Shown: positions 1-53,154 of the stretch, in pieces
Numbering within the stretch: the stretch's first letter is position 1
Layout: every line of letters starts with the position of its first letter
Assembly (NCBI GenBank): GCA_947573135.1
Contig: CANPDU010000022.1
Span: 1 to 53,154, forward strand
Source: an uncultured Bacteroidales bacterium
GTDB taxonomy: Bacteria > Bacteroidota > Bacteroidia > Bacteroidales > Muribaculaceae
Direction: 5' to 3'
Length of the DNA stretch: 53,154 bases
Program-made: the position numbers and the translations under genes
The notes under the pieces: model-generated
Told to the model about the DNA's origin: nothing
Databases searched by the model: none
Seen by the model: only the letters and a program-made list of their open reading frames with translations

Positions 1-43
1 ATAACACTATGCTCCGACATCATCGCTCACCAACCGGAAAAAT

Positions 44-77
44 CCGCTGACCCTTTAAGGTCTTTAGGGTCTTTAGG
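44..77. repeat. short direct repeat of a TCTTTAGG unit
   Basis: Two adjacent copies of a GGTCTTTAGG-like unit follow each other just downstream of the tRNA. The sequence to its left (1-43) shows no gene. The role is unknown; it may simply be an intergenic low-complexity repeat. Confidence 0.4.
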
Positions 78-89
78 GGCGGAGAATGG

Positions 90-121
90 AAAAGCCGGCA
101 GCTGGTGAGCTGTCGGCTTTG
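90..121 (-). terminator. hairpin downstream of tRNA-fMet
   Basis: A 13-bp inverted repeat (AAAGCCGGCAGCT with AGCTGTCGGCTTT, one G-T wobble) around a 4-base loop lies 8 bases past the tRNA 3' end. Each arm ends in T residues when read outward, so it may work in both directions. Confidence 0.6.
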
Positions 122-128
122 TTCTCAG

Positions 129-200
<72 letters not shown>

Positions 201-216
201 ATGTTGTTTACGGGTG

Positions 217-248
217 CAAAGGTAGCGAGTTCGGACGAGGTGTGCAAG
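217..248 (-). promoter_or_regulatory. Bacteroidota-type promoter for tRNA-fMet
   Basis: The minus strand reads TACCTTTG (224 to 217), a full match to the -7 consensus TAnnTTTG, with CTTG (248 to 245) 20 bases upstream, one mismatch from the -33 box TTTG. The tRNA begins 16 bases after the -7 box. Confidence 0.6.
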
Positions 249-262
249 CCCCTTAACGTAGT

Positions 263-1777
263 TTAACTAATAAGGTCGTGACCAGTCATCTCCTCCGGCT
301 GCTTAATACCCATGATATGCAGGATGGTAGGAGCAACGTCGGCGAGGATGCCGTTTTCGATGCGTGCGTCGCGGTTGTCGGAGATGTAGACACAGGGTAC
401 GGGGTTGAGCGAGTGGGCTGTGTTGGGTGTGCCGTCAGGGTTGATGGCGTTGTCGGCGTTGCCGTGGTCGGCGATGATTATTACGCCATATCCGGCGGCT
501 TTGGCGGCCTCAACTGTCTGGCGGACGCATTCGTCGATTGTGACGACTGCTTTCTCGATGGCTTCGTATACGCCTGTGTGGCCGACCATGTCGCCGTTGG
601 CGAAGTTGACGACGATGAAGTCATATTTCTCGCTACGGATTGCGTCGGCGAGCTTGTCGGATACCTCAAAAGCGCTCATCTCGGGCTTGAGATCGTAAGT
701 GGCGACTTTGGGCGAGGGGACGAGGATGCGGTCTTCGCCTTCGAAGGGAGCTTCGCGGCCGCCGTTGAAGAAGAAGGTAACGTGGGCATACTTCTCTGTC
801 TCGGCGATGTGGAGCTGAGTGCGGTGGAGCGACGAGAGGTATTCGCCGAGGGTGTTGGCGACGTTCTCTTTGTCGAAGAGGATGTGAACGCCCTTGAACG
901 ACGCGTCGTAGGGAGTCATGCAATAGTACTGCAGGTCAGGAATGATGTGCATGCCTTCTTCGGGCATATCTTTCTGGGTAAGGACAACTGTGAGCTCTTT
1001 TGCGCGGTCGTTGCGGTAGTTGAAGAAGATCACGACGTCGCCGGGCTTGATGGTGCCGTCGACAGTTGAGTTGTTGATAGGCTTGATGAATTCGTCGGTG
1101 ACGTCATCGTCGTAGCTCTGCTGCATGGCTTCGACCATGTCGGTTGCCTGACGGCCCTTGCCTTCGACGAGGAGATCGTAGGCGATCTTGATGCGGTCCC
1201 AGCGTTTGTCGCGGTCCATGGCGTAGTAGCGTCCGATGATTGAAGCGATCACCCCGGCCGACGAAGCGCAGTGATCCTGAAGTTCCTTGATGAATCCTTT
1301 GCCGCTGCGGGGGTCAGTGTCGCGACCGTCCATGAAGCAGTGGAGGAATACTTTGTCGAGCTTGTAAGATGCCGCGATGTCGCATAGGGCGAAGACGTGG
1401 TCGAGCGACGAGTGGACGCCACCGTTGGAAGTGAGACCCATGAAGTGGATGCCGCATTTGTGCTGGGCAGCATATGAGAACGCGCTCTTGATCTCGGGGT
1501 TTTGGGCGATCGAACCGTCTTTGATGGCTCGGTTGATCTTCACGAGGTCCTGATAGACGACGCGACCAGCGCCGATGTTAAGGTGTCCCACCTCGGAGTT
1601 GCCCATCTGTCCGTCGGGTAGTCCGACGCTTTCGCCGCCGGCGAGGAGCTCAGAGTGGGGATAGTTCTGAAGAAGATAGTCCCAGTAGGGAGTCGGAGTG
1701 GAGTATATGGCGTCGCTTTTAGTGCGGTTGCCGATGCCCCATCCGTCGAGGATCATCAATAGTGCTTTTTTTGCCAT
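263..1777 (-). CDS. gpmI: 2,3-bisphosphoglycerate-independent phosphoglycerate mutase
   Basis: This enzyme interconverts 3-phosphoglycerate and 2-phosphoglycerate in glycolysis, in the cytosol, using manganese rather than a bisphosphoglycerate cofactor. The 504 residues match the usual family length of about 510. The metal-binding DGWG motif is at residues 11-14 and the phosphoserine motif MGNSEVGH carries the catalytic Ser61. The C-terminal metal site is in the ADHGNAD stretch near residue 440. It follows the small membrane protein by 16 bases and is the last gene of a three-gene operon with the exonuclease. Long antisense ORFs across it are shadows. Identification is secure. Confidence 0.97.
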
Positions 1778-1793
1778 AGTCGTATGAATTGTA

Positions 1794-2045
1794 TTAATGT
1801 TGTTTGTTTTCGGTGTTGTTGCGTTGTGCGCGGGCTATGTCGGCTTCGCGTTCGGCCCGCAAGCGCTCGCGCCGGCGCAGATTGAAGCGAAGCAGGACAA
1901 TGACAGCGACGGTTACGGCGATGATGCCGAAATATTCGGCCGTCGACATGGCGCCTGAAGCGTACTGTTTCCATCCGATTGATGCCATTACGGCAAGATA
2001 GACAAGGAGAACGGCCGGAATAAGAGTTGAACGTTTGATTTTCAT
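1794..2045 (-). CDS. small membrane protein, two predicted helices
   Basis: No named family is recognised. The 83 residues contain two hydrophobic segments, about 9-25 and 38-57, followed by a very charged tail rich in Arg, Glu and Ala that is probably cytoplasmic. The start codon shares one base with the stop codon of the upstream exonuclease (TAATG), which implies translational coupling. gpmI follows after 16 bases. Such small proteins are often missed, but the tight packing between two real genes supports this one. Confidence 0.75.
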
Positions 2046-2695
2046 TATTGTTCTTGTCGTTTTTGACCGGGATCGGTTTCGGAAATGACGATATAAGGAG
2101 AGGCTGCCGGGTCGAACCGTCCGGCGCTGAGATAGCGGTAGAGCCGGAGACAGGCCCAGGCGTCGATTGCGGCATAGGACTGCTGCTCGGGCGTGAGAGC
2201 GTCGGCCTCCCAGTTGGAAAGTCGCTGGCTTTTGGATATGCGCTCGCCGAAGACGATAGCGTAGATCTTCTGGAGCGAAGTGTCGGCGATGTCATACTGC
2301 TTGACGAAAGACTGCAGCTCGACAAAGCCCTGAGGCTGAATCTCGCCCGAGCGAGCGAGAACAGAGAAGTCGTCGTGGACAGAGAGCCCAATCTTGGTAA
2401 TGGCGGGGTCGCACAGGAAGTCGACGAGCCGGTCGAAGAGCCCGAGGATGTTGAGGCGGAAGAGGAAACAGAAATCGTCGGTAGCGATCTGCATGAGGGC
2501 GACTTTATGGAGACGCCCTTTGCGGAATGAGGGACGGGTCTCGGTGTCGAACCCTACGATGCGTGCACGAGAAAGTTCGCGCAGAGCCACGCGGGCCTTG
2601 TCGATCGAGTCGACGATCTGAATGCCGCCGTTGTAACGCACTGTCGGCATGGCGGCGACTGCTTCTTTGCTGATGGCTAAATGCAGATTGTCCAT
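2045..2695 (-). CDS. DEDDy 3'-5' exonuclease (RNase D-like domain)
   Basis: A single-domain 216-residue 3'-5' exonuclease expected to trim RNA or DNA ends with two metal ions. The DEDD motifs are complete: Exo I as D50-T-E52 in VGFDTET, Exo II around D109/D110 in LSVHDDFS, and Exo III with Y174 and D178 in SYAAIDAW, which makes it the DEDDy type. There is no HRDC domain as in full RNase D, so the substrate is uncertain. It is the first gene of the operon leading to gpmI. A -7 box (2704-2711) lies only 8 bases before the start codon. Confidence 0.9.
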   Translation of the reverse strand: MDNLHLAISKEAVAAMPTVRYNGGIQIVDSIDKARVALRELSRARIVGFDTETRPSFRKGRLHKVALMQIATDDFCFLFRLNILGLFDRLVDFLCDPAITKIGLSVHDDFSVLARSGEIQPQGFVELQSFVKQYDIADTSLQKIYAIVFGERISKSQRLSNWEADALTPEQQSYAAIDAWACLRLYRYLSAGRFDPAASPYIVISETDPGQKRQEQ

Positions 2696-2703
2696 TTCGT
2701 CGG

Positions 2704-2711
2704 CAAAGATA
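2704..2711 (-). promoter_or_regulatory. -7 box very close to the exonuclease start
   Basis: The minus strand reads TATCTTTG, a full TAnnTTTG match, ending 8 bases before the ATG. No good TTTG box is seen at the expected distance. If active, the mRNA leader would be almost absent. Confidence 0.45.
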
Positions 2712-2865
2712 CTTATTTATGTGCTACCGACTGTCAGATGTTAACAAATTTTACCAAAGGCCGAGCCTCTATGAGTGTCAGACTTATGTCCGATTCGTGA
2801 TTTTAGACAGAAAGACAGAAAAACAGATTCCAGACAGGCGAAACAGGTAAGTAGCGAAATGAGGT

Positions 2866-3921
2866 TTATTTTAGTCCTGATTCAATATCCTCTATTGAAG
2901 GCAGTGAACTTTTGAATTCGTCGGGGATGAATTTTGTGAGCTGAAATTCAGCTACCCCAATAGGTTGCGACGATGATTCAAGGGCATATTGGGCAAGTAC
3001 ATTATCTTTATCCTTGCATATCAGCAAACCGATAGTTGGATTGTCCTGCCGGGTTTTCAGGATATGGTTCACAGCCGTCATATAAGTGCCGAGTTGTCCT
3101 ATATCACCGGCATCGAACGTTCCTGTCTTTACCTCTATTACGCAGTAGGCGTGTAGCTTTACGTTATAAAACAGCAAATCAATAAATTGCTCCGTATGCC
3201 CAACTTTAAGTCGATATTCTTCGCCGACATAGGCAAAGCCAGATCCGAGCTCAAGAAGAAAACGGGAAATATTTGACATAAGAGCCTTTTTCAGTTCACG
3301 TTCCTTATAAGGCTCGGTCATTTCGGTAAAGTCAAAGATATATGGGTCTTTTGTCAGTTCTTGAGCAAGGTCACTGTCGGGAGCGGGCAACAAACGGGAG
3401 AAACTTGTCAATGCTTTGCCCTGACGCAGATGCAGATTAGTCTCAATAAATGATTTCAGGACATTTCGTGACCAGCCTTCTTCGACAACTTTATGAACGT
3501 AGAATAGCGCTGTTACCGTATTGTCTGAGAATTTGTCAATAATAATGCGGTGGTGTCCCCAAGGAATTGAGAATATAATATCATCGGGTATGTCCTTAGA
3601 ATTTCCCACAACTTGTGGGAAATTTATATTCGCCTCACAGTAAAGTGTATACATCTTCTTCATGTAGTAGAGGTTCTGAGGAGAAAAACCCTTACTATCG
3701 GGGATTTCGTGTTGTAAATCCTGACTGAAAAATTTGAAGAATCCGCTGCCATAAACATTTTCGGCATCGCGAGCCACGATGTCACGACCGAGCGACCAGT
3801 AGAAGCGCAGCATTTCTCGGTTTACTTGTGCCGCCGCTTTAATCTGACTAAGGCGGTATCGTTCTTTTAACTCCTGTATCCAGAGGGAGTATCCGGCATC
3901 TGTTTTAATAAGTTTGCTCAT
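2866..3921 (-). CDS. DUF1016/YhcG-type PDDEXK nuclease
   Basis: A 351-residue protein with the two-part DUF1016 layout. The N-terminal helical domain (about 10-165) carries the family pattern YRLSQIKAAAQVN...YWSLGRDI. The C-terminal nuclease domain has D248 (FIDLLFY), then E263-V-K265 (VIEVKTG), a complete PD-(D/E)XK core. Members are found beside restriction and defence genes or alone; the natural substrate is not settled. Here it stands alone, facing no partner genes. A -7 box TAACTTTG (minus, 3969-3962) precedes it. A paralogue is at 37449-38531. Confidence 0.93.
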   Translation of the reverse strand: MSKLIKTDAGYSLWIQELKERYRLSQIKAAAQVNREMLRFYWSLGRDIVARDAENVYGSGFFKFFSQDLQHEIPDSKGFSPQNLYYMKKMYTLYCEANINFPQVVGNSKDIPDDIIFSIPWGHHRIIIDKFSDNTVTALFYVHKVVEEGWSRNVLKSFIETNLHLRQGKALTSFSRLLPAPDSDLAQELTKDPYIFDFTEMTEPYKERELKKALMSNISRFLLELGSGFAYVGEEYRLKVGHTEQFIDLLFYNVKLHAYCVIEVKTGTFDAGDIGQLGTYMTAVNHILKTRQDNPTIGLLICKDKDNVLAQYALESSSQPIGVAEFQLTKFIPDEFKSSLPSIEDIESGLK

Positions 3922-3978
3922 GAGAGAAGGGCGAACGGCTATTATTTGCCATTGACAATCGCAAAGTTACTAAATTTA

Positions 3979-4620
3979 TTAGATATGCAGTGTCGGGACG
4001 TCGAGGATTTGGGTGGCGGGGAAGTGGCGGGCAATGTAGCGGGCAATGAAACCGCGGGTGTCGTCGGCAATGACTTGATCGCGGTCGAAGTAGGTGTTGT
4101 AGAGGACGTATTTCAGATCGATTCCGCGTGCAGCGACGGCTTCAAGACTGAGGATGGTATGGTTGATCGATCCGAGGACGCCATTTGTGACGAGAGCGAG
4201 AGGCAGACGGCGAGAGGTGATGTAGTCGATGGTGAGAAAGTCGTCGGTGACGGGAACCATGAGTCCGCCGGCACCCTCGATGAGGAGGACGTCGTAGCGC
4301 GATGCGAGGAGCTCACGGCTGCGGTCGATGGCCGAAAGGTCGATCGGGCGGCCGTCGATACGCGCGGCGAGCTGTGCGGAGGCGGGGTAGGAGAATATGA
4401 CCGGCGAAGTGGTGAGGTCTGCGTCTTCAGGGAGCGGGCCTGTGCCGGTGAGACGGCGGTGGAGCTCGATGTCCTCGGAGCGACCTACGTTGCCGGTCTG
4501 GATGAATTTCTGAGTTATTACAGACAGGCCTCGGTCCATCATCTGACGTGCGAGCCAGGCTGTGCAGTAGCTTTTTCCGGCGTCAGTGTCGATGCCGGAT
4601 ATGAATAATGTTTCAGACAT
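3979..4620 (-). CDS. bioD: ATP-dependent dethiobiotin synthetase
   Basis: BioD closes the ureido ring of dethiobiotin from 7,8-diaminopelargonate, CO2 and ATP. The 213 residues begin with the P-loop GIDTDAGKSYCT (residues 9-20), very close to the family GTDTDxGKT, and contain the IEGAGGLMVP motif. It is the last gene of the biotin operon, and its start lies 8 bases inside the end of bioGC. The length is typical (about 210-230). Confidence 0.95.
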   Translation of the reverse strand: MSETLFISGIDTDAGKSYCTAWLARQMMDRGLSVITQKFIQTGNVGRSEDIELHRRLTGTGPLPEDADLTTSPVIFSYPASAQLAARIDGRPIDLSAIDRSRELLASRYDVLLIEGAGGLMVPVTDDFLTIDYITSRRLPLALVTNGVLGSINHTILSLEAVAARGIDLKYVLYNTYFDRDQVIADDTRGFIARYIARHFPATQILDVPTLHI

Positions 4621-6007
4621 TGTCGTGTTTTTTTAAGATCATTCGGATTGTGCGGTAAGTGAGGTGGCAGCGTCCGTCGAGCATAACCGGATATCGTCGG
4701 ATCAGCGCCGGACCGCTGACAGTGTTTGTGCGCCTGTCGAGACCGTTTACACCGCTGAGTCTGAGATGACGCAGGACATCGACAGGGGTGTCGAATGCCA
4801 TGTCGTAGTCGGCCGTCGTCAATGAAACGATTTCGAAACCGGCCGGAATCATGGCCATCCACTGGCGCAAGTCCGGCATGTTGAGTGTTGCGGCGCCTGC
4901 AGTGGCAAGTTCGTTCATGTTGCCCCGGAGGAAGGCAGTCAGAAGCAAGAAACCGCCCGGCCGCAGGACTCTGAGAGCCTCGGCGAGGAAGCGTCGCGGA
5001 GAGTTGAACCACTGGACAGTCGAAGCGGATGCGATCAGGTCGAAGCGGCAAGAGTGGGTGCGACAGATGCGAAGCTCGGCGTCGCAGCTTGTGAAACGGG
5101 CACCTGAAATGCCTTCGGGCGGACGAGAGGCAACGTCCCAAAGATATAGAAAGCCGTCGGGTAAAAGATCCGACAGTCGCCGCGACAGTGAGCCTGTGCC
5201 GCAGCCGATCTCAAGGCATGCAGGGGCGTGTGGCAAACGGCGCGTGACACCGGCCCTTAATATGTCGTCGACAAGACGGTCGACGATGCTCTGCTGAACG
5301 GGTGTGTTGGCGTCGTATGTGTCGCGTCCGGCGTCGAACCGACAGGCGGCGCGCTCTTTGTCGATGATATATGCATCGGCGATTTCCTGAAGGTCGATGT
5401 AATGGGGACGGTCGAGAACGACGACCGGCGTTCCGGCCCAAGCGCGCTGCTGATTGCATGACGGAAAGATCGCGTCCTGACGTCCGATTATGGCTCTGTC
5501 CCAAGACTCGACCTTCGGATTGGCGAACCACGGTTCGGGATAGATGGCCCGGAGTTCGTCGACGAGTTCGCCAACAGGGCGAGAGGGAGCCGCGAGCATG
5601 AAGCGGTCGGTCGTGGCGCGGTCGCCGCACATGCGTCGGAAAAATTTCCGGAGATTGCGGTCGTCGAGAGTCGCAGCGGTGCCTTCGAAGACGGCTACGG
5701 GTATGCCTTTGAGATCGTCAACGGGCGACATAGTGCCGTTGACGGCAATGCGGGCCGTGATGAGGTGATCAATGGAATGAATGGTCATTGACGCGGCGTA
5801 GACTCCCATTGACCAAGCTATTAGAGCGATTTCATCGTATCCGGCAACGATCGACCAGTCGAAAGACAGGTCGCGGTAGTCCCAAATGATCAGAACGTCG
5901 TAGCCGGGACGCGAAATGTGGCGGAACGGATTGGCATCCATGCCCCATCCGGCAAATATCAGGAGCAGGCGGGGATTGTCGTCGCGATGGATAAATTCGT
6001 GTTTCAT
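4613..6007 (-). CDS. fused BioG pimeloyl-ACP methyl esterase and BioC malonyl-ACP methyltransferase
   Basis: One 464-residue protein appears to hold both gatekeeper enzymes of pimelate synthesis. Residues 1 to about 215 are a BioG-type (DUF452) alpha/beta hydrolase with nucleophile S66 in AWSMGV, D178 in GRQDAIF and H202 in RPHYID. Residues about 225-464 are a class I SAM methyltransferase with motif I CLEIGCGTGS near 264-273. BioC caps malonyl-ACP as a methyl ester so that fatty acid synthesis can elongate it; BioG removes the cap when the pimeloyl chain is complete. Its start overlaps the bioF stop (ATGA) and its end overlaps bioD. The domain calls are firm; the bifunctional activity is inferred. 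Confidence 0.92.
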   Translation of the reverse strand: MKHEFIHRDDNPRLLLIFAGWGMDANPFRHISRPGYDVLIIWDYRDLSFDWSIVAGYDEIALIAWSMGVYAASMTIHSIDHLITARIAVNGTMSPVDDLKGIPVAVFEGTAATLDDRNLRKFFRRMCGDRATTDRFMLAAPSRPVGELVDELRAIYPEPWFANPKVESWDRAIIGRQDAIFPSCNQQRAWAGTPVVVLDRPHYIDLQEIADAYIIDKERAACRFDAGRDTYDANTPVQQSIVDRLVDDILRAGVTRRLPHAPACLEIGCGTGSLSRRLSDLLPDGFLYLWDVASRPPEGISGARFTSCDAELRICRTHSCRFDLIASASTVQWFNSPRRFLAEALRVLRPGGFLLLTAFLRGNMNELATAGAATLNMPDLRQWMAMIPAGFEIVSLTTADYDMAFDTPVDVLRHLRLSGVNGLDRRTNTVSGPALIRRYPVMLDGRCHLTYRTIRMILKKHDNV

Positions 6008-7137
6008 GAAGTCTGCGCTTTATTCAGACAATTGATCTCATCGAGCGCGACTCCGAGAGCATCGACGGTCTCCGGAGTGATGGCTGCAGAGAGGCTGAAG
6101 CGCAGGCGTTCGGTGCCCGGAGGTACGGTCGGAGTGCGTATAGGGAGGGCTTTGAACCCGAGTCTGAGCAGTTGCTGCGACATGTCAACGGCCTTGCGCG
6201 GGTCGCCGACGATGAGGGGCCTGATGTGGCCGGGCGCTTCGGATCCAAGAACACGTGCGAGGCGGTATGAAAGACCGGCGAGAGCGGCTCTCTCGGAGTC
6301 CATGGTGAGCATGTGGCGGAATATAAATTCGCTCCACGCGACATTGACGGGGGGCAAAGCGGTGGAAAATATGAGGCTGCGGGCCTTGTTGACCATAAAG
6401 TCGCGCATGCGCGGCGACATGACAGCGTAAGCACCGACCGAGGCTAGGGCCTTGCCGAGAGTGCCGACGATGATGTCGACTTCGGAGGGGGCCTTTGATG
6501 CGGCGACGAGACCGAGACCGGCGGGGCCGAGGACTCCGACGGCATGGGCTTCGTCGATGTAGAGCAGGGCTTTTCCCGGATAAATGCGTCGTATGTCGAT
6601 CATCCGGTCGATGTCGGCGCTGTCGCCGTCCATGCTGTATACGCTTTCGGCGATTATCAGGATTGTATCGAAATCGGGAGCCTTGCGGGCGACGATCTGC
6701 GCGAGGTGGTCGTAGTCATTGTGGCGGAAACGCTCGAATGGAGCCCCGGAAAGGCGTATGCCGTCGATTATGCTCGCGTGGACGAGGCGGTCGGCAACGA
6801 CGAGTGTGCGACGGTCGGCGATGGCCTGAATGAGTCCGACGTTGGCATGGTAGCCGCTGTTGAAAGTCAGGGCGGGGCGCCCGTAAGAGTCGGCAAGCGT
6901 TGTTTCGAAAGAGTCAAAATCGCGCTGTCGAGCGCCGAGCAGTCGCGAGGCAGAAGAACTCATAGGTAAAGAAACCGGGGAGAATGCCTCGAAAAAGCGT
7001 TCTCTGAGATCGGCGCGTTCGGCGATACCGAGGTAATCGTTTGACGAAAAATCGACGACACCGGTGACACTTTCAGACGGAATTCGTCTGAAATTGCCGG
7101 TATCGGTCAATTGTTTAAGAGTCAGTTCTATATCCAT
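6004..7137 (-). CDS. bioF: 8-amino-7-oxononanoate synthase
   Basis: A PLP enzyme of the alpha-oxoamine synthase family that condenses pimeloyl-ACP with alanine. Starting at 7137 gives 377 residues, close to the family norm. The reading frame extends upstream to 7263, but the extra 42 residues would lie inside bioA, and the ATG at 7137 shares one base with the bioA stop (TGATG). PLP-site features are DEAH (195-198) and the Schiff-base lysine K229 in GTLGKAL. It is the second gene of the biotin operon. Confidence 0.95.
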   Translation of the reverse strand: MDIELTLKQLTDTGNFRRIPSESVTGVVDFSSNDYLGIAERADLRERFFEAFSPVSLPMSSSASRLLGARQRDFDSFETTLADSYGRPALTFNSGYHANVGLIQAIADRRTLVVADRLVHASIIDGIRLSGAPFERFRHNDYDHLAQIVARKAPDFDTILIIAESVYSMDGDSADIDRMIDIRRIYPGKALLYIDEAHAVGVLGPAGLGLVAASKAPSEVDIIVGTLGKALASVGAYAVMSPRMRDFMVNKARSLIFSTALPPVNVAWSEFIFRHMLTMDSERAALAGLSYRLARVLGSEAPGHIRPLIVGDPRKAVDMSQQLLRLGFKALPIRTPTVPPGTERLRFSLSAAITPETVDALGVALDEINCLNKAQTS

Positions 7138-8417
7138 CAGGGTTTGACGAGTTCGATCATTTGTGAAATCAGATAGCGCAACTGGCTGTCGGAGATGACG
7201 TAGGGCGGCATGATATAGACATTTCGTCCGAAAGGACGTATCCAGACACCGCGGCTGACACACTTCTTCTGGAACTCGCCGACGTCGACGGGCTCTTTCA
7301 TCTCAATAACTCCGATAGAACCGATTACACGAACATCGGCGACGGTGTCGATGGCTGCCGCCGGCGCGATGGCTTCTTTAATTACCGACTCAATATGAGC
7401 CACGCGTGACCGCATGTCGGTCTCGTTGAGTATTTTCAGGGATTCGAGAGCGACGGCGCATGCGAGAGGATTGGCCATGAAAGTCGGGCCGTGCATCATG
7501 ACGCCGGCTTCGCCGCGCGAGATGGTGTCGGCGACGTCCTGAGTCGTCAGAACGGCACTCAGAGTCATGTAGCCGCCGGTCAGGCCTTTGCCTACGGTCA
7601 TGATATCGGGGACGACACCGGCGTGCTCGAGAGCGAAGCAGCGGCCTGTGCGCCAGAAACCTGTCGCAATCTCGTCGAAAATAAGATAGAGGCCGTATTC
7701 GTCGCAGAGACGCCGGGCTTCGCGGAGATACTGCGGATGATAGAACCACATGCCGCCGGCGCCCTGAACGATCGGTTCGAGGATTAGGGCTGCGATCTCG
7801 TCGTGGTGAGCGGCGAGCAAGTCGCGGAGCGGCGCGATGTCGTCGGGGTTCCATTCGCCGTCGAAACGGGAGGACGGCGACGGCACAAAATAGCGGACAG
7901 GAAGAGCCGGTCCGAAGGCGCCGTGCATGCCTGTGACGGGGTCGCAGACGCTCATTGCGTTCCATGTGTCGCCGTGGTAGCCGCGCCGGATAGTCACGAA
8001 ATTGGTCTTTCTGTGGTCACCGGAACGGGAAACGGCAGCCTGAACAGCCATCTTCATGGCGACTTCGACGGCAACAGATCCGGAGTCGGCGAAGAAAACG
8101 TTGTGCATGGCCTTTGGCGCCATAGCGAGGAGTGCCTTACCAAGATCTATGGCCGGACGATGGGTAAGTCCGCCGAACATGACGTGGCTCATCTTGTCGA
8201 GCTGGCGGCGTACAGCGTCGTTTAGCCGCGGATTGTTGTATCCGTGGCAAACACACCACCAAGATGACATGCCGTCGATAAGTCGTGTGCCGTCGGCGAG
8301 TATTATTTCCACTCCTTCCGCACGGTCGACAAGATAGGTCGGCAGCGGATCAATAGTCGATGTATAAGGATGCCAGAGATGCTCACGATCCCAGGCGTCG
8401 TGCAATTGCTCATTCAT
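7137..8417 (-). CDS. bioA: adenosylmethionine-8-amino-7-oxononanoate aminotransferase
   Basis: BioA moves an amino group from S-adenosylmethionine to 8-amino-7-oxononanoate, giving 7,8-diaminopelargonate. The 426 residues show the BioA N-terminal signature (WHPYTS, residues 16-21), the [10 protein letters not shown] substrate-site stretch (51-60), PLP-binding D248 in FDEIATGF and Schiff-base lysine K277 in TVGKGLTGG. It is the first gene of the operon bioA-bioF-bioGC-bioD. A -7 box lies 5 bases before its ATG. No bioB or birA is in the window. Confidence 0.96.
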
Positions 8418-8422
8418 GACTG

Positions 8423-8430
8423 CAAATTTA
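8423..8430 (-). promoter_or_regulatory. -7 box just before bioA
   Basis: The minus strand reads TAAATTTG, a TAnnTTTG match, ending 5 bases before the bioA ATG. No matching -33 box was found. It implies a leaderless or near-leaderless biotin operon transcript if it is the promoter. No BirA operator palindrome was recognised. Confidence 0.4.
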
Positions 8431-8474
8431 CGATATTTTTGCGATATATTGACTTAGACGCCGTTCGGCGGGAC

Positions 8475-8496
8475 AACAAATATTGGGGAACGGGGT
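8475..8496. mobile_element. solo terminal repeat identical to the IS end at 18956-18977
   Basis: These 22 bases (beginning AACAAATATTGGGG) are identical to the right end of the degenerate IS5-like element near uvrA. No second inverted end is visible nearby. It sits in the divergent intergenic region between bioA and the DUF5119-like gene and is probably a remnant of a deleted or excised copy. Confidence 0.6.
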
Positions 8497-8586
8497 GTTA
8501 GGAACGAGAGGTGAAAAGCGAGTATGAACATAAGCAGTCAGAATCGTGTTGGTACTTTATCTGATAAACAGGGATGCGGCATATAA

Positions 8587-9561
8587 ATGAAACAAATCGT
8601 AATCAAAACCGGCTTGCTGCCACTGCTGCAGATGTGTCTTTGCAGTATTGCAGCGTCGTGTATATATGATTATGACAATTGTAGCGATGCGATGTATCTT
8701 ACAATCGACAGCAAGTGGGTGAATGTTCCGAATGCGTCGTGTGAGGGCGTCGCTTATATATTTTTTCCTGCAGACGGAAGTGTGCCGTGGCGCTTTGATT
8801 TCCAGGGCAAAGATGGGGGGCAGGTGCTGTTGCCTGTGGGCGAATATAGTTTCATAAGCCATAACGATGACGGAACTCGCGAGATATTCAGCGAGCCGGT
8901 CAGTTATAATGGCTATGAGGTTTACACTGCGAGCGCGCAATTACCGACATGTAACGTGTCGGCAGAGACGGAAGGGGAAAATGTGGTCACTCCCCCTGAT
9001 GCGTTGTATGGAAGTGTGTCGAGCAGAGTGAGCCTTTGTACAGAAGGCGTCAGTTATATAGCGACGGAATCTGAAAGCGTGTTGACGTTTTCTCCGGATT
9101 TTGTAATGACTGTTTATCAGCGGCCTCTGACAGCCCATTATAAGTATAGAATTGAGAAAGTAGAGAATATGCAGTCAGTCAGGTCGATGAGCGCGTCATT
9201 AAGCGGTATGGCCGGGTCACTGTTTATCGCCACAGGAGAGAAAGGACACTATCCGGTCACACTTTATCTAAGGGCAGCTCCGGCGTCGACCGATGTCATC
9301 GATGGCGAGTTCTATACATTCGGTATCCCGAGTTCACCTGATGTCGCAAATATACTGACACTGTATGCGGTCCTCAATAACGGCCGCAAGTTTTGCTATA
9401 AGTTTGATGTCACCGAGCAGATAAGGCATGCCGCCAATCCGATGGATGTCTTATTGACAGTCGGCGGCATTGAATTTGAGCGGCCAGAAGAGGGAGAAGG
9501 CGCCGGCTTCAACGTCGAGGTTGACGATTGGACGACTGTCGTTGTGAACATAAATGATTAG
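8587..9561 (+). CDS. DUF5119-like lipoprotein, fimbrial-cluster type
   Basis: A 324-residue exported protein. Its signal peptide ends in a lipobox with Cys25 (SIAASC), so it is probably an outer-membrane lipoprotein. The N-terminal half resembles DUF5119 proteins that accompany Mfa-like fimbrillins in Bacteroidales: a short beta-rich segment after the lipid anchor, then a stretch such as LLPVGEYSFISHN. The fimbrillin gene follows after 53 bases on the same strand, consistent with a two-gene unit. The family assignment is from memory of the pattern; the pairing strengthens it. Its precise role in fimbrial assembly is not known. Confidence 0.7.
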   Translation: MKQIVIKTGLLPLLQMCLCSIAASCIYDYDNCSDAMYLTIDSKWVNVPNASCEGVAYIFFPADGSVPWRFDFQGKDGGQVLLPVGEYSFISHNDDGTREIFSEPVSYNGYEVYTASAQLPTCNVSAETEGENVVTPPDALYGSVSSRVSLCTEGVSYIATESESVLTFSPDFVMTVYQRPLTAHYKYRIEKVENMQSVRSMSASLSGMAGSLFIATGEKGHYPVTLYLRAAPASTDVIDGEFYTFGIPSSPDVANILTLYAVLNNGRKFCYKFDVTEQIRHAANPMDVLLTVGGIEFERPEEGEGAGFNVEVDDWTTVVVNIND

Positions 9562-9614
9562 ATAAATTGTTTTATTTACATGTCTAAAGGATTAATTACA
9601 AAAAGCTACGCGAT

Positions 9615-10664
9615 ATGAGAATAACAGATATGAGAAAAACCACGGTAACGCTGATCACAATGATCGGTTTCATGGCGGTAACAAGCTGCTCGGAATATGA
9701 GAGTCCCCTCCCGAAGTATGATGAAAATATAATTTCGCTGAGAGCGGAAGTCCCTAATGTCTCTCGCGGGGCATCGACTACGACAGCCTCGATAAATGAA
9801 TTTGTCGTCTATGCATTCACAGATGGGGCTGCGCTGATGGACAGCGTGAGCGTTGTCCGCGATGGTGGCGTCTGGACATATTCTCCGCCGGCTTACTGGC
9901 CAGTGTCTGCCGTCAATTTTTACGCGTATAGCCCTCATATAAGCACGGCAGCCGATATCAGCGGTCAATCAGGAGCCAATATCAACGGGTATGTTAATCA
10001 CAGTAATGTAGATTTTCTATATTCTGTGCGCAAAAATGTCATGCAGCAAGCCGCTCCCGTATCGCTCAATTTCCGTCACGCCTTGTCGAAAGTGAGCATA
10101 ATGATGAGTTCAACTAACCCGCATATCAATGTAGTCGTCAGCTATATTGTACTTAAAAATATATATAAGCAAGGTGATTTTACTTTCCCTCAATCGTCGA
10201 CATTGCCGTCGACACCTGAAGTCGTCGGCACATGGAGCGATCTGAAGACTAAATCCGATATGATAACATTTGCAATCATAGGCGATGAAGACCGAGTAGA
10301 GCTGACGCCCGTTCCGACCGATTATACTTTAACCACTCTTGATCAAAGTTATGTCATACCTCAGCCTCTCAGTAAAGTAGAGCTGTCGAACGAGGGATAT
10401 GCAGGCACATATATCGAAGTCGATTGTGAAATTTTTGATTCGTCTACCGGCGCCAAATTATGGCCAAACAGTTCCACTCCGTCATATATGTTAGTGCAGG
10501 GTACCAAGACCGGCAGAATTGTCTATCCGGCAGCGGCAGACAATGTAAAGGAGTATAAGGCAGGGCATGCATATGTCTACAATATCTCAATCAATAATCC
10601 GAGCGTACTCGATCAGATTGAATTCGATGTGACAGTCGATGATTACACGATAGAACAGATGTAG
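9615..10664 (+). CDS. Mfa-like fimbrillin family lipoprotein
   Basis: A 349-residue secreted protein of the FimA/Mfa1 fimbrillin type. A signal peptide leads to a lipobox Cys25 (AVTSC). Family features follow: INEFVVYAFTDGA, then a tryptophan-rich WTYSPPAYWPVSAVNFYAYSP, and NFRHALSKVSIMM, the region where many Mfa-like proteins have the LxHxLS motif. Such pilins are lipidated, cleaved by an arginine protease after export and polymerised by strand exchange. The ATG at 9630 is an equally good start. No major fimbrial subunit, anchor or tip gene is adjacent, so this is a minimal unit with the DUF5119-like gene. Confidence 0.85.
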   Translation: MRITDMRKTTVTLITMIGFMAVTSCSEYESPLPKYDENIISLRAEVPNVSRGASTTTASINEFVVYAFTDGAALMDSVSVVRDGGVWTYSPPAYWPVSAVNFYAYSPHISTAADISGQSGANINGYVNHSNVDFLYSVRKNVMQQAAPVSLNFRHALSKVSIMMSSTNPHINVVVSYIVLKNIYKQGDFTFPQSSTLPSTPEVVGTWSDLKTKSDMITFAIIGDEDRVELTPVPTDYTLTTLDQSYVIPQPLSKVELSNEGYAGTYIEVDCEIFDSSTGAKLWPNSSTPSYMLVQGTKTGRIVYPAAADNVKEYKAGHAYVYNISINNPSVLDQIEFDVTVDDYTIEQM

Positions 10665-10673
10665 GAAAACGAC

Positions 10674-10703
10674 GGGCGGCGCATCAAAACAGATGCGCCG
10701 CCT
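10674..10703. terminator. bidirectional hairpin between convergent genes
   Basis: An 11-bp perfect stem (GGCGGCGCATC with GATGCGCCGCC) with a 6-base A-rich loop lies between the fimbrillin gene (plus) and the Omp28/T9SS gene (minus). The T-run is weak on both sides, so termination strength is uncertain. Confidence 0.6.
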
Positions 10704-10741
10704 AAGCTATGAATATAGAGAATTGACGAAATTACGGGCAA

Positions 10742-12691
10742 TTATTTAATAAGGACTTTAGAAACATTTGTTCCCTGCCGGCGTATGTATAAGCCGTTGC
10801 CGGGATTGGCGACGCGGACGCCCTGAATGTTGAAATACTCTACCGGCGCATCAGGATTGTCGACAACGACAGATTCGATGCCGGTGAAAGATCCGTCGCC
10901 TGCAGCTTTGAGGATACAAGCGTTTTCGATGCTCTTATTCCGGTAGTTTAACAGATAAACGACAACGTTGATATTGTCGAGATCTTTGATGGCCTGAAGA
11001 AGTTTGATGTCGTGGGAGTATTCATATTTTTTACCGACTTCGATTTCGGACGGTATGCTTCCCTTGATGCCGGAAAAATTATCGAGCTGGCGTGCGACGT
11101 CATTGTAGACGAGATCGACAGTCGAAGGCATGTTCTGCCAGTCGCCCGGAACAACAGACTGTTGGCCGGAGTAACCGTTTCGCTGAGAGTATGGCCCGAC
11201 ATTGTTTTCAGTAATGCCATATGCGAGTCTGAAGTTTTTGTCGCCGTCGGTGTAGTCGAAAGCAAAAGCTGTTTTTGTGTCAATTGTCAGAATGCGAGTT
11301 TCTTTGTCAAGCGAAGCCTGAGCTTCGACGCAGGCAATGCCGGGAAGAGTTTTATAGGCATTTACCATTTCCATGATGTTGTCGTAGTAGGGATATACTT
11401 CCTGCGAACGGTTAATGATAGCGTCGGGAACGCCAGTGTTACAGAAGGTATTGGCAACGTTGGCATAAGATGTAGCGGTCATTGGATCTCGGCCCGGGCT
11501 GTTGATGTGAATGCAGACGGGGATGACGGAGCCGTCAGTCGCTTCGTCGTGGATCTGTTCCATGGCAGTGTATCCGACGGGGCAATAGACGCATGAAATG
11601 CTTGTGAATTCCTCGACGACAACATTGCGGGTAAATCCGTTGCCTTTTTTGACGACAGTCAGATCATATTTTTCGGAATTATTCGGAGAGTTGTTAGGCT
11701 TTCCGTTTACTTCGGTCACTTTGAGGACAATCTCTGAACTTTTAGCCTCATTAGTTGCGACAAAATTCTCTATGCCGAGTATAATCATCTGATTGAGATT
11801 CCACTCTTGTTTGAGATTGTAAGTTTCAGTAACCGAACTTTCACCTGCGATGCCATATTCGACGGATATGTTTTTGACGGTGTTGACACCATCGTTAGCC
11901 AGCAGGAAGTTGAAAGAGAAAGGCTCATCGGTATTCACTACCGGCTGACCTTCGACAGCGAGTACGGAGACGTTGTCTTTCGGCAGGTTGGCCGCACTGA
12001 CAGTAGCGCCGAGAGTCATGAAACCATATGCGCTTGCGATATTGTCCCAGCTCCATTTTTTAAGCGAGTTGGCGCGAGTTGCGACCCATCCGCCGTATTC
12101 ATTCATGTGAGCCGTATAGTCGACAACGACAGGAACGTTGTTTTCATTATTGATGGTGAAATATACACCGACATATATGTTTTTGTCAGGAGTGATTTCA
12201 AAAGGAGTGTCGAGTGTGACATCAACTTTGGTGAAAGCAGTGCCGGGAGCAGTTGCCTGCTGAGTGTACAGGAAATCTCCGGTCAGATTATCGGTGATGA
12301 AAACGTTATATTTAGTGATGAGATTTTTTGTTTTATCATCATACAGTGTGCCTGTGTAGAATGAGATGCCGGTAATCTTTCCGTCGGTCAGTCCGCTGAC
12401 AAACTGCGGGTCGATCTGAAAAGCCATTGCCATCTGCATGCCGGGTTCCTGACCGTTGAATGACAGTGCGGTAGCAGGATCTCCGGCAAGAGAGTAATAT
12501 ACTTCCTCACCGTTGTCTGCGGCATCGGTGCGGGATGTTACGACGGGTTCGGCTTCGACTGTAGCTGGGATCTCGACAGACCTTAAGTCGGGTTTGAGCT
12601 CGGGCATTAGTTTTTTCGGTCCAGCGAAGGAAAATGCTGAAGAATAAAGAGTCGCCGATAGTGCGGCGAGCACAAAAAGATGCTTTTTCAT
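10742..12691 (-). CDS. Omp28-family thioredoxin-fold protein with T9SS sorting tail
   Basis: A 649-residue exported protein. A signal peptide (1 to about 23) is followed by beta-sandwich-like repeats (about 60-340). An Omp28-type domain then begins with VVEEFTSISCVYCPVG, giving a CxxC pair at C367 and C370 as in thioredoxin folds. The tail, ending in NPGNGLYIRRQGTNVSKVLIK-like residues, matches the Por/T9SS type A sorting pattern, so the protein is probably secreted and surface-attached. It is the last gene of a minus-strand envelope operon that also has a TlpA-like thioredoxin and a smaller Omp28. The substrate is unknown. Confidence 0.82.
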   Translation of the reverse strand: MKKHLFVLAALSATLYSSAFSFAGPKKLMPELKPDLRSVEIPATVEAEPVVTSRTDAADNGEEVYYSLAGDPATALSFNGQEPGMQMAMAFQIDPQFVSGLTDGKITGISFYTGTLYDDKTKNLITKYNVFITDNLTGDFLYTQQATAPGTAFTKVDVTLDTPFEITPDKNIYVGVYFTINNENNVPVVVDYTAHMNEYGGWVATRANSLKKWSWDNIASAYGFMTLGATVSAANLPKDNVSVLAVEGQPVVNTDEPFSFNFLLANDGVNTVKNISVEYGIAGESSVTETYNLKQEWNLNQMIILGIENFVATNEAKSSEIVLKVTEVNGKPNNSPNNSEKYDLTVVKKGNGFTRNVVVEEFTSISCVYCPVGYTAMEQIHDEATDGSVIPVCIHINSPGRDPMTATSYANVANTFCNTGVPDAIINRSQEVYPYYDNIMEMVNAYKTLPGIACVEAQASLDKETRILTIDTKTAFAFDYTDGDKNFRLAYGITENNVGPYSQRNGYSGQQSVVPGDWQNMPSTVDLVYNDVARQLDNFSGIKGSIPSEIEVGKKYEYSHDIKLLQAIKDLDNINVVVYLLNYRNKSIENACILKAAGDGSFTGIESVVVDNPDAPVEYFNIQGVRVANPGNGLYIRRQGTNVSKVLIK

Positions 12692-12734
12692 ATAATAAAT
12701 TCTACTACAATAATTATCATTATTTTAATATGTG

Positions 12735-13418
12735 TCAGCGGACGTATATCTTGCCTGACTTACCTCCGAAAGTGAACACATAAAGGCCTTTGTCAAGAGC
12801 AATGTGTCCCTCTCCCGATACGGTAGCCGAGAAGACGCTGACGCCGGCTAATGTTGTAACGACAAGGTCGGTGGCTTCGTCGCATTTATAGCTGAGACCG
12901 CCATCGACAGCCTTGAGTTCGTCGAGGACTTCGATTTCGCTTACCGATGCGTTTTTCTCACTCATTTCGATTACGAACTGCACCCGGCTGCCGCTTTCAT
13001 TGACGTCCTCAGCCTCAATGACAGTTACAACGACAGGAATTTCGTCGTCAAGATCAAACTCTCCGATGTAGTCAAAGCCAAGATCGACATTCTGATTCGG
13101 GCGAACGGTGACTTTTTCCTTGGTAACAGTCTCTCCGCCGCGACATGTTCCGCCGGCACAGAGCTGGATGCTCTGACCGCTGGTGCATGTAGCGGTAATT
13201 TTTACAGATGAGGAGTAGATGTTTGTTGAAATCGAGAGGTCTGGTTTCATGATGACCTCTTTGTACTGGTCGTCTTCGTAGACGTTGACAGTTATATCGT
13301 TGAATTCGACAGTCGAGCCGGGGGTGATTTTGTGATTACCCATCCAGAATGTCAGTTCGATGGCATTTGCACTATAAATGGCAAACATACATGAGAGAGC
13401 AAGTAAAAATTTCTTCAT
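12735..13418 (-). CDS. exported protein with T9SS-like C-terminal tail
   Basis: No named family is recognised for most of this 227-residue protein. It has a clear signal peptide (residues 1-19, ending SANA), a beta-rich body, and three cysteines in a CTSGQSIQLCAGGTC stretch that may form disulfides. The end (LAGVSVFSATVSGEGHIALD, then GLYVFTF and KIYVR) resembles a short T9SS sorting domain. It lies 18 bases after the Omp28 lipoprotein gene and 43 bases before the large Omp28 gene, so it is surely part of this operon. Confidence 0.75.
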   Translation of the reverse strand: MKKFLLALSCMFAIYSANAIELTFWMGNHKITPGSTVEFNDITVNVYEDDQYKEVIMKPDLSISTNIYSSSVKITATCTSGQSIQLCAGGTCRGGETVTKEKVTVRPNQNVDLGFDYIGEFDLDDEIPVVVTVIEAEDVNESGSRVQFVIEMSEKNASVSEIEVLDELKAVDGGLSYKCDEATDLVVTTLAGVSVFSATVSGEGHIALDKGLYVFTFGGKSGKIYVR

Positions 13419-13436
13419 AAATATTTGATATTTTGA

Positions 13437-14246
13437 TTAATGATTATCGGAAGTAGAGACGGGGACTTTTGCGGCCTGAACGACGCCGGAAGCATCGGAC
13501 AGAAAAGCCACAACTGCGAGATTTTCGGGAATCCATTTCTCGGTGGAAGTATCTTTAAGCGGGATGGAATAGCTCAGGTCCAGAGAACTTCCGGGCTGAA
13601 CAGTCACATTGTTTCCGTCAACGCCATTGACACATGCGCGGAAAACATTATTGTGGATATAGTCGTGAATGCGACCTTCGTTGATGTCTTCCTGACGGGC
13701 GACTATGCCTGACTCGATGATCCACACTATGAGCTTTCCGCCGAGACTTTCGGACGTAGACAGACTGCAATCGATTGATATAAGATTGGTATCTCTGTCA
13801 AGATCCGCATGAATGTCAATCATCAGAGGCGTTTTAACAGACAGATCGTCGTAGACGGCAGTCGCCCATTGATCAGGATTTAGAACCGGGATCTTACCGT
13901 CGATTATGCCCGACGGGTAGTCTTCGATGCCGTAACGGTCGTTGTAGATCCGGCCTTCAGGCTGCATAAGTCCTGTGTAGCGTTTGTTGTCGGCCGGTAT
14001 GCCAAAGTGCCCGGCATGGATGCTGACAGCAATCAAATGGCTGCCGTACTGCTGTTCGAGAGCCTCAATGGTGCGATGGGCAGCTGGACAGTTGACGCAA
14101 TTCTGACCGGTGAAATCTTCAAGCAGGACAGTGCGCTCGGCTTTTGTGGCTTCGACTTTGATATATCGGTCGTTTTCGGATATATTGTCGCACGAAGCGG
14201 TCAGAAGAGCCAGAGAAATGAAAGCATATTTTATTATATATTTCAT
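13437..14246 (-). CDS. Omp28-family lipoprotein
   Basis: A 269-residue lipoprotein with lipobox Cys19 (LLTASC). The Omp28-type core starts with VLLEDFTGQNCVNCPAA, carrying a CxxC pair at C50 and C53, the same layout as the larger Omp28 protein at 10742-12691. The CxxC in a thioredoxin-like fold suggests thiol chemistry, but Omp28 of Porphyromonas was described only as an outer-membrane antigen or possible adhesin. It is located 21 bases after the DUF6029-like gene, in the same operon as a TlpA-like oxidoreductase. Confidence 0.85.
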   Translation of the reverse strand: MKYIIKYAFISLALLTASCDNISENDRYIKVEATKAERTVLLEDFTGQNCVNCPAAHRTIEALEQQYGSHLIAVSIHAGHFGIPADNKRYTGLMQPEGRIYNDRYGIEDYPSGIIDGKIPVLNPDQWATAVYDDLSVKTPLMIDIHADLDRDTNLISIDCSLSTSESLGGKLIVWIIESGIVARQEDINEGRIHDYIHNNVFRACVNGVDGNNVTVQPGSSLDLSYSIPLKDTSTEKWIPENLAVVAFLSDASGVVQAAKVPVSTSDNH

Positions 14247-14267
14247 ATTATGAGGTCGGACAGTAGA

Positions 14268-15917
14268 TTAGAAAGTATAGCTATAAGACACTTGAAAGCC
14301 CCGTGTAGCGGGGACGTAGCGGCAGACTCCGCCCGAACAGTTGAAGCCGGCGCGTGTGCGCCCATAGCTCAGAAGCAAGCGGTTAGCCTTGTAGTTGCCG
14401 GCAATGCCTGCATTATAGTAATGCGTATCAGTTTCACCGCAATTCCACATGTCGGAAACGGAGACCATGATGTGAGGCGCCACAGACAGTTCGATCAAGC
14501 CGTAAAGCCAGTCGCGCTGATCCTGACGGGTGTGAAGGTATTGAATTTCGTTTCGGAGTGTGAAGCGTTTGTCGATACGCCATTTGGTATCGACAACAAA
14601 AATATTGGATCTTACCTTTCCCTCTTCAGGATGACCTTCGAGGAATTTGTCGTACATCTGGTTCATATACATGAATATCTGGCTTACCGAGCGGCTCCAT
14701 TTCTTGTCGATCTGAATATTGAAGTCGTGGTAGTAGCTTTGTCCCATGTCGAAAAATTTTGGCGAAGGTCCGTTCGATCCCATTTCGCCAAAATTACCGG
14801 GATTGTCGGTGAGGCCTCGGATGTAGCTCAGATTGATCTTGACTTTTGTTCCGTATTTTCCGCCCAAAGCAGTTTTGCGCTTGAAATTGTATCCGAACTG
14901 ACCCTGAAAGGCCCATTCGCCCGGTGCGGCCTGTGTGGCGTATGGGTAGAGCGCGGCCAGGGCATAGGTATGCAGATAAGAGAAAACAGGCATGTTGTTG
15001 AGGAAAGCGGAGGTTCCGCTCATCGACCTCTGACTGCGGAAAGCCATGTTCTCGCTACGTTTGATCTGAACAAGAGCGCTGAGGCCGCTGCGTGAAAAAG
15101 ATCCGCTGAGCATTGCGGCGGTTCCGTTGCCGTAGGTATAATTGTTGTCGAACGACGGATCCTGACCTTTCCATGCGAACTCCCCGAGAACGGCAAAACC
15201 GTTTTTCTGAAATTCTGATCTCAGATCAAAGGCGTTTACTGCTTTGGGAAGATTGAGGCGCCAGTTGTGTCCGGGAACCATTATGGTCTGGTCGTCCTCG
15301 TGTTTCAGCACATAGGAAGCACCGAAAGTCCAGCTGATATTTTTATCAGCAAGCGGCCTGAAAAGATCCTGAAGCACAAGCTCGAGATCACCGCCGTAGA
15401 CCTGAGAACTTGTCTTCCAGTCCCAGTATCTGCGCTGGACGCCTCCGAGAGCTGTCAGACGCACACCGTTGATCGCCGACACCTTCATGCGCCCTCCGCG
15501 GATCGCATTGTCGATGCCGAGAGAACGTTCCTGATATGTGCGCAGAATAAATCCGGCACCAAACTGTTCGTAGAAGTCTCCGCCTGTCAGTTCGAAGCCT
15601 TTATACCGGCCTTTGACATATATATGTGGCACGCCCCATCCGGCAAAATCAGGCTCGTAGCCTGGAAGGGGCCAGCGCATGAACTCGACTCTCGCGCCTG
15701 CGTCAACGTACTTGCTGATCATGTTGAGATCGGCGTAGGAGTTGAACAGAATTCGTTTGTCGTAGGATTCGGTGCCGATGGCGTTGTCCTCTTCCGGAAA
15801 CAGGACATCGGCCTGTATGCTGCCGTGAAACGCCACCCCATTGTCGTCTCCGATAGAAAAAGCGGAGACAGCCAGAGCCGTCGCGGCGAAAATGACCAGC
15901 AGAGTTTGTCTCTTCAT
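14268..15917 (-). CDS. DUF6029-like outer-membrane beta-barrel protein
   Basis: A 549-residue protein with a signal peptide (about 1-20) and alternating hydrophobic/polar strands rich in Tyr, Trp and Phe ending in SYSYTF, a terminal aromatic typical of outer-membrane barrels. The N-terminal part (FHGSIQADVLFPEE, then GGDFYEQFGAGFILRTYQERSLG) matches what I recall of DUF6029 in Bacteroidota. The function of that family is not known. It lies 8 bases after the TlpA-like gene and before the Omp28 lipoprotein, so it may provide the membrane part of the same complex. Confidence 0.75.
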   Translation of the reverse strand: MKRQTLLVIFAATALAVSAFSIGDDNGVAFHGSIQADVLFPEEDNAIGTESYDKRILFNSYADLNMISKYVDAGARVEFMRWPLPGYEPDFAGWGVPHIYVKGRYKGFELTGGDFYEQFGAGFILRTYQERSLGIDNAIRGGRMKVSAINGVRLTALGGVQRRYWDWKTSSQVYGGDLELVLQDLFRPLADKNISWTFGASYVLKHEDDQTIMVPGHNWRLNLPKAVNAFDLRSEFQKNGFAVLGEFAWKGQDPSFDNNYTYGNGTAAMLSGSFSRSGLSALVQIKRSENMAFRSQRSMSGTSAFLNNMPVFSYLHTYALAALYPYATQAAPGEWAFQGQFGYNFKRKTALGGKYGTKVKINLSYIRGLTDNPGNFGEMGSNGPSPKFFDMGQSYYHDFNIQIDKKWSRSVSQIFMYMNQMYDKFLEGHPEEGKVRSNIFVVDTKWRIDKRFTLRNEIQYLHTRQDQRDWLYGLIELSVAPHIMVSVSDMWNCGETDTHYYNAGIAGNYKANRLLLSYGRTRAGFNCSGGVCRYVPATRGFQVSYSYTF

Positions 15918-15925
15918 CAGTTGAA

Positions 15926-16426
15926 TTATTTGTCAGAGTTCAGATTACGGATGATTTCGATCAGCTGATCTTCGGAGCCGTCGGTATATCCGGAATGAGT
16001 ATAAGCTATCTTTCCCTTACCGTCGACAACGAGGATATGAGGCACGCTCTGCAGGCCCATGGCGCGGAAAAAATCACTGTTTGCGTCAAGAAGCACCTCG
16101 TAGTCCCAGCCCTCGGCATCGACAAACGGTTTCACTTTCGAAGTGTTCTGTGCGTCGTCTATTGAAACTATATACATTTTCATGCCGGTTTCTTCCTGCC
16201 AGTCGGGATATAGCTCGGCGATTGCGCGCAGCTCTCGTAGACAGGGTTTGCACCATGTGGCGAAGAAGCTGATCACGAATGGTTTTCCGTTGTTTGAGAG
16301 CTTGGCGACGTTGACGGTGTTGCCTTTTGTGTCTTTGACGTTAATCGCAGGGAGCTGAGCCGATACAGCGGGAGACGCAATCGCAGCGGTGAGAAAGATT
16401 AGAGCGGCAGAGATAAATTTTTTCAT
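15926..16426 (-). CDS. TlpA-like periplasmic thiol-disulfide oxidoreductase
   Basis: A 166-residue thioredoxin-fold protein with a signal peptide (residues 1 to about 23, ending AVSA). The active site is FFATWCKPC with C59 and C62, followed by RELRAIAELY; the cis-proline is in QSVPHIL. The start at 16426 (MKKFIS) is chosen because the frame's extra ten upstream residues precede the signal peptide and reach into a hairpin at 16452-16489. It probably reduces or oxidises exported proteins; the two Omp28 proteins in the same operon, each with CxxC, are obvious candidate partners. Confidence 0.92.
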   Translation of the reverse strand: MKKFISAALIFLTAAIASPAVSAQLPAINVKDTKGNTVNVAKLSNNGKPFVISFFATWCKPCLRELRAIAELYPDWQEETGMKMYIVSIDDAQNTSKVKPFVDAEGWDYEVLLDANSDFFRAMGLQSVPHILVVDGKGKIAYTHSGYTDGSEDQLIEIIRNLNSDK

Positions 16427-16451
16427 CGGGTACAGGGTAATAGTTGCGAAA

Positions 16452-16489
16452 TTCACGACACGGTCTCAGAGACGAGACCATGTCGTGAA
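16452..16489. terminator. strong hairpin between secreted-protein gene and TlpA-like gene
   Basis: Sixteen-base arms (TTCACGACACGGTCTC and GAGACCATGTCGTGAA) pair with one mismatch around a 6-base loop. It sits between the stop of the 16516-18234 gene and the start of the TlpA-like gene. No T-run follows, so it could be a partial terminator, an attenuator or an mRNA-stabilising stem separating the two expression units. Confidence 0.6.
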
Positions 16490-16515
16490 TGTGTAGTAGT
16501 TGAGCTGGTTAAAAA

Positions 16516-18234
16516 TCAATTGTTTGCGATCTTGATAACAGAAACGGAACCGTCGTTGCGGATACCTTTTGCAACGTACACACCACCGTCAAGACCGAGG
16601 TCGATGTTGCCGGCCGGCTGATCGAACGATTTAACGACAGCGCCGCTGATGTTGAAGATTTCAACAGAAGCGAAACCTGCGGGGACTGAAAGCTGACCGT
16701 CGGCGTTGATCCGAAGATCTTTATTGCCGCCGATGACGGTAGCAGTGATGCCTGAAGTTGCAGTCATGTCGAATACGACACTCTCAGCAACATAGTCACT
16801 CCACGGACAGTCATTCCAGAAGACGATAACGCTCATGTCGGGAGTTGCAATAGTCATACCTGTGTAGATTACTTCCTCGATAATGTCGTTCCATTCTTCG
16901 TCATGTCCGGTTACAACTTCATGACTCATATTCTCGACGATCCATTTACCATATTCAGGAGAACGCGCGCTGATGTATTTGTCGATTGTTGTGACTTGAC
17001 CGTCCTGATAGACATAACCGGTCATGGGAGTCGAACCTGACCCGTTACCGCCGAGTATAATACCATTGTCGGCGACATAAGTAGGCGCGAAGTTGGGGAT
17101 GTCGTCGGGAATGTTCAGTTCGCCGGTCTCGATATCGACGGTCGACACTTTGTAGATGGTTTTCGGGAACCATGCAAAGGGATCAGAATCGTCCATTTTT
17201 TCGATTGGAGAAACAATAGTCTTTCCATCGGTAGATAGAAGGGCATTGTTAAATGAGAAGTTCGGAGAGTCAGAAATGACATTGTTGCGGTAAGTATTGT
17301 AAGCAGTAGATTTTTCGTCCCATACTTCAAATACTTTATTATATTCAGCAAGATCAGCATTATATTTGGCCAATTCCTCTTCCGACATATAGTCTTCGGC
17401 TTCAGGATATTCGCCTGTATAAGTCTTACGGTATTCAGCGAGAGCAGCCTGATATTTGGCTAATTCCTCTTCCGTCATATAGTCTTCGGCATTAGGACGC
17501 TCTGGGCATTCGCCGGGATCTTCAACAGCTTCGAGGCTATTAGGATTGAAATATTTCTCAGTTGGCAGTGAGTAACTCCATTTGCCTTCGGAGTCCTGCT
17601 TATAGAGTACCGGAACAGTCATCATGCCGCATCCAAACTGCATCTGGCCGACGATTGTTTTCCCGTCATTAGAGATAGACAGAGCTGTAACGTACTGGGG
17701 CTTTTCTCCGAAAAAATCCTTTGTCGGATATGGCAGAGGATTGGGGTCGCCGTATGTGCCGTCGGCGTTACGTTCCCAATATACAGGGAGCTGCATGAGC
17801 TGGTAGTCGATGCCGCTCTGACCGATGTTGCCGCAGATACGCGAACCATCGTCAGTGATGCCATGACACAGATTGACGTTCTGAGGATTAGGGACTTTAA
17901 GGTCATGCCATGTGCCGTTCTGGAAGTAAGAGGCAGTGCCGTTTGCTGTTGTAGAGCCGAGGATAATGCTGCCGTCGGGAGTGAGAGCGTTTCCGTAACC
18001 GAATGAGTATTCGTTTTCATCGTCAGGAAAGAAAGATGTGACGGAGCCGTCAACGAGGTCATAAATATCGACGCTTCCATAAACGCTTGAAAGAAGATAG
18101 CGGCCGTTGTCGGAAATGTGAACGAAAGACGCGCCAAATTCACCGGTGTAAATGGTTGGTGTGGCTGCGGCGACAGTTAATGGAACAGACACACAAGCGG
18201 CTGCCGCAAGACAAACGAGTAAAGATTTTTTCAT
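16516..18234 (-). CDS. T9SS-type secreted protein with propeller-like N-terminus and tandem repeat
   Basis: A 572-residue secreted protein without a recognised named family. It has a signal peptide (1 to about 23), then blades with repeated motifs of the type SISNDGKTIVG and ALTPDGSIILGS, as in WD40-like/beta-propeller proteins. Residues about 246-305 hold two copies of a 30-residue charged helical unit (AEDYMTEEELAKYQAALAEY and AEDYMSEEELAKYNADLAEY). The C-terminus (VEIFNISGAVV, then GGVYVAKGI, VIKIANN) fits a T9SS sorting domain. It has its own promoter at 18366-18398 and precedes the TlpA/Omp28 operon. Confidence 0.75.
   Translation of the reverse strand: MKKSLLVCLAAAACVSVPLTVAAATPTIYTGEFGASFVHISDNGRYLLSSVYGSVDIYDLVDGSVTSFFPDDENEYSFGYGNALTPDGSIILGSTTANGTASYFQNGTWHDLKVPNPQNVNLCHGITDDGSRICGNIGQSGIDYQLMQLPVYWERNADGTYGDPNPLPYPTKDFFGEKPQYVTALSISNDGKTIVGQMQFGCGMMTVPVLYKQDSEGKWSYSLPTEKYFNPNSLEAVEDPGECPERPNAEDYMTEEELAKYQAALAEYRKTYTGEYPEAEDYMSEEELAKYNADLAEYNKVFEVWDEKSTAYNTYRNNVISDSPNFSFNNALLSTDGKTIVSPIEKMDDSDPFAWFPKTIYKVSTVDIETGELNIPDDIPNFAPTYVADNGIILGGNGSGSTPMTGYVYQDGQVTTIDKYISARSPEYGKWIVENMSHEVVTGHDEEWNDIIEEVIYTGMTIATPDMSVIVFWNDCPWSDYVAESVVFDMTATSGITATVIGGNKDLRINADGQLSVPAGFASVEIFNISGAVVKSFDQPAGNIDLGLDGGVYVAKGIRNDGSVSVIKIANN
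17340..17520 (-). repeat. 90-bp in-frame tandem duplication
   Basis: Two near-identical 90-bp units (for example CAATTCCTCTTCCG at 17371 and TAATTCCTCTTCCG at 17461) lie inside the secreted-protein gene. The period is exactly 30 codons, so the reading frame is preserved. Confidence 0.8.
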
Positions 18235-18365
18235 AAGTTAAGAAATAAATTAAGTTAACAAAAAGAACGGCAACCGATGAAGAATGGAAAGTTCTGGAAT
18301 AGCTTTTTCGTAAAAAATAACCTGGATTATCTATTTTAGATCGGCATTGTTCGATAAATACGCTG

Positions 18366-18398
18366 CAAAGGTAATTAAAAAAAGTTCATAAAAACAAA
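18366..18398 (-). promoter_or_regulatory. Bacteroidota-type promoter for the secreted-protein gene
   Basis: The minus strand has TTTG (18398 to 18395), a 21-base spacer, and TACCTTTG (18373 to 18366), matching the -33 and -7 boxes. The leader to the ATG at 18234 would be about 125 bases. Confidence 0.65.
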
Positions 18399-18429
18399 TA
18401 TATCGGAATAAAAATTGCGAAAATAAAAA

Positions 18430-18465
18430 ATATGCTGCGTTTTTTTAATATATAACGCAGCATAT
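18430..18465 (-). terminator. intrinsic terminator, originally of uvrA
   Basis: A perfect 12-bp stem (ATATGCTGCGTT with AACGCAGCATAT) around a 12-base AT loop is followed on the minus strand by a T-rich run. It lies only 28 bases beyond the IS remnant. If the element is removed in thought, it sits about 30 bases after the uvrA stop, so it is probably the uvrA terminator. Confidence 0.8.
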
Positions 18466-18474
18466 ATTGGATGA

Positions 18475-18810
18475 CTAAATGATGATTTTTTTAAGACCCC
18501 GTTCCCCAATATTAGTTAACGCTGGGGCGGTCAATCGTCGTGCAGATGAGTTCGCGCAGTGAGGGAGCAATGCGGTTGCATTGTGACCGAAACAAACGGA
18601 CGCAGATGCATGGCGATTGGCCGAGGCGATGGTAATTCCCGTTAACGATTGGGCCAGTCCCGTACGTACGCTTGGGCTATCGATGACGGCAACTGTCGGT
18701 GGTGTCTGTTTTTCTTTCGAAACCCTTGCGACATCATTCAATTCCTGTGTCAGACGGTCAAAAAATCCGGTTGAAATCCACTTGCGGTAAAATTCATATA
18801 CGGTACGCCA
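18475..18810 (-). pseudogene. IS5-family transposase fragment
   Basis: Reading the minus strand from 18810 gives WRTVYEFYRKWISTGFFDRL, then VAVIDSPSVRTG, which are the hallmark pre-DDE helix and first catalytic Asp region of IS5-type (DUF4096/transposase 11) transposases. After SVRTG the similarity stops: the remainder of the catalytic domain is missing, and the frame runs out through the left inverted repeat. Upstream, a TAA stop directly precedes the Trp codon, so the N-terminus is lost as well. Confidence 0.75.
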
Positions 18811-18979
18811 TTAATTTATTGTGTTGTAACGAATTAAAATTACCTGAGTATCGCATTTCTCCGGCGCTTTTTGCCTTGTTCCTCAGTCACGTAGCTACGG
18901 CTACGCTCCTTCGTTACAAGACAAAAATCACTCAGAGATATGCGCCCCCAGCATTAACAAATATTGGGGAACGGGGTCT
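18494..18979 (-). mobile_element. degenerate 486-bp IS5-like element or MITE
   Basis: Both ends carry near-perfect inverted repeats of at least 20 bp beginning AGACCCCGTTCCCCAATATT, with similarity continuing for about 35 bases. They are flanked by a 2-bp TA duplication (18492-18493 and 18980-18981). Inside is a fragment of an IS5-family transposase and a short hairpin (18890-18905). The element is far below the size of an active IS5 (about 1.0-1.3 kb), so it cannot move on its own. It lies between uvrA and its terminator, and its terminal base forms part of the uvrA stop codon. Confidence 0.8.
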
Positions 18980-21792
18980 TACAGCTTGTCTTTCAGAAAT
19001 GCGGCTGTGTGGCCAAGTCCCGAAGCCACAATTTCCTCGGGCGTGCCAGTGGCAACGAGTGAGCCTCCGGCTTCGCCGCCGTCAGGACCGATGTCGATGA
19101 TATTGTCGGCGCACTTGATCACTTCAAGGTTATGTTCGATTATTATTAATGTGTGTCCTTGTCTGAGCAGTTTTTCAAAAGAATCGAGCAGGACGTGGAT
19201 GTCGTGGAAATGAAGTCCGGTCGTCGGCTCGTCGAATATGAAAAGAGTCGGTTCGGGTTTTTCCTGAGCAAGAAACCAGGCGAGTTTGACGCGCTGGTTT
19301 TCGCCCCCCGAAAGAGTCGAAGACGACTGCCCGAGTTTTATATAACCGAGCCCGACATCCTGAAGAGGCTTTAGACGGCGGACAATTCGGCGTTCGGTTG
19401 CTCCGTCGGTCTCTGAGAAGAATTCGATCGCCTGACTGACGGTCATGTCGAGCACGTCATAGATGTTTTTGCCGCGGTATTCGACTTCGAGCACCTCGGC
19501 TTTGAATCGCTTGCCGTGGCACGACTCGCACGGCACGACAATGTCGGCCATAAACTGCATCTCGATGGTGATCGACCCTTCGCCCTTGCACTCTTCGCAG
19601 CGGCCGCCTTCGGCATTGAAAGAGAAATAGGCCGGAGTAAATCCCATCTGGCGCGAGTGTTGCTGATCGGCGAACAGGGATCGTATCTCGTCGTATGCCT
19701 TAAGGTAAGTCGCCGGATTTGACCGGGAAGATTTACCTATGGGGTTCTGATCGACAAATTCGACTGACGATATCCGCCTGATGTCGCCTTTGAGAGATCT
19801 GAAGGCTCCGGGTGCGTCGCCCGGGTTGCCGAGCTCGCGCTGGAGACCACGGTACAATATATCTCTTACAAGAGTGGACTTGCCGGAGCCGCTGACGCCG
19901 GTCACAACGTTCATCACGCCGAGCGGGAAACGGACAGTGAGATTCTTCAGATTGTGTTCGGTTGCGCCGTTCACCTCAATGTAGCTTGACGAACGCCGTC
20001 GCGAGCGCGGCACGTCGATTTTTTCGGCACCGGAGAGATAGCGTAGTGTGTGACTGCGGGGTGCAAGGCGCTCCGCCTCATCGGGATTACCGGGCACCGG
20101 TCCTTCATAGACTATCTCTCCGCCGAGACGTCCGGCGTCGGGGCCGACATCGATGATCATGTCGGCGGCGCGCATTATTTCTTCGTCATGCTCAACGACA
20201 ATGACTGTGTTGCCGAGAGCTTTGAGTTTCTCGAGGACGCGGATCAATCGGTCGGTGTCGCGCGGATGCAGACCGATCGACGGTTCGTCGAGTATATAAA
20301 GCGATCCGACAAGGCTGCTGCCGAGAGATGTCGCAAGGTTGATGCGCTGGCTCTCGCCACCTGACAGGGAGTTGCTGAGACGGTCGAGAGTAAGATAGCC
20401 GAGTCCGACCTCATCGAGAAAGGTCAGTCGGTTGCGGATCTCTACCAGCAGGCGTGCGGCTATTTTGGAGTCGCGTTCATCAAGTCGCAGATTTTCAAAC
20501 CATTGGTTTAAGCGTTTGATCGGCATTCTGACTATATCGCCGACCGAGAGACCGTTGATTTTGACGTAAGCGGTTTCGGGTCTGAGTCTTGAGCCGTGGC
20601 ACGACGGGCAGACGGTCTTCCCTCGGTAACGTGCGATCATAACCCTATACTGTATCTGGTGTCGCTGAGAGTCGAGCCATTGAAAAAAACGATCGATCGA
20701 CGGCATCTCGCTTCCGTCGCCGTGCCAAAGCAGATCGCGCTGGCTTTCGGTCAGATCTGCATAGGCCGTATGTATGGGAAAATCGTTGGCTGCGGCCCAC
20801 GATATAAATTCACGTTTCCATTTACCCATGACTTCACTGCGCCAGCATGCCACAGCGCCTTCGTAGACGGTGAGTGAACGGTCGGGCACGACGAGGTTTT
20901 CGTCTATTCCGATGATTTTGCCGAAGCCTTCGCATTCCGGACACGCACCGTATGGATTATTGAAATTGAACATCTGGTCCGACGGTTCGAGGAAAGCGAT
21001 GCCGTCGGCCTCGAAGCGCTTTGAGAATGTTTTGCGGACAACGCCGCTGTCGGTCCACGCGAGGAGAACACATTCGTCATGACCTTCGAAGAATGCCGTT
21101 TCGGCAGAGTCGGCCAGACGCGACTGCTCATCGCCGCTTCGAGCGACGGCGAGTCGGTCTATCAGCAGGTCGTAAGTGTCGGTTGTCGCGGATTTGTCGC
21201 CGATCAGATCTGATATCAGGTGAAAGCCGCCTTCGTGGTCGACGAGTCGCGAGAAGCCTTCTTTCTGATAAATTTCGAGCTGAGCTGCGAACGGCCGTCC
21301 TTCAGGCAGGCTTATGGGCGCGGCGACGGCGATACGCGTCCCCTCAGGCATAGCTGCGGCAGCGGCCATTATGTCCTCGACCGACTGTTTTTTGACCTCT
21401 TCGCCCGAAACCGGCGAATATGTGCGGCCTATTCGGCCAAAAAGCATGCGGATATAGTCGTAGATTTCTGTCGATGTTCCGACAGTTGACCGCGGATTGC
21501 GCGTGTTGACCTTCTGCTCGATGGCTATAGCCGGCGGCAGACCTCTGATGAAGTCGCACTCGGGCTTGCGGAGTTTGCCGAGAAACTGACGCGCATAGCT
21601 TGACAGGCTCTCGACATAACGGCGCCGCCCTTCGGCATAGAGCGTGTCAAAAGCCAGCGACGACTTTCCGGATCCGGAAAGCCCGGTGACGACGATAAAT
21701 TTGCCTCGCGGCAGTTCGACGCTGATGTTTTTTAGGTTATTGACACGTGCGCCACGCACGATTATATTTTGTTGCTCCTTTTTCTTTGACAT
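18979..21792 (-). CDS. uvrA: excinuclease ABC subunit A
   Basis: UvrA is the damage-recognition ATPase of nucleotide excision repair. At 937 residues it is full length. Two ABC modules are visible with Walker [14 protein letters not shown] near the N-terminus and [13 protein letters not shown] in the second half, signature motifs LSGGESQRI and LSGGENQRV, and zinc-finger cysteines (CPECEG, CPSCHG; CEECKG, CESCHG). A -7 box TATCTTTG (minus, 21826-21819) lies 26 bases before the ATG. The stop codon TAA uses the last base of the adjacent IS remnant. Confidence 0.98.
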
Positions 21793-21818
21793 AAGGTGTG
21801 TTGGCTATGTGGATTCAA

Positions 21819-21826
21819 CAAAGATA
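21819..21826 (-). promoter_or_regulatory. -7 box of uvrA
   Basis: The minus strand reads TATCTTTG, a full consensus match, 26 bases upstream of the uvrA ATG. No clear TTTG is seen 19-21 bases further up. No LexA-type palindrome was recognised. Confidence 0.5.
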
Positions 21827-21907
21827 CGAAAAGAATATGAAGCGGCGTGTAATTTTTAAGTAACTTTACCGTCTAATAGGAAAATTCAATACCAATCATA
21901 TCTGAAA

Positions 21908-22852
21908 ATGGACAATAACATTCTGAAGGCCGAAAATATAGTCAAGACCTTCACAAAGCACACGGCTCTCGACGATGTGACGATCGAAGTGCCCCGCGGC
22001 AAAGTCTACGGTCTCCTCGGTCCCAACGGCGCTGGCAAGACGACGCTGATAAGGATAATCAATCATATAACGGCTCCCGACAGCGGAACGGTGACTTTCA
22101 ACGGCCATCGTCTGACGGCTGCCGATGTAGCCAATATCGGATATCTGCCCGAGGAGCGCGGTCTCTATAAAAAAATGAAAGTCGGCGATCAGGCGATCTT
22201 TTTCGCAAGGCTCAAGGGCCTGAGTAAAAATGATGCCACTCGTGCGCTGAAAGAGTGGTTCGAGCGTCTCGAAATTTCATCGTGGTGGGACCGCAAGGTC
22301 GAAGAACTGTCGAAGGGTATGGCACAAAAGGTGCAGTTTATCGTTACCGTTCTTCACAAACCCGAACTCCTGATCTTCGACGAACCGTTCTCCGGTTTTG
22401 ACCCTATCAATGCCAATGTACTCAAACGCGAGATACTGCATCTGCGCGACGAGGGTGCCACGGTTATATTCTCGACCCACAATATGGCCAGTGTCGAGGA
22501 ATTGTGCGACAATATAAGCCTTATCAACAAGTCGCACAATATATTGACCGGCAGCGTCCGCGAGCTGCGCCGCGAGTATTCTGACAATTCGTTTGAATTC
22601 AGTTTTCTCGGAGAGCAGAGCAAGCTCGAAGAGACTCTACGTCCGCTTGTGCGCGAGATGGAGGGCAAAGGCATCGACCGCGACGGTTTCCTGTCGCTGT
22701 CGCTGAAACTCAATTCGGGCGACGATCTCCGCGAGGCCATAGCGCGGGCCAACGGCGCGGTCGATCTGAGATCGTTCCGCCAGGTGTTGCCGAGTATGGA
22801 TGAAATATTTATCCGCTCGGTCGAAATGTTTAACCAGAACAATCCGCAGTAA
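21908..22852 (+). CDS. ABC transporter ATP-binding protein, NatA-like
   Basis: A 314-residue ABC ATPase with Walker A GPNGAGKTTL (residues 38-47), signature LSKGMAQKVQ, Walker B LLIFDEPFSGFDP and the H-loop STHN. The extra C-terminal domain of about 90 residues (after 215) is typical of NatA-type exporters (the DUF4162 region). The permease starts 2 bases after the stop, so the two form an export pair. The -7-like TAACTTTA at 21861-21868 may be its promoter. The substrate is unknown; sodium export is only the family archetype. Confidence 0.93.
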   Translation: MDNNILKAENIVKTFTKHTALDDVTIEVPRGKVYGLLGPNGAGKTTLIRIINHITAPDSGTVTFNGHRLTAADVANIGYLPEERGLYKKMKVGDQAIFFARLKGLSKNDATRALKEWFERLEISSWWDRKVEELSKGMAQKVQFIVTVLHKPELLIFDEPFSGFDPINANVLKREILHLRDEGATVIFSTHNMASVEELCDNISLINKSHNILTGSVRELRREYSDNSFEFSFLGEQSKLEETLRPLVREMEGKGIDRDGFLSLSLKLNSGDDLREAIARANGAVDLRSFRQVLPSMDEIFIRSVEMFNQNNPQ

Positions 22853-22854
22853 TC

Positions 22855-24114
22855 ATGAATTCCCAGCTTTCAACTATCATAACGCGTGAATATCTCGAAC
22901 GCGTCAAACGTAAAAGTTTTATAATATCGACTATCCTTATGCCGGTGTTTATGGTGCTTCTTATGGCGTTGCCGGCACTGATAGCGATATTCTCGACTCC
23001 GGAAGAGAAGGAAATAGCCGTGGTCGACGAATCAGGTGTTATCGCCAAAACTCTTCAAAACGGCGACGAGACAAAATTTGTAGTCACGCAGGCGACTCTG
23101 GCCGATCTGACCGACAATGAAGATTACTATGGTGTGCTTGTGATAGGCAAGGATATAGTCGACAACCCTTCGGCTGTTACGCTTTACACTCACTCCGCGT
23201 CGTCGATGCAGCTTGAGAATGCTATCGCGCGTCAGATCAAGGAGACGGTTGAGTCGATACGACTGCGGCGTTACAATATCGAAAATCTCAGTGAGATTCT
23301 CGCGGCTGTCAATGCCGATGTTAAACTGCAGACATTCCGCATCGACAGTGACGAGACCTCTGAGACATCGTCGACATTGAGCTACTTCATCGGCATTATA
23401 ATGTCATTTATGCTCTACATGTTCATCCTGCTTTACGGCCAGATGGTTATGACTTCTATTATCGAGGAGAAAAACAACCGCGTGCTTGAGATTGTCGTCT
23501 CATCGGTCAAACCAAGCTATCTGATGCTCGGCAAGATAATCGGCATAGGGCTTGTTGCCATAACCCAGATACTCATATGGGCGATAATAATCATGTCGTT
23601 CACATTCTGGGTAATGCCTTCGCTCGTTGCAGGTATCGCCGGTGGAGCTGATCCTGAAATGATGGCAGCTCTGGGTCTTCTCGGCGACGGATCTTATATG
23701 CTTACGCTTTTCGTGTATCTGATTTTGTTTCTTGTCGGCGGCTATCTGTTCTACTCGTCGATCTACGCCGCGATCGGTTCGGCAGTCGACAATATCCAGG
23801 ATGCAAGTCAGCTTCAGACATTTGCTGTGCTGCCTATAATAATAGGCATGGTGCTTGCCCCGTCGGTTGTCGGTGATCCGATGTCGAGTTTTGCAACTTG
23901 GGTGTCGATAATTCCGTTCACGTCGCCGATGGTGATGATGGCCCGAATTCCGTTCGATATTCCCGTATGGCAGATCATCACCTCGCTGGTGCTTCTCTAT
24001 GCGACATTCCTATTTATGATCTGGCTCTCCGCCAAGATTTACAGAGTCGGCATATTCATGTATGGCAAAAAGCCCACGATCGGCGAATTAATCCGCTGGG
24101 CACGATATAAGTAA
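22855..24114 (+). CDS. ABC-2 type permease, NatB-like
   Basis: A 419-residue membrane protein. It has one N-terminal helix (about 22-43), a large extracytoplasmic loop (about 44-180), then five or six helices from about 180 to 400, the ABC-2 exporter arrangement. It contains the motif EEKNNRVLEIVVSSVKP, seen in ABC-2 permeases after the second helix. It is coupled with the ATPase at 21908-22852. It ends upstream of a strong hairpin terminator. Confidence 0.93.
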   Translation: MNSQLSTIITREYLERVKRKSFIISTILMPVFMVLLMALPALIAIFSTPEEKEIAVVDESGVIAKTLQNGDETKFVVTQATLADLTDNEDYYGVLVIGKDIVDNPSAVTLYTHSASSMQLENAIARQIKETVESIRLRRYNIENLSEILAAVNADVKLQTFRIDSDETSETSSTLSYFIGIIMSFMLYMFILLYGQMVMTSIIEEKNNRVLEIVVSSVKPSYLMLGKIIGIGLVAITQILIWAIIIMSFTFWVMPSLVAGIAGGADPEMMAALGLLGDGSYMLTLFVYLILFLVGGYLFYSSIYAAIGSAVDNIQDASQLQTFAVLPIIIGMVLAPSVVGDPMSSFATWVSIIPFTSPMVMMARIPFDIPVWQIITSLVLLYATFLFMIWLSAKIYRVGIFMYGKKPTIGELIRWARYK

Positions 24115-24145
24115 CGCAATCACTGCGTTTGCATAAATAAACACA

Positions 24146-24195
24146 GCTTTCCGGCAGATTTAATATATTTTTTGAAATATATTCTGTCGGAAAGC
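24146..24195 (+). terminator. long hairpin terminator after the ABC exporter
   Basis: GCTTTCCGGCAGA pairs with TCTGTCGGAAAGC (one G-T wobble), extended by an AT-rich stem (ATATATTT with AAATATAT) after a small bulge. It is followed by GTTTGTCTT. It separates the ABC operon from rpoD. Confidence 0.7.
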
Positions 24196-24228
24196 GTTTG
24201 TCTTACATGATTATCAAAAATAAATTCG

Positions 24229-24236
24229 TAACTTTG
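24229..24236 (+). promoter_or_regulatory. -7 box of rpoD
   Basis: TAACTTTG matches TAnnTTTG and lies 37 bases before the rpoD ATG. The nearest TTTG upstream (24197-24200) is 28 bases away, longer than the usual 19-21. Confidence 0.45.
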
Positions 24237-24273
24237 CACGAATTTGCAATAAATAGGCAATAACGCGTGACAC

Positions 24274-25134
24274 ATGAGACAATTAAAAATCACTAAATCC
24301 ATTACAAACCGCGAAAGCGCCTCGCTCGACAAATATCTTCAGGAGATAGGCCGCGAGGAACTTATAACTGTAGAAGAAGAAGTTGAACTCGCCCAGCGTA
24401 TACGTCAGGGTGATCAGGCTGCTCTTGAGAAACTCACAAGAGCCAATCTTCGTTTCGTGGTATCGGTGGCAAAACAATATCAGAATCAGGGGCTTTCACT
24501 CCCCGATCTTATCAACGAGGGCAATCTCGGTCTGATCAAGGCTGCCCGTAAGTTTGACGAGACCCGTGGTTTTAAATTTATTTCTTATGCCGTATGGTGG
24601 ATCCGTCAGTCGATCCTTCAGGCCTTGGCCGAACAGTCGCGTATCGTGCGTCTGCCTCTCAACCAGGTTGGTTCGCTTAATAAAATCAGCAAGGCTCTCT
24701 CGAAGTTCGAGCAGGAGAACGAACGCCGTCCGTCGCCCGAAGAACTTGCCGAAACGCTTGATGTGCCTGTCGAAAAGATTGCCGACACGCTGAAAGTGTC
24801 CGGCCGCCATATCTCGGTTGACGCTCCTTTCGTCGAGGGTGAGGACAACAGTCTGCTTGATGTGCTGACTAATGATGATTCTCCAATGGCTGACGCCTCG
24901 CTCAATCAGGAATCACTTTCAAACGAGGTCGAACGAGCTCTTCGTCAGCTTCATGAGCGTGAGCGCGAGATCCTCAAGATGTTCTTCGGAATCGGTTGTC
25001 AGGAAATGACTCTTGAAGAAATCGGCGCTAAGTTTGATCTTACCCGCGAACGAGTCCGTCAGATCAAGGAAAAGGCTATCCGCCGGCTTAAAGGTCAGCG
25101 TAGCCGTCTGCTGAAATCTTATCTCGGCTCATAA
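24274..25134 (+). CDS. rpoD: primary sigma factor (RpoD/SigA, Bacteroidota type)
   Basis: The housekeeping sigma factor that directs RNA polymerase to TTTG/TAnnTTTG promoters in Bacteroidota. At 286 residues it lacks the long acidic region 1.1 and the non-conserved region of proteobacterial sigma70, as is normal for this phylum. Region 1.2 ([16 protein letters not shown]), region 2 ([18 protein letters not shown], then [13 protein letters not shown]), region 3 and region 4 with its helix-turn-helix ([19 protein letters not shown]) are all present. It is monocistronic, followed by an intrinsic terminator. Confidence 0.97.
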
Positions 25135-25153
25135 GACATTTTAATGAGATATT

Positions 25154-25187
25154 CAGGCGATTTCTAAACGAGATCGCCTGTTTTTGT
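25154..25187 (+). terminator. intrinsic terminator of rpoD
   Basis: A perfect 8-bp stem CAGGCGAT/ATCGCCTG with an 11-base loop, followed by TTTTTGTTT, 20 bases past the rpoD stop. Confidence 0.85.
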
Positions 25188-25212
25188 TTATGGCCATGTC
25201 GCGGGAAATCCG

Positions 25213-25220
25213 TACTTTTG
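25213..25220 (+). promoter_or_regulatory. -7 box of the GH20 gene
   Basis: TACTTTTG matches TAnnTTTG, 28 bases before the ATG. A TTTG at 25183-25186 is 26 bases upstream, which is too far for a good -33 box. Confidence 0.4.
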
Positions 25221-25248
25221 CTAACAGAACCCTTTATATCCTGATTTT

Positions 25249-27288
25249 ATGAATCGATCTGTCATTCCTGCATTGTTTGTCGTGTTGATAACCGCATTGC
25301 CGCTGTGTGCTGCAGAAACGGCTGTTGTGCCTCGTCCGGCTTCAGTCGAGACCCCGGACGGAAAAGCATTTGAATTCAACGACAATACATCGTTGCGCAT
25401 AATCGCGCCTGACGACAGTATGTCGGCGACTTTGGCCGATTGTGTGTCCTCGGTCTTTCCCGGACACGAAATCAGTGGAAAAAGATCAAAAAATCAGATT
25501 GAGCTGCGGGTAAATCTCGGTGAGTATACGCCTGAGGCCTATGATCTGACGGTCGGGAAAGATCGGATTTTGATTGAGGCTTCGGATGGGGCCGGGCTGT
25601 TCTATGGCTTGCAGACTGTCAGACAGCTTGCCGATAATGGCTTCGGCAGGATTCCAAATATGCAGATCAGTGACGCTCCTCGCTTCCCTTATCGCGGCGT
25701 GATGATTGATGTCAGCCGCAATTTCCGAGACAAAAACTTTATCAAAAAGCAGATTGATGCTATGTCGCGCCTGAAACTCAACAGACTTCACCTCCATCTC
25801 ACCGATGGCGCAGGCTGGAGAATACAGATTGATAAATATCCGAGGCTTACCGAATATGCCGCGTGGCGTCAGGGAGAGACGTGGAAGCAATGGAACGGTC
25901 GTTACTGCGAACGAACCGATTCGGGCGCTCACGGCGGGTTTTATACAAAAGAAGATTTGCGCGATATCATAAAGTATGCGGCCGATCGCTTCATAACCGT
26001 GATACCTGAGATTGAGATGCCGGCCCACTCTGAAGAAGTCCTTGCCGCGTATCCGGAACTGTCATGCACGGGCGAACCATTCAAACACTCTGATTTCTGT
26101 ATCGGCAATGAAAAGACATTTGAATTTCTACAGGATATAATCGATGAAGTTATTGAAATTTTCCCTTCGGAATATATCCATATAGGTGGTGACGAGGCAT
26201 CGAAACAGGCGTGGAAAAGTTGTCCCAAGTGTCAGAAACGCATGATCGATGAGGGTCTTGAAGACGTCGACGGGCTTCAGAGCTATTTCGTCCATCGTAT
26301 CGAACAGTATCTCAATTCAAAAGGGCGTGCGCTGATAGGGTGGGATGAGATAATGGAGGGCGGTCTTGCCCCGAATGCTACTGTACTGTCATGGCGCGGT
26401 CCACAGCATGGAATCCGTGCGGCCGAAAGCGGGCATAATGCCGTGATGGCTCCGGGTCGCTTCTGCTATTTTGACGGTTATCAGGATGTTCCTCACACTC
26501 AGCCCGAAGCAATAGGCGGTTATCTGCCAATCAGCCTCGTGTACAGTTTTGATCCTGCGCCTGACTCTTTGTCGGTGGAGACACGCAATAATATCAAAGG
26601 TGTGGAAGCCACAATGTTTACTGAATATATTGCGACTGACGAACACGCCGAGTATATGCTTTATCCGCGTATGCTCGCATTGGCTGAAGTGGCGTGGACG
26701 CCGCAGGCTCTGCGTGATTATGATGATTTCCGCGAACGCGCGCTCATGTTCAACGACCGTCTGATATCGGAAGGATATCATGCGTTTGATCTGCATAAAG
26801 AAATAGGCAATCGCAAGGAAGCGTTAGCCCCGGTCGACCATCTTGCACGCGGCAAGCGAGTCATTTATAACGATTGTGAATGGTCATGGAAATATCCTGC
26901 CGCCGGAGCATCAACATTCACCGACGGACTGCGCGGCGGATGGATCTACACCGACGGCCGCTGGCAGGGATTTTACAACGGAGACACAGATCGGGCGCTC
27001 GATGTGACAGTCGATATGGATGAGCCGACTGATATAACATATGTCGGTGCAGACTTCATACAGCTGTGTCCGCCGAATGTATGGTTTCCCGAGAAGGTTA
27101 TAATCTCATACTCAAACGACGGTGAGAATTTCACGACCCTTACAACTATCACAACCAATCTGTTGCGTGACAATAAAGTGGCATTCCGCAATTTCTCGTG
27201 GGCAGGTAATGTCAGAGCCAGGTATATACGCTATCAGGCGTATAACCGCTGGCGATTTGTCTTCACCGATGAAATTGTCATAAGATAG
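25249..27288 (+). CDS. GH20 beta-N-acetylhexosaminidase
   Basis: An exported 679-residue glycosidase that removes terminal GlcNAc or GalNAc from glycans such as mucin or N-glycans. It has a signal peptide (1 to about 21), a GH20b domain (about 25-145), then the catalytic barrel starting at PYRGVMIDVSRNF. The acid/base pair D315-E316 lies in HIGGDEASKQ, as required for the substrate-assisted mechanism. The last about 130 residues look like a discoidin/CBM32-type module (DVTVDMDEPTDITYVG, then ISYSNDGENF). No lipobox is seen, so it is probably periplasmic. It stands alone on its strand. Confidence 0.94.
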   Translation: MNRSVIPALFVVLITALPLCAAETAVVPRPASVETPDGKAFEFNDNTSLRIIAPDDSMSATLADCVSSVFPGHEISGKRSKNQIELRVNLGEYTPEAYDLTVGKDRILIEASDGAGLFYGLQTVRQLADNGFGRIPNMQISDAPRFPYRGVMIDVSRNFRDKNFIKKQIDAMSRLKLNRLHLHLTDGAGWRIQIDKYPRLTEYAAWRQGETWKQWNGRYCERTDSGAHGGFYTKEDLRDIIKYAADRFITVIPEIEMPAHSEEVLAAYPELSCTGEPFKHSDFCIGNEKTFEFLQDIIDEVIEIFPSEYIHIGGDEASKQAWKSCPKCQKRMIDEGLEDVDGLQSYFVHRIEQYLNSKGRALIGWDEIMEGGLAPNATVLSWRGPQHGIRAAESGHNAVMAPGRFCYFDGYQDVPHTQPEAIGGYLPISLVYSFDPAPDSLSVETRNNIKGVEATMFTEYIATDEHAEYMLYPRMLALAEVAWTPQALRDYDDFRERALMFNDRLISEGYHAFDLHKEIGNRKEALAPVDHLARGKRVIYNDCEWSWKYPAAGASTFTDGLRGGWIYTDGRWQGFYNGDTDRALDVTVDMDEPTDITYVGADFIQLCPPNVWFPEKVIISYSNDGENFTTLTTITTNLLRDNKVAFRNFSWAGNVRARYIRYQAYNRWRFVFTDEIVIR

Positions 27289-27290
27289 AT

Positions 27291-27677
27291 CTAAGCGGTG
27301 ATTTCGAGCAGTATTTCGTCAAAGATTTTTATGCAGCTCTCATAGTATCCGTCGCCCGTCACCCGCGGGCCGCTGACAACGGTATATCCGTCAAATGACA
27401 GGCGTGAGGTGAGCTCTTCGACAGCATTGCGGCCTCCGACCGACAGTGCAAAGTGTGACATGCCGCGACGGAAAGGACTGTATTCGGCTGCCGACGTGCC
27501 GTCGCGAGACATAATTTCAAGAAGGCAGTCTCCTGCAAACATTATGAAATAGCTTCGCAAACCTGATTTCGGGTTGTGATATGGCTCGCCGGTCTTTCCA
27601 CCGAAATACCGGATGAAAAAATCCTTTGCCTGCTCAAGGTCTGAGACATAGAGGGCAATATGGTCAATGCGTGTCAT
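27291..27677 (-). CDS. VOC family (glyoxalase-like) protein
   Basis: A 129-residue vicinal-oxygen-chelate fold protein. The beta-alpha-beta-beta-beta units are visible: IDHIALYVSDLEQAKDFFIRYF at the N-terminus and MSHFALSVGGRNAVEELTSRL in the second half. A metal ligand His is in DHIAL, a second in SHFAL, and Glu near the ends of each half. The start at 27677 is chosen because its ATGA overlaps the acyltransferase stop; the frame extends 10 residues further but without benefit. The substrate is unknown (glyoxalase, epimerase or antibiotic-binding roles occur in the fold). Confidence 0.85.
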   Translation of the reverse strand: MTRIDHIALYVSDLEQAKDFFIRYFGGKTGEPYHNPKSGLRSYFIMFAGDCLLEIMSRDGTSAAEYSPFRRGMSHFALSVGGRNAVEELTSRLSFDGYTVVSGPRVTGDGYYESCIKIFDEILLEITA

Positions 27678-28840
27678 TTCTTTGCAAGAAATCTCTCTGA
27701 CAGCCATGCTCTGATAGGGAGATCATAGACTTTGACGCTGGCGTATGCCACTGCTATAGATGCAATGAATATGCTGACTGCAACCCAGATATGAGTGCCG
27801 AGCGGCGCATCTGCATGCTGAGCGGCCCAGTTCATCTGTACATAGATCATAGGGTAGTGGGTGATGTAGAGTGGGTAAGAGATCATCCCGAGAAATTTGC
27901 ATATAGCGGTCGTGCGTTTCCCGGTAAGCTGACTTCCGGCGCCGGCTGCGACTATTGCCGGATAGACGAAAAGGATTATTAAGGCGCAATAGACTCCGTT
28001 GATCCACTCGTGGCTTTCACCGCCGATGTGGGGAACAACGAGCGTTGCGGCCACGGCGAGAGAGCACCATGTCATGGCGCCCCGTTTGAGATTGATGCGG
28101 CATTTGCTGAGTCTATAGAGTAGCAGACCCCCGAAAAACGGGTAGAGCAGACGGCAGACGCCGATGTAGATCTGGTCCGGTGTCAGACCGAAACCGCCGA
28201 TGACCGTGTATTTTGCATATTCACGCACTTCAAGCAGCCCGAAAGCATCGATGTTCATGCAGACATCGATAGTCAGGAACGCCGACAGGAAGACAAATAC
28301 GGCAAGTACGACTGTGCTGAAGCGGCGGATGAACAGAGCATAGGCGATATTGGCGATATATTCCCAAAGCAACGACCATTGTGCGCCGTTGAGTGAGTTG
28401 ATCTCTTTCCATCCTCTGATGTCCATTGATGGCGGAGTCGGAAACATTATGCAGCCTAAAATCATGATGAGAAGCAGTTTCCACCACGGAGTCTGCATTA
28501 CGAGCTCAAATCCCGGCGCAGCACTGAAATAGAACCAGAATGCTCCGATCAGAGTGCCGAGTATGACCATCGGCTGTAATCTTATCAGTCGGCGTTTGAA
28601 GAAATCCCATGTCGACATGCGGTTCCAGCGGTCGTCATAGGCATATCCGATCACAAATCCCGACAGTACGAAAAAGAAGTCTACGGCAAGATAGCCGTGG
28701 TTTAGAATCTGATATTTCGGACCGGCCGAATATGTTTCAAACAAGTGGAACGCTACTACGATCATAGCTGCCACGCCGCGGAGCCCGTCAAGTATTTCAA
28801 ACCTCGGTTTAGAGGATAAGGGGATTGATTCTGTTGCCAT
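27674..28840 (-). CDS. acyltransferase family 3 (OafA/YrhL-like) membrane protein
   Basis: A 388-residue integral membrane protein with about ten helices. The conserved family start FEILDGLRGVAAMIVVAFHLFE contains the catalytic-type His; VDFFFVLSGFVIGYAY is the next family block. Such proteins O-acetylate surface sugars or other small substrates. The ATG at 28840 (MATESIP) is preferred; an upstream Met at 28867 gives nine extra residues. It overlaps the VOC gene by 4 bases, so they form one operon, divergent from the AraC gene. A minus-strand TAATTTTG at 28872-28865 is a plausible -7 box. Confidence 0.9.
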   Translation of the reverse strand: MATESIPLSSKPRFEILDGLRGVAAMIVVAFHLFETYSAGPKYQILNHGYLAVDFFFVLSGFVIGYAYDDRWNRMSTWDFFKRRLIRLQPMVILGTLIGAFWFYFSAAPGFELVMQTPWWKLLLIMILGCIMFPTPPSMDIRGWKEINSLNGAQWSLLWEYIANIAYALFIRRFSTVVLAVFVFLSAFLTIDVCMNIDAFGLLEVREYAKYTVIGGFGLTPDQIYIGVCRLLYPFFGGLLLYRLSKCRINLKRGAMTWCSLAVAATLVVPHIGGESHEWINGVYCALIILFVYPAIVAAGAGSQLTGKRTTAICKFLGMISYPLYITHYPMIYVQMNWAAQHADAPLGTHIWVAVSIFIASIAVAYASVKVYDLPIRAWLSERFLAKK

Positions 28841-28920
28841 ATTAATGATAATGAATTCTGTTCGCAAAATTAAGATTATTTTATTATACTTTATTTGCCT
28901 ATATTTTATTGATATTGTAC

Positions 28921-28928
28921 TATATTTG
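28921..28928 (+). promoter_or_regulatory. -7 box almost touching the AraC-family start
   Basis: TATATTTG matches TAnnTTTG and ends 4 bases before the ATG at 28933. A TTTG at 28894-28897 is 23 bases upstream. Transcription would begin at about the start codon. Confidence 0.4.
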
Positions 28929-28932
28929 CATT

Positions 28933-29742
28933 ATGAAGCATGTTGCATTTATTTTTGATAATGTGTCGTTCAAACCGGATCTGCAGATCGGAAAGCATTC
29001 CCACAATCACTGGGAACTGTCGTATGTAATATGCGGTCAAGGTTTGCGTACAATAGGAGACCGTACCGAGCCAATTCGTGAAGGCGAGATAATATTGATT
29101 CCCCCGGATATACCTCATGTATGGCATTTTGACAGAGACAAGACTGACGCTACGGGAAATATATCAAACGTGTCAGTGTTTTTTGAGACATCACTTCTTG
29201 ACGGGCTGATAAATATATTTCCCGAAATATCGGATATCATGAATGATCTCCGGATTAAAAAAGATGCGGTCGATTTCAGAGGAGAGGCATATGATAGAAT
29301 TCGTGCCTTATTAAGAAAGATGAGGAATTTGACGCCACAGGCGCGTCTGCCGCTGATGCTGGATGTTCTCGTCACTATAGCTAAGGCCGATGATTTCAGG
29401 CTTGTGGGGAAATACAATTTATTGAGCAACGCCGAACGACGTATCGAAAAGGTCAGAGTGTATTGCTCGTGTAATTTCATGCATAATATAAGGCTCGACG
29501 ATGTAGCTTGCCATGTTGGGATGAATAAATCGTCATTCTGCACTTTCATGCGTCGTCAGACCGGAAAAACTTTGACTGAATATCTGAATGACATACGTCT
29601 GGAAAAAGCGATGGAGAGGCTGAAACAGGCAGATGACAATGTCTATGAGGTGGCGTTTGATGTCGGGTTCTCAAATGTAGCTTATTTTAATCGACTCTTT
29701 AAACGGAAGTACGGCTGTACGCCCAAATCGGTCAGATTATAG
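28933..29742 (+). CDS. AraC-family transcriptional regulator with cupin domain
   Basis: A 269-residue regulator. The N-terminal cupin-like ligand domain (about 10-100) includes HSHNHWELSYVICGQG and ILIPPDIPHVW with metal/ligand histidines. The C-terminal part (about 170-269) holds two helix-turn-helices ending in the AraC signature VAFDVGFSNVAYFNRLFKRK. The start at 28933 is used because the eight upstream residues would lie in the promoter. The obvious candidate targets are the divergent acyltransferase-VOC operon or the following barrel gene; this is inference. Confidence 0.93.
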   Translation: MKHVAFIFDNVSFKPDLQIGKHSHNHWELSYVICGQGLRTIGDRTEPIREGEIILIPPDIPHVWHFDRDKTDATGNISNVSVFFETSLLDGLINIFPEISDIMNDLRIKKDAVDFRGEAYDRIRALLRKMRNLTPQARLPLMLDVLVTIAKADDFRLVGKYNLLSNAERRIEKVRVYCSCNFMHNIRLDDVACHVGMNKSSFCTFMRRQTGKTLTEYLNDIRLEKAMERLKQADDNVYEVAFDVGFSNVAYFNRLFKRKYGCTPKSVRL

Positions 29743-29813
29743 CTCTCAGACGTTTATCTGGCACGGTAAGTCATAAAATGCGTTAATATAAGTCTGAATT
29801 GAGATTTTTGACG

Positions 29814-29821
29814 TATCTTTG
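29814..29821 (+). promoter_or_regulatory. -7 box of the barrel-protein gene
   Basis: TATCTTTG is a full consensus match located 24 bases before the ATG at 29846. No TTTG is seen at the -33 distance. Confidence 0.45.
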
Positions 29822-29845
29822 TCGCTGTTAACTCATATCATTGCA

Positions 29846-30469
29846 ATGAAACATCAGTTCATCAAACTCTTAACCATACTCTCGCTCGTTATCGGCGCCT
29901 CGGTAGCCGCAAATGCTCAGTTCCGTTATGCAGCTATAGCCGGATTTGAAAACACTAATCTGAAATTCAAACAGGATCTTGTCACAGTGTCGCATACTCC
30001 GAGTTTTCAGGTCGGAGTGCAGGGAGAGATGATGTTTCCGGGACTTGGATTCGGCATCGATTTAGGTCTGATCTACAACCAGCTCGGTGCCAAAGTCAAT
30101 CTGGGTGAACGTAAAATCTGGGCATCACAGGGTTACGGTGACGAACGTGTGCGTCTGCATACTCTCCAGATACCTCTTCATCTGCGTTTTAAATGGACAC
30201 GCATGAGCGGACTCGAAGATATTATTGCCCCGTTTGTCTATGGCGGCCCGGACTTTAATATTCTTGTCGGTCATGGCAAATGTGACGCTTTCAAATACGC
30301 CGGCGGTGATCTCAGTCTTTCGGCCGGCGGAGGTGTGGAACTGTTCCGTCGCTGGCAGCTGTCGTTTCAGTACAGCTGGGGTATGACTTACGCTTTGAAA
30401 ACAAAACTCCTTGACAATTACAGCGCGCGCAGCCGCTCTTATGCGGTTCGTCTCGCTTATTTCTTCTGA
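29846..30469 (+). CDS. outer-membrane beta-barrel protein (porin family)
   Basis: A 207-residue protein with a signal peptide (1 to about 22, ending ANAQ) and an eight-strand-like alternating pattern ending in RLAYFF, a terminal aromatic as in OMP_b-brl_2 barrels. The start at 29846 (MKHQFIK) places the signal peptide correctly; the frame opens 27 bases earlier within the promoter. It is probably a small outer-membrane barrel of unknown ligand. It is convergent with the HsdR-N-like gene. Confidence 0.85.
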   Translation: MKHQFIKLLTILSLVIGASVAANAQFRYAAIAGFENTNLKFKQDLVTVSHTPSFQVGVQGEMMFPGLGFGIDLGLIYNQLGAKVNLGERKIWASQGYGDERVRLHTLQIPLHLRFKWTRMSGLEDIIAPFVYGGPDFNILVGHGKCDAFKYAGGDLSLSAGGGVELFRRWQLSFQYSWGMTYALKTKLLDNYSARSRSYAVRLAYFF

Positions 30470-30472
30470 TTA

Positions 30473-30922
30473 TTATAAAAGATCATAGCCGGGGATGTCC
30501 CGCATGAACATGTAGCTTTGGCATGTTGTGTCAAAGCGGCAGCAGTAATGTGTCAGGCCGTTGCTAACCATCAGGTAGGGAGCGCCGATCACGCTGTTAT
30601 AGCGTGCGATCTGATCGAAGACGCTCTGGGTTATGTTGACTGTTGATGCTTTGTATTCTACTATGACCAGCGGCTGTCCGGTGCGAGAGTAGATCAGAGT
30701 GTCGCAGCGTCGGGCGGTGCGGTTCAGCTTGAGACTCACCTCGTTGGCCATAAGACCGCGCGGATATCCGCGTTCAGTGATAAGATAATTGACAAAATGT
30801 TGCCTGACCCATTCTTCAGGCGTGAGCGCCACAAATTTACCTCGCAGACAGTCGAAGATGCGCGTGACGCCGTCGGGGTCGCGCGTCAGCCGATAATCGA
30901 ATGCAGGCAAATTTAAATCCAT
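30473..30922 (-). CDS. stand-alone HsdR N-terminal-like nuclease domain protein
   Basis: A 149-residue protein resembling the HSDR_N_2 domain, the PD-(D/E)XK part of type I restriction HsdR subunits. Core pieces are EVSLKLNRTARRCDTLIYSRT (with the Asp) and PLVIVEYKAS (E-Y-K, matching ExK). It has no helicase motor and no hsdM/hsdS neighbours. It is divergent from holA, an arrangement I recall as common in Bacteroidales, which argues for a housekeeping repair or processing role rather than restriction. The role remains unproven. Confidence 0.82.
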   Translation of the reverse strand: MDLNLPAFDYRLTRDPDGVTRIFDCLRGKFVALTPEEWVRQHFVNYLITERGYPRGLMANEVSLKLNRTARRCDTLIYSRTGQPLVIVEYKASTVNITQSVFDQIARYNSVIGAPYLMVSNGLTHYCCRFDTTCQSYMFMRDIPGYDLL

Positions 30923-30953
30923 TTGTGGTTGAGCTTATTTTTTTGTATCTTCG
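30922..30953 (+). promoter_or_regulatory. Bacteroidota-type promoter for holA
   Basis: TTTG (30922-30925), a 20-base spacer and TATCTTCG (30946-30953), one mismatch from TAnnTTTG. holA starts 33 bases downstream. Confidence 0.6.
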
Positions 30954-30986
30954 CTACAAATTTACAACTTTATTTCAATTTTACCG

Positions 30987-32021
30987 ATGGCTGCGCCTGC
31001 CGTAACATACGATTCTCTTTGCCGACAGCTGGCTGCCGGTCAATTCGCGCCTGTCTATCTGCTGCATGGAGAAGAAGGTTATTATATCGACGATCTTGTG
31101 CGGCGCTTCGAGAGTATTCTCAGCGAAGAGGAGCGGGAGTTTAATCTTCATGTGCTTTATGCGCCTGAAGTCGAGCCGGGAGCGATAATGGATCTTTGTA
31201 TGCAATATCCGATGATGGCTGACCGTCAGGTGGTAATAGTGAAAGAGGCTCAGGCGGTATCGGCCGACAGGATTAATAAGTTATACCGGTATGTATCATC
31301 GCCGGTGAACACGACTGTTCTGGTAATTTGCTTCCGCGGTGTGCAGGCTAAAGGAAAAGAATTGCTTGCGGCGGTAAGATCCAAGGGCGTTAATTTCGAG
31401 TCAAAAAAGTTGTCGGAATATAACGCTCCGGCCGTAATTGGCGATTTTATCAAAAATAAAGGTCTTAAAGCTGAACAGAAGGCTCTGGAGATGCTGCGCG
31501 ATTATGTCGGAACTGATCTTAGCCGTCTTTATAACGAAATTGATAAACTCACTACCGCGCTCGGAGCCGGAGCGACTGTGACGGCTGCAGATGTAGAGCG
31601 AAACATCGGTCTTAGTAAGGATTACAATAATTTTGAACTTGTCGACGCACTTGCGGTAAAAGATACCGGAAAGGTGTTTCGTATTGCTGAATATTTCAGG
31701 GCAAATCCTAAAAATAATCCGCTTGTAGTCAGCGCATCGACGATATTTTCGTTTTTCGCCGATCTTATGGCCGCGTATTATTGCGCTGACAAAAGTGAGA
31801 GCGGTATGATGGCGGAACTTAAACTCCGCTGGCCCGGTCAGGTGAAGCGCTATCGCACTGCCATGCAATATTATAATGCTTTCCAGGTTATTGAGATAAT
31901 CGCAGCCATACGCCGCTATGACGCCATGAGCAAGGGAGTCGGATCGCGACAGACTGACCATCAGCTTTTCCGCGATTTGCTGTTTCATATACTCACTGCT
32001 CCCGGAAATATAAAATTTTAG
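30987..32021 (+). CDS. holA: DNA polymerase III subunit delta
   Basis: HolA is the clamp-opening subunit of the clamp loader. The 344 residues match the family length. It shows the N-terminal PVYLLHGEEGYYIDDLVRRF block, the middle LRDYVGTDLSRLYNEIDKLT block (the AAA-lid helical region) and the C-terminal collar domain with VKRYRTAMQYYNAFQVIEII. As usual for delta, the Walker A is degenerate. It is divergent from the HsdR-N-like gene. An alternative minor start is not needed. Confidence 0.94.
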   Translation: MAAPAVTYDSLCRQLAAGQFAPVYLLHGEEGYYIDDLVRRFESILSEEEREFNLHVLYAPEVEPGAIMDLCMQYPMMADRQVVIVKEAQAVSADRINKLYRYVSSPVNTTVLVICFRGVQAKGKELLAAVRSKGVNFESKKLSEYNAPAVIGDFIKNKGLKAEQKALEMLRDYVGTDLSRLYNEIDKLTTALGAGATVTAADVERNIGLSKDYNNFELVDALAVKDTGKVFRIAEYFRANPKNNPLVVSASTIFSFFADLMAAYYCADKSESGMMAELKLRWPGQVKRYRTAMQYYNAFQVIEIIAAIRRYDAMSKGVGSRQTDHQLFRDLLFHILTAPGNIKF

Positions 32022-32113
32022 GTGACGGCTGATCCGAACAATTGCGGTTTTCATGCTGTTTTGTAGTAGGTGATTGCCATAAACTTATTAATGATAAATT
32101 AAAATTTATAATT

Positions 32114-32278
32114 ATGGACAAAAAATATGTGTGCGAGGTGTGTGACTGGGTATATGATCCGGCGATAGGTGATCCTGAAAATGGCATTAAGCCGGGCACC
32201 CCGTTCGAGGATCTGCCTGATGACTGGGTGTGTCCGCTCTGTGGAGTCGGCAAGGATCAGTTTGCTCCCGTCGATTAA
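32114..32278 (+). CDS. rubredoxin
   Basis: A 54-residue one-iron electron carrier, with the two CxxC knuckles CEVC and CPLC and the usual aromatic core ([14 protein letters not shown], then DDWVCPLCG). Rubredoxins feed electrons to rubrerythrin, rubredoxin-oxygen oxidoreductase or similar oxygen-defence enzymes in anaerobes. The frame extends upstream to 32042 but the family start is [11 protein letters not shown] clean intrinsic terminator follows, so it is monocistronic or follows holA. Confidence 0.96.
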
Positions 32279-32290
32279 TCTGAATATAAT

Positions 32291-32320
32291 AAATGTGTGC
32301 CGCGAAAACGGCACACATTT
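32291..32320. terminator. bidirectional terminator between rubredoxin and thioesterase
   Basis: A perfect 12-bp stem (AAATGTGTGCCG with CGGCACACATTT) with loop CGAAAA lies between two convergent genes. The arms end in TTT in both directions, and GTTATATAG follows on the plus strand. Confidence 0.8.
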
Positions 32321-32347
32321 GTTATATAGCGTTAAGTCGCAAATTGA

Positions 32348-32794
32348 TCAGAACTGACGCTGTTCGTAGTCGGAGATTGTGCGTCGCCATTCGGAGGAGA
32401 TGTCAACGGCGCGGCAAGTTTTCGGATCGATATTGACCATGGTTGTTATTGCACGGCATTTTACTTCGCCTGTGTCGGAGTTGATCACACGTTGCTCGAG
32501 GCGCAGCGATTTTTCTGACATGGATTCGACTGCGGTCAGCACCTCGAGCGGTTCTTCGAGATAGGCGGGAGCATGAAAGTCGCAATTGATGTTGGCGACA
32601 ACGATAGCAAGATTATCGTGGTTAAGTTTGCCGTTTATAAACTGATGAAAATAGTTGGCTTTGCCGAGATCCATGAGTTGGATGTAGACGGAGTTATTGA
32701 GATGGCCGAGCATGTCGATGTCGTTGAATCTGAGTTGCACGGGCTGATGATGGCGGAATTCGAACGATGCTTGTGGTACGCGTGACTGTGACAT
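32348..32794 (-). CDS. acyl-CoA thioesterase (4HBT hotdog fold)
   Basis: A 148-residue hotdog-fold thioesterase of the YbgC/4-hydroxybenzoyl-CoA thioesterase type. The active-site block RFNDIDMLGHLNNSVYIQLMD has the Asp (D-x-L/M-GH-x-NN) that replaces the usual Y-x-D-TD pattern; then CDFHAPAYLEEPLEV forms the second strand pair. It would cleave acyl-CoA or acyl-ACP; the natural substrate is unknown. It is convergent with rubredoxin and divergent from the caspase gene. Confidence 0.88.
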   Translation of the reverse strand: MSQSRVPQASFEFRHHQPVQLRFNDIDMLGHLNNSVYIQLMDLGKANYFHQFINGKLNHDNLAIVVANINCDFHAPAYLEEPLEVLTAVESMSEKSLRLEQRVINSDTGEVKCRAITTMVNIDPKTCRAVDISSEWRRTISDYEQRQF

Positions 32795-32989
32795 AGAATA
32801 TTTAATGTGAGTTCGATAAGAGTTAAATACAAATTTCGATGATAAGCGATAAGATCACTATGCCTTTTTTATATGTTAAAATTGAAAACAGACACATTCT
32901 TCGCAATGTTCACCGATGACAAAATTACAGAAACTTTTGTAACAATGTTTTTCCTGAGTAAATAATTTTTAAGAATACAGGATTATGAC

Positions 32990-32997
32990 TATTTTTG
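32990..32997 (+). promoter_or_regulatory. -7 box of the caspase-like gene
   Basis: TATTTTTG matches TAnnTTTG, 34 bases before the ATG at 33032. Upstream at the -33 distance is only a T-run, not TTTG. Confidence 0.4.
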
Positions 32998-33031
32998 CAA
33001 AAGTCAATTAAAATTCAATAAATCAACCATA

Positions 33032-35164
33032 ATGCGAATAAAACTGCTTATTCTTCTCATTTCGATTTGTCAAACTTCATTTGCGCAATTAATTCCTTTC
33101 AAGATGGGAGACATTGTCACCGGAATCAAGTACGGTTATGAGGATAAAAAAGGCAAAGTTATTGTCGATCCAATTTATCAAGAAACTTTTGAATTCAAAA
33201 ACGGATTAGGGCGCGTCAAATCAGATAAATTCCTTTATGGTTTTGTCGATGCTACAGGCAAGGTCGTAATACCGATAAAATACGCGTCAGCAAGCGACTT
33301 TCATGAGGGGCTGGCTGCAGTCGGAACCGGATCTTTCGGATCTGCGACGCACGGTTATATTGACAAAACGGGCAAATTTGTCATACCGCCCAAATATATG
33401 AGCGCAAAGGATTTCAAAAACGGCCTGGCTGAAGTCTCAGTATCCATAGGCGGCCATCGGAAATGGGGCGTCATAGATAAGACCGGCAAAGTCGTAGTAA
33501 CTCCGAAATTCGATCTTTGCGACATCTTAAACAGCGGACTGATCAAGGTTACCGCCTATACACCGGAAGAAGTAATATCTTATTATGACAAAACAGGCAA
33601 GAAGCATCAATCAGAGAAAGATTATAAAATTTATCTGAACGATCAAATCGCCAAGACTCCATTTGAGGAGTATATCAAATCAAATGTGATGTCATGGGAG
33701 GAATATGTCAAAGAAAAATGTCTGCCAGAGGAGCCAAAACTGACTGAAGAAGCGCTCCAGAAACAAATTGTCGATGAACTGGAAAAATGGAAGCAAAAGA
33801 GTGAATTTGAAAGTGTCGCAGACTGGCAGGCACGTGTGACGCCGGAAACAGCGGCTGAGAAAGCTGAGGAAATACTGAACGGAATAAAATCGGAATATCA
33901 GGCAAAGTCACTTGAATATCAGACAGCACTGGATAATGCAATAAAGGATTATGACAACAATTATTACCGGCCGGCTGTCAATCGGTACTGTGGAGCAAAA
34001 GCCTCGGTTTTCAGACGGCAAAATTTTGAACTGTCAACTTATGATGCCGAAAATCAGACTTTCCTTATCAGCGCATCGGAGGCCGGATCGATTTTGCTGC
34101 CTGTACCCAAAGAGGAAGCTCAGGCGTTCAAAGAAAATTGGGCTACAATAAAGACAAAATGCAAACCTGTTTTCGTTCCTGCCGGAAATGAAATTGTACT
34201 TAAATCAGTCAAGTTCGGCAATTTTGTCTATGACAGTAACACTAAGGCCGTCTACGCAACAAACGACGCTGTAAATAATTTCAAACCGCTTGAGATCAAG
34301 CTGCCCGACAATCTTGACTATACGGTCAGCACTAACAATAAGACGGACAATGCGCCCCGGTATGTTCTGTCTTCGCGCAGCAACAGCGACATAGACACGG
34401 ACATTCCGAATGGAAGCGCAGTCAGAAACAACACTGTGGCGATAATTATCGCTAATGAAAATTACGAACACTGTGTCAATGTAGAATATGCACTTAACGA
34501 CGGCCAGGCAGTCAAAGAATATTTCAACCGCACCATAGGTATACCCGAAAAGCAGATATTCGTGTATCGCGATGCATCGCTGTCGCAAATGGTCGGAGCT
34601 ATAGACCGCATTGCGAAACTATCGGACGTCTATGATCCGGCAAGTTTAGAAGTAATAGTGTATTATGCAGGTCACGGCATACCTAACGAAAAAGACCGGT
34701 CGGCTTACCTCATACCCACCGACAGTGACCCGATGATCACCGAGACATGTCTGCCGCTCAACCGATTGTATGATCAACTGGGTAAAAGCGGAGCATCTTC
34801 GGTCAAAGTGTTTCTCGACGCTTGCTTCAGCGGATCTTTAAGAGGCGACGGAATGCTGGTTTCGGCCCGTGGCGTAGCCATCAAACCGCGGCCGTCGGAA
34901 CCTGTCAGCCGCACGTTTGTGCTCACCGCTACGTCGGATGATCAGACGGCATGGCCATACGACGAGAAGAAGCACGGCGCATTCACCTACTTTTTATTGA
35001 AAAAAATAAAGGAAACGTCAGGAGATGTCACTTTAGGCGAACTGAGCGATTATGTCAACGACAATGTCAAGAAAACCATCTATCTGAACAAGCAGAAGGT
35101 GCAGACTCCGCGAGTCTCGACATCGTTTGACATGCAGCCGGAATGGCGCGGAAGTAAACTATAA
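33032..35164 (+). CDS. exported WG-repeat protein with C-terminal caspase domain
   Basis: A 710-residue protein combining three parts. A signal peptide (1-19, ending SFAQ) is followed by four WG repeats (about 30-190; patterns GYIDKTGKFVIPPKY and WGVIDKTGKVVVTPKF). A charged helical linker and a beta-rich region of unknown family cover about 210-440. A C14 caspase/metacaspase-like domain occupies about 470-700, with catalytic H548 in VYYAGHG and C598 in LDACFSG. The lower-GC flanks and lack of partner genes leave its target open. Bacterial caspase-like proteases often act in programmed responses, but the signal peptide places this one outside the cytosol. Confidence 0.9.
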   Translation: MRIKLLILLISICQTSFAQLIPFKMGDIVTGIKYGYEDKKGKVIVDPIYQETFEFKNGLGRVKSDKFLYGFVDATGKVVIPIKYASASDFHEGLAAVGTGSFGSATHGYIDKTGKFVIPPKYMSAKDFKNGLAEVSVSIGGHRKWGVIDKTGKVVVTPKFDLCDILNSGLIKVTAYTPEEVISYYDKTGKKHQSEKDYKIYLNDQIAKTPFEEYIKSNVMSWEEYVKEKCLPEEPKLTEEALQKQIVDELEKWKQKSEFESVADWQARVTPETAAEKAEEILNGIKSEYQAKSLEYQTALDNAIKDYDNNYYRPAVNRYCGAKASVFRRQNFELSTYDAENQTFLISASEAGSILLPVPKEEAQAFKENWATIKTKCKPVFVPAGNEIVLKSVKFGNFVYDSNTKAVYATNDAVNNFKPLEIKLPDNLDYTVSTNNKTDNAPRYVLSSRSNSDIDTDIPNGSAVRNNTVAIIIANENYEHCVNVEYALNDGQAVKEYFNRTIGIPEKQIFVYRDASLSQMVGAIDRIAKLSDVYDPASLEVIVYYAGHGIPNEKDRSAYLIPTDSDPMITETCLPLNRLYDQLGKSGASSVKVFLDACFSGSLRGDGMLVSARGVAIKPRPSEPVSRTFVLTATSDDQTAWPYDEKKHGAFTYFLLKKIKETSGDVTLGELSDYVNDNVKKTIYLNKQKVQTPRVSTSFDMQPEWRGSKL

Positions 35165-35167
35165 AAA

Positions 35168-35208
35168 AATTGTCCGGACGATTCCAAATACGGAGAGTCC
35201 GGACCTGA
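35168..35208 (-). terminator. terminator of the recF-DUF721 operon
   Basis: GTCCGGAC occurs at 35172-35179 and 35197-35204; the two copies pair as a stem. On the minus strand it is followed by AATTTTTTT. It ends a few bases after the DUF721 stop. Confidence 0.75.
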
Positions 35209-35210
35209 GA

Positions 35211-35501
35211 TCAGTGGATTATAATTGACTTTACGACCGGACGGCCGACGGCTTGATTTATTCGGTCGCGGAGATTGTCGGTCAGAAAAGAAAGCTCGCT
35301 TTTGAGCGGGGCGGATGTAATATAGACATGGAGAACACCGTCGGCGATATACCGCCGGGTGGTGAGACGGTTTACCGTCGGACCTACCACTTCAGACCAT
35401 AGGTATGAAGCCCGTTGCTCGTCGTAGACATCGCTGAGTCCGACACGGGACATGGCTTCCGAGAATATTTCGGCGAATGTTTTCGGATCGGTGCGTTTCA
35501 T
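35211..35501 (-). CDS. DUF721 family protein (DciA-like)
   Basis: A 96-residue DUF721 protein. The N-terminal FAEIFSEAMSRVGLSDVYDE and the core LWSEVVGPTVNRLTTRRYIADGVLHVYITSAPLKSELSFL are typical. In several bacteria DUF721 proteins of the DciA group help load the replicative helicase DnaB; a direct equivalence in Bacteroidota is inference. Its start overlaps the recF stop by 4 bases (ATGA), linking it to replication and repair. Confidence 0.88.
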   Translation of the reverse strand: MKRTDPKTFAEIFSEAMSRVGLSDVYDEQRASYLWSEVVGPTVNRLTTRRYIADGVLHVYITSAPLKSELSFLTDNLRDRINQAVGRPVVKSIIIH

Positions 35502-36613
35502 GACTGTGTGTCAGGACGGGTTATGGGAGTGAAACATCCGTCCACTACACTCCAGATAGCATCGCTGCCTCCGGTGAGAGCGATGATCTCGTCGAGATGG
35601 CGACGGTTGGTATCTGTGACGAATATCTGGCCGAAAGTGTCGGTTGCGACAATGCGCATGATGCGTTCGACGCGGCCGGCATCAAGTTTGTCGAATATGT
35701 CGTCGAGAAGCAGAAGGGGCGACATTGCAGTGACGTCGCGCAGGAATTCATATTGAGCGAATCGCAGGGCGATAGTGTAAGTTTTTGCCTGGCCCTGAGA
35801 AGCGGTCTGCCGTGCCGGCATATCGTCGAGAGTCATTTCGATATCGTCACGGTGGACGCCGACCGAAGTGTGGCGCAACAGGCGGTCGCGGCCGCGGTTG
35901 GTCTCGAGAAGGACGGCGAGAGAGTCTGAGTCGGAAAGGTGAGAGCGGTACGTGAGTTTTGGTGTCTCTCGGGTGCCGGATATGGCGGAATAGTAGCGGC
36001 CGAAGATTTCAGACAGTCTGTCGATACGCGCGGCGCGGACGCGATGGATATAGTCTGCGGCCATGTCCATCTGCATTTCAACAGCTAAAAAAAGATTGTC
36101 GTCAGCGACGCCGTCGCGCAGCATGGAGTTGCGCTGGGTGAGAGCCTGGTTGTAGCGGATGAGTGCTTCAAGATAACGTGCGTCGCCCTGCGATATGACC
36201 ATGTCGAGAAAGCGCCGGCGCACTTCACCTCCGCCGTTGATCAACTCGATATCAGCCGGCGCGATCATGACGAGGGGAAACAGCCCGATGTGTTCGCTAA
36301 GACGGCGGTATTCCTTGCCTGAACGTTTGAAAGACTTGCGTCTGCCGACAGCAAGTCCGGCAACGATTTCCTCGTCAATGTCGCGACGGAGATAGTGCCC
36401 GCGGGCAATGGCGAAATCTTCGCCTCTTTTGATCAGCATAGGGTCAGTGAGTCCGGCAAAACTCTTGCAGAAGCTCAGAAAATGGATCGCATCGAGCAGG
36501 TTGCTTTTGCCGACGCCGTTATCTCCCAGGAAACAGTTGATCTTGGGCGAAAATTCGAGCGAACATTCACTGATGTTCTTGAAGTTTGTAAGATGGAGAG
36601 ACTGCAGTATCAT
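35498..36613 (-). CDS. recF: DNA replication and repair protein RecF
   Basis: RecF is an SMC-like ATPase that helps load RecA at gaps. The 371 residues include the opening block LHLTNFKNISECSLEFSPKINCFLGDNGVGKSNLLDAIHFLS with Walker A GDNGVGKSN (residues 31-39), the signature SQGQAKTYTIALRFAQ and Walker B PLLLLDDIFDKLD. Its start overlaps the esterase gene by 4 bases and its stop overlaps DUF721 by 4 bases. It is not near dnaA/dnaN here. Confidence 0.96.
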   Translation of the reverse strand: MILQSLHLTNFKNISECSLEFSPKINCFLGDNGVGKSNLLDAIHFLSFCKSFAGLTDPMLIKRGEDFAIARGHYLRRDIDEEIVAGLAVGRRKSFKRSGKEYRRLSEHIGLFPLVMIAPADIELINGGGEVRRRFLDMVISQGDARYLEALIRYNQALTQRNSMLRDGVADDNLFLAVEMQMDMAADYIHRVRAARIDRLSEIFGRYYSAISGTRETPKLTYRSHLSDSDSLAVLLETNRGRDRLLRHTSVGVHRDDIEMTLDDMPARQTASQGQAKTYTIALRFAQYEFLRDVTAMSPLLLLDDIFDKLDAGRVERIMRIVATDTFGQIFVTDTNRRHLDEIIALTGGSDAIWSVVDGCFTPITRPDTQS

Positions 36614-37419
36614 TTATTGAACGCTTCGCTGAAGAAAAGCAGGTGGTGAAGGATGGAATTATTCCAGTATTCCCAGGTGTGTGCTCCCGGACGCGATACA
36701 TAGTCGTGCGGAATGCCTGCATCGAGCAGGGCGCGGTGGAGATTTTCGTTGACCTGCGCAAAAAAATCGTCGACTCCGCAGTCGAAATAGATGTTGATCT
36801 GTCCGGGGGTGATGTCTTTGACGTGGTTTATCACCGAAGCATTCTCCCAGTTCTGAGGATGATTCTCTATGTCGCCGAGAAGACCGGGCAACCCCCAGTT
36901 TTTCGGGAAAGGACGGATGTCGACACCGCCGCTCATGCTGCCCGCACTGCCGAAAATGTCGGGATGGCGGAATGCGAGATAAAGCGCGCCGTGGCCGCCC
37001 ATGCTGAGACCGGTGATGGCTCTTTTGGAGCGGTCGGGGAGGGTAGGATAGTTATTGTCAATATATGGAATAAGATCTTCGATGATGAACGTCTCCATTT
37101 TGATTTTAGGATTGACCGGCGAATCAAGATACCATGTATCACGGCCGTCAGGATGGACGATAATCATGCCGTAGCGGTCGGCCATGTCTTTGATGCGCGG
37201 CTGGTGGGAGAGCCAGTCGGCGTAATTGCCATATGCACCGTGAAGGACGTAGACGACAGGGAAATGTTGGTCAGGCGCAGCATTGTCGGGCACAACGACG
37301 AGGACTGTCATCGGAGTTTCAAGATTGGTTGTGGCGACAGTGACAGTGTCGACACGTGCTGCCGTCGCCGTCAGACCGGCTACACACAACAGTAAAAAGG
37401 ATAAAATACGTTTCATCAT
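36610..37419 (-). CDS. exported esterase, FrmB/antigen 85-like alpha/beta hydrolase
   Basis: A 269-residue secreted hydrolase of the PF00756 esterase family. It has a signal peptide (about 1-20), then PVVYVLHGAYGNYADW (oxyanion region) and nucleophile serine in GLSMGGHGAL, with Asp and His in DCGVDDF and PGAHTWEYW. It is close to acetyl-xylan or feruloyl esterases and to S-formylglutathione hydrolase-like enzymes, so plant-cell-wall deacylation is possible. Oddly it is translationally coupled to recF (ATGA). A start at 37416 is equally possible. Confidence 0.9.
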   Translation of the reverse strand: MMKRILSFLLLCVAGLTATAARVDTVTVATTNLETPMTVLVVVPDNAAPDQHFPVVYVLHGAYGNYADWLSHQPRIKDMADRYGMIIVHPDGRDTWYLDSPVNPKIKMETFIIEDLIPYIDNNYPTLPDRSKRAITGLSMGGHGALYLAFRHPDIFGSAGSMSGGVDIRPFPKNWGLPGLLGDIENHPQNWENASVINHVKDITPGQINIYFDCGVDDFFAQVNENLHRALLDAGIPHDYVSRPGAHTWEYWNNSILHHLLFFSEAFNK

Positions 37420-37448
37420 AAAAATCGTTTTTAGGCGAGTTACTTTAA

Positions 37449-38531
37449 TTATATATTGTCGTAAGTATCAATCATTCTCTGAAGTTCAATTTCCGAAGGA
37501 AGATAGCGAGCTACATTACCCAACTCTTTTCTCAATTCGTATTCCGCAACGCCAAGCGGACGATCCAATCCCCGAAACGACCATTCGACAACCGTATCAT
37601 CTTTAGATTTACATATAAGCAACCCTATGGTTTGGTTATCATCCGACTGTTTCATCAATTCATCAACTGCGGAGACGTAAAAATTCAACTTTCCGGCGAA
37701 ATCAGGAATAAACGGTACTACTTTTAATTCCACCACTATATAACATTTAAGCCGCGTATGATAAAATATCATATCAGGAATAAAAGTCTGGCCTCCGGGC
37801 ATTCTCAGTTCCATTTGTCTGCCTACATAAGCAAAACCACTACCGAGTTCAAGAAGTAACCGCGTTATATTCTGAGAAATGACATCTTCAAGCTGTTTTT
37901 CAGTAGCTTTATTGTCAAGTCCTGTAAAACTGAAATCATATGGACTTTTTAGGATCGCTTTTGCCAATTCTCCATGTGGCTGAGGCAATTGAAGGTCAAA
38001 ATTTGTCAGCGCCCGGCCTTTTTTCTGATATAATTTATTCTCGATTTCTGCACTCAATTCAGCTCTGCTCCAACCATTCCGAATTGTTTCCTCTATGTAA
38101 AATTGAGCCTCATCTAATGATTTACTATGCGTAAAGATAGCAATATGATGTTTCCAGGGCACAAAGCCGAAATCTAGAGGCATCTCAATTTCGTCACCAG
38201 GTTGGTGACGAATTGAATCAGTTTGATTATAAAATTCATACCAGCGTTTGGCATATTTGAGATTTGTAACGGAAAATCCTGTCTGCCCCGGGAATTCAGC
38301 TTTAAGATCCAGACTAAGACAGTCGAAGAATGCACTGCCCCATTTCGCATCGGTATGCAATGCGAGAATATCATGTCCCAATCCCCAATAGAATTCAAGT
38401 AACGCTGTATTTACTTTTACGGCAGCCTTCATACGGCTTTTACGGTACCGTTCCTTTATGTCGCGAAGTAAGAGTGCGTACTCTTCTCCAACGACAGACA
38501 CAGGGCGTTTCATAAATTCAGGTTGGTTCAT
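37449..38531 (-). CDS. DUF1016/YhcG-type PDDEXK nuclease (second copy)
   Basis: A 360-residue paralogue of the protein at 2866-3921. The N-terminal block RYRKSRMKAAVKVN...FYWGLGHDI and the linker (WKHHIAIF, GWSRAEL, GRALTNFDLQLP) are shared. The nuclease core is P252-D253 (FIPDMIFYHT), E268-L-K270 (VVELKV), with the usual 14-residue spacing. It starts with divergent -7 boxes shared with the deacetylase gene and ends 29 bases before the esterase gene, so it may feed the esterase-recF operon. The two copies are clearly diverged, not a recent duplication. Confidence 0.93.
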   Translation of the reverse strand: MNQPEFMKRPVSVVGEEYALLLRDIKERYRKSRMKAAVKVNTALLEFYWGLGHDILALHTDAKWGSAFFDCLSLDLKAEFPGQTGFSVTNLKYAKRWYEFYNQTDSIRHQPGDEIEMPLDFGFVPWKHHIAIFTHSKSLDEAQFYIEETIRNGWSRAELSAEIENKLYQKKGRALTNFDLQLPQPHGELAKAILKSPYDFSFTGLDNKATEKQLEDVISQNITRLLLELGSGFAYVGRQMELRMPGGQTFIPDMIFYHTRLKCYIVVELKVVPFIPDFAGKLNFYVSAVDELMKQSDDNQTIGLLICKSKDDTVVEWSFRGLDRPLGVAEYELRKELGNVARYLPSEIELQRMIDTYDNI

Positions 38532-38575
38532 TGCTATTGCCGGCGATTGGTACTACAAAATAGTTTTATCGTTTA

Positions 38576-38608
38576 CAAAGGTAAGCAAAATTTTTTTATG
38601 TACCTTTG
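38576..38608. promoter_or_regulatory. divergent -7 boxes between DUF1016 and deacetylase genes
   Basis: The minus strand reads TACCTTTG at 38583-38576 (for the DUF1016 gene, 44 bases before its ATG), and the plus strand reads TACCTTTG at 38601-38608 (19 bases before the deacetylase ATG). Neither has a clear TTTG at the -33 position, and the two polymerases would compete for the same DNA. Confidence 0.5.
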
Positions 38609-38627
38609 TGTCTGTAATCACTAAGTT

Positions 38628-39416
38628 ATGGCAAAAATATTATTGAGCTTCGACACGGAAGAATTTGATGTGCCTCGAGAGCACGGTGTTGATATCGCGC
38701 TGGAAGAATCTATGAAAATATCGTCGGCCGGAACTACACGCATACTCGACGTTCTCCGCGGCCATGGAGTCAGGGCTACATTTTTCTGCACATCGAATTT
38801 CGTTGAAAATGCGCCCGATATCGTGAGCCGCATCGTCGGCGAAGGTCATGAACTTGCTGCTCACGGATGCGACCACTGGCGTCCGGCTCCGGAAGATGTG
38901 GAGAGATCGAAAGAGATAATAGAGCGCCTGAGCGGACAGAAAGTCCACGGTTACCGTCAGCCGCGCATGTTTCCGGTTTCGGACAAGGAGATCGCGCGTT
39001 GCGGCTACACCTATAACTCGTCGCTCAATCCGGCGTTTATCCCGGGGCGCTATATGCATCTGACATCTCCGCGGACATGTTTTATGAAAGACGGCGTTCT
39101 CCAGATACCGGCATCAGTGACTCCGCTGCTGCGCTTTCCGCTTTTCTGGCTGAGCTATCATCATCTGCCGGCATCGCTCTACCGCCGGCTGGCGCGTCGG
39201 GTTGCCAACCACGACGGATATTTCGCCACATATTTCCACCCGTGGGAATTTTTTGACCTGTCGTCGCGTCGCGATCTGAAAATGCCGTATCTCATCAGGC
39301 ACAATTCCGGCGACGGCATGGCGAAGCGGCTCGGCGAGCTGATTGATTATTTCAAGCGACGCGGCGACGAATTTACAACATACTATGAATTTGCCAAAAC
39401 CCAGATAAAATCATGA
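38628..39416 (+). CDS. polysaccharide deacetylase family protein
   Basis: A 262-residue NodB-type deacetylase. Motif 1 is SFDTEEFD (residues 5-12, with the catalytic and metal Asp), motif 2 is AAHGCDHW with the two metal histidines (HxxxH), motif 3 is GYRQPRM. It has no signal peptide, so it acts at the cytoplasmic face, most likely on a lipid-linked sugar. It overlaps the GT2 gene by 4 bases (ATGA); the pair probably builds a de-N-acetylated lipid-linked sugar for surface glycans. Confidence 0.92.
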   Translation: MAKILLSFDTEEFDVPREHGVDIALEESMKISSAGTTRILDVLRGHGVRATFFCTSNFVENAPDIVSRIVGEGHELAAHGCDHWRPAPEDVERSKEIIERLSGQKVHGYRQPRMFPVSDKEIARCGYTYNSSLNPAFIPGRYMHLTSPRTCFMKDGVLQIPASVTPLLRFPLFWLSYHHLPASLYRRLARRVANHDGYFATYFHPWEFFDLSSRRDLKMPYLIRHNSGDGMAKRLGELIDYFKRRGDEFTTYYEFAKTQIKS

Positions 39417-40357
39417 TACGACTTGCAATTGTCTGTCCATGTTATAATGAGGAGGCTGTCATCGGGCATTCGTCTGAGCGGCTGCTTGATCTGATCGGGA
39501 GGCTTTCGTCGGCAGGCAAGATAAGCGCCGACAGTTTTGTGCTGATGGTCAACGACGGCAGCCGCGACCGCACATGGGAGCTGATCCGCGGACTTCATGC
39601 CAAAGATCCGGTCCATTTCAAGGGCATCGATCTCGCTCACAACGCCGGGCATCAGAAGGCGATACTCGCCGGCATGATGACAGCGGTGCGCACGGCCGAC
39701 GCCATAGTGACTGTCGATGTCGATCTGCAGGATGATATCGAGGCTATCGGCAAGATGGTCGACGCATATGCTGAGGGCTATGACGTGGTCTACGGTGTGA
39801 AAGTGTCGCGTAAGGCTGACCCGGTGTTTAAACGGCTGACAGCTGTGGCGTTTTACAGACTTCAGCGTAAGCTCGGAGTGGAGACGGTCTATAATCACGC
39901 CGATTTCCGTTTTATGAGCCGCAGAGTAGTCGAGGAGCTCGGTCGGTATGAAGAGCGTAATCTCTATCTGCGCGGCATAATACCGATGATCGGTTATCGC
40001 TCTACGACAGTCGACGATGTGATCAGTGAACGTGAGGCCGGTGAGTCAAAATACACTGTGTCGAAGATGTTCACGCTCGCGCTTAACGGCATAACGTCGT
40101 TTTCGGTCAAGCCTATCTATAGTATTCTGACAACGGGGCTGATCTTTGTGGTTATTTCGATCTGCATAGGCATCTATGTCATAGCGTCGCTGATCTCGGG
40201 AACGGCTGAGCACGGCTGGGCTTCGCTGATGCTGTCTGTCTGGTTTGTCGGCGGCGTGGTGTTGCTGGCGATCGGCATGATAGGTCTCTATATCGGGCGA
40301 ATTTTCATCGAAGTCAAACACCGTCCGCACTATCATATCAGAGAGGAACTCGATTAA
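39413..40357 (+). CDS. GT2 glycosyltransferase, DPM1/GtrB-like, with two helices
   Basis: A 314-residue polyprenyl-phosphate glycosyltransferase type. The GT-A domain (1 to about 220) has the nucleotide-binding VCPCYNEE, then VNDGSRDRTW and VDVDLQDD, the latter replacing DxD. The C-terminal region has two transmembrane helices (about 228-258 and 269-296), as in GtrB/ArnC, ending in a short cytoplasmic tail. It would move a sugar from a nucleotide donor to undecaprenyl phosphate. It is coupled to the deacetylase, which may process its product. Confidence 0.92.
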   Translation: MIRLAIVCPCYNEEAVIGHSSERLLDLIGRLSSAGKISADSFVLMVNDGSRDRTWELIRGLHAKDPVHFKGIDLAHNAGHQKAILAGMMTAVRTADAIVTVDVDLQDDIEAIGKMVDAYAEGYDVVYGVKVSRKADPVFKRLTAVAFYRLQRKLGVETVYNHADFRFMSRRVVEELGRYEERNLYLRGIIPMIGYRSTTVDDVISEREAGESKYTVSKMFTLALNGITSFSVKPIYSILTTGLIFVVISICIGIYVIASLISGTAEHGWASLMLSVWFVGGVVLLAIGMIGLYIGRIFIEVKHRPHYHIREELD

Positions 40358-40961
40358 ATTTTTTATGTTCAATGTCTCGGCAAATTTCAAAACAGCAATA
40401 TGAGTATGCGCTCAACCGCATTGAGGAGCTTTTGCCGCTGGTGACGGACGAGACTCCGGCAAGTGACAAAAATGCTGTTGAACTGACCATTGTGTCTGAT
40501 GTGGTTGAAGCATACGAAAAAGTCCACTTCCCGATAAGTAAACCAACTATCGGAGAGCTGTTTGTCGATGGAGCGCGGGGGAGATAAGGGTTATGGGTGA
40601 ATTGTGTGTTTAATGCTTTTGATGAGCCGACTGCCGCGCGGAGCGCTTTGAGAGGCAGGATGCAGACGAACGGTGCACCAACCGCCGTTCCGGACCGACG
40701 GAAATATTCGTCTGCTATCTGACTGAGGATGCGCATCGCGCGGCGGTCGCACATGGCCACAAACTCAAAACCGTTTTCGGCAAGACGCGCCACAATCGCG
40801 GCCACGGAGCATCTGAGGCTGATCGGCTCACGGCTAATGATATCGGAGATCTCTATTGCAATATCATTGAAACCGTAATCGCAGCTTTTCAGAAACCGCA
40901 GCAGGGCGCGACGCGTCGAGCGTGTTTTTTTGTTTGTAATATGTAGCGTTGTATCGGTCAT
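40338..40961 (-). CDS. doubtful hypothetical ORF; N-terminal half may be real
   Basis: No family is recognised for this 207-residue frame. The first about 125 residues (40587-40961) look protein-like (helices such as LRCSVAAIVARLAENGFEFV), and a -7 box TAATTTTG (minus, 40991-40984) lies 22 bases upstream. The C-terminal 80 residues are serine-rich and lie antisense to the HigA-like gene and to the GT2 end, which is typical of a shadow. It may be a gene whose original 3' end was replaced, or spurious altogether. Confidence 0.35.
   Translation of the reverse strand: MTDTTLHITNKKTRSTRRALLRFLKSCDYGFNDIAIEISDIISREPISLRCSVAAIVARLAENGFEFVAMCDRRAMRILSQIADEYFRRSGTAVGAPFVCILPLKALRAAVGSSKALNTQFTHNPYLPRAPSTNSSPIVGLLIGKWTFSYASTTSDTMVSSTAFLSLAGVSSVTSGKSSSMRLSAYSYCCFEICRDIEHKKFNRVPL
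40372..40587 (+). CDS. HigA-like antitoxin N-terminal domain without HTH
   Basis: A 71-residue protein that resembles the N-terminal oligomerisation part of HigA-type antitoxins (pattern ALNRIEELLPLVTDE, then NAVELTIVSDVVEAYEKVHF-PI). In full HigA the helix-turn-helix follows immediately; here the frame stops after PTIGELF. No HigB toxin gene is adjacent. It starts 14 bases after the GT2 stop. It is either a truncated relic or a small protein reusing the domain. It is overlapped on the other strand by a longer ORF that is less convincing. Confidence 0.6.
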   Translation: MSRQISKQQYEYALNRIEELLPLVTDETPASDKNAVELTIVSDVVEAYEKVHFPISKPTIGELFVDGARGR

Positions 40962-40983
40962 CTGTCAGTAATCTTTTCCGATG

Positions 40984-40991
40984 CAAAATTA
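40984..40991 (-). promoter_or_regulatory. -7 box before the doubtful ORF
   Basis: The minus strand reads TAATTTTG, matching TAnnTTTG, 22 bases upstream of the ATG at 40961. No -33 box is visible. Confidence 0.3.
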
Positions 40992-41084
40992 CTGCGGCGA
41001 TTGACGCGATATTTGGCTTTTTTGTACAAGTGATCGGTTTAACACAGGTTAAATATCATGATAGTGGGGGTAATCGGCTGTATG

Positions 41085-41335
41085 ACTTGTGGTTGAGGGA
41101 ACGGTGCACTCCCCCCAAAAAGCGCGTCGGGGATGCGACGCCGATCGAAGTCCGGTGATGTCGCACATCTCCGACGCGCCTGTGTGACAGGATGTTGACC
41201 GGCCCCACAAACCGCCTACGGCTCATTGTGGGTCGCATATCGCGCCTCGCCGAGGCGCCTGACCGAGCCGGGTCGCTATCTGCCGCAAACTGCGAGTCGG
41301 GGATGTAGAGGGGTGCGAAATATAGGTAGGGGCAA
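41085..41335. other. structured GC-rich non-coding stretch with several hairpins
   Basis: No convincing gene is seen from 40962 to 41391. Within it three inverted repeats occur in a row: 41122-41179 (GCGCGTCGG...CCGACGCGC with inner GATG/CATC pairing), 41204-41232 (CCCACAA...TTGTGGG with an inner GCC/GGC), and 41242-41258 (GCGCCTCGCCGAGGCGC). The motif GTCGGGGATG occurs at about 41126 and 41291. It may be a repetitive extragenic element or a structured RNA. Confidence 0.5.
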
Positions 41336-41371
41336 AAAAAGAGCGGCTGCCGAAGCAGTCGCTCTTTTTTA
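41334..41371 (-). terminator. terminator of the sus-like operon
   Basis: A stem AAAAAAGAGCGGCTGC paired with GCAGTCGCTCTTTTTT around CGAA, with T-runs on both sides, 20 bases past the SusF-like stop. It works in the minus direction and probably in both. Confidence 0.85.
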
Positions 41372-41391
41372 ATTATTTATGAAATCGAGTG

Positions 41392-42900
41392 TTACTTTTT
41401 AACAACTGTGGCGGTCCAGGGCAGGTTGCGGAGATTGAGAGTGATCTCGTAAGTGCCTGTGGCGTCGCACTTGAAGTTGGGAGCGTTGAACGGATCAAGG
41501 TTGTCGAACTGACCGCCGAGACTTACAGTCCACTGATCATTGGCGCGGAATTTCCATTCGTCGCCTTCGGTCATATCCTGAGTAACGGTATAGGTGAAGT
41601 CGTCGACCTTAGTCATTTCGACAGACGAACCCCATCCATTGAAACCGCCGATGATGCCCCAGCCGGTGAGTTTGACGAGCTGAAGATTTTTACTAAGGTA
41701 ATTGAGCGAGATATAATACAATCCCGGTTCGCCTACTTTGATATTATCGCCGCCGTCAGCCATACCTTTACCTATATACTGACCGTCGACAGTTTCGAAC
41801 ACAGGTTGAGTCTTATCGTTAGTAGAACCGAAATCGCCGTCCCAGCCTGCTTGCGGCGAGAATTTGAACTCTTTGCCGAGAACAGCTATACCTGCGTAAT
41901 CGACGTAGTTATTGGTCCACATCGTGGGTTCGGCAGCAAATGACCATGAAAGACCGTTGACATTGTCGCCTGCAAGCCAGAAGTTGTCGTTAGCCGATTT
42001 GTAAGAGAATGTCATAGCATTCTTTTTCTCTTCGGCGTTGCCTTCGATAGCTGTGATGCGGTCGATCTTGACTTCGAACATCACGCGTCCGCTGATATCA
42101 AGATAGCCGGCGAGCTGATCGGCGCTTTCGTCGAGTTTGCCGTTGCGGCTCTCCGAATCAGCTTCAGTGACGCCGATAACAAGACCGTTTTCAAGATCGA
42201 ATGAGTCGTAGGTCGACTCAGGGATGATCTTCCAGTAGAGACCGGTAGTTTCGAAGTTGTGAATAAGCGTGAATTTGGGGTTGTCATACTGGCTGCCCTC
42301 ACCTTTGGTGAAAGCGGCGGCATTGGCTTTTGACCATGTCTCAGCATCGTCAGACCAGATCAGATAGTAGACAGGTTCGATCACTGCAAGCGGTGAGAAC
42401 GGAAGGACCTTTATCTGCTGAGTGCCGATAAAAGAGTCGGCATCACCGAGACGGATCACCTCTTTGCCGTTGACGGCCTGAACGCCGTAACGCACCCAAA
42501 GTGTGATTTCAGAGGGGTCGCGGGTGAGGCCATAAATGTAGCCCTGCACTTCCTCAGGATTGAGAAGGAAAGTCGAGCCGTTGGCAACAACGGGCAGTTC
42601 AACCGCATTTGAGAAATTTTCGTCGGTGCTGATCTGAGCAACGGCGCCGAATGTGTAGCCGGCAGGCCATTCTTCACCTGCTGTTACAGTTGCGACAGGG
42701 AAATTCTGATCGTCGTTGTTGTATTGTTCGAGGCTGATAACAGCCGGCATGTCGGCGCTCGGAGCGACGGAAACAATGCTCGGATCAACCGCCGGAATTT
42801 CGGGATTTACGACCGGAATGCCGAGTGTGTCGTCATCATCTTCGCAGGCTGTGAAGCCGAGGGCGAGAGCCGCAAGAGGAAGGATTATATATTTTTTCAT
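41392..42900 (-). CDS. SusF/SusE-like surface glycan-binding lipoprotein
   Basis: A 502-residue lipoprotein (lipobox Cys19, GFTACEDDDD, with acidic residues after the Cys that favour surface export). A SusE-type N-terminal beta domain (about 60-165) is followed by at least two more beta-sandwich regions; the last (about 410-500, GFNGWGSSVEMTKVDDFTYTV) resembles the starch-binding modules of SusE/SusF. It binds glycan at the cell surface and passes it to SusCD. It is the last gene of the operon, 18 bases after the SusE-like gene. Confidence 0.85.
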   Translation of the reverse strand: MKKYIILPLAALALGFTACEDDDDTLGIPVVNPEIPAVDPSIVSVAPSADMPAVISLEQYNNDDQNFPVATVTAGEEWPAGYTFGAVAQISTDENFSNAVELPVVANGSTFLLNPEEVQGYIYGLTRDPSEITLWVRYGVQAVNGKEVIRLGDADSFIGTQQIKVLPFSPLAVIEPVYYLIWSDDAETWSKANAAAFTKGEGSQYDNPKFTLIHNFETTGLYWKIIPESTYDSFDLENGLVIGVTEADSESRNGKLDESADQLAGYLDISGRVMFEVKIDRITAIEGNAEEKKNAMTFSYKSANDNFWLAGDNVNGLSWSFAAEPTMWTNNYVDYAGIAVLGKEFKFSPQAGWDGDFGSTNDKTQPVFETVDGQYIGKGMADGGDNIKVGEPGLYYISLNYLSKNLQLVKLTGWGIIGGFNGWGSSVEMTKVDDFTYTVTQDMTEGDEWKFRANDQWTVSLGGQFDNLDPFNAPNFKCDATGTYEITLNLRNLPWTATVVKK

Positions 42901-42918
42901 ATCGTATAATCGGTTTTA

Positions 42919-44178
42919 TTATTCTACGAAGGTGAATTTAACTTTTTTTGTGTTGGAGTCGACTTCTATAGCGACAGTCTTGCCTTTGGCATCGTTAAGC
43001 TGGAAACAGCCTTCGCCTTCTTTTGAATCAACCGCCACACCTGAAGTCACTTCATAATTCTGATCAGTCGGAGAAGCCCATTGAGCTGCGCCCCAACCGG
43101 TCAAAGCCTGATAGAAGCGGCAATAGAGAGCATCAGCACCGCAATTGTCGAGATTGAATGTCGCGGTATAGATTCCGCTGCCATCGCTGCACGCAAGACG
43201 CCAGTTGTCGTAGAATGCCTGGTTGGCAGCCGATGGTTCCGTCCAATCGCTTGAAGCCATATTGCCACAGATATAGATGTATGTTGTTGGTTTGACTTCG
43301 ACAGCACCGGCTTGGAATTTAACAGTCATGTTGACCAGATCAACAGTGATAGTCATCTCACCGCCGGGGAAGTCGGGGAAGTTGAACGCTCCTTTACCCG
43401 CAACCAATGCAGTTGTGAGTTCACCGTCAACAAGAGCGACGTCAACAGGATTGTCATCAACCTGAGAACCGAATGAATTGTCATTCCAGCCACCGTCTTT
43501 CTCTGTAAGAGCTGTATAGAAGCGGAACATCGGGGCGGCAGGCATATTGAAGACAGCGCTATAGACCTGAGAACCGATTGCAGATGCATTTTCAAACAAT
43601 CTCCAGTCCTTATAATGATCTGCATGATCAGGCGACGGACCTACCCATCCTTCGGGAGAACCTACAAGGTATATATACCCGGGCGTCGGGATAGCATAGT
43701 AGATTTCAACGTTGGGCAGCTTGACAACGTTAGATGTAATCTTGCTGTATTCGACCTGAGCAGTCTGAGCTTTGGCACGGATGTAGACAGGCATCACGCG
43801 CTTGTCGGCATATGGAGCCCAAGTGTCTTCGTCGACAACGCCGAGCATGTCGAGGATGGCAAGGTTGGTAGCTGCAGACGAGAAACTCAGAGTCGCGCTC
43901 AGGGGATCTGTCAGCGAGACAGTTGCTGATTTGGCAAAATCTTCGGTCAGAGAGATCTCTACGCCGTAGGTTGTTTCAACGCCGACGCCGTAGTCGGGCT
44001 GAGAACAGGTGAGGATGATCTGACCGTCGTCAGTGAGCTGATAAAGCTGCTCGGCAAAAGGAGGAGTATTGAGTTTGAATTCAGTGGGCTTCTGCAGAAC
44101 AGGGCTGTCATCCTGGCTGCAGGAAGACAGAGCCGCAACGGCTGCGAGAGTCGCAAAGAATGATGCTATTTTTTTCAT
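42919..44178 (-). CDS. SusE-like glycan-binding lipoprotein
   Basis: A 419-residue lipoprotein with lipobox Cys (LSSCSQDD), starting at 44178; an upstream Met at 44187 adds three residues. The SusE N-terminal domain (about 30-130; FKLNTPPFAEQLYQLTDDGQI, then YGVEISLTEDF) is followed by two similar binding modules, each with an aromatic-rich opening (YIYLVGSPEGWVG and YIYICGNMASSDW) and ending in FRFYTALT or CRFYQALTGW. The module similarity suggests starch-like or other alpha-glucan binding, but specificity cannot be read from sequence. Confidence 0.88.
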   Translation of the reverse strand: MKKIASFFATLAAVAALSSCSQDDSPVLQKPTEFKLNTPPFAEQLYQLTDDGQIILTCSQPDYGVGVETTYGVEISLTEDFAKSATVSLTDPLSATLSFSSAATNLAILDMLGVVDEDTWAPYADKRVMPVYIRAKAQTAQVEYSKITSNVVKLPNVEIYYAIPTPGYIYLVGSPEGWVGPSPDHADHYKDWRLFENASAIGSQVYSAVFNMPAAPMFRFYTALTEKDGGWNDNSFGSQVDDNPVDVALVDGELTTALVAGKGAFNFPDFPGGEMTITVDLVNMTVKFQAGAVEVKPTTYIYICGNMASSDWTEPSAANQAFYDNWRLACSDGSGIYTATFNLDNCGADALYCRFYQALTGWGAAQWASPTDQNYEVTSGVAVDSKEGEGCFQLNDAKGKTVAIEVDSNTKKVKFTFVE

Positions 44179-44214
44179 TGATTTCAAAATCTTAAAGAGT
44201 TAGATCATTTTTGT

Positions 44215-45906
44215 TTAATAGCCGGGGTTCTGATGATAGCCCGAGAATGAAATGACTTTGGTCGGGATCGGGAAGATGTTCATGTGAACCGGAGTCTGAG
44301 CACCGGACTGAACACCACCTTTCCAGTTCCAGATATATGACGCACCTGCATATTTGCCGTGGCGGACAAGAGATGTGCGGCGGTCGTTTTCGCCGTAAAG
44401 TTCGCGGTTACGCTCTGTAAGGATATTGTCGGCTGTCATATCGGCCGAAGTCCAGTCTTCGAGACCTGCGCGTGCGCGGATATGGTTGACGTAGATAAGA
44501 GCGTCAGATGCGTTACCGGCCCCACCGAGGATATTTGCTTCGGCAGCTGACAGGTAGATCTCGGCGAGACGTATCACTGTCCAGTCGGCATCACAGAATG
44601 CACGCTGAGAGCCGTCGGGAGAGTTTGCCTTATCGACGGTGCCGTCGACATTATATGCGAAGTTAGTATATTTGATCGGGGCATATCCGAGGCCATAGCC
44701 AGAATTGCCTTGAATGATCATGTTATCGATCTTGAAACCATCTTTTTTGGTTTTCCAAAGCGATGCGCGAACATCGTCAGTAGTACCGTCGGCGTTCCAG
44801 TCCCACTGTTCGGAGAACTGCTGGCGAGCGACCATACAAGTCCACTGAGCAGCGAGATTGCAGTCGTCGACTGAAGAAATACCGTCGAACGAACCACAGA
44901 TAGCAGCAATATAGAATGTTGTACCGCCGTAAGATTCAAGCTGCATGCCGTCCTGAGGCACGGTCATGATGATTTCGTTAGCACGGCTGCCACAAGATGC
45001 ATATTCGTGGTTGTTTGCTCCGAAAAGGGCAAGATAACTTTCGGCAAGACCTGTCTGATTGAAACCTTCGCCCTGATGATTAGCTATGATCTTCTGAGCA
45101 AGGGTCCAGCATTTCTGATATGAGTCATTGTTCTTGTCGACTCCCCATGTCTTGGCGTTGAGGTAGAATTTGACAAGAAGGGCGTCAGCGACTTCTTTGC
45201 CTACGTAGCCATAAGGAGGCTCAACATATGAGTCGCCCCACTCGGCTGAAACCTGCTCGAGGCAAGCCACAGCGTGATCGTATGCATCCTGACGTGTCAT
45301 TTGGGGCGGGGTAGAACCGATGCCGGCTGTTTCATCAATATAGCCGCAATCGCCGAATAGGTCGATAGCATAGAAATAGCAGAGTGAGCGGACGACCTTA
45401 GCCTGACGGATATAATCGGCAGCACGCTCCTGAAGGTTGTCGGGAAGATTGAAAACTCCACTCTGGACTGTGCGGATAAACTGGTTGCAGATTGAGATCT
45501 CGGCATAGATGCGCGAGTAGCACTGATACATCACAAGGTTGTCAGGCGCGAAATTCTGAGTTACAAGTTCATAGAAGCCGGCATCGTTGAACTGAAGCCA
45601 TGAAAAGTTGTCAGTTGTAAGCTCTTCGAGGGTGAAGACCGTACGTGTGAAGGTGCCTTCGCCGGCACCGCCGGTGCCTTCGCCGAGGATTGAGCTACCT
45701 GCGCCGCCGTTACCGGCAGTTGCCAGCCCCTGATAGATTTCGGCCATGCAGCGGTCGAGATAGCCTTCGGGATCGCTTGCAAATTCAGCCGAAGTCAGCT
45801 GATTCGGGTTCTGGATGGGCACATCGAGGTCGCCGGTGCAGGCGTTGAATGTCATCGCTCCGGCTGCGAGTGTGAGTCCGAGAAATATATTGTTGATTGC
45901 TTTCAT
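44215..45906 (-). CDS. SusD-like nutrient-binding lipoprotein
   Basis: A 563-residue RagB/SusD family protein, the lid of the SusCD importer. The lipobox Cys is residue 23 (TFNACTGDL). The family N-terminus (helical TPR-like region, including LPDNLQERAADYIRQAKVVRSLCYFYAIDLFG) and C-terminus (ERNRELYGENDRRTSLVRHGKY) are clear. It follows SusC by 31 bases and precedes SusE by 27. Confidence 0.96.
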   Translation of the reverse strand: MKAINNIFLGLTLAAGAMTFNACTGDLDVPIQNPNQLTSAEFASDPEGYLDRCMAEIYQGLATAGNGGAGSSILGEGTGGAGEGTFTRTVFTLEELTTDNFSWLQFNDAGFYELVTQNFAPDNLVMYQCYSRIYAEISICNQFIRTVQSGVFNLPDNLQERAADYIRQAKVVRSLCYFYAIDLFGDCGYIDETAGIGSTPPQMTRQDAYDHAVACLEQVSAEWGDSYVEPPYGYVGKEVADALLVKFYLNAKTWGVDKNNDSYQKCWTLAQKIIANHQGEGFNQTGLAESYLALFGANNHEYASCGSRANEIIMTVPQDGMQLESYGGTTFYIAAICGSFDGISSVDDCNLAAQWTCMVARQQFSEQWDWNADGTTDDVRASLWKTKKDGFKIDNMIIQGNSGYGLGYAPIKYTNFAYNVDGTVDKANSPDGSQRAFCDADWTVIRLAEIYLSAAEANILGGAGNASDALIYVNHIRARAGLEDWTSADMTADNILTERNRELYGENDRRTSLVRHGKYAGASYIWNWKGGVQSGAQTPVHMNIFPIPTKVISFSGYHQNPGY

Positions 45907-45937
45907 AATTGTTATGATTTTGCTTTAAAACCTATGA

Positions 45938-48900
45938 TTAGAAAGTAGCGACTACGCCGAGCGAGACGGTGACAGGACGCGGATATGCGTTGTTGTCGAC
46001 ACCGCTGAATACTTCAGGATCGAGACCGCGGTACTTAGTGATAACGAAGGGATTCTGGACAGCTCCGAAGAGACGGAGACGGAGAGAGTCGCGAAGCAGA
46101 TTGTCCCATGTATAACCGACAGTTATATTATCGCAGCGGAGGAACGAAGCGTTCTCGACGAAGTAGTCTGAACGAACAAGGTTTGTTGTTCCAGTGGCAC
46201 TGGTGAAATAGAAGTCTGAGTCAAGCACATTGTTAAGAATGTTGCCCTGACCTTCGAGACCTGAGAGGTTCATCATGCGTGCACGCATTGCATTATAGAC
46301 ATAGTTGCCGAGCGATGCACGGAGAGTGATGCCGAAGTCCCAGTTCTTATAATTGAATGTATTGTTAAGAGTCATGGTGACTTTCGGATCGCGTGAATGC
46401 TTGACAACGAGGTCTTCGTTGCCGATCTTGCCGTCGCCGTTCTGATCTACATACACACCTTCGAGTGGATTGCCGTCAGGACCGTAGACCTGTTCGAGCG
46501 TATAGAAAGAGTTGGCGGGGTAGCCTACTTTATGCACTTGAATAGGGCCGGCTGATGAAGATGCAGGGTTGCCGAAAGCATCGAGAGTAAAGGTCTTGTC
46601 CTCGTCGGCCGAACCGGTAAGGGCTGTGATCTCGTTTTTGTTCCAACCGATGTTGTAGCCGAGAGTCCATGTGAAGTCCTTAGTCACGACAGGACGCGCG
46701 GTAACGTTAAATTCGACACCGATGTTGCGGAGAGTACCGATGTTGCGGGTCATCGAGTTGGTTGTCGTCATACCTGCAGGCACAGGAACCGTTGCGAGAA
46801 GGTCTTTGGTGTTGCGGCGATACCAGTCAGCCGATACGGCGATGCGATTGTTGAGCCACGCCATGTCGACACCGACGTTCCAGGTGGTTGTTTCCTCCCA
46901 CTTGAGGTTTTCGTCATAGGCGTTGGGGTAGAGCGGGTTTATCCAGGGTGCGGCTATGCCGGCACTGTAGCTCGGATAGTAAACCGAGGGAACAGAAATC
47001 GAGTAGGCAGGAGTGTAGTTGTTGTAGCTACCAACGGCCTGCTGACCTGTGACACCCCATTCGGCGCGGAGCTTGAATTCATCCCATGTGCCGGTGAAGT
47101 TTTCAAAGAAAGGCATGTTGTTGATCTTCCAACCAAGAGCCACAGCGGGGAAGAGACCCCAGCGGGTATCAGGCGAGAAACGCGATGTGGCATCATCACG
47201 AAGAGTGAAAGTCAGAAGGTAGGTGTCGTCAAACGAGTAGTTGAAACGGCCGTAGAATGAGAGAAGCATCAGCTTGTTGCCGTCGCGATAGACCTTGGTG
47301 CGGGCTTCCTCGGTATCACCATATCCGAAACCGATATTGTCTGCCGAAGCGGGATCTTCGTTTACTACCCAAGAGTTGGCGGCAGCGTCATACTGCTTGG
47401 TGTAGCCGATCGATGTGATGCGGCTGTAGTTGTGGTTCATGTAGTCGAAACGCTGCCAAGTGTAACCTGCCATCACATCAAAATTAGATTTGATTGACTC
47501 GACTTCTTTCTTGTAGTTGAGATAGAACTCGAGCATGGTGTTGCGTGAAAGCTGCCAGTTATACGAGTTTGATGCCGCGCCGTTACGGTAATTGCCGTTC
47601 CATGCCTGTGGGGTGTTGGCATAGACATCTGTGAACGATTCACCCTTGATCACGTCGTAACCGAGGTTGAGATTGAGATGAAGGTCAGGGAGGAAGTGGA
47701 GAGCGTAGTCGATCTGGAGATTACCGGTTGAAGACCATGATTTCTCGGTTGCCTTACGGCCCATAAGCTGAGCGACAGGGTTGAGCGAGCCGTTTGTCTC
47801 GAGGTTGCCGTCCTGATTGATGAGTGAGGTGTAACCGCCGTAAATCGGAGCGCCGAGGTTGCCTGTCGTGGCGTAATCAGTATAGACAGGCAGAGTGGGG
47901 TTATATGACAGAGCGGAGTAGATTGCTCCCATCTCAGGATTGCGCTGATTGATGTATGAACCTTTGACATTAGCGTTGACCTGAAGAAGTCCGTCGAAGA
48001 ATTTCGGTGACAGGTTGAAACCTACGGTTGTGCGGTCGACGTTAGAAGTCTTGATCATACCGTTGTTGCCCGAGTATGAAACATTGACACGGTAAGGAAG
48101 GAAGCCGACTTTGCCGCCTACGCCTACGTTATAGTCATGTGAGAAACTTGTGCGGTAGATTTCTTTCTGCCAGTCGGTGTTTGCGGTGCCGAGAAGACCG
48201 AGAGCATGATCGTTGTTGGCATAGGTCTTGATCTTATCGGTAAACTGTGCGCCGTCGAGTACATCCCATGTGCGACCCGGAGTTGCAACGTGGAAGTTGG
48301 CTGAGAATGTTACCTGAGGACGACCTGACTGGCCTTTCTTGGTAGTGATAATGATCACACCGTTAGATGCACGAGAACCGTAGATGGCTGTCGCTGAGGC
48401 GCTCTTGAGGATGGTCATTGACTCTATGTTCTCGGGGGCAATCATGGTGAGCGGGCTCATTGCGCCGTAGCTGCCGTTCATAGGCACACCGTCAACAACG
48501 ACGAGAGGGTCGTTGGAAGCGCTGAGTGAGGCACCGCCGCGGATACGGATAGAAGCGCCGCCCGAGGGGTTGCCGCCATCTGTCGTAACGACTACGCCGG
48601 GACTTGCGCCGACGAGGAGGTCGTTGGCCGATGTGGCGAGGCCGGCTTCGATTTCATCGGGCTTGATGACTGCGACAGAGCCGGTGGCATCAGATTTCTT
48701 TACTGTACCGTAGCCGACAACAACGACTTCGTCGAGAAGCTCGGTGTTTGTGGCGAGGGTAACGTCGATGGTTGAGCGGCCGTTGACGGGAATTGTCTGG
48801 GGCTCATAGCCGACGTAAGAGAACACGAGGGTGGCGTCGGGGGCGACTTCGATGCGGTAGTTGCCGTCGATGTCGGTCTGAACGCCGTAGCCCTGAAGAC

Positions 48901-49060
48901 CTTGTACTGTTACGGAAACGCCGATGGCGGGTTCGCCTTCAGGCTCCAGGACAGTACCGGTGACTGTAATTTTTTGCGCGAGAGCAGGGAAGGCAAGACA
49001 CACTACTGCGATAAGCGTGAGCCATGCTTTCCGATTCATTTGAAAACAAATGTTCTTCAT
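45938..49060 (-). CDS. SusC-like TonB-dependent outer-membrane transporter
   Basis: A 1040-residue SusC/RagA family receptor that imports oligosaccharides with TonB energy. It has a signal peptide (about 1-28), a carboxypeptidase-D-like domain (about 30-110; TVTGTVLEPEGEPAIGVSV), a TonB-box-like ELLDEVVVVGYGTVKKSDAT stretch, a plug (SIRIRGGASLSASNDPLVVVDGVP) and a 22-strand barrel ending in LGVVATF. There is no N-terminal anti-sigma/secretin extension, so it is not an ECF-coupled transducer. It is the first gene of the operon. An inner ATG (MNRKAW) is an alternative start. Confidence 0.97.
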   Translation of the reverse strand: MKNICFQMNRKAWLTLIAVVCLAFPALAQKITVTGTVLEPEGEPAIGVSVTVQGLQGYGVQTDIDGNYRIEVAPDATLVFSYVGYEPQTIPVNGRSTIDVTLATNTELLDEVVVVGYGTVKKSDATGSVAVIKPDEIEAGLATSANDLLVGASPGVVVTTDGGNPSGGASIRIRGGASLSASNDPLVVVDGVPMNGSYGAMSPLTMIAPENIESMTILKSASATAIYGSRASNGVIIITTKKGQSGRPQVTFSANFHVATPGRTWDVLDGAQFTDKIKTYANNDHALGLLGTANTDWQKEIYRTSFSHDYNVGVGGKVGFLPYRVNVSYSGNNGMIKTSNVDRTTVGFNLSPKFFDGLLQVNANVKGSYINQRNPEMGAIYSALSYNPTLPVYTDYATTGNLGAPIYGGYTSLINQDGNLETNGSLNPVAQLMGRKATEKSWSSTGNLQIDYALHFLPDLHLNLNLGYDVIKGESFTDVYANTPQAWNGNYRNGAASNSYNWQLSRNTMLEFYLNYKKEVESIKSNFDVMAGYTWQRFDYMNHNYSRITSIGYTKQYDAAANSWVVNEDPASADNIGFGYGDTEEARTKVYRDGNKLMLLSFYGRFNYSFDDTYLLTFTLRDDATSRFSPDTRWGLFPAVALGWKINNMPFFENFTGTWDEFKLRAEWGVTGQQAVGSYNNYTPAYSISVPSVYYPSYSAGIAAPWINPLYPNAYDENLKWEETTTWNVGVDMAWLNNRIAVSADWYRRNTKDLLATVPVPAGMTTTNSMTRNIGTLRNIGVEFNVTARPVVTKDFTWTLGYNIGWNKNEITALTGSADEDKTFTLDAFGNPASSSAGPIQVHKVGYPANSFYTLEQVYGPDGNPLEGVYVDQNGDGKIGNEDLVVKHSRDPKVTMTLNNTFNYKNWDFGITLRASLGNYVYNAMRARMMNLSGLEGQGNILNNVLDSDFYFTSATGTTNLVRSDYFVENASFLRCDNITVGYTWDNLLRDSLRLRLFGAVQNPFVITKYRGLDPEVFSGVDNNAYPRPVTVSLGVVATF

Positions 49061-49240
49061 GCAAGAGGTTGTTTTAAGTTAGACAAGTAGTATAATTGTT
49101 AATCTCTAAAATTGCGAAACAAGCTGAGTGACAGGTGGATGACTTCACGAATAGGCGGCTTGGCACGATCACGCCGAAATCGGCTGACAATGTGGAGCGC
49201 CGGCTCGGAAAAGCGATGGCGAAAACCGTGTCTGTCAGGG

Positions 49241-49261
49241 CATTGAAAATGATTTTCAATG
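49241..49261. promoter_or_regulatory. 21-bp perfect palindrome, candidate operator
   Basis: CATTGAAAAT-G-ATTTTCAATG has two perfect 10-base arms around one base. It lies 180 bases upstream of the susC-like start. Its length and symmetry suit a dimeric regulator; no regulator gene is nearby. Confidence 0.5.
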
Positions 49262-49481
49262 GCATGGATTCAGTTTGAACAAACGCGGATAAACGTCAGG
49301 CTCACTTAGATAATCTTGAAGTTTCTCTAGGCACTTTTTATTTTGCGACCACAAATTAAAGTAAAATAATCGATAGTTTCACATTTTTTACGCTAAAAAA
49401 ATCTGCATAGCACAAAATTAACTATAATAGTTAAAATTAACATATGCGATTAACACTTTGACCGGGCTAATCAAAAGTCGA

Positions 49482-49513
49482 TTTGCCGGAATCGCGTCAG
49501 ATTAGTAAATTTG
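49482..49513 (+). promoter_or_regulatory. Bacteroidota-type promoter for the nuclease/mnmE pair
   Basis: TTTG (49482-49485), a 20-base spacer and TAAATTTG (49506-49513), both full matches to the -33 and -7 consensus. The nuclease ATG is 20 bases downstream. Confidence 0.75.
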
Positions 49514-49533
49514 TGGCGTTATAAAATTAATGT

Positions 49534-50406
49534 ATGGGTTCAAAGAGACAGACATACGGTCATCGCCGGCGCCGGCGCGGCGTCATGGGCCGGCTGACGT
49601 CGGCGCATCCGCTGGCTGTGGCGGCCGGGCTGGCTGTGGTAGCGCTGATAGCCTGGCGCCTGAACGCTACCGAGCAGGCTGACAGCCGCAGCTGTGACAC
49701 GGAGGCCACGCGCCTTATGGAAGTGGTGCTTCCGGCCGGAATGACGGAACAGACGGTTGATTACACGGGTTTCAGAGTGTCGTATAACGCGGATGCTCAT
49801 CAGCCGAACTATGTTGTGTGGGAACTGACGGAGAGCGAGACTGACGGTGAGGAGCGACGGGATGTGAAGTTCGATGTGGATCCGGCGGTCAGAGGGAGTG
49901 CCGAGCTTGCGGACTACCGCAGGTCGGGTTATGACCGCGGGCACATGATACCGGCGGCTGATGTGAAATGGGATGCTGAGGCGATGAGGGAGTCGCATCT
50001 GCTGACCAATGTATGTCCTCAGGATCATAAGCTGAACGCCGGAGCGTGGGCGACGCTTGAGAGCAACTGCCGGCAATGGGCCCGTCGCGACAGCGCGATA
50101 ATCATTATTTGCGGCCCTGTGCTGAGCGACTATATGCCTCGGTCGATAGGTCGGGACGGACGCGTGATACCGGTGCCTGAACGGTTTTTCAAGGTTGTGC
50201 TCGCGCCCTATACCACGCCGCCGCGCGGCATTGGCTTTCTGATGGCCAACGGTCCGGTCGGCGGCGGAGTTCAGAATGCGGCAGTGACGATAGACGAGGT
50301 GGAGGCTGTGACGGGCTATGATTTCTTCTCGGCGCTTCCCGACGAGATCGAGGATGAAGTGGAGTCGCAGTGCGCCTACCACCAATGGCAACGTAAAAAA
50401 CGATAG
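49534..50406 (+). CDS. DNA/RNA non-specific endonuclease (NUC family)
   Basis: A 290-residue beta-beta-alpha-metal nuclease. An N-terminal hydrophobic segment (about 22-44) follows a very basic start and acts as a signal anchor, so the enzyme is outside the cytosol. The catalytic motif DRGHMIPAAD (residues 134-143) has the general base H137; the metal-binding Asn is in LTNVCPQDHKLNAGAW. It would degrade environmental nucleic acids for nutrition or cleaning of the envelope. mnmE starts 3 bases after its stop. Confidence 0.93.
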   Translation: MGSKRQTYGHRRRRRGVMGRLTSAHPLAVAAGLAVVALIAWRLNATEQADSRSCDTEATRLMEVVLPAGMTEQTVDYTGFRVSYNADAHQPNYVVWELTESETDGEERRDVKFDVDPAVRGSAELADYRRSGYDRGHMIPAADVKWDAEAMRESHLLTNVCPQDHKLNAGAWATLESNCRQWARRDSAIIIICGPVLSDYMPRSIGRDGRVIPVPERFFKVVLAPYTTPPRGIGFLMANGPVGGGVQNAAVTIDEVEAVTGYDFFSALPDEIEDEVESQCAYHQWQRKKR

Positions 50407-50409
50407 AAG

Positions 50410-51804
50410 ATGAAAGAGAAGGTAACAGTGAGCAATGACACGATATGCGCGGTGTCGACTCCTCCGGGCACGGGCGGAATAGCCGTGGTGAGGGTGAGCG
50501 GGCCGGAGGCGATAACGGTGTGCGACAGGATCTGGCACGGACGTCGGCTGGCTGAAGCGGTGAGCCATACGGCTCATCTGGGTCGGATCAGCGACGCAGA
50601 CGGTGAGCGGCTTGACGAGGCTGTGGCGACGGTGTTCCGCGGTCCGCGGTCGTTTACGGGTGAAGACGTGGTCGAGCTGTCAGTCCATGGATCGGTCTAT
50701 ATACAGCGGGAGCTGATCAACGCGCTCTGTGAGGCCGGAGCGCGGCTGGCCGAACGCGGAGAGTTCACGCGAAGGGCGTTTGCGGCCGGGCGGTTCGACC
50801 TGGCGCAGGCCGAGGCTGTGGCCGATGTGATCGCTGCCGACACCAAGGCTTCGCATCGGCTGGCGATGAGTCAGATGCGCGGCGATTTTTCGGCCGAGTT
50901 GCAGCGGCTTCATGACGGGCTGCTCGAACTTGTGTCGCTGCTCGAACTTGAACTTGATTTCTCGGAAGAGGATGTGGAGTTTGCGTCGCGACAGCATCTG
51001 CTCGAACTGGCAACGGAAATAAAAGGCACCGTCGGAAGGCTCGCGCGCAGTTTCAGAACGGGCGATGCGATAAAACGCGGTGTCAGCGTTGCGATCGTCG
51101 GCGAGACGAATGCAGGAAAATCGACTCTGCTCAACAGGCTGCTGCGCGACGAGAAGGCGATAGTGAGCGACGTTCACGGCACGACGCGCGATATAATCGA
51201 GGATACTGTCGATATCGACGGCGTCTGTTTCCGGTTTATCGATACTGCCGGTCTGAGGGAAACGACCGACAGCATCGAAAGTCAGGGTATAGAGCGGGCC
51301 ATCAGACGGATGAAGTCGGCTCGCATAGTGCTGTGGGTTCTTGACGCGGGACGTCCTGATAACGTAGAGCGGACGTCGCGTGACGTCATAGGCAATCTGT
51401 CGGACGATCAGACGCTCGTCGCGGTAGTGAATAAAACAGACGCGGCAGACCCGGGCAGCGTGTGCGACAGGCTCGGACGGCTGGGGTGTGGGAATATCGT
51501 GAAACTCGCTGCGGCGAAGGGCGAAGGGGTCGAGGAGCTTGAACGAAAGCTCGTGGAGATATCGGGGGCGGCCGACATAAGGGCGACAGACGTGATTGTG
51601 ACCAACGCGCGCCACCACCGTGCGCTCGTCGACGCCGAGGCGTCGATATCACGGGCAATCGACGGAATCAATGCGTCGCTATCGGGCGATTTCATAGCCC
51701 AGGATCTCCGCGAAACCCTCCACCACCTCTCAACCATCACCGGCACCATCACCACCGACACCATCCTCCAAAACATCTTCGAAAACTTCTGCATCGGGAA
51801 ATAG
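50410..51804 (+). CDS. mnmE: tRNA modification GTPase MnmE
   Basis: MnmE, with MnmG, installs the cmnm5 group on U34 of certain tRNAs. The 464 residues hold the formyl-THF-binding N-domain (TPPGTGGIAVVRVSG at 17-31), the helical domain, and the G domain with G1 GETNAGKS (231-238), G3 DTAG and G4 NKTD. The C-terminus is the invariant FCIGK with the essential Cys. The last about 31 codons use C-ending codons almost exclusively (all seven Thr as ACC, all five Ile as ATC), unlike the rest of the gene; see findings. The 3' end of this gene is a known island integration site. Confidence 0.97.
   Translation: MKEKVTVSNDTICAVSTPPGTGGIAVVRVSGPEAITVCDRIWHGRRLAEAVSHTAHLGRISDADGERLDEAVATVFRGPRSFTGEDVVELSVHGSVYIQRELINALCEAGARLAERGEFTRRAFAAGRFDLAQAEAVADVIAADTKASHRLAMSQMRGDFSAELQRLHDGLLELVSLLELELDFSEEDVEFASRQHLLELATEIKGTVGRLARSFRTGDAIKRGVSVAIVGETNAGKSTLLNRLLRDEKAIVSDVHGTTRDIIEDTVDIDGVCFRFIDTAGLRETTDSIESQGIERAIRRMKSARIVLWVLDAGRPDNVERTSRDVIGNLSDDQTLVAVVNKTDAADPGSVCDRLGRLGCGNIVKLAAAKGEGVEELERKLVEISGAADIRATDVIVTNARHHRALVDAEASISRAIDGINASLSGDFIAQDLRETLHHLSTITGTITTDTILQNIFENFCIGK
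51782..51804 (+). other. candidate attachment site at the mnmE 3' end
   Basis: The last 18 bases, TTCTGCATCGGGAAATAG, correspond by position and encoded FCIGK to the attB of SGI1-type islands in other bacteria. No second copy is inside the window. Confidence 0.4.
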
Positions 51805-52034
51805 CCTACGAGTTAAACATAGCAATACCACCTATAAATATTATACCGCATACACATGCGTGTAAACTCACAAGGCATTTTTATAACTGTATTGTGTGCT
51901 TTTAAACATATTCATTTTTATTGCCATGTGAAGTTTTTTCGCTAACTTTACCAGCTATCAATAAACTTGGATTGAATGAGAAATGATATAAAACGATTAA
52001 GAAATCCACAAAACGATTGAACGTCTGATTAGAC
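51805..52034 (+). promoter_or_regulatory. AT-rich leader of dndC with possible promoter and short ORF
   Basis: This 230-bp region is much richer in A and T than the mnmE side. TAACTTTA at 51943-51950 is one base from a -7 box. A 14-codon frame (51976-52020, MRNDIKRLRNPQND) ends 14 bases before dndC. AAAACGATT occurs twice, near 51990 and 52010. No gene of usual size is seen. Confidence 0.4.
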
Positions 52035-53154
52035 ATGAAAAATAAACGTATTGAATATATCATTGATGAGATTTTAGATCAGTATGCTTACGCTGATCAA
52101 TCCAACCGACCATGGATTATCGGATTCAGCGGTGGTAAAGATTCTACTGTATTACTTATGCTGGTTTGGATTGCTTTGCAAAAGCTAAAGAATTTACCAT
52201 GTCCCTTCCAATTAAGACGTCCAGTTTATGTGGTATGCAATGACACGATGGTAGAAAATCCCATTATTGCAAATTATGTTGATGACGTATTAGAACTAAT
52301 TGAGGAAAAAGCGAAAGAAGAAGATCTGCCGATATTCGTAAGAAAGACAACCCCAAGGCTCGAAGATTCTTTTTGGGTTAATGTTATAGGCAAGGGATAC
52401 CCAGTTCCCAATACAGCCTTTAGATGGTGTACTGAGAAGATGAAAATCAAACCTACAGCTCGTTTCATCACCGAACAAGTGGATGAGTGTGGAGAGGCAA
52501 TAATCCTAATTGGCACTAGAAAAGCAGAAAGTGCAACTCGCGCTCGATCTATAAAGAAACATGAAATTCATGGTAAGCGTCTTACCAAACATACTCTTTT
52601 GGCTAATACTTTCGTATATGCACCGATAAAAGAGTTGATCTTAGATGAGGTTTGGTCAATTATAAATAGTATCCCAACCCCTTGGGGTTTTGAGAACAAA
52701 TTATTGTATAATATATATCGAGATGCAAATGCAGACGACTATGAATGTCCGGCCGTCGTTACTGATGATAGTCATGGGTCATGCGGTAGGAGTCGTTTTG
52801 GCTGTTGGACATGTACAGTTGTGAAGGATGATAAATCCATGCGAGCTCTCATAAAGAATGGTCGCGAATGGATGCAGCCTCTCTATGATTTTAGATTAAA
52901 GTTAGACCAAGAACGTAATATCATTGAAAATAGATTCCCGTTACGACGTGACGGAAAAAAAGCTGTAAATAACATGGGCCCGTATACATTTTCATACCGA
53001 GCTCAAATGTTAGAGAACTTATTAAATGTTCAACTTGAATTACAACAACATAACCCTAAAATCAAACTAATTACTGATCAAGAATTGATTGCTATTCAGG
53101 TAAATTGGTATAGAGATTTCAATTTCGGGCATCAGGTATCAGAAATATATAATA
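52035..53154 (+). CDS. dndC: DNA phosphorothioation sulfurtransferase DndC, cut by window end
   Basis: The frame is open to the last base, giving 373 codons with no stop. DndC adenylates or activates the DNA backbone position so that sulfur can replace a non-bridging oxygen. The PP-loop SGGKDST is at residues 32-38. DndC hallmarks follow: VNVIGKGYPVPNTAFRWCTE with C132, LIGTRKAESATRA, and HGSCGRSRFGCWTC with C250, C257 and C260; these four cysteines fit a 4Fe-4S site. Then DDKSMRALIKNG. DndB is not upstream, so dndC leads the visible unit; dndD and dndE would be expected next. Its AT-rich codons differ from mnmE, suggesting horizontal transfer. Confidence 0.92.
   Translation, partial: MKNKRIEYIIDEILDQYAYADQSNRPWIIGFSGGKDSTVLLMLVWIALQKLKNLPCPFQLRRPVYVVCNDTMVENPIIANYVDDVLELIEEKAKEEDLPIFVRKTTPRLEDSFWVNVIGKGYPVPNTAFRWCTEKMKIKPTARFITEQVDECGEAIILIGTRKAESATRARSIKKHEIHGKRLTKHTLLANTFVYAPIKELILDEVWSIINSIPTPWGFENKLLYNIYRDANADDYECPAVVTDDSHGSCGRSRFGCWTCTVVKDDKSMRALIKNGREWMQPLYDFRLKLDQERNIIENRFPLRRDGKKAVNNMGPYTFSYRAQMLENLLNVQLELQQHNPKIKLITDQELIAIQVNWYRDFNFGHQVSEIYN

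Follow-up and report, generated by a model that had tools for sequence, protein, structure and literature searches.

A dnd gene cluster directly downstream of mnmE in a Muribaculaceae genome: the probable left edge of an acquired module at an integration site used by mobile elements of this family

In Gammaproteobacteria, the islands SGI1, MGIVchHai6 and their relatives use the last 18 bp of mnmE (trmE, thdF) as their target and, in the available parts of two reports (PMC7449626, PMC2297512), they are described as integrative mobilizable elements that stack in tandem at the trmE end and carry phosphorothioation and restriction systems. The mobilizable elements of the Bacteroidales, namely NBU1, MTnPi4, Tn4555 and cLV25, encode a tyrosine integrase and a MobP-type relaxase, and the available text of PMC5704250 gives their sites as tRNA genes, preferred sites, AT-rich regions or undetermined; it places none of them at mnmE and lists trmE only for gammaproteobacterial elements. 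The main text of a survey of gut mobile elements (PMC6907783) contains neither mnmE nor trmE, and no report of integration at the mnmE end in Bacteroidales was found among openly accessible papers, as judged by title and abstract. A dndE gene fused to a helicase gene is already known in Bacteroidales, according to the available part of PMC7464106, which refers to work on DndEi published in 2016, and such dndCDEi systems are found in Riemerella, Prevotella and Bacteroides.

The window examined here is one entire contig (C22; 53,154 bp) of an uncultured member of the Muribaculaceae, the assembly of which comprises 2.85 Mb in 56 contigs. An intact mnmE (464 aa) lies on the forward strand at 50410–51804, and its product scores above the cut-offs of the NCBIfam models TIGR00450 (335 bits, cut-off 253) and NF003661 (398 bits). 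The final 18 bp of the gene, TTCTGCATCGGGAAATAG (51787–51804, forward strand), constitute the candidate attachment-site core, though their presence is unsurprising by itself because they encode the MnmE C-terminus, FCIGK, and the stop codon. The mnmE stop is separated by a gap of 230 bp (51805–52034) from the ATG of dndC at 52035, and the first 373 codons of dndC (52035–53154, forward strand) are present, the right contig end at 53154 falling within the gene. The DndC assignment rests on TIGR03183 (394 bits, cut-off 290) and on the PADLOC DndC model (1.3e-133), and the motifs SGGKDS and CGRSRFGCWTC are found at residues 32 and 250. Hence, the mnmE end, its last 18 bp and the dndC gene following 230 bp away in the same direction are as the initial annotation had them, and the sharp fall in GC content that it described at the junction is also confirmed: the value is 0.60 in mnmE, 0.317 in the gap and 0.373 in the dndC part, and the last 1350 bp are more AT-rich than any of 1010 sliding windows of 1350 bp across positions 1–51804. 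A search of the 56 contigs using a 5.5-kb dnd query from the closest relative did not detect any additional dndC, dndD or dndE sequence. Integrases on contig C36 that weakly matched the DndC profile are unrelated to dndC.

The gap between mnmE and dndC falls into two parts. The first, of approximately 100 bp (51805–51903), runs from the mnmE stop to the dnd promoter and is a candidate left end or scar without a known relative. Compared with known left ends, its best score was 22 (mean for shuffles 20.5, p 0.27), and comparison with 397 genomes of the family returned, outside its own locus, the mnmE end itself or chance-level stretches of at most 30 bp, the exception being a 55-bp, 75 % match at the mnmE end of one genome (G192; E 0.07). 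The second part (51904–51995, forward strand) gave local alignments to the regions upstream of other dnd operons and includes the dnd promoter region together with the initial codons of an XRE-family regulator. Homology to other dnd loci starts at positions 51904–51915, the alignment scores being 68 for L036 (window positions 51904–51995), 57 for L035 (51913–51995) and 53 for G269 (51915–51995). Only a 14-codon remnant of the regulator (HTH_3), MRNDIKRLRNPQND-stop, is left at 51976–52020 on the forward strand. Relative to L035, where the homologue is intact, 74 aa long and assigned to HTH_3 by Pfam, exactly 180 bp (60 codons) are missing, in frame. Of the 14 upstream regions examined, 11 have an intact XRE regulator at the equivalent position, seen as an open frame with the motif VSKWCTN; L040 gave no such frame, the regulator of L098 is longer and has a different end, and for G269 there was no regulator in the cut examined, yet one is present in a longer stretch. 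Between mnmE and dndC in the window there is no zinc-finger/HTH protein, no integrase and no noteworthy bacterial sigma-70 promoter or terminator.

The checks proposed in the initial annotation include a second copy of the 18-bp mnmE end and an empty site in a related genome. In the 56 contigs, which do not include the right flank of the junction, TTCTGCATCGGGAAATAG occurs as a single exact copy, that of mnmE. A degenerate scan with the 18-mer that tolerated at most 3 mismatches returned 31 matches and its backwards control 27, and the inexact matches, being about as numerous as in the control, were discarded; most of those inspected fall within genes. A looser 16-mer likewise gave no other matches above its control (14 in all against 21). 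One locus close to a contig end (L032, contig C39) was considered as a possible right end and then dropped. Five integrases are encoded elsewhere in this genome, and the best of them is 43 % identical to the integrase of G269. No empty site could be read in the relatives compared: the contig of the closest relative, G239 (MnmE 78 % identical), stops inside the 18 bp, and in G118, G128 and G131 the gene order after mnmE is unlike that in G153, a genome considered below.

In related genomes, contigs frequently end just after mnmE. In genus g1, 37 of 49 genomes had an mnmE match and a contig end lay less than 500 bp downstream in 15 of the 37 and upstream in none, with a median distance to the nearest contig end of 756 bp downstream versus 12405 bp upstream. 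In genus g8, which includes G153, the corresponding figures for the 27 of 34 genomes with a match were ten and none, with medians of 1277 bp downstream versus 23952 bp upstream. These distances were taken from the end of the protein match and are approximate for partial matches (e.g. G327, G312, G102, G297 and G251). A weaker trend was seen in the other families of the order, where a contig end was within 1500 bp downstream for 14 of 85 minus-strand matches and within 1500 bp upstream for 4 of 56 plus-strand matches (Fisher p 0.13, rank test p 0.005). The contigs break here because the left ends of elements follow the stop codon: leaving aside the window and G153, g1 and g8 together provide 57 mnmE sites with a readable stop (four contigs in g1 and one in g8 end before it), and a recognisable element head or left end is present at 38 of them. 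On these grounds, rRNA operons were set aside as the cause of the breaks.

At 25 of these 57 sites, a zinc-finger/HTH protein or a tyrosine integrase begins within 1.5 kb after mnmE, a further 13 match such an element head by their left-end sequence, and no recognisable element was found at the other 19. Where at least 700 bp could be read, the protein was present at 23 of 34 sites (10 of 18 in g1 and 13 of 16 in g8). These counts rely on zinc-finger and integrase profiles that were seeded on the proteins of G269 and widened on the same regions that were later counted. The integrase of G269 includes Phage_integrase, SAM_5 and Arm domains and the adjoining protein HTH_17, and the integrase-bearing elements at the site carry a zinc-finger/HTH_17 protein, a SAM_5/Arm integrase, DUF3987 and a MobA relaxase. 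Matching left ends recur after mnmE across species whose MnmE proteins are only about 55 % identical. The mnmE stop codon also follows the element: among the 35 tabulated sites that could be assigned to a named element family (the remainder being left out, as was the G265 row, in which the coordinates were shifted), it is the majority codon of that family at 33, compared with a mean of 21.9 and a maximum of 28 in 20000 shuffles, and the last lysine codon of mnmE likewise varies mostly with the element family rather than with the host.

Second copies of the mnmE end were sought in five genomes that could be followed for 27–76 kb downstream of mnmE, and found in three: G074 (+30940, 3 mismatches), G105 (+26148, 4 mismatches) and G008 (+52013, 2 mismatches). 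None was found in the stretches followed in G088 and G204. Mismatch count alone singles out only the copies in G008 and G074, as the backwards control gave one 4-mismatch match across the five genomes, and G088, G008 and G204 have additional 4-mismatch matches with no element behind them. The copies in G074, G105 and G008 were identified by the left end of the next element, which lies directly behind each, and the second element of G074 also encodes a zinc-finger protein and an integrase of its own, at the usual spacing. G269, followed to its contig end, has mnmE-end copies 21.7 and 29.3 kb after mnmE. The copy at 21.7 kb is followed by a left end and an element head. The copy at 29.3 kb is followed by only 14 bp of a left end, one that runs on into an element head directly after mnmE in this genome, and then by a dnd region. 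Both copies diverge so far from the mnmE end that a search with the 18-mer would not have distinguished them (counting the mnmE end as the first copy, the third is one of ten matches at 5 mismatches and the second is absent from those matches), and they were recognised by the left-end sequence behind them. That the 3' end of mnmE is an integration site in this family is well supported by these observations.

The known parallel is provided by the gammaproteobacterial trmE islands. Integrative mobilizable elements, the last 18 bp of the gene as target, tandem integration, and phosphorothioation or restriction cargo recur here in another phylum. As far as compared, only the target site is shared with SGI1, and the relatives' elements carry a zinc-finger/HTH_17 protein, a SAM_5/Arm integrase, DUF3987 and MobA. 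The "SGI1-type" label of the initial annotation is supported for the target, kinship with SGI1 being conjectural, and the window itself shows no zinc-finger/HTH_17, integrase, DUF3987 or MobA gene. A tyrosine integrase, a MobP-type relaxase and a Bacteroidales host are common to these elements and to NBU1, MTnPi4, Tn4555 and cLV25, none of which is listed at mnmE.

The dnd genes were acquired horizontally, a conclusion that is also well supported. DndC is present in 6 of the 397 genomes of the family and, within its own genus, in 1 of 49, that of the window; dndC at this place is thus not a feature of all related strains, which would have spoken against an island. The window DndC and that of G265, which belongs to another genus, are 93 % identical, whereas the MnmE proteins of the same pair are 46 % identical. 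For G153, G098 and G269, DndC identities of 90, 90 and 82 % stand against MnmE identities of 52, 57 and 48 %, respectively; the DndC of G207 is more distant (61 %). Plasmid matches to DndC were all below 60 % identity, and IMG/VR contained no close DndC and no match to the one element junction pattern searched.

The dnd loci of the relatives indicate what may lie beyond the contig end. dndD and dndE are found beside dndC in L035, L038, G098 and G207. As in the dndCDEi systems, dndE in these relatives combines a DndE domain with a DndH/HerA-like ATPase part; the relatives' DndD, however, is better matched by the PADLOC PbeC model (695 bits) than by the DndD models (279 bits), and only dndC is covered by the visible part of the window. 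In G153 (locus L038, Paramuribaculum sp. HAN018), the dnd region starts 546 bp after mnmE, inside a contig of 280 kb, in the order XRE regulator, dndC, dndD, a dndE of 534 aa and an interrupted Mrr-type gene, with no integrase between mnmE and dnd. In G269, the XRE gene, dndC and dndD follow the third core copy, 29 kb downstream of mnmE, with dndC 747 bp after that copy and no integrase in between, and the contig ends after dndD begins.

These two arrangements bear on whether the mnmE–dndC junction of the window could be an assembly chimera. The window dndC does run into the contig end, the rest of the operon is absent from the assembly and mnmE ends frequently break assemblies in this genus, but the order mnmE then dnd is found well inside the long contig of G153 and that of an mnmE-end copy then dnd in G269, and a random join would not explain why the dnd promoter and a regulator shortened in frame are retained. 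We therefore consider a chimera very unlikely. A second alternative, that illegitimate or homologous recombination put dnd after mnmE and that its nearness to the integration site is coincidental, draws on the lack of a known left end in the window and on the dnd insert of G153, in which no integrase, known left end or recognisable second repeat was found in the stretch searched. Coincidence sits poorly with the finding that dnd lies within 750 bp of mnmE or of an mnmE-end copy in three of the six dnd-bearing genomes of the family (the window genome, G153 and G269) and that the mnmE end is a common insertion point for elements in two genera, and this explanation appears improbable.

That dnd can be cargo of the element family found at mnmE is concluded from L035, the dnd locus of G265. 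Before its dnd operon are genes for an HTH_17 protein, DUF3987, MobA and two further genes, and the 5 kb before dnd are colinear with, and 79–82 % identical to, the backbone of the second element in the mnmE array of G074. This homology ends 75 bp before the dnd promoter stretch that is shared with the window. The mnmE gene of G265 is on another contig and has the same type of left end and zinc-finger protein behind it.

The dnd operon is one among several kinds of cargo. In a survey of six elements at mnmE, a biased sample in which proteins were picked by eye and five elements were scanned with PADLOC, G105 carries SspB, SspC and SspD of the other phosphorothioation system, G143 a CBASS-type cyclase and an E2 protein, G055 a PLD/SNF2-like helicase and a type IIG enzyme, G074 a Vsr nuclease and a C5 methyltransferase, and G088 a type I methyltransferase. 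The sixth element, in G008, has a prophage-like gene content. There are also sites without an element head: G209 retains 51 bp of a left end, followed by a type I restriction-methylase protein, and a Schlafen-type helicase (G309) and a dynamin-family protein (G052) follow mnmE with no recognisable element.

In the window, no element backbone stands between the site and the dnd cassette, which starts approximately 100 bp away. This could also be explained if nothing had been lost, that is, if the window held the start of a complete element of another type that begins with dnd and encodes its integrase at the opposite end, beyond the sequenced part. Such an element needs no left backbone, the contig stops after 1.35 kb, and dnd comes first after the site in the window genome, G153 and G269. 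Integrases are also found near dnd on other elements: among the 28 Bacteroidales dnd loci listed, the integrase profile was matched within 10 kb upstream in four and downstream in one, besides the integrase of G269 itself. In L051 and G207 (L162) the integrase is directly upstream of dnd, in L114 it is 339 bp upstream with a weaker score, and in L052 it is 9.8 kb downstream. However, in G153 pyrG and other chromosomal-looking genes resume within 9 kb without an integrase, and the 14 bp of left end retained before dnd in G269 are scar-like. Hence, a complete element of this kind is a possibility to be taken seriously, though we rate it as rather unlikely.

We consider it likely that the window ends with the left edge of an acquired dnd module at an integration hot spot, and that the module is a derivative which has lost its integrase–relaxase head or has its integrase to the right of position 53154. 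As to the Dnd island placed here by the initial annotation, the integration site (from element heads, second copies and contig breaks in the family) and the acquisition of dnd are upheld, and no integrase, right repeat, dndD, dndE or restriction module of its own was seen before the contig end. Tyrosine-integrase elements, most of them mobilizable, are found in relatives at the codons for the last MnmE residues, CTGCATCGG, and they presumably recombine there, with strand exchange taking place within CTGCATCGG. The incoming element would provide mnmE with a new final lysine codon and stop codon, so that the gene would be restored at each insertion, and in relatives the elements stack in tandem at the mnmE end. 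For one relative, the Bacteroidota-type dnd operon (dndC, dndD and dndE fused to a helicase) is demonstrably one of several cargoes. The dnd genes of the window probably arrived by the same route, and the head that separates the cargo slot from the attachment site would then have been lost, unless the integrase is past the contig end. With 60 codons of the XRE regulator gone, the operon is probably without that control. Judging from the DndCDE families, the system is predicted to modify DNA with sulphur and probably to restrict DNA that lacks the modification.

More speculatively, the FCIGK codons of mnmE may have been adopted independently in Bacteroidota as an attachment site for tandem arrays with exchangeable anti-phage cargo (Dnd, Ssp, CBASS-like, and type I and II restriction), with cassettes that lack an integrase being moved in trans and the window cassette having been freed from its XRE regulator by the in-frame deletion; we put this forward as a tentative proposal that is less likely than not to hold in full. 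The phenomenon is known elsewhere, and what is new is the use of the site in this phylum, the type of element and an integrase-less dnd cassette with a deleted regulator. The mnmE locus would then be a shared dock for anti-phage systems in dominant gut bacteria of mice and humans, as trmE is in Gammaproteobacteria. Such a dock would account for the recurrent assembly break, would serve as a guide to new defence systems, and would provide a natural setting for testing whether neighbouring elements can move cargo that has no integrase.

The 3' end of mnmE, the proposed attachment site of tyrosine-integrase elements in relatives of the family Muribaculaceae, carries other cargo elsewhere. In genome G105, the element at mnmE includes SspB, SspC and SspD (locus L236, G105:C12, 151–5301, minus strand), which belong to the other phosphorothioation system known besides Dnd and occupy the same site as Dnd in the window, and that of G143 (L235, G143:C333, 195–1687) includes a CBASS-type cyclase with an E2-like protein. 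Phage-like genes were recognized by eye, from translations, in integrase-led regions downstream of mnmE in two further genomes (L163/L249, G088:C2, and L228/L252, G008:C4), and the same mnmE site may also be used by prophages. Downstream of mnmE in G204 (L165, G204:C33), a winged-helix-like protein is found instead of the zinc-finger/HTH protein and integrase that head the elements, and an apparent capsule locus with a NusG-type gene, also identified by eye, lies 3.4 kb farther on. The window's own genome contains tandem tyrosine recombinase gene pairs on C36 (20779–23913, L004) and C19 (51290–55378, L279).

Among the dnd-bearing relatives, a DpdB/DndB-like protein of 450 aa is encoded shortly after dndE in G098 (L160, G098:C42, 4292–5644, minus strand), and a Mrr-type restriction gene, apparently interrupted near its start, follows dndE in G153 (L038, 14981–15820). 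The DndD of G265 (L035, 7039–9150) scores 695 bits with the PADLOC PbeC model versus 279 bits with the best DndD model; on PADLOC scores of DndD proteins of this type, the DndD and PbeC family names overlap. In G207 (L162, G207:C36, 7245–19816, reversed), an integrase of a different kind lies immediately upstream of dndC and is followed by dndC, dndD, a short dndE, a PbeA-like gene and a PbeC-like gene. This locus is another type of dnd island within the family, located elsewhere than mnmE.
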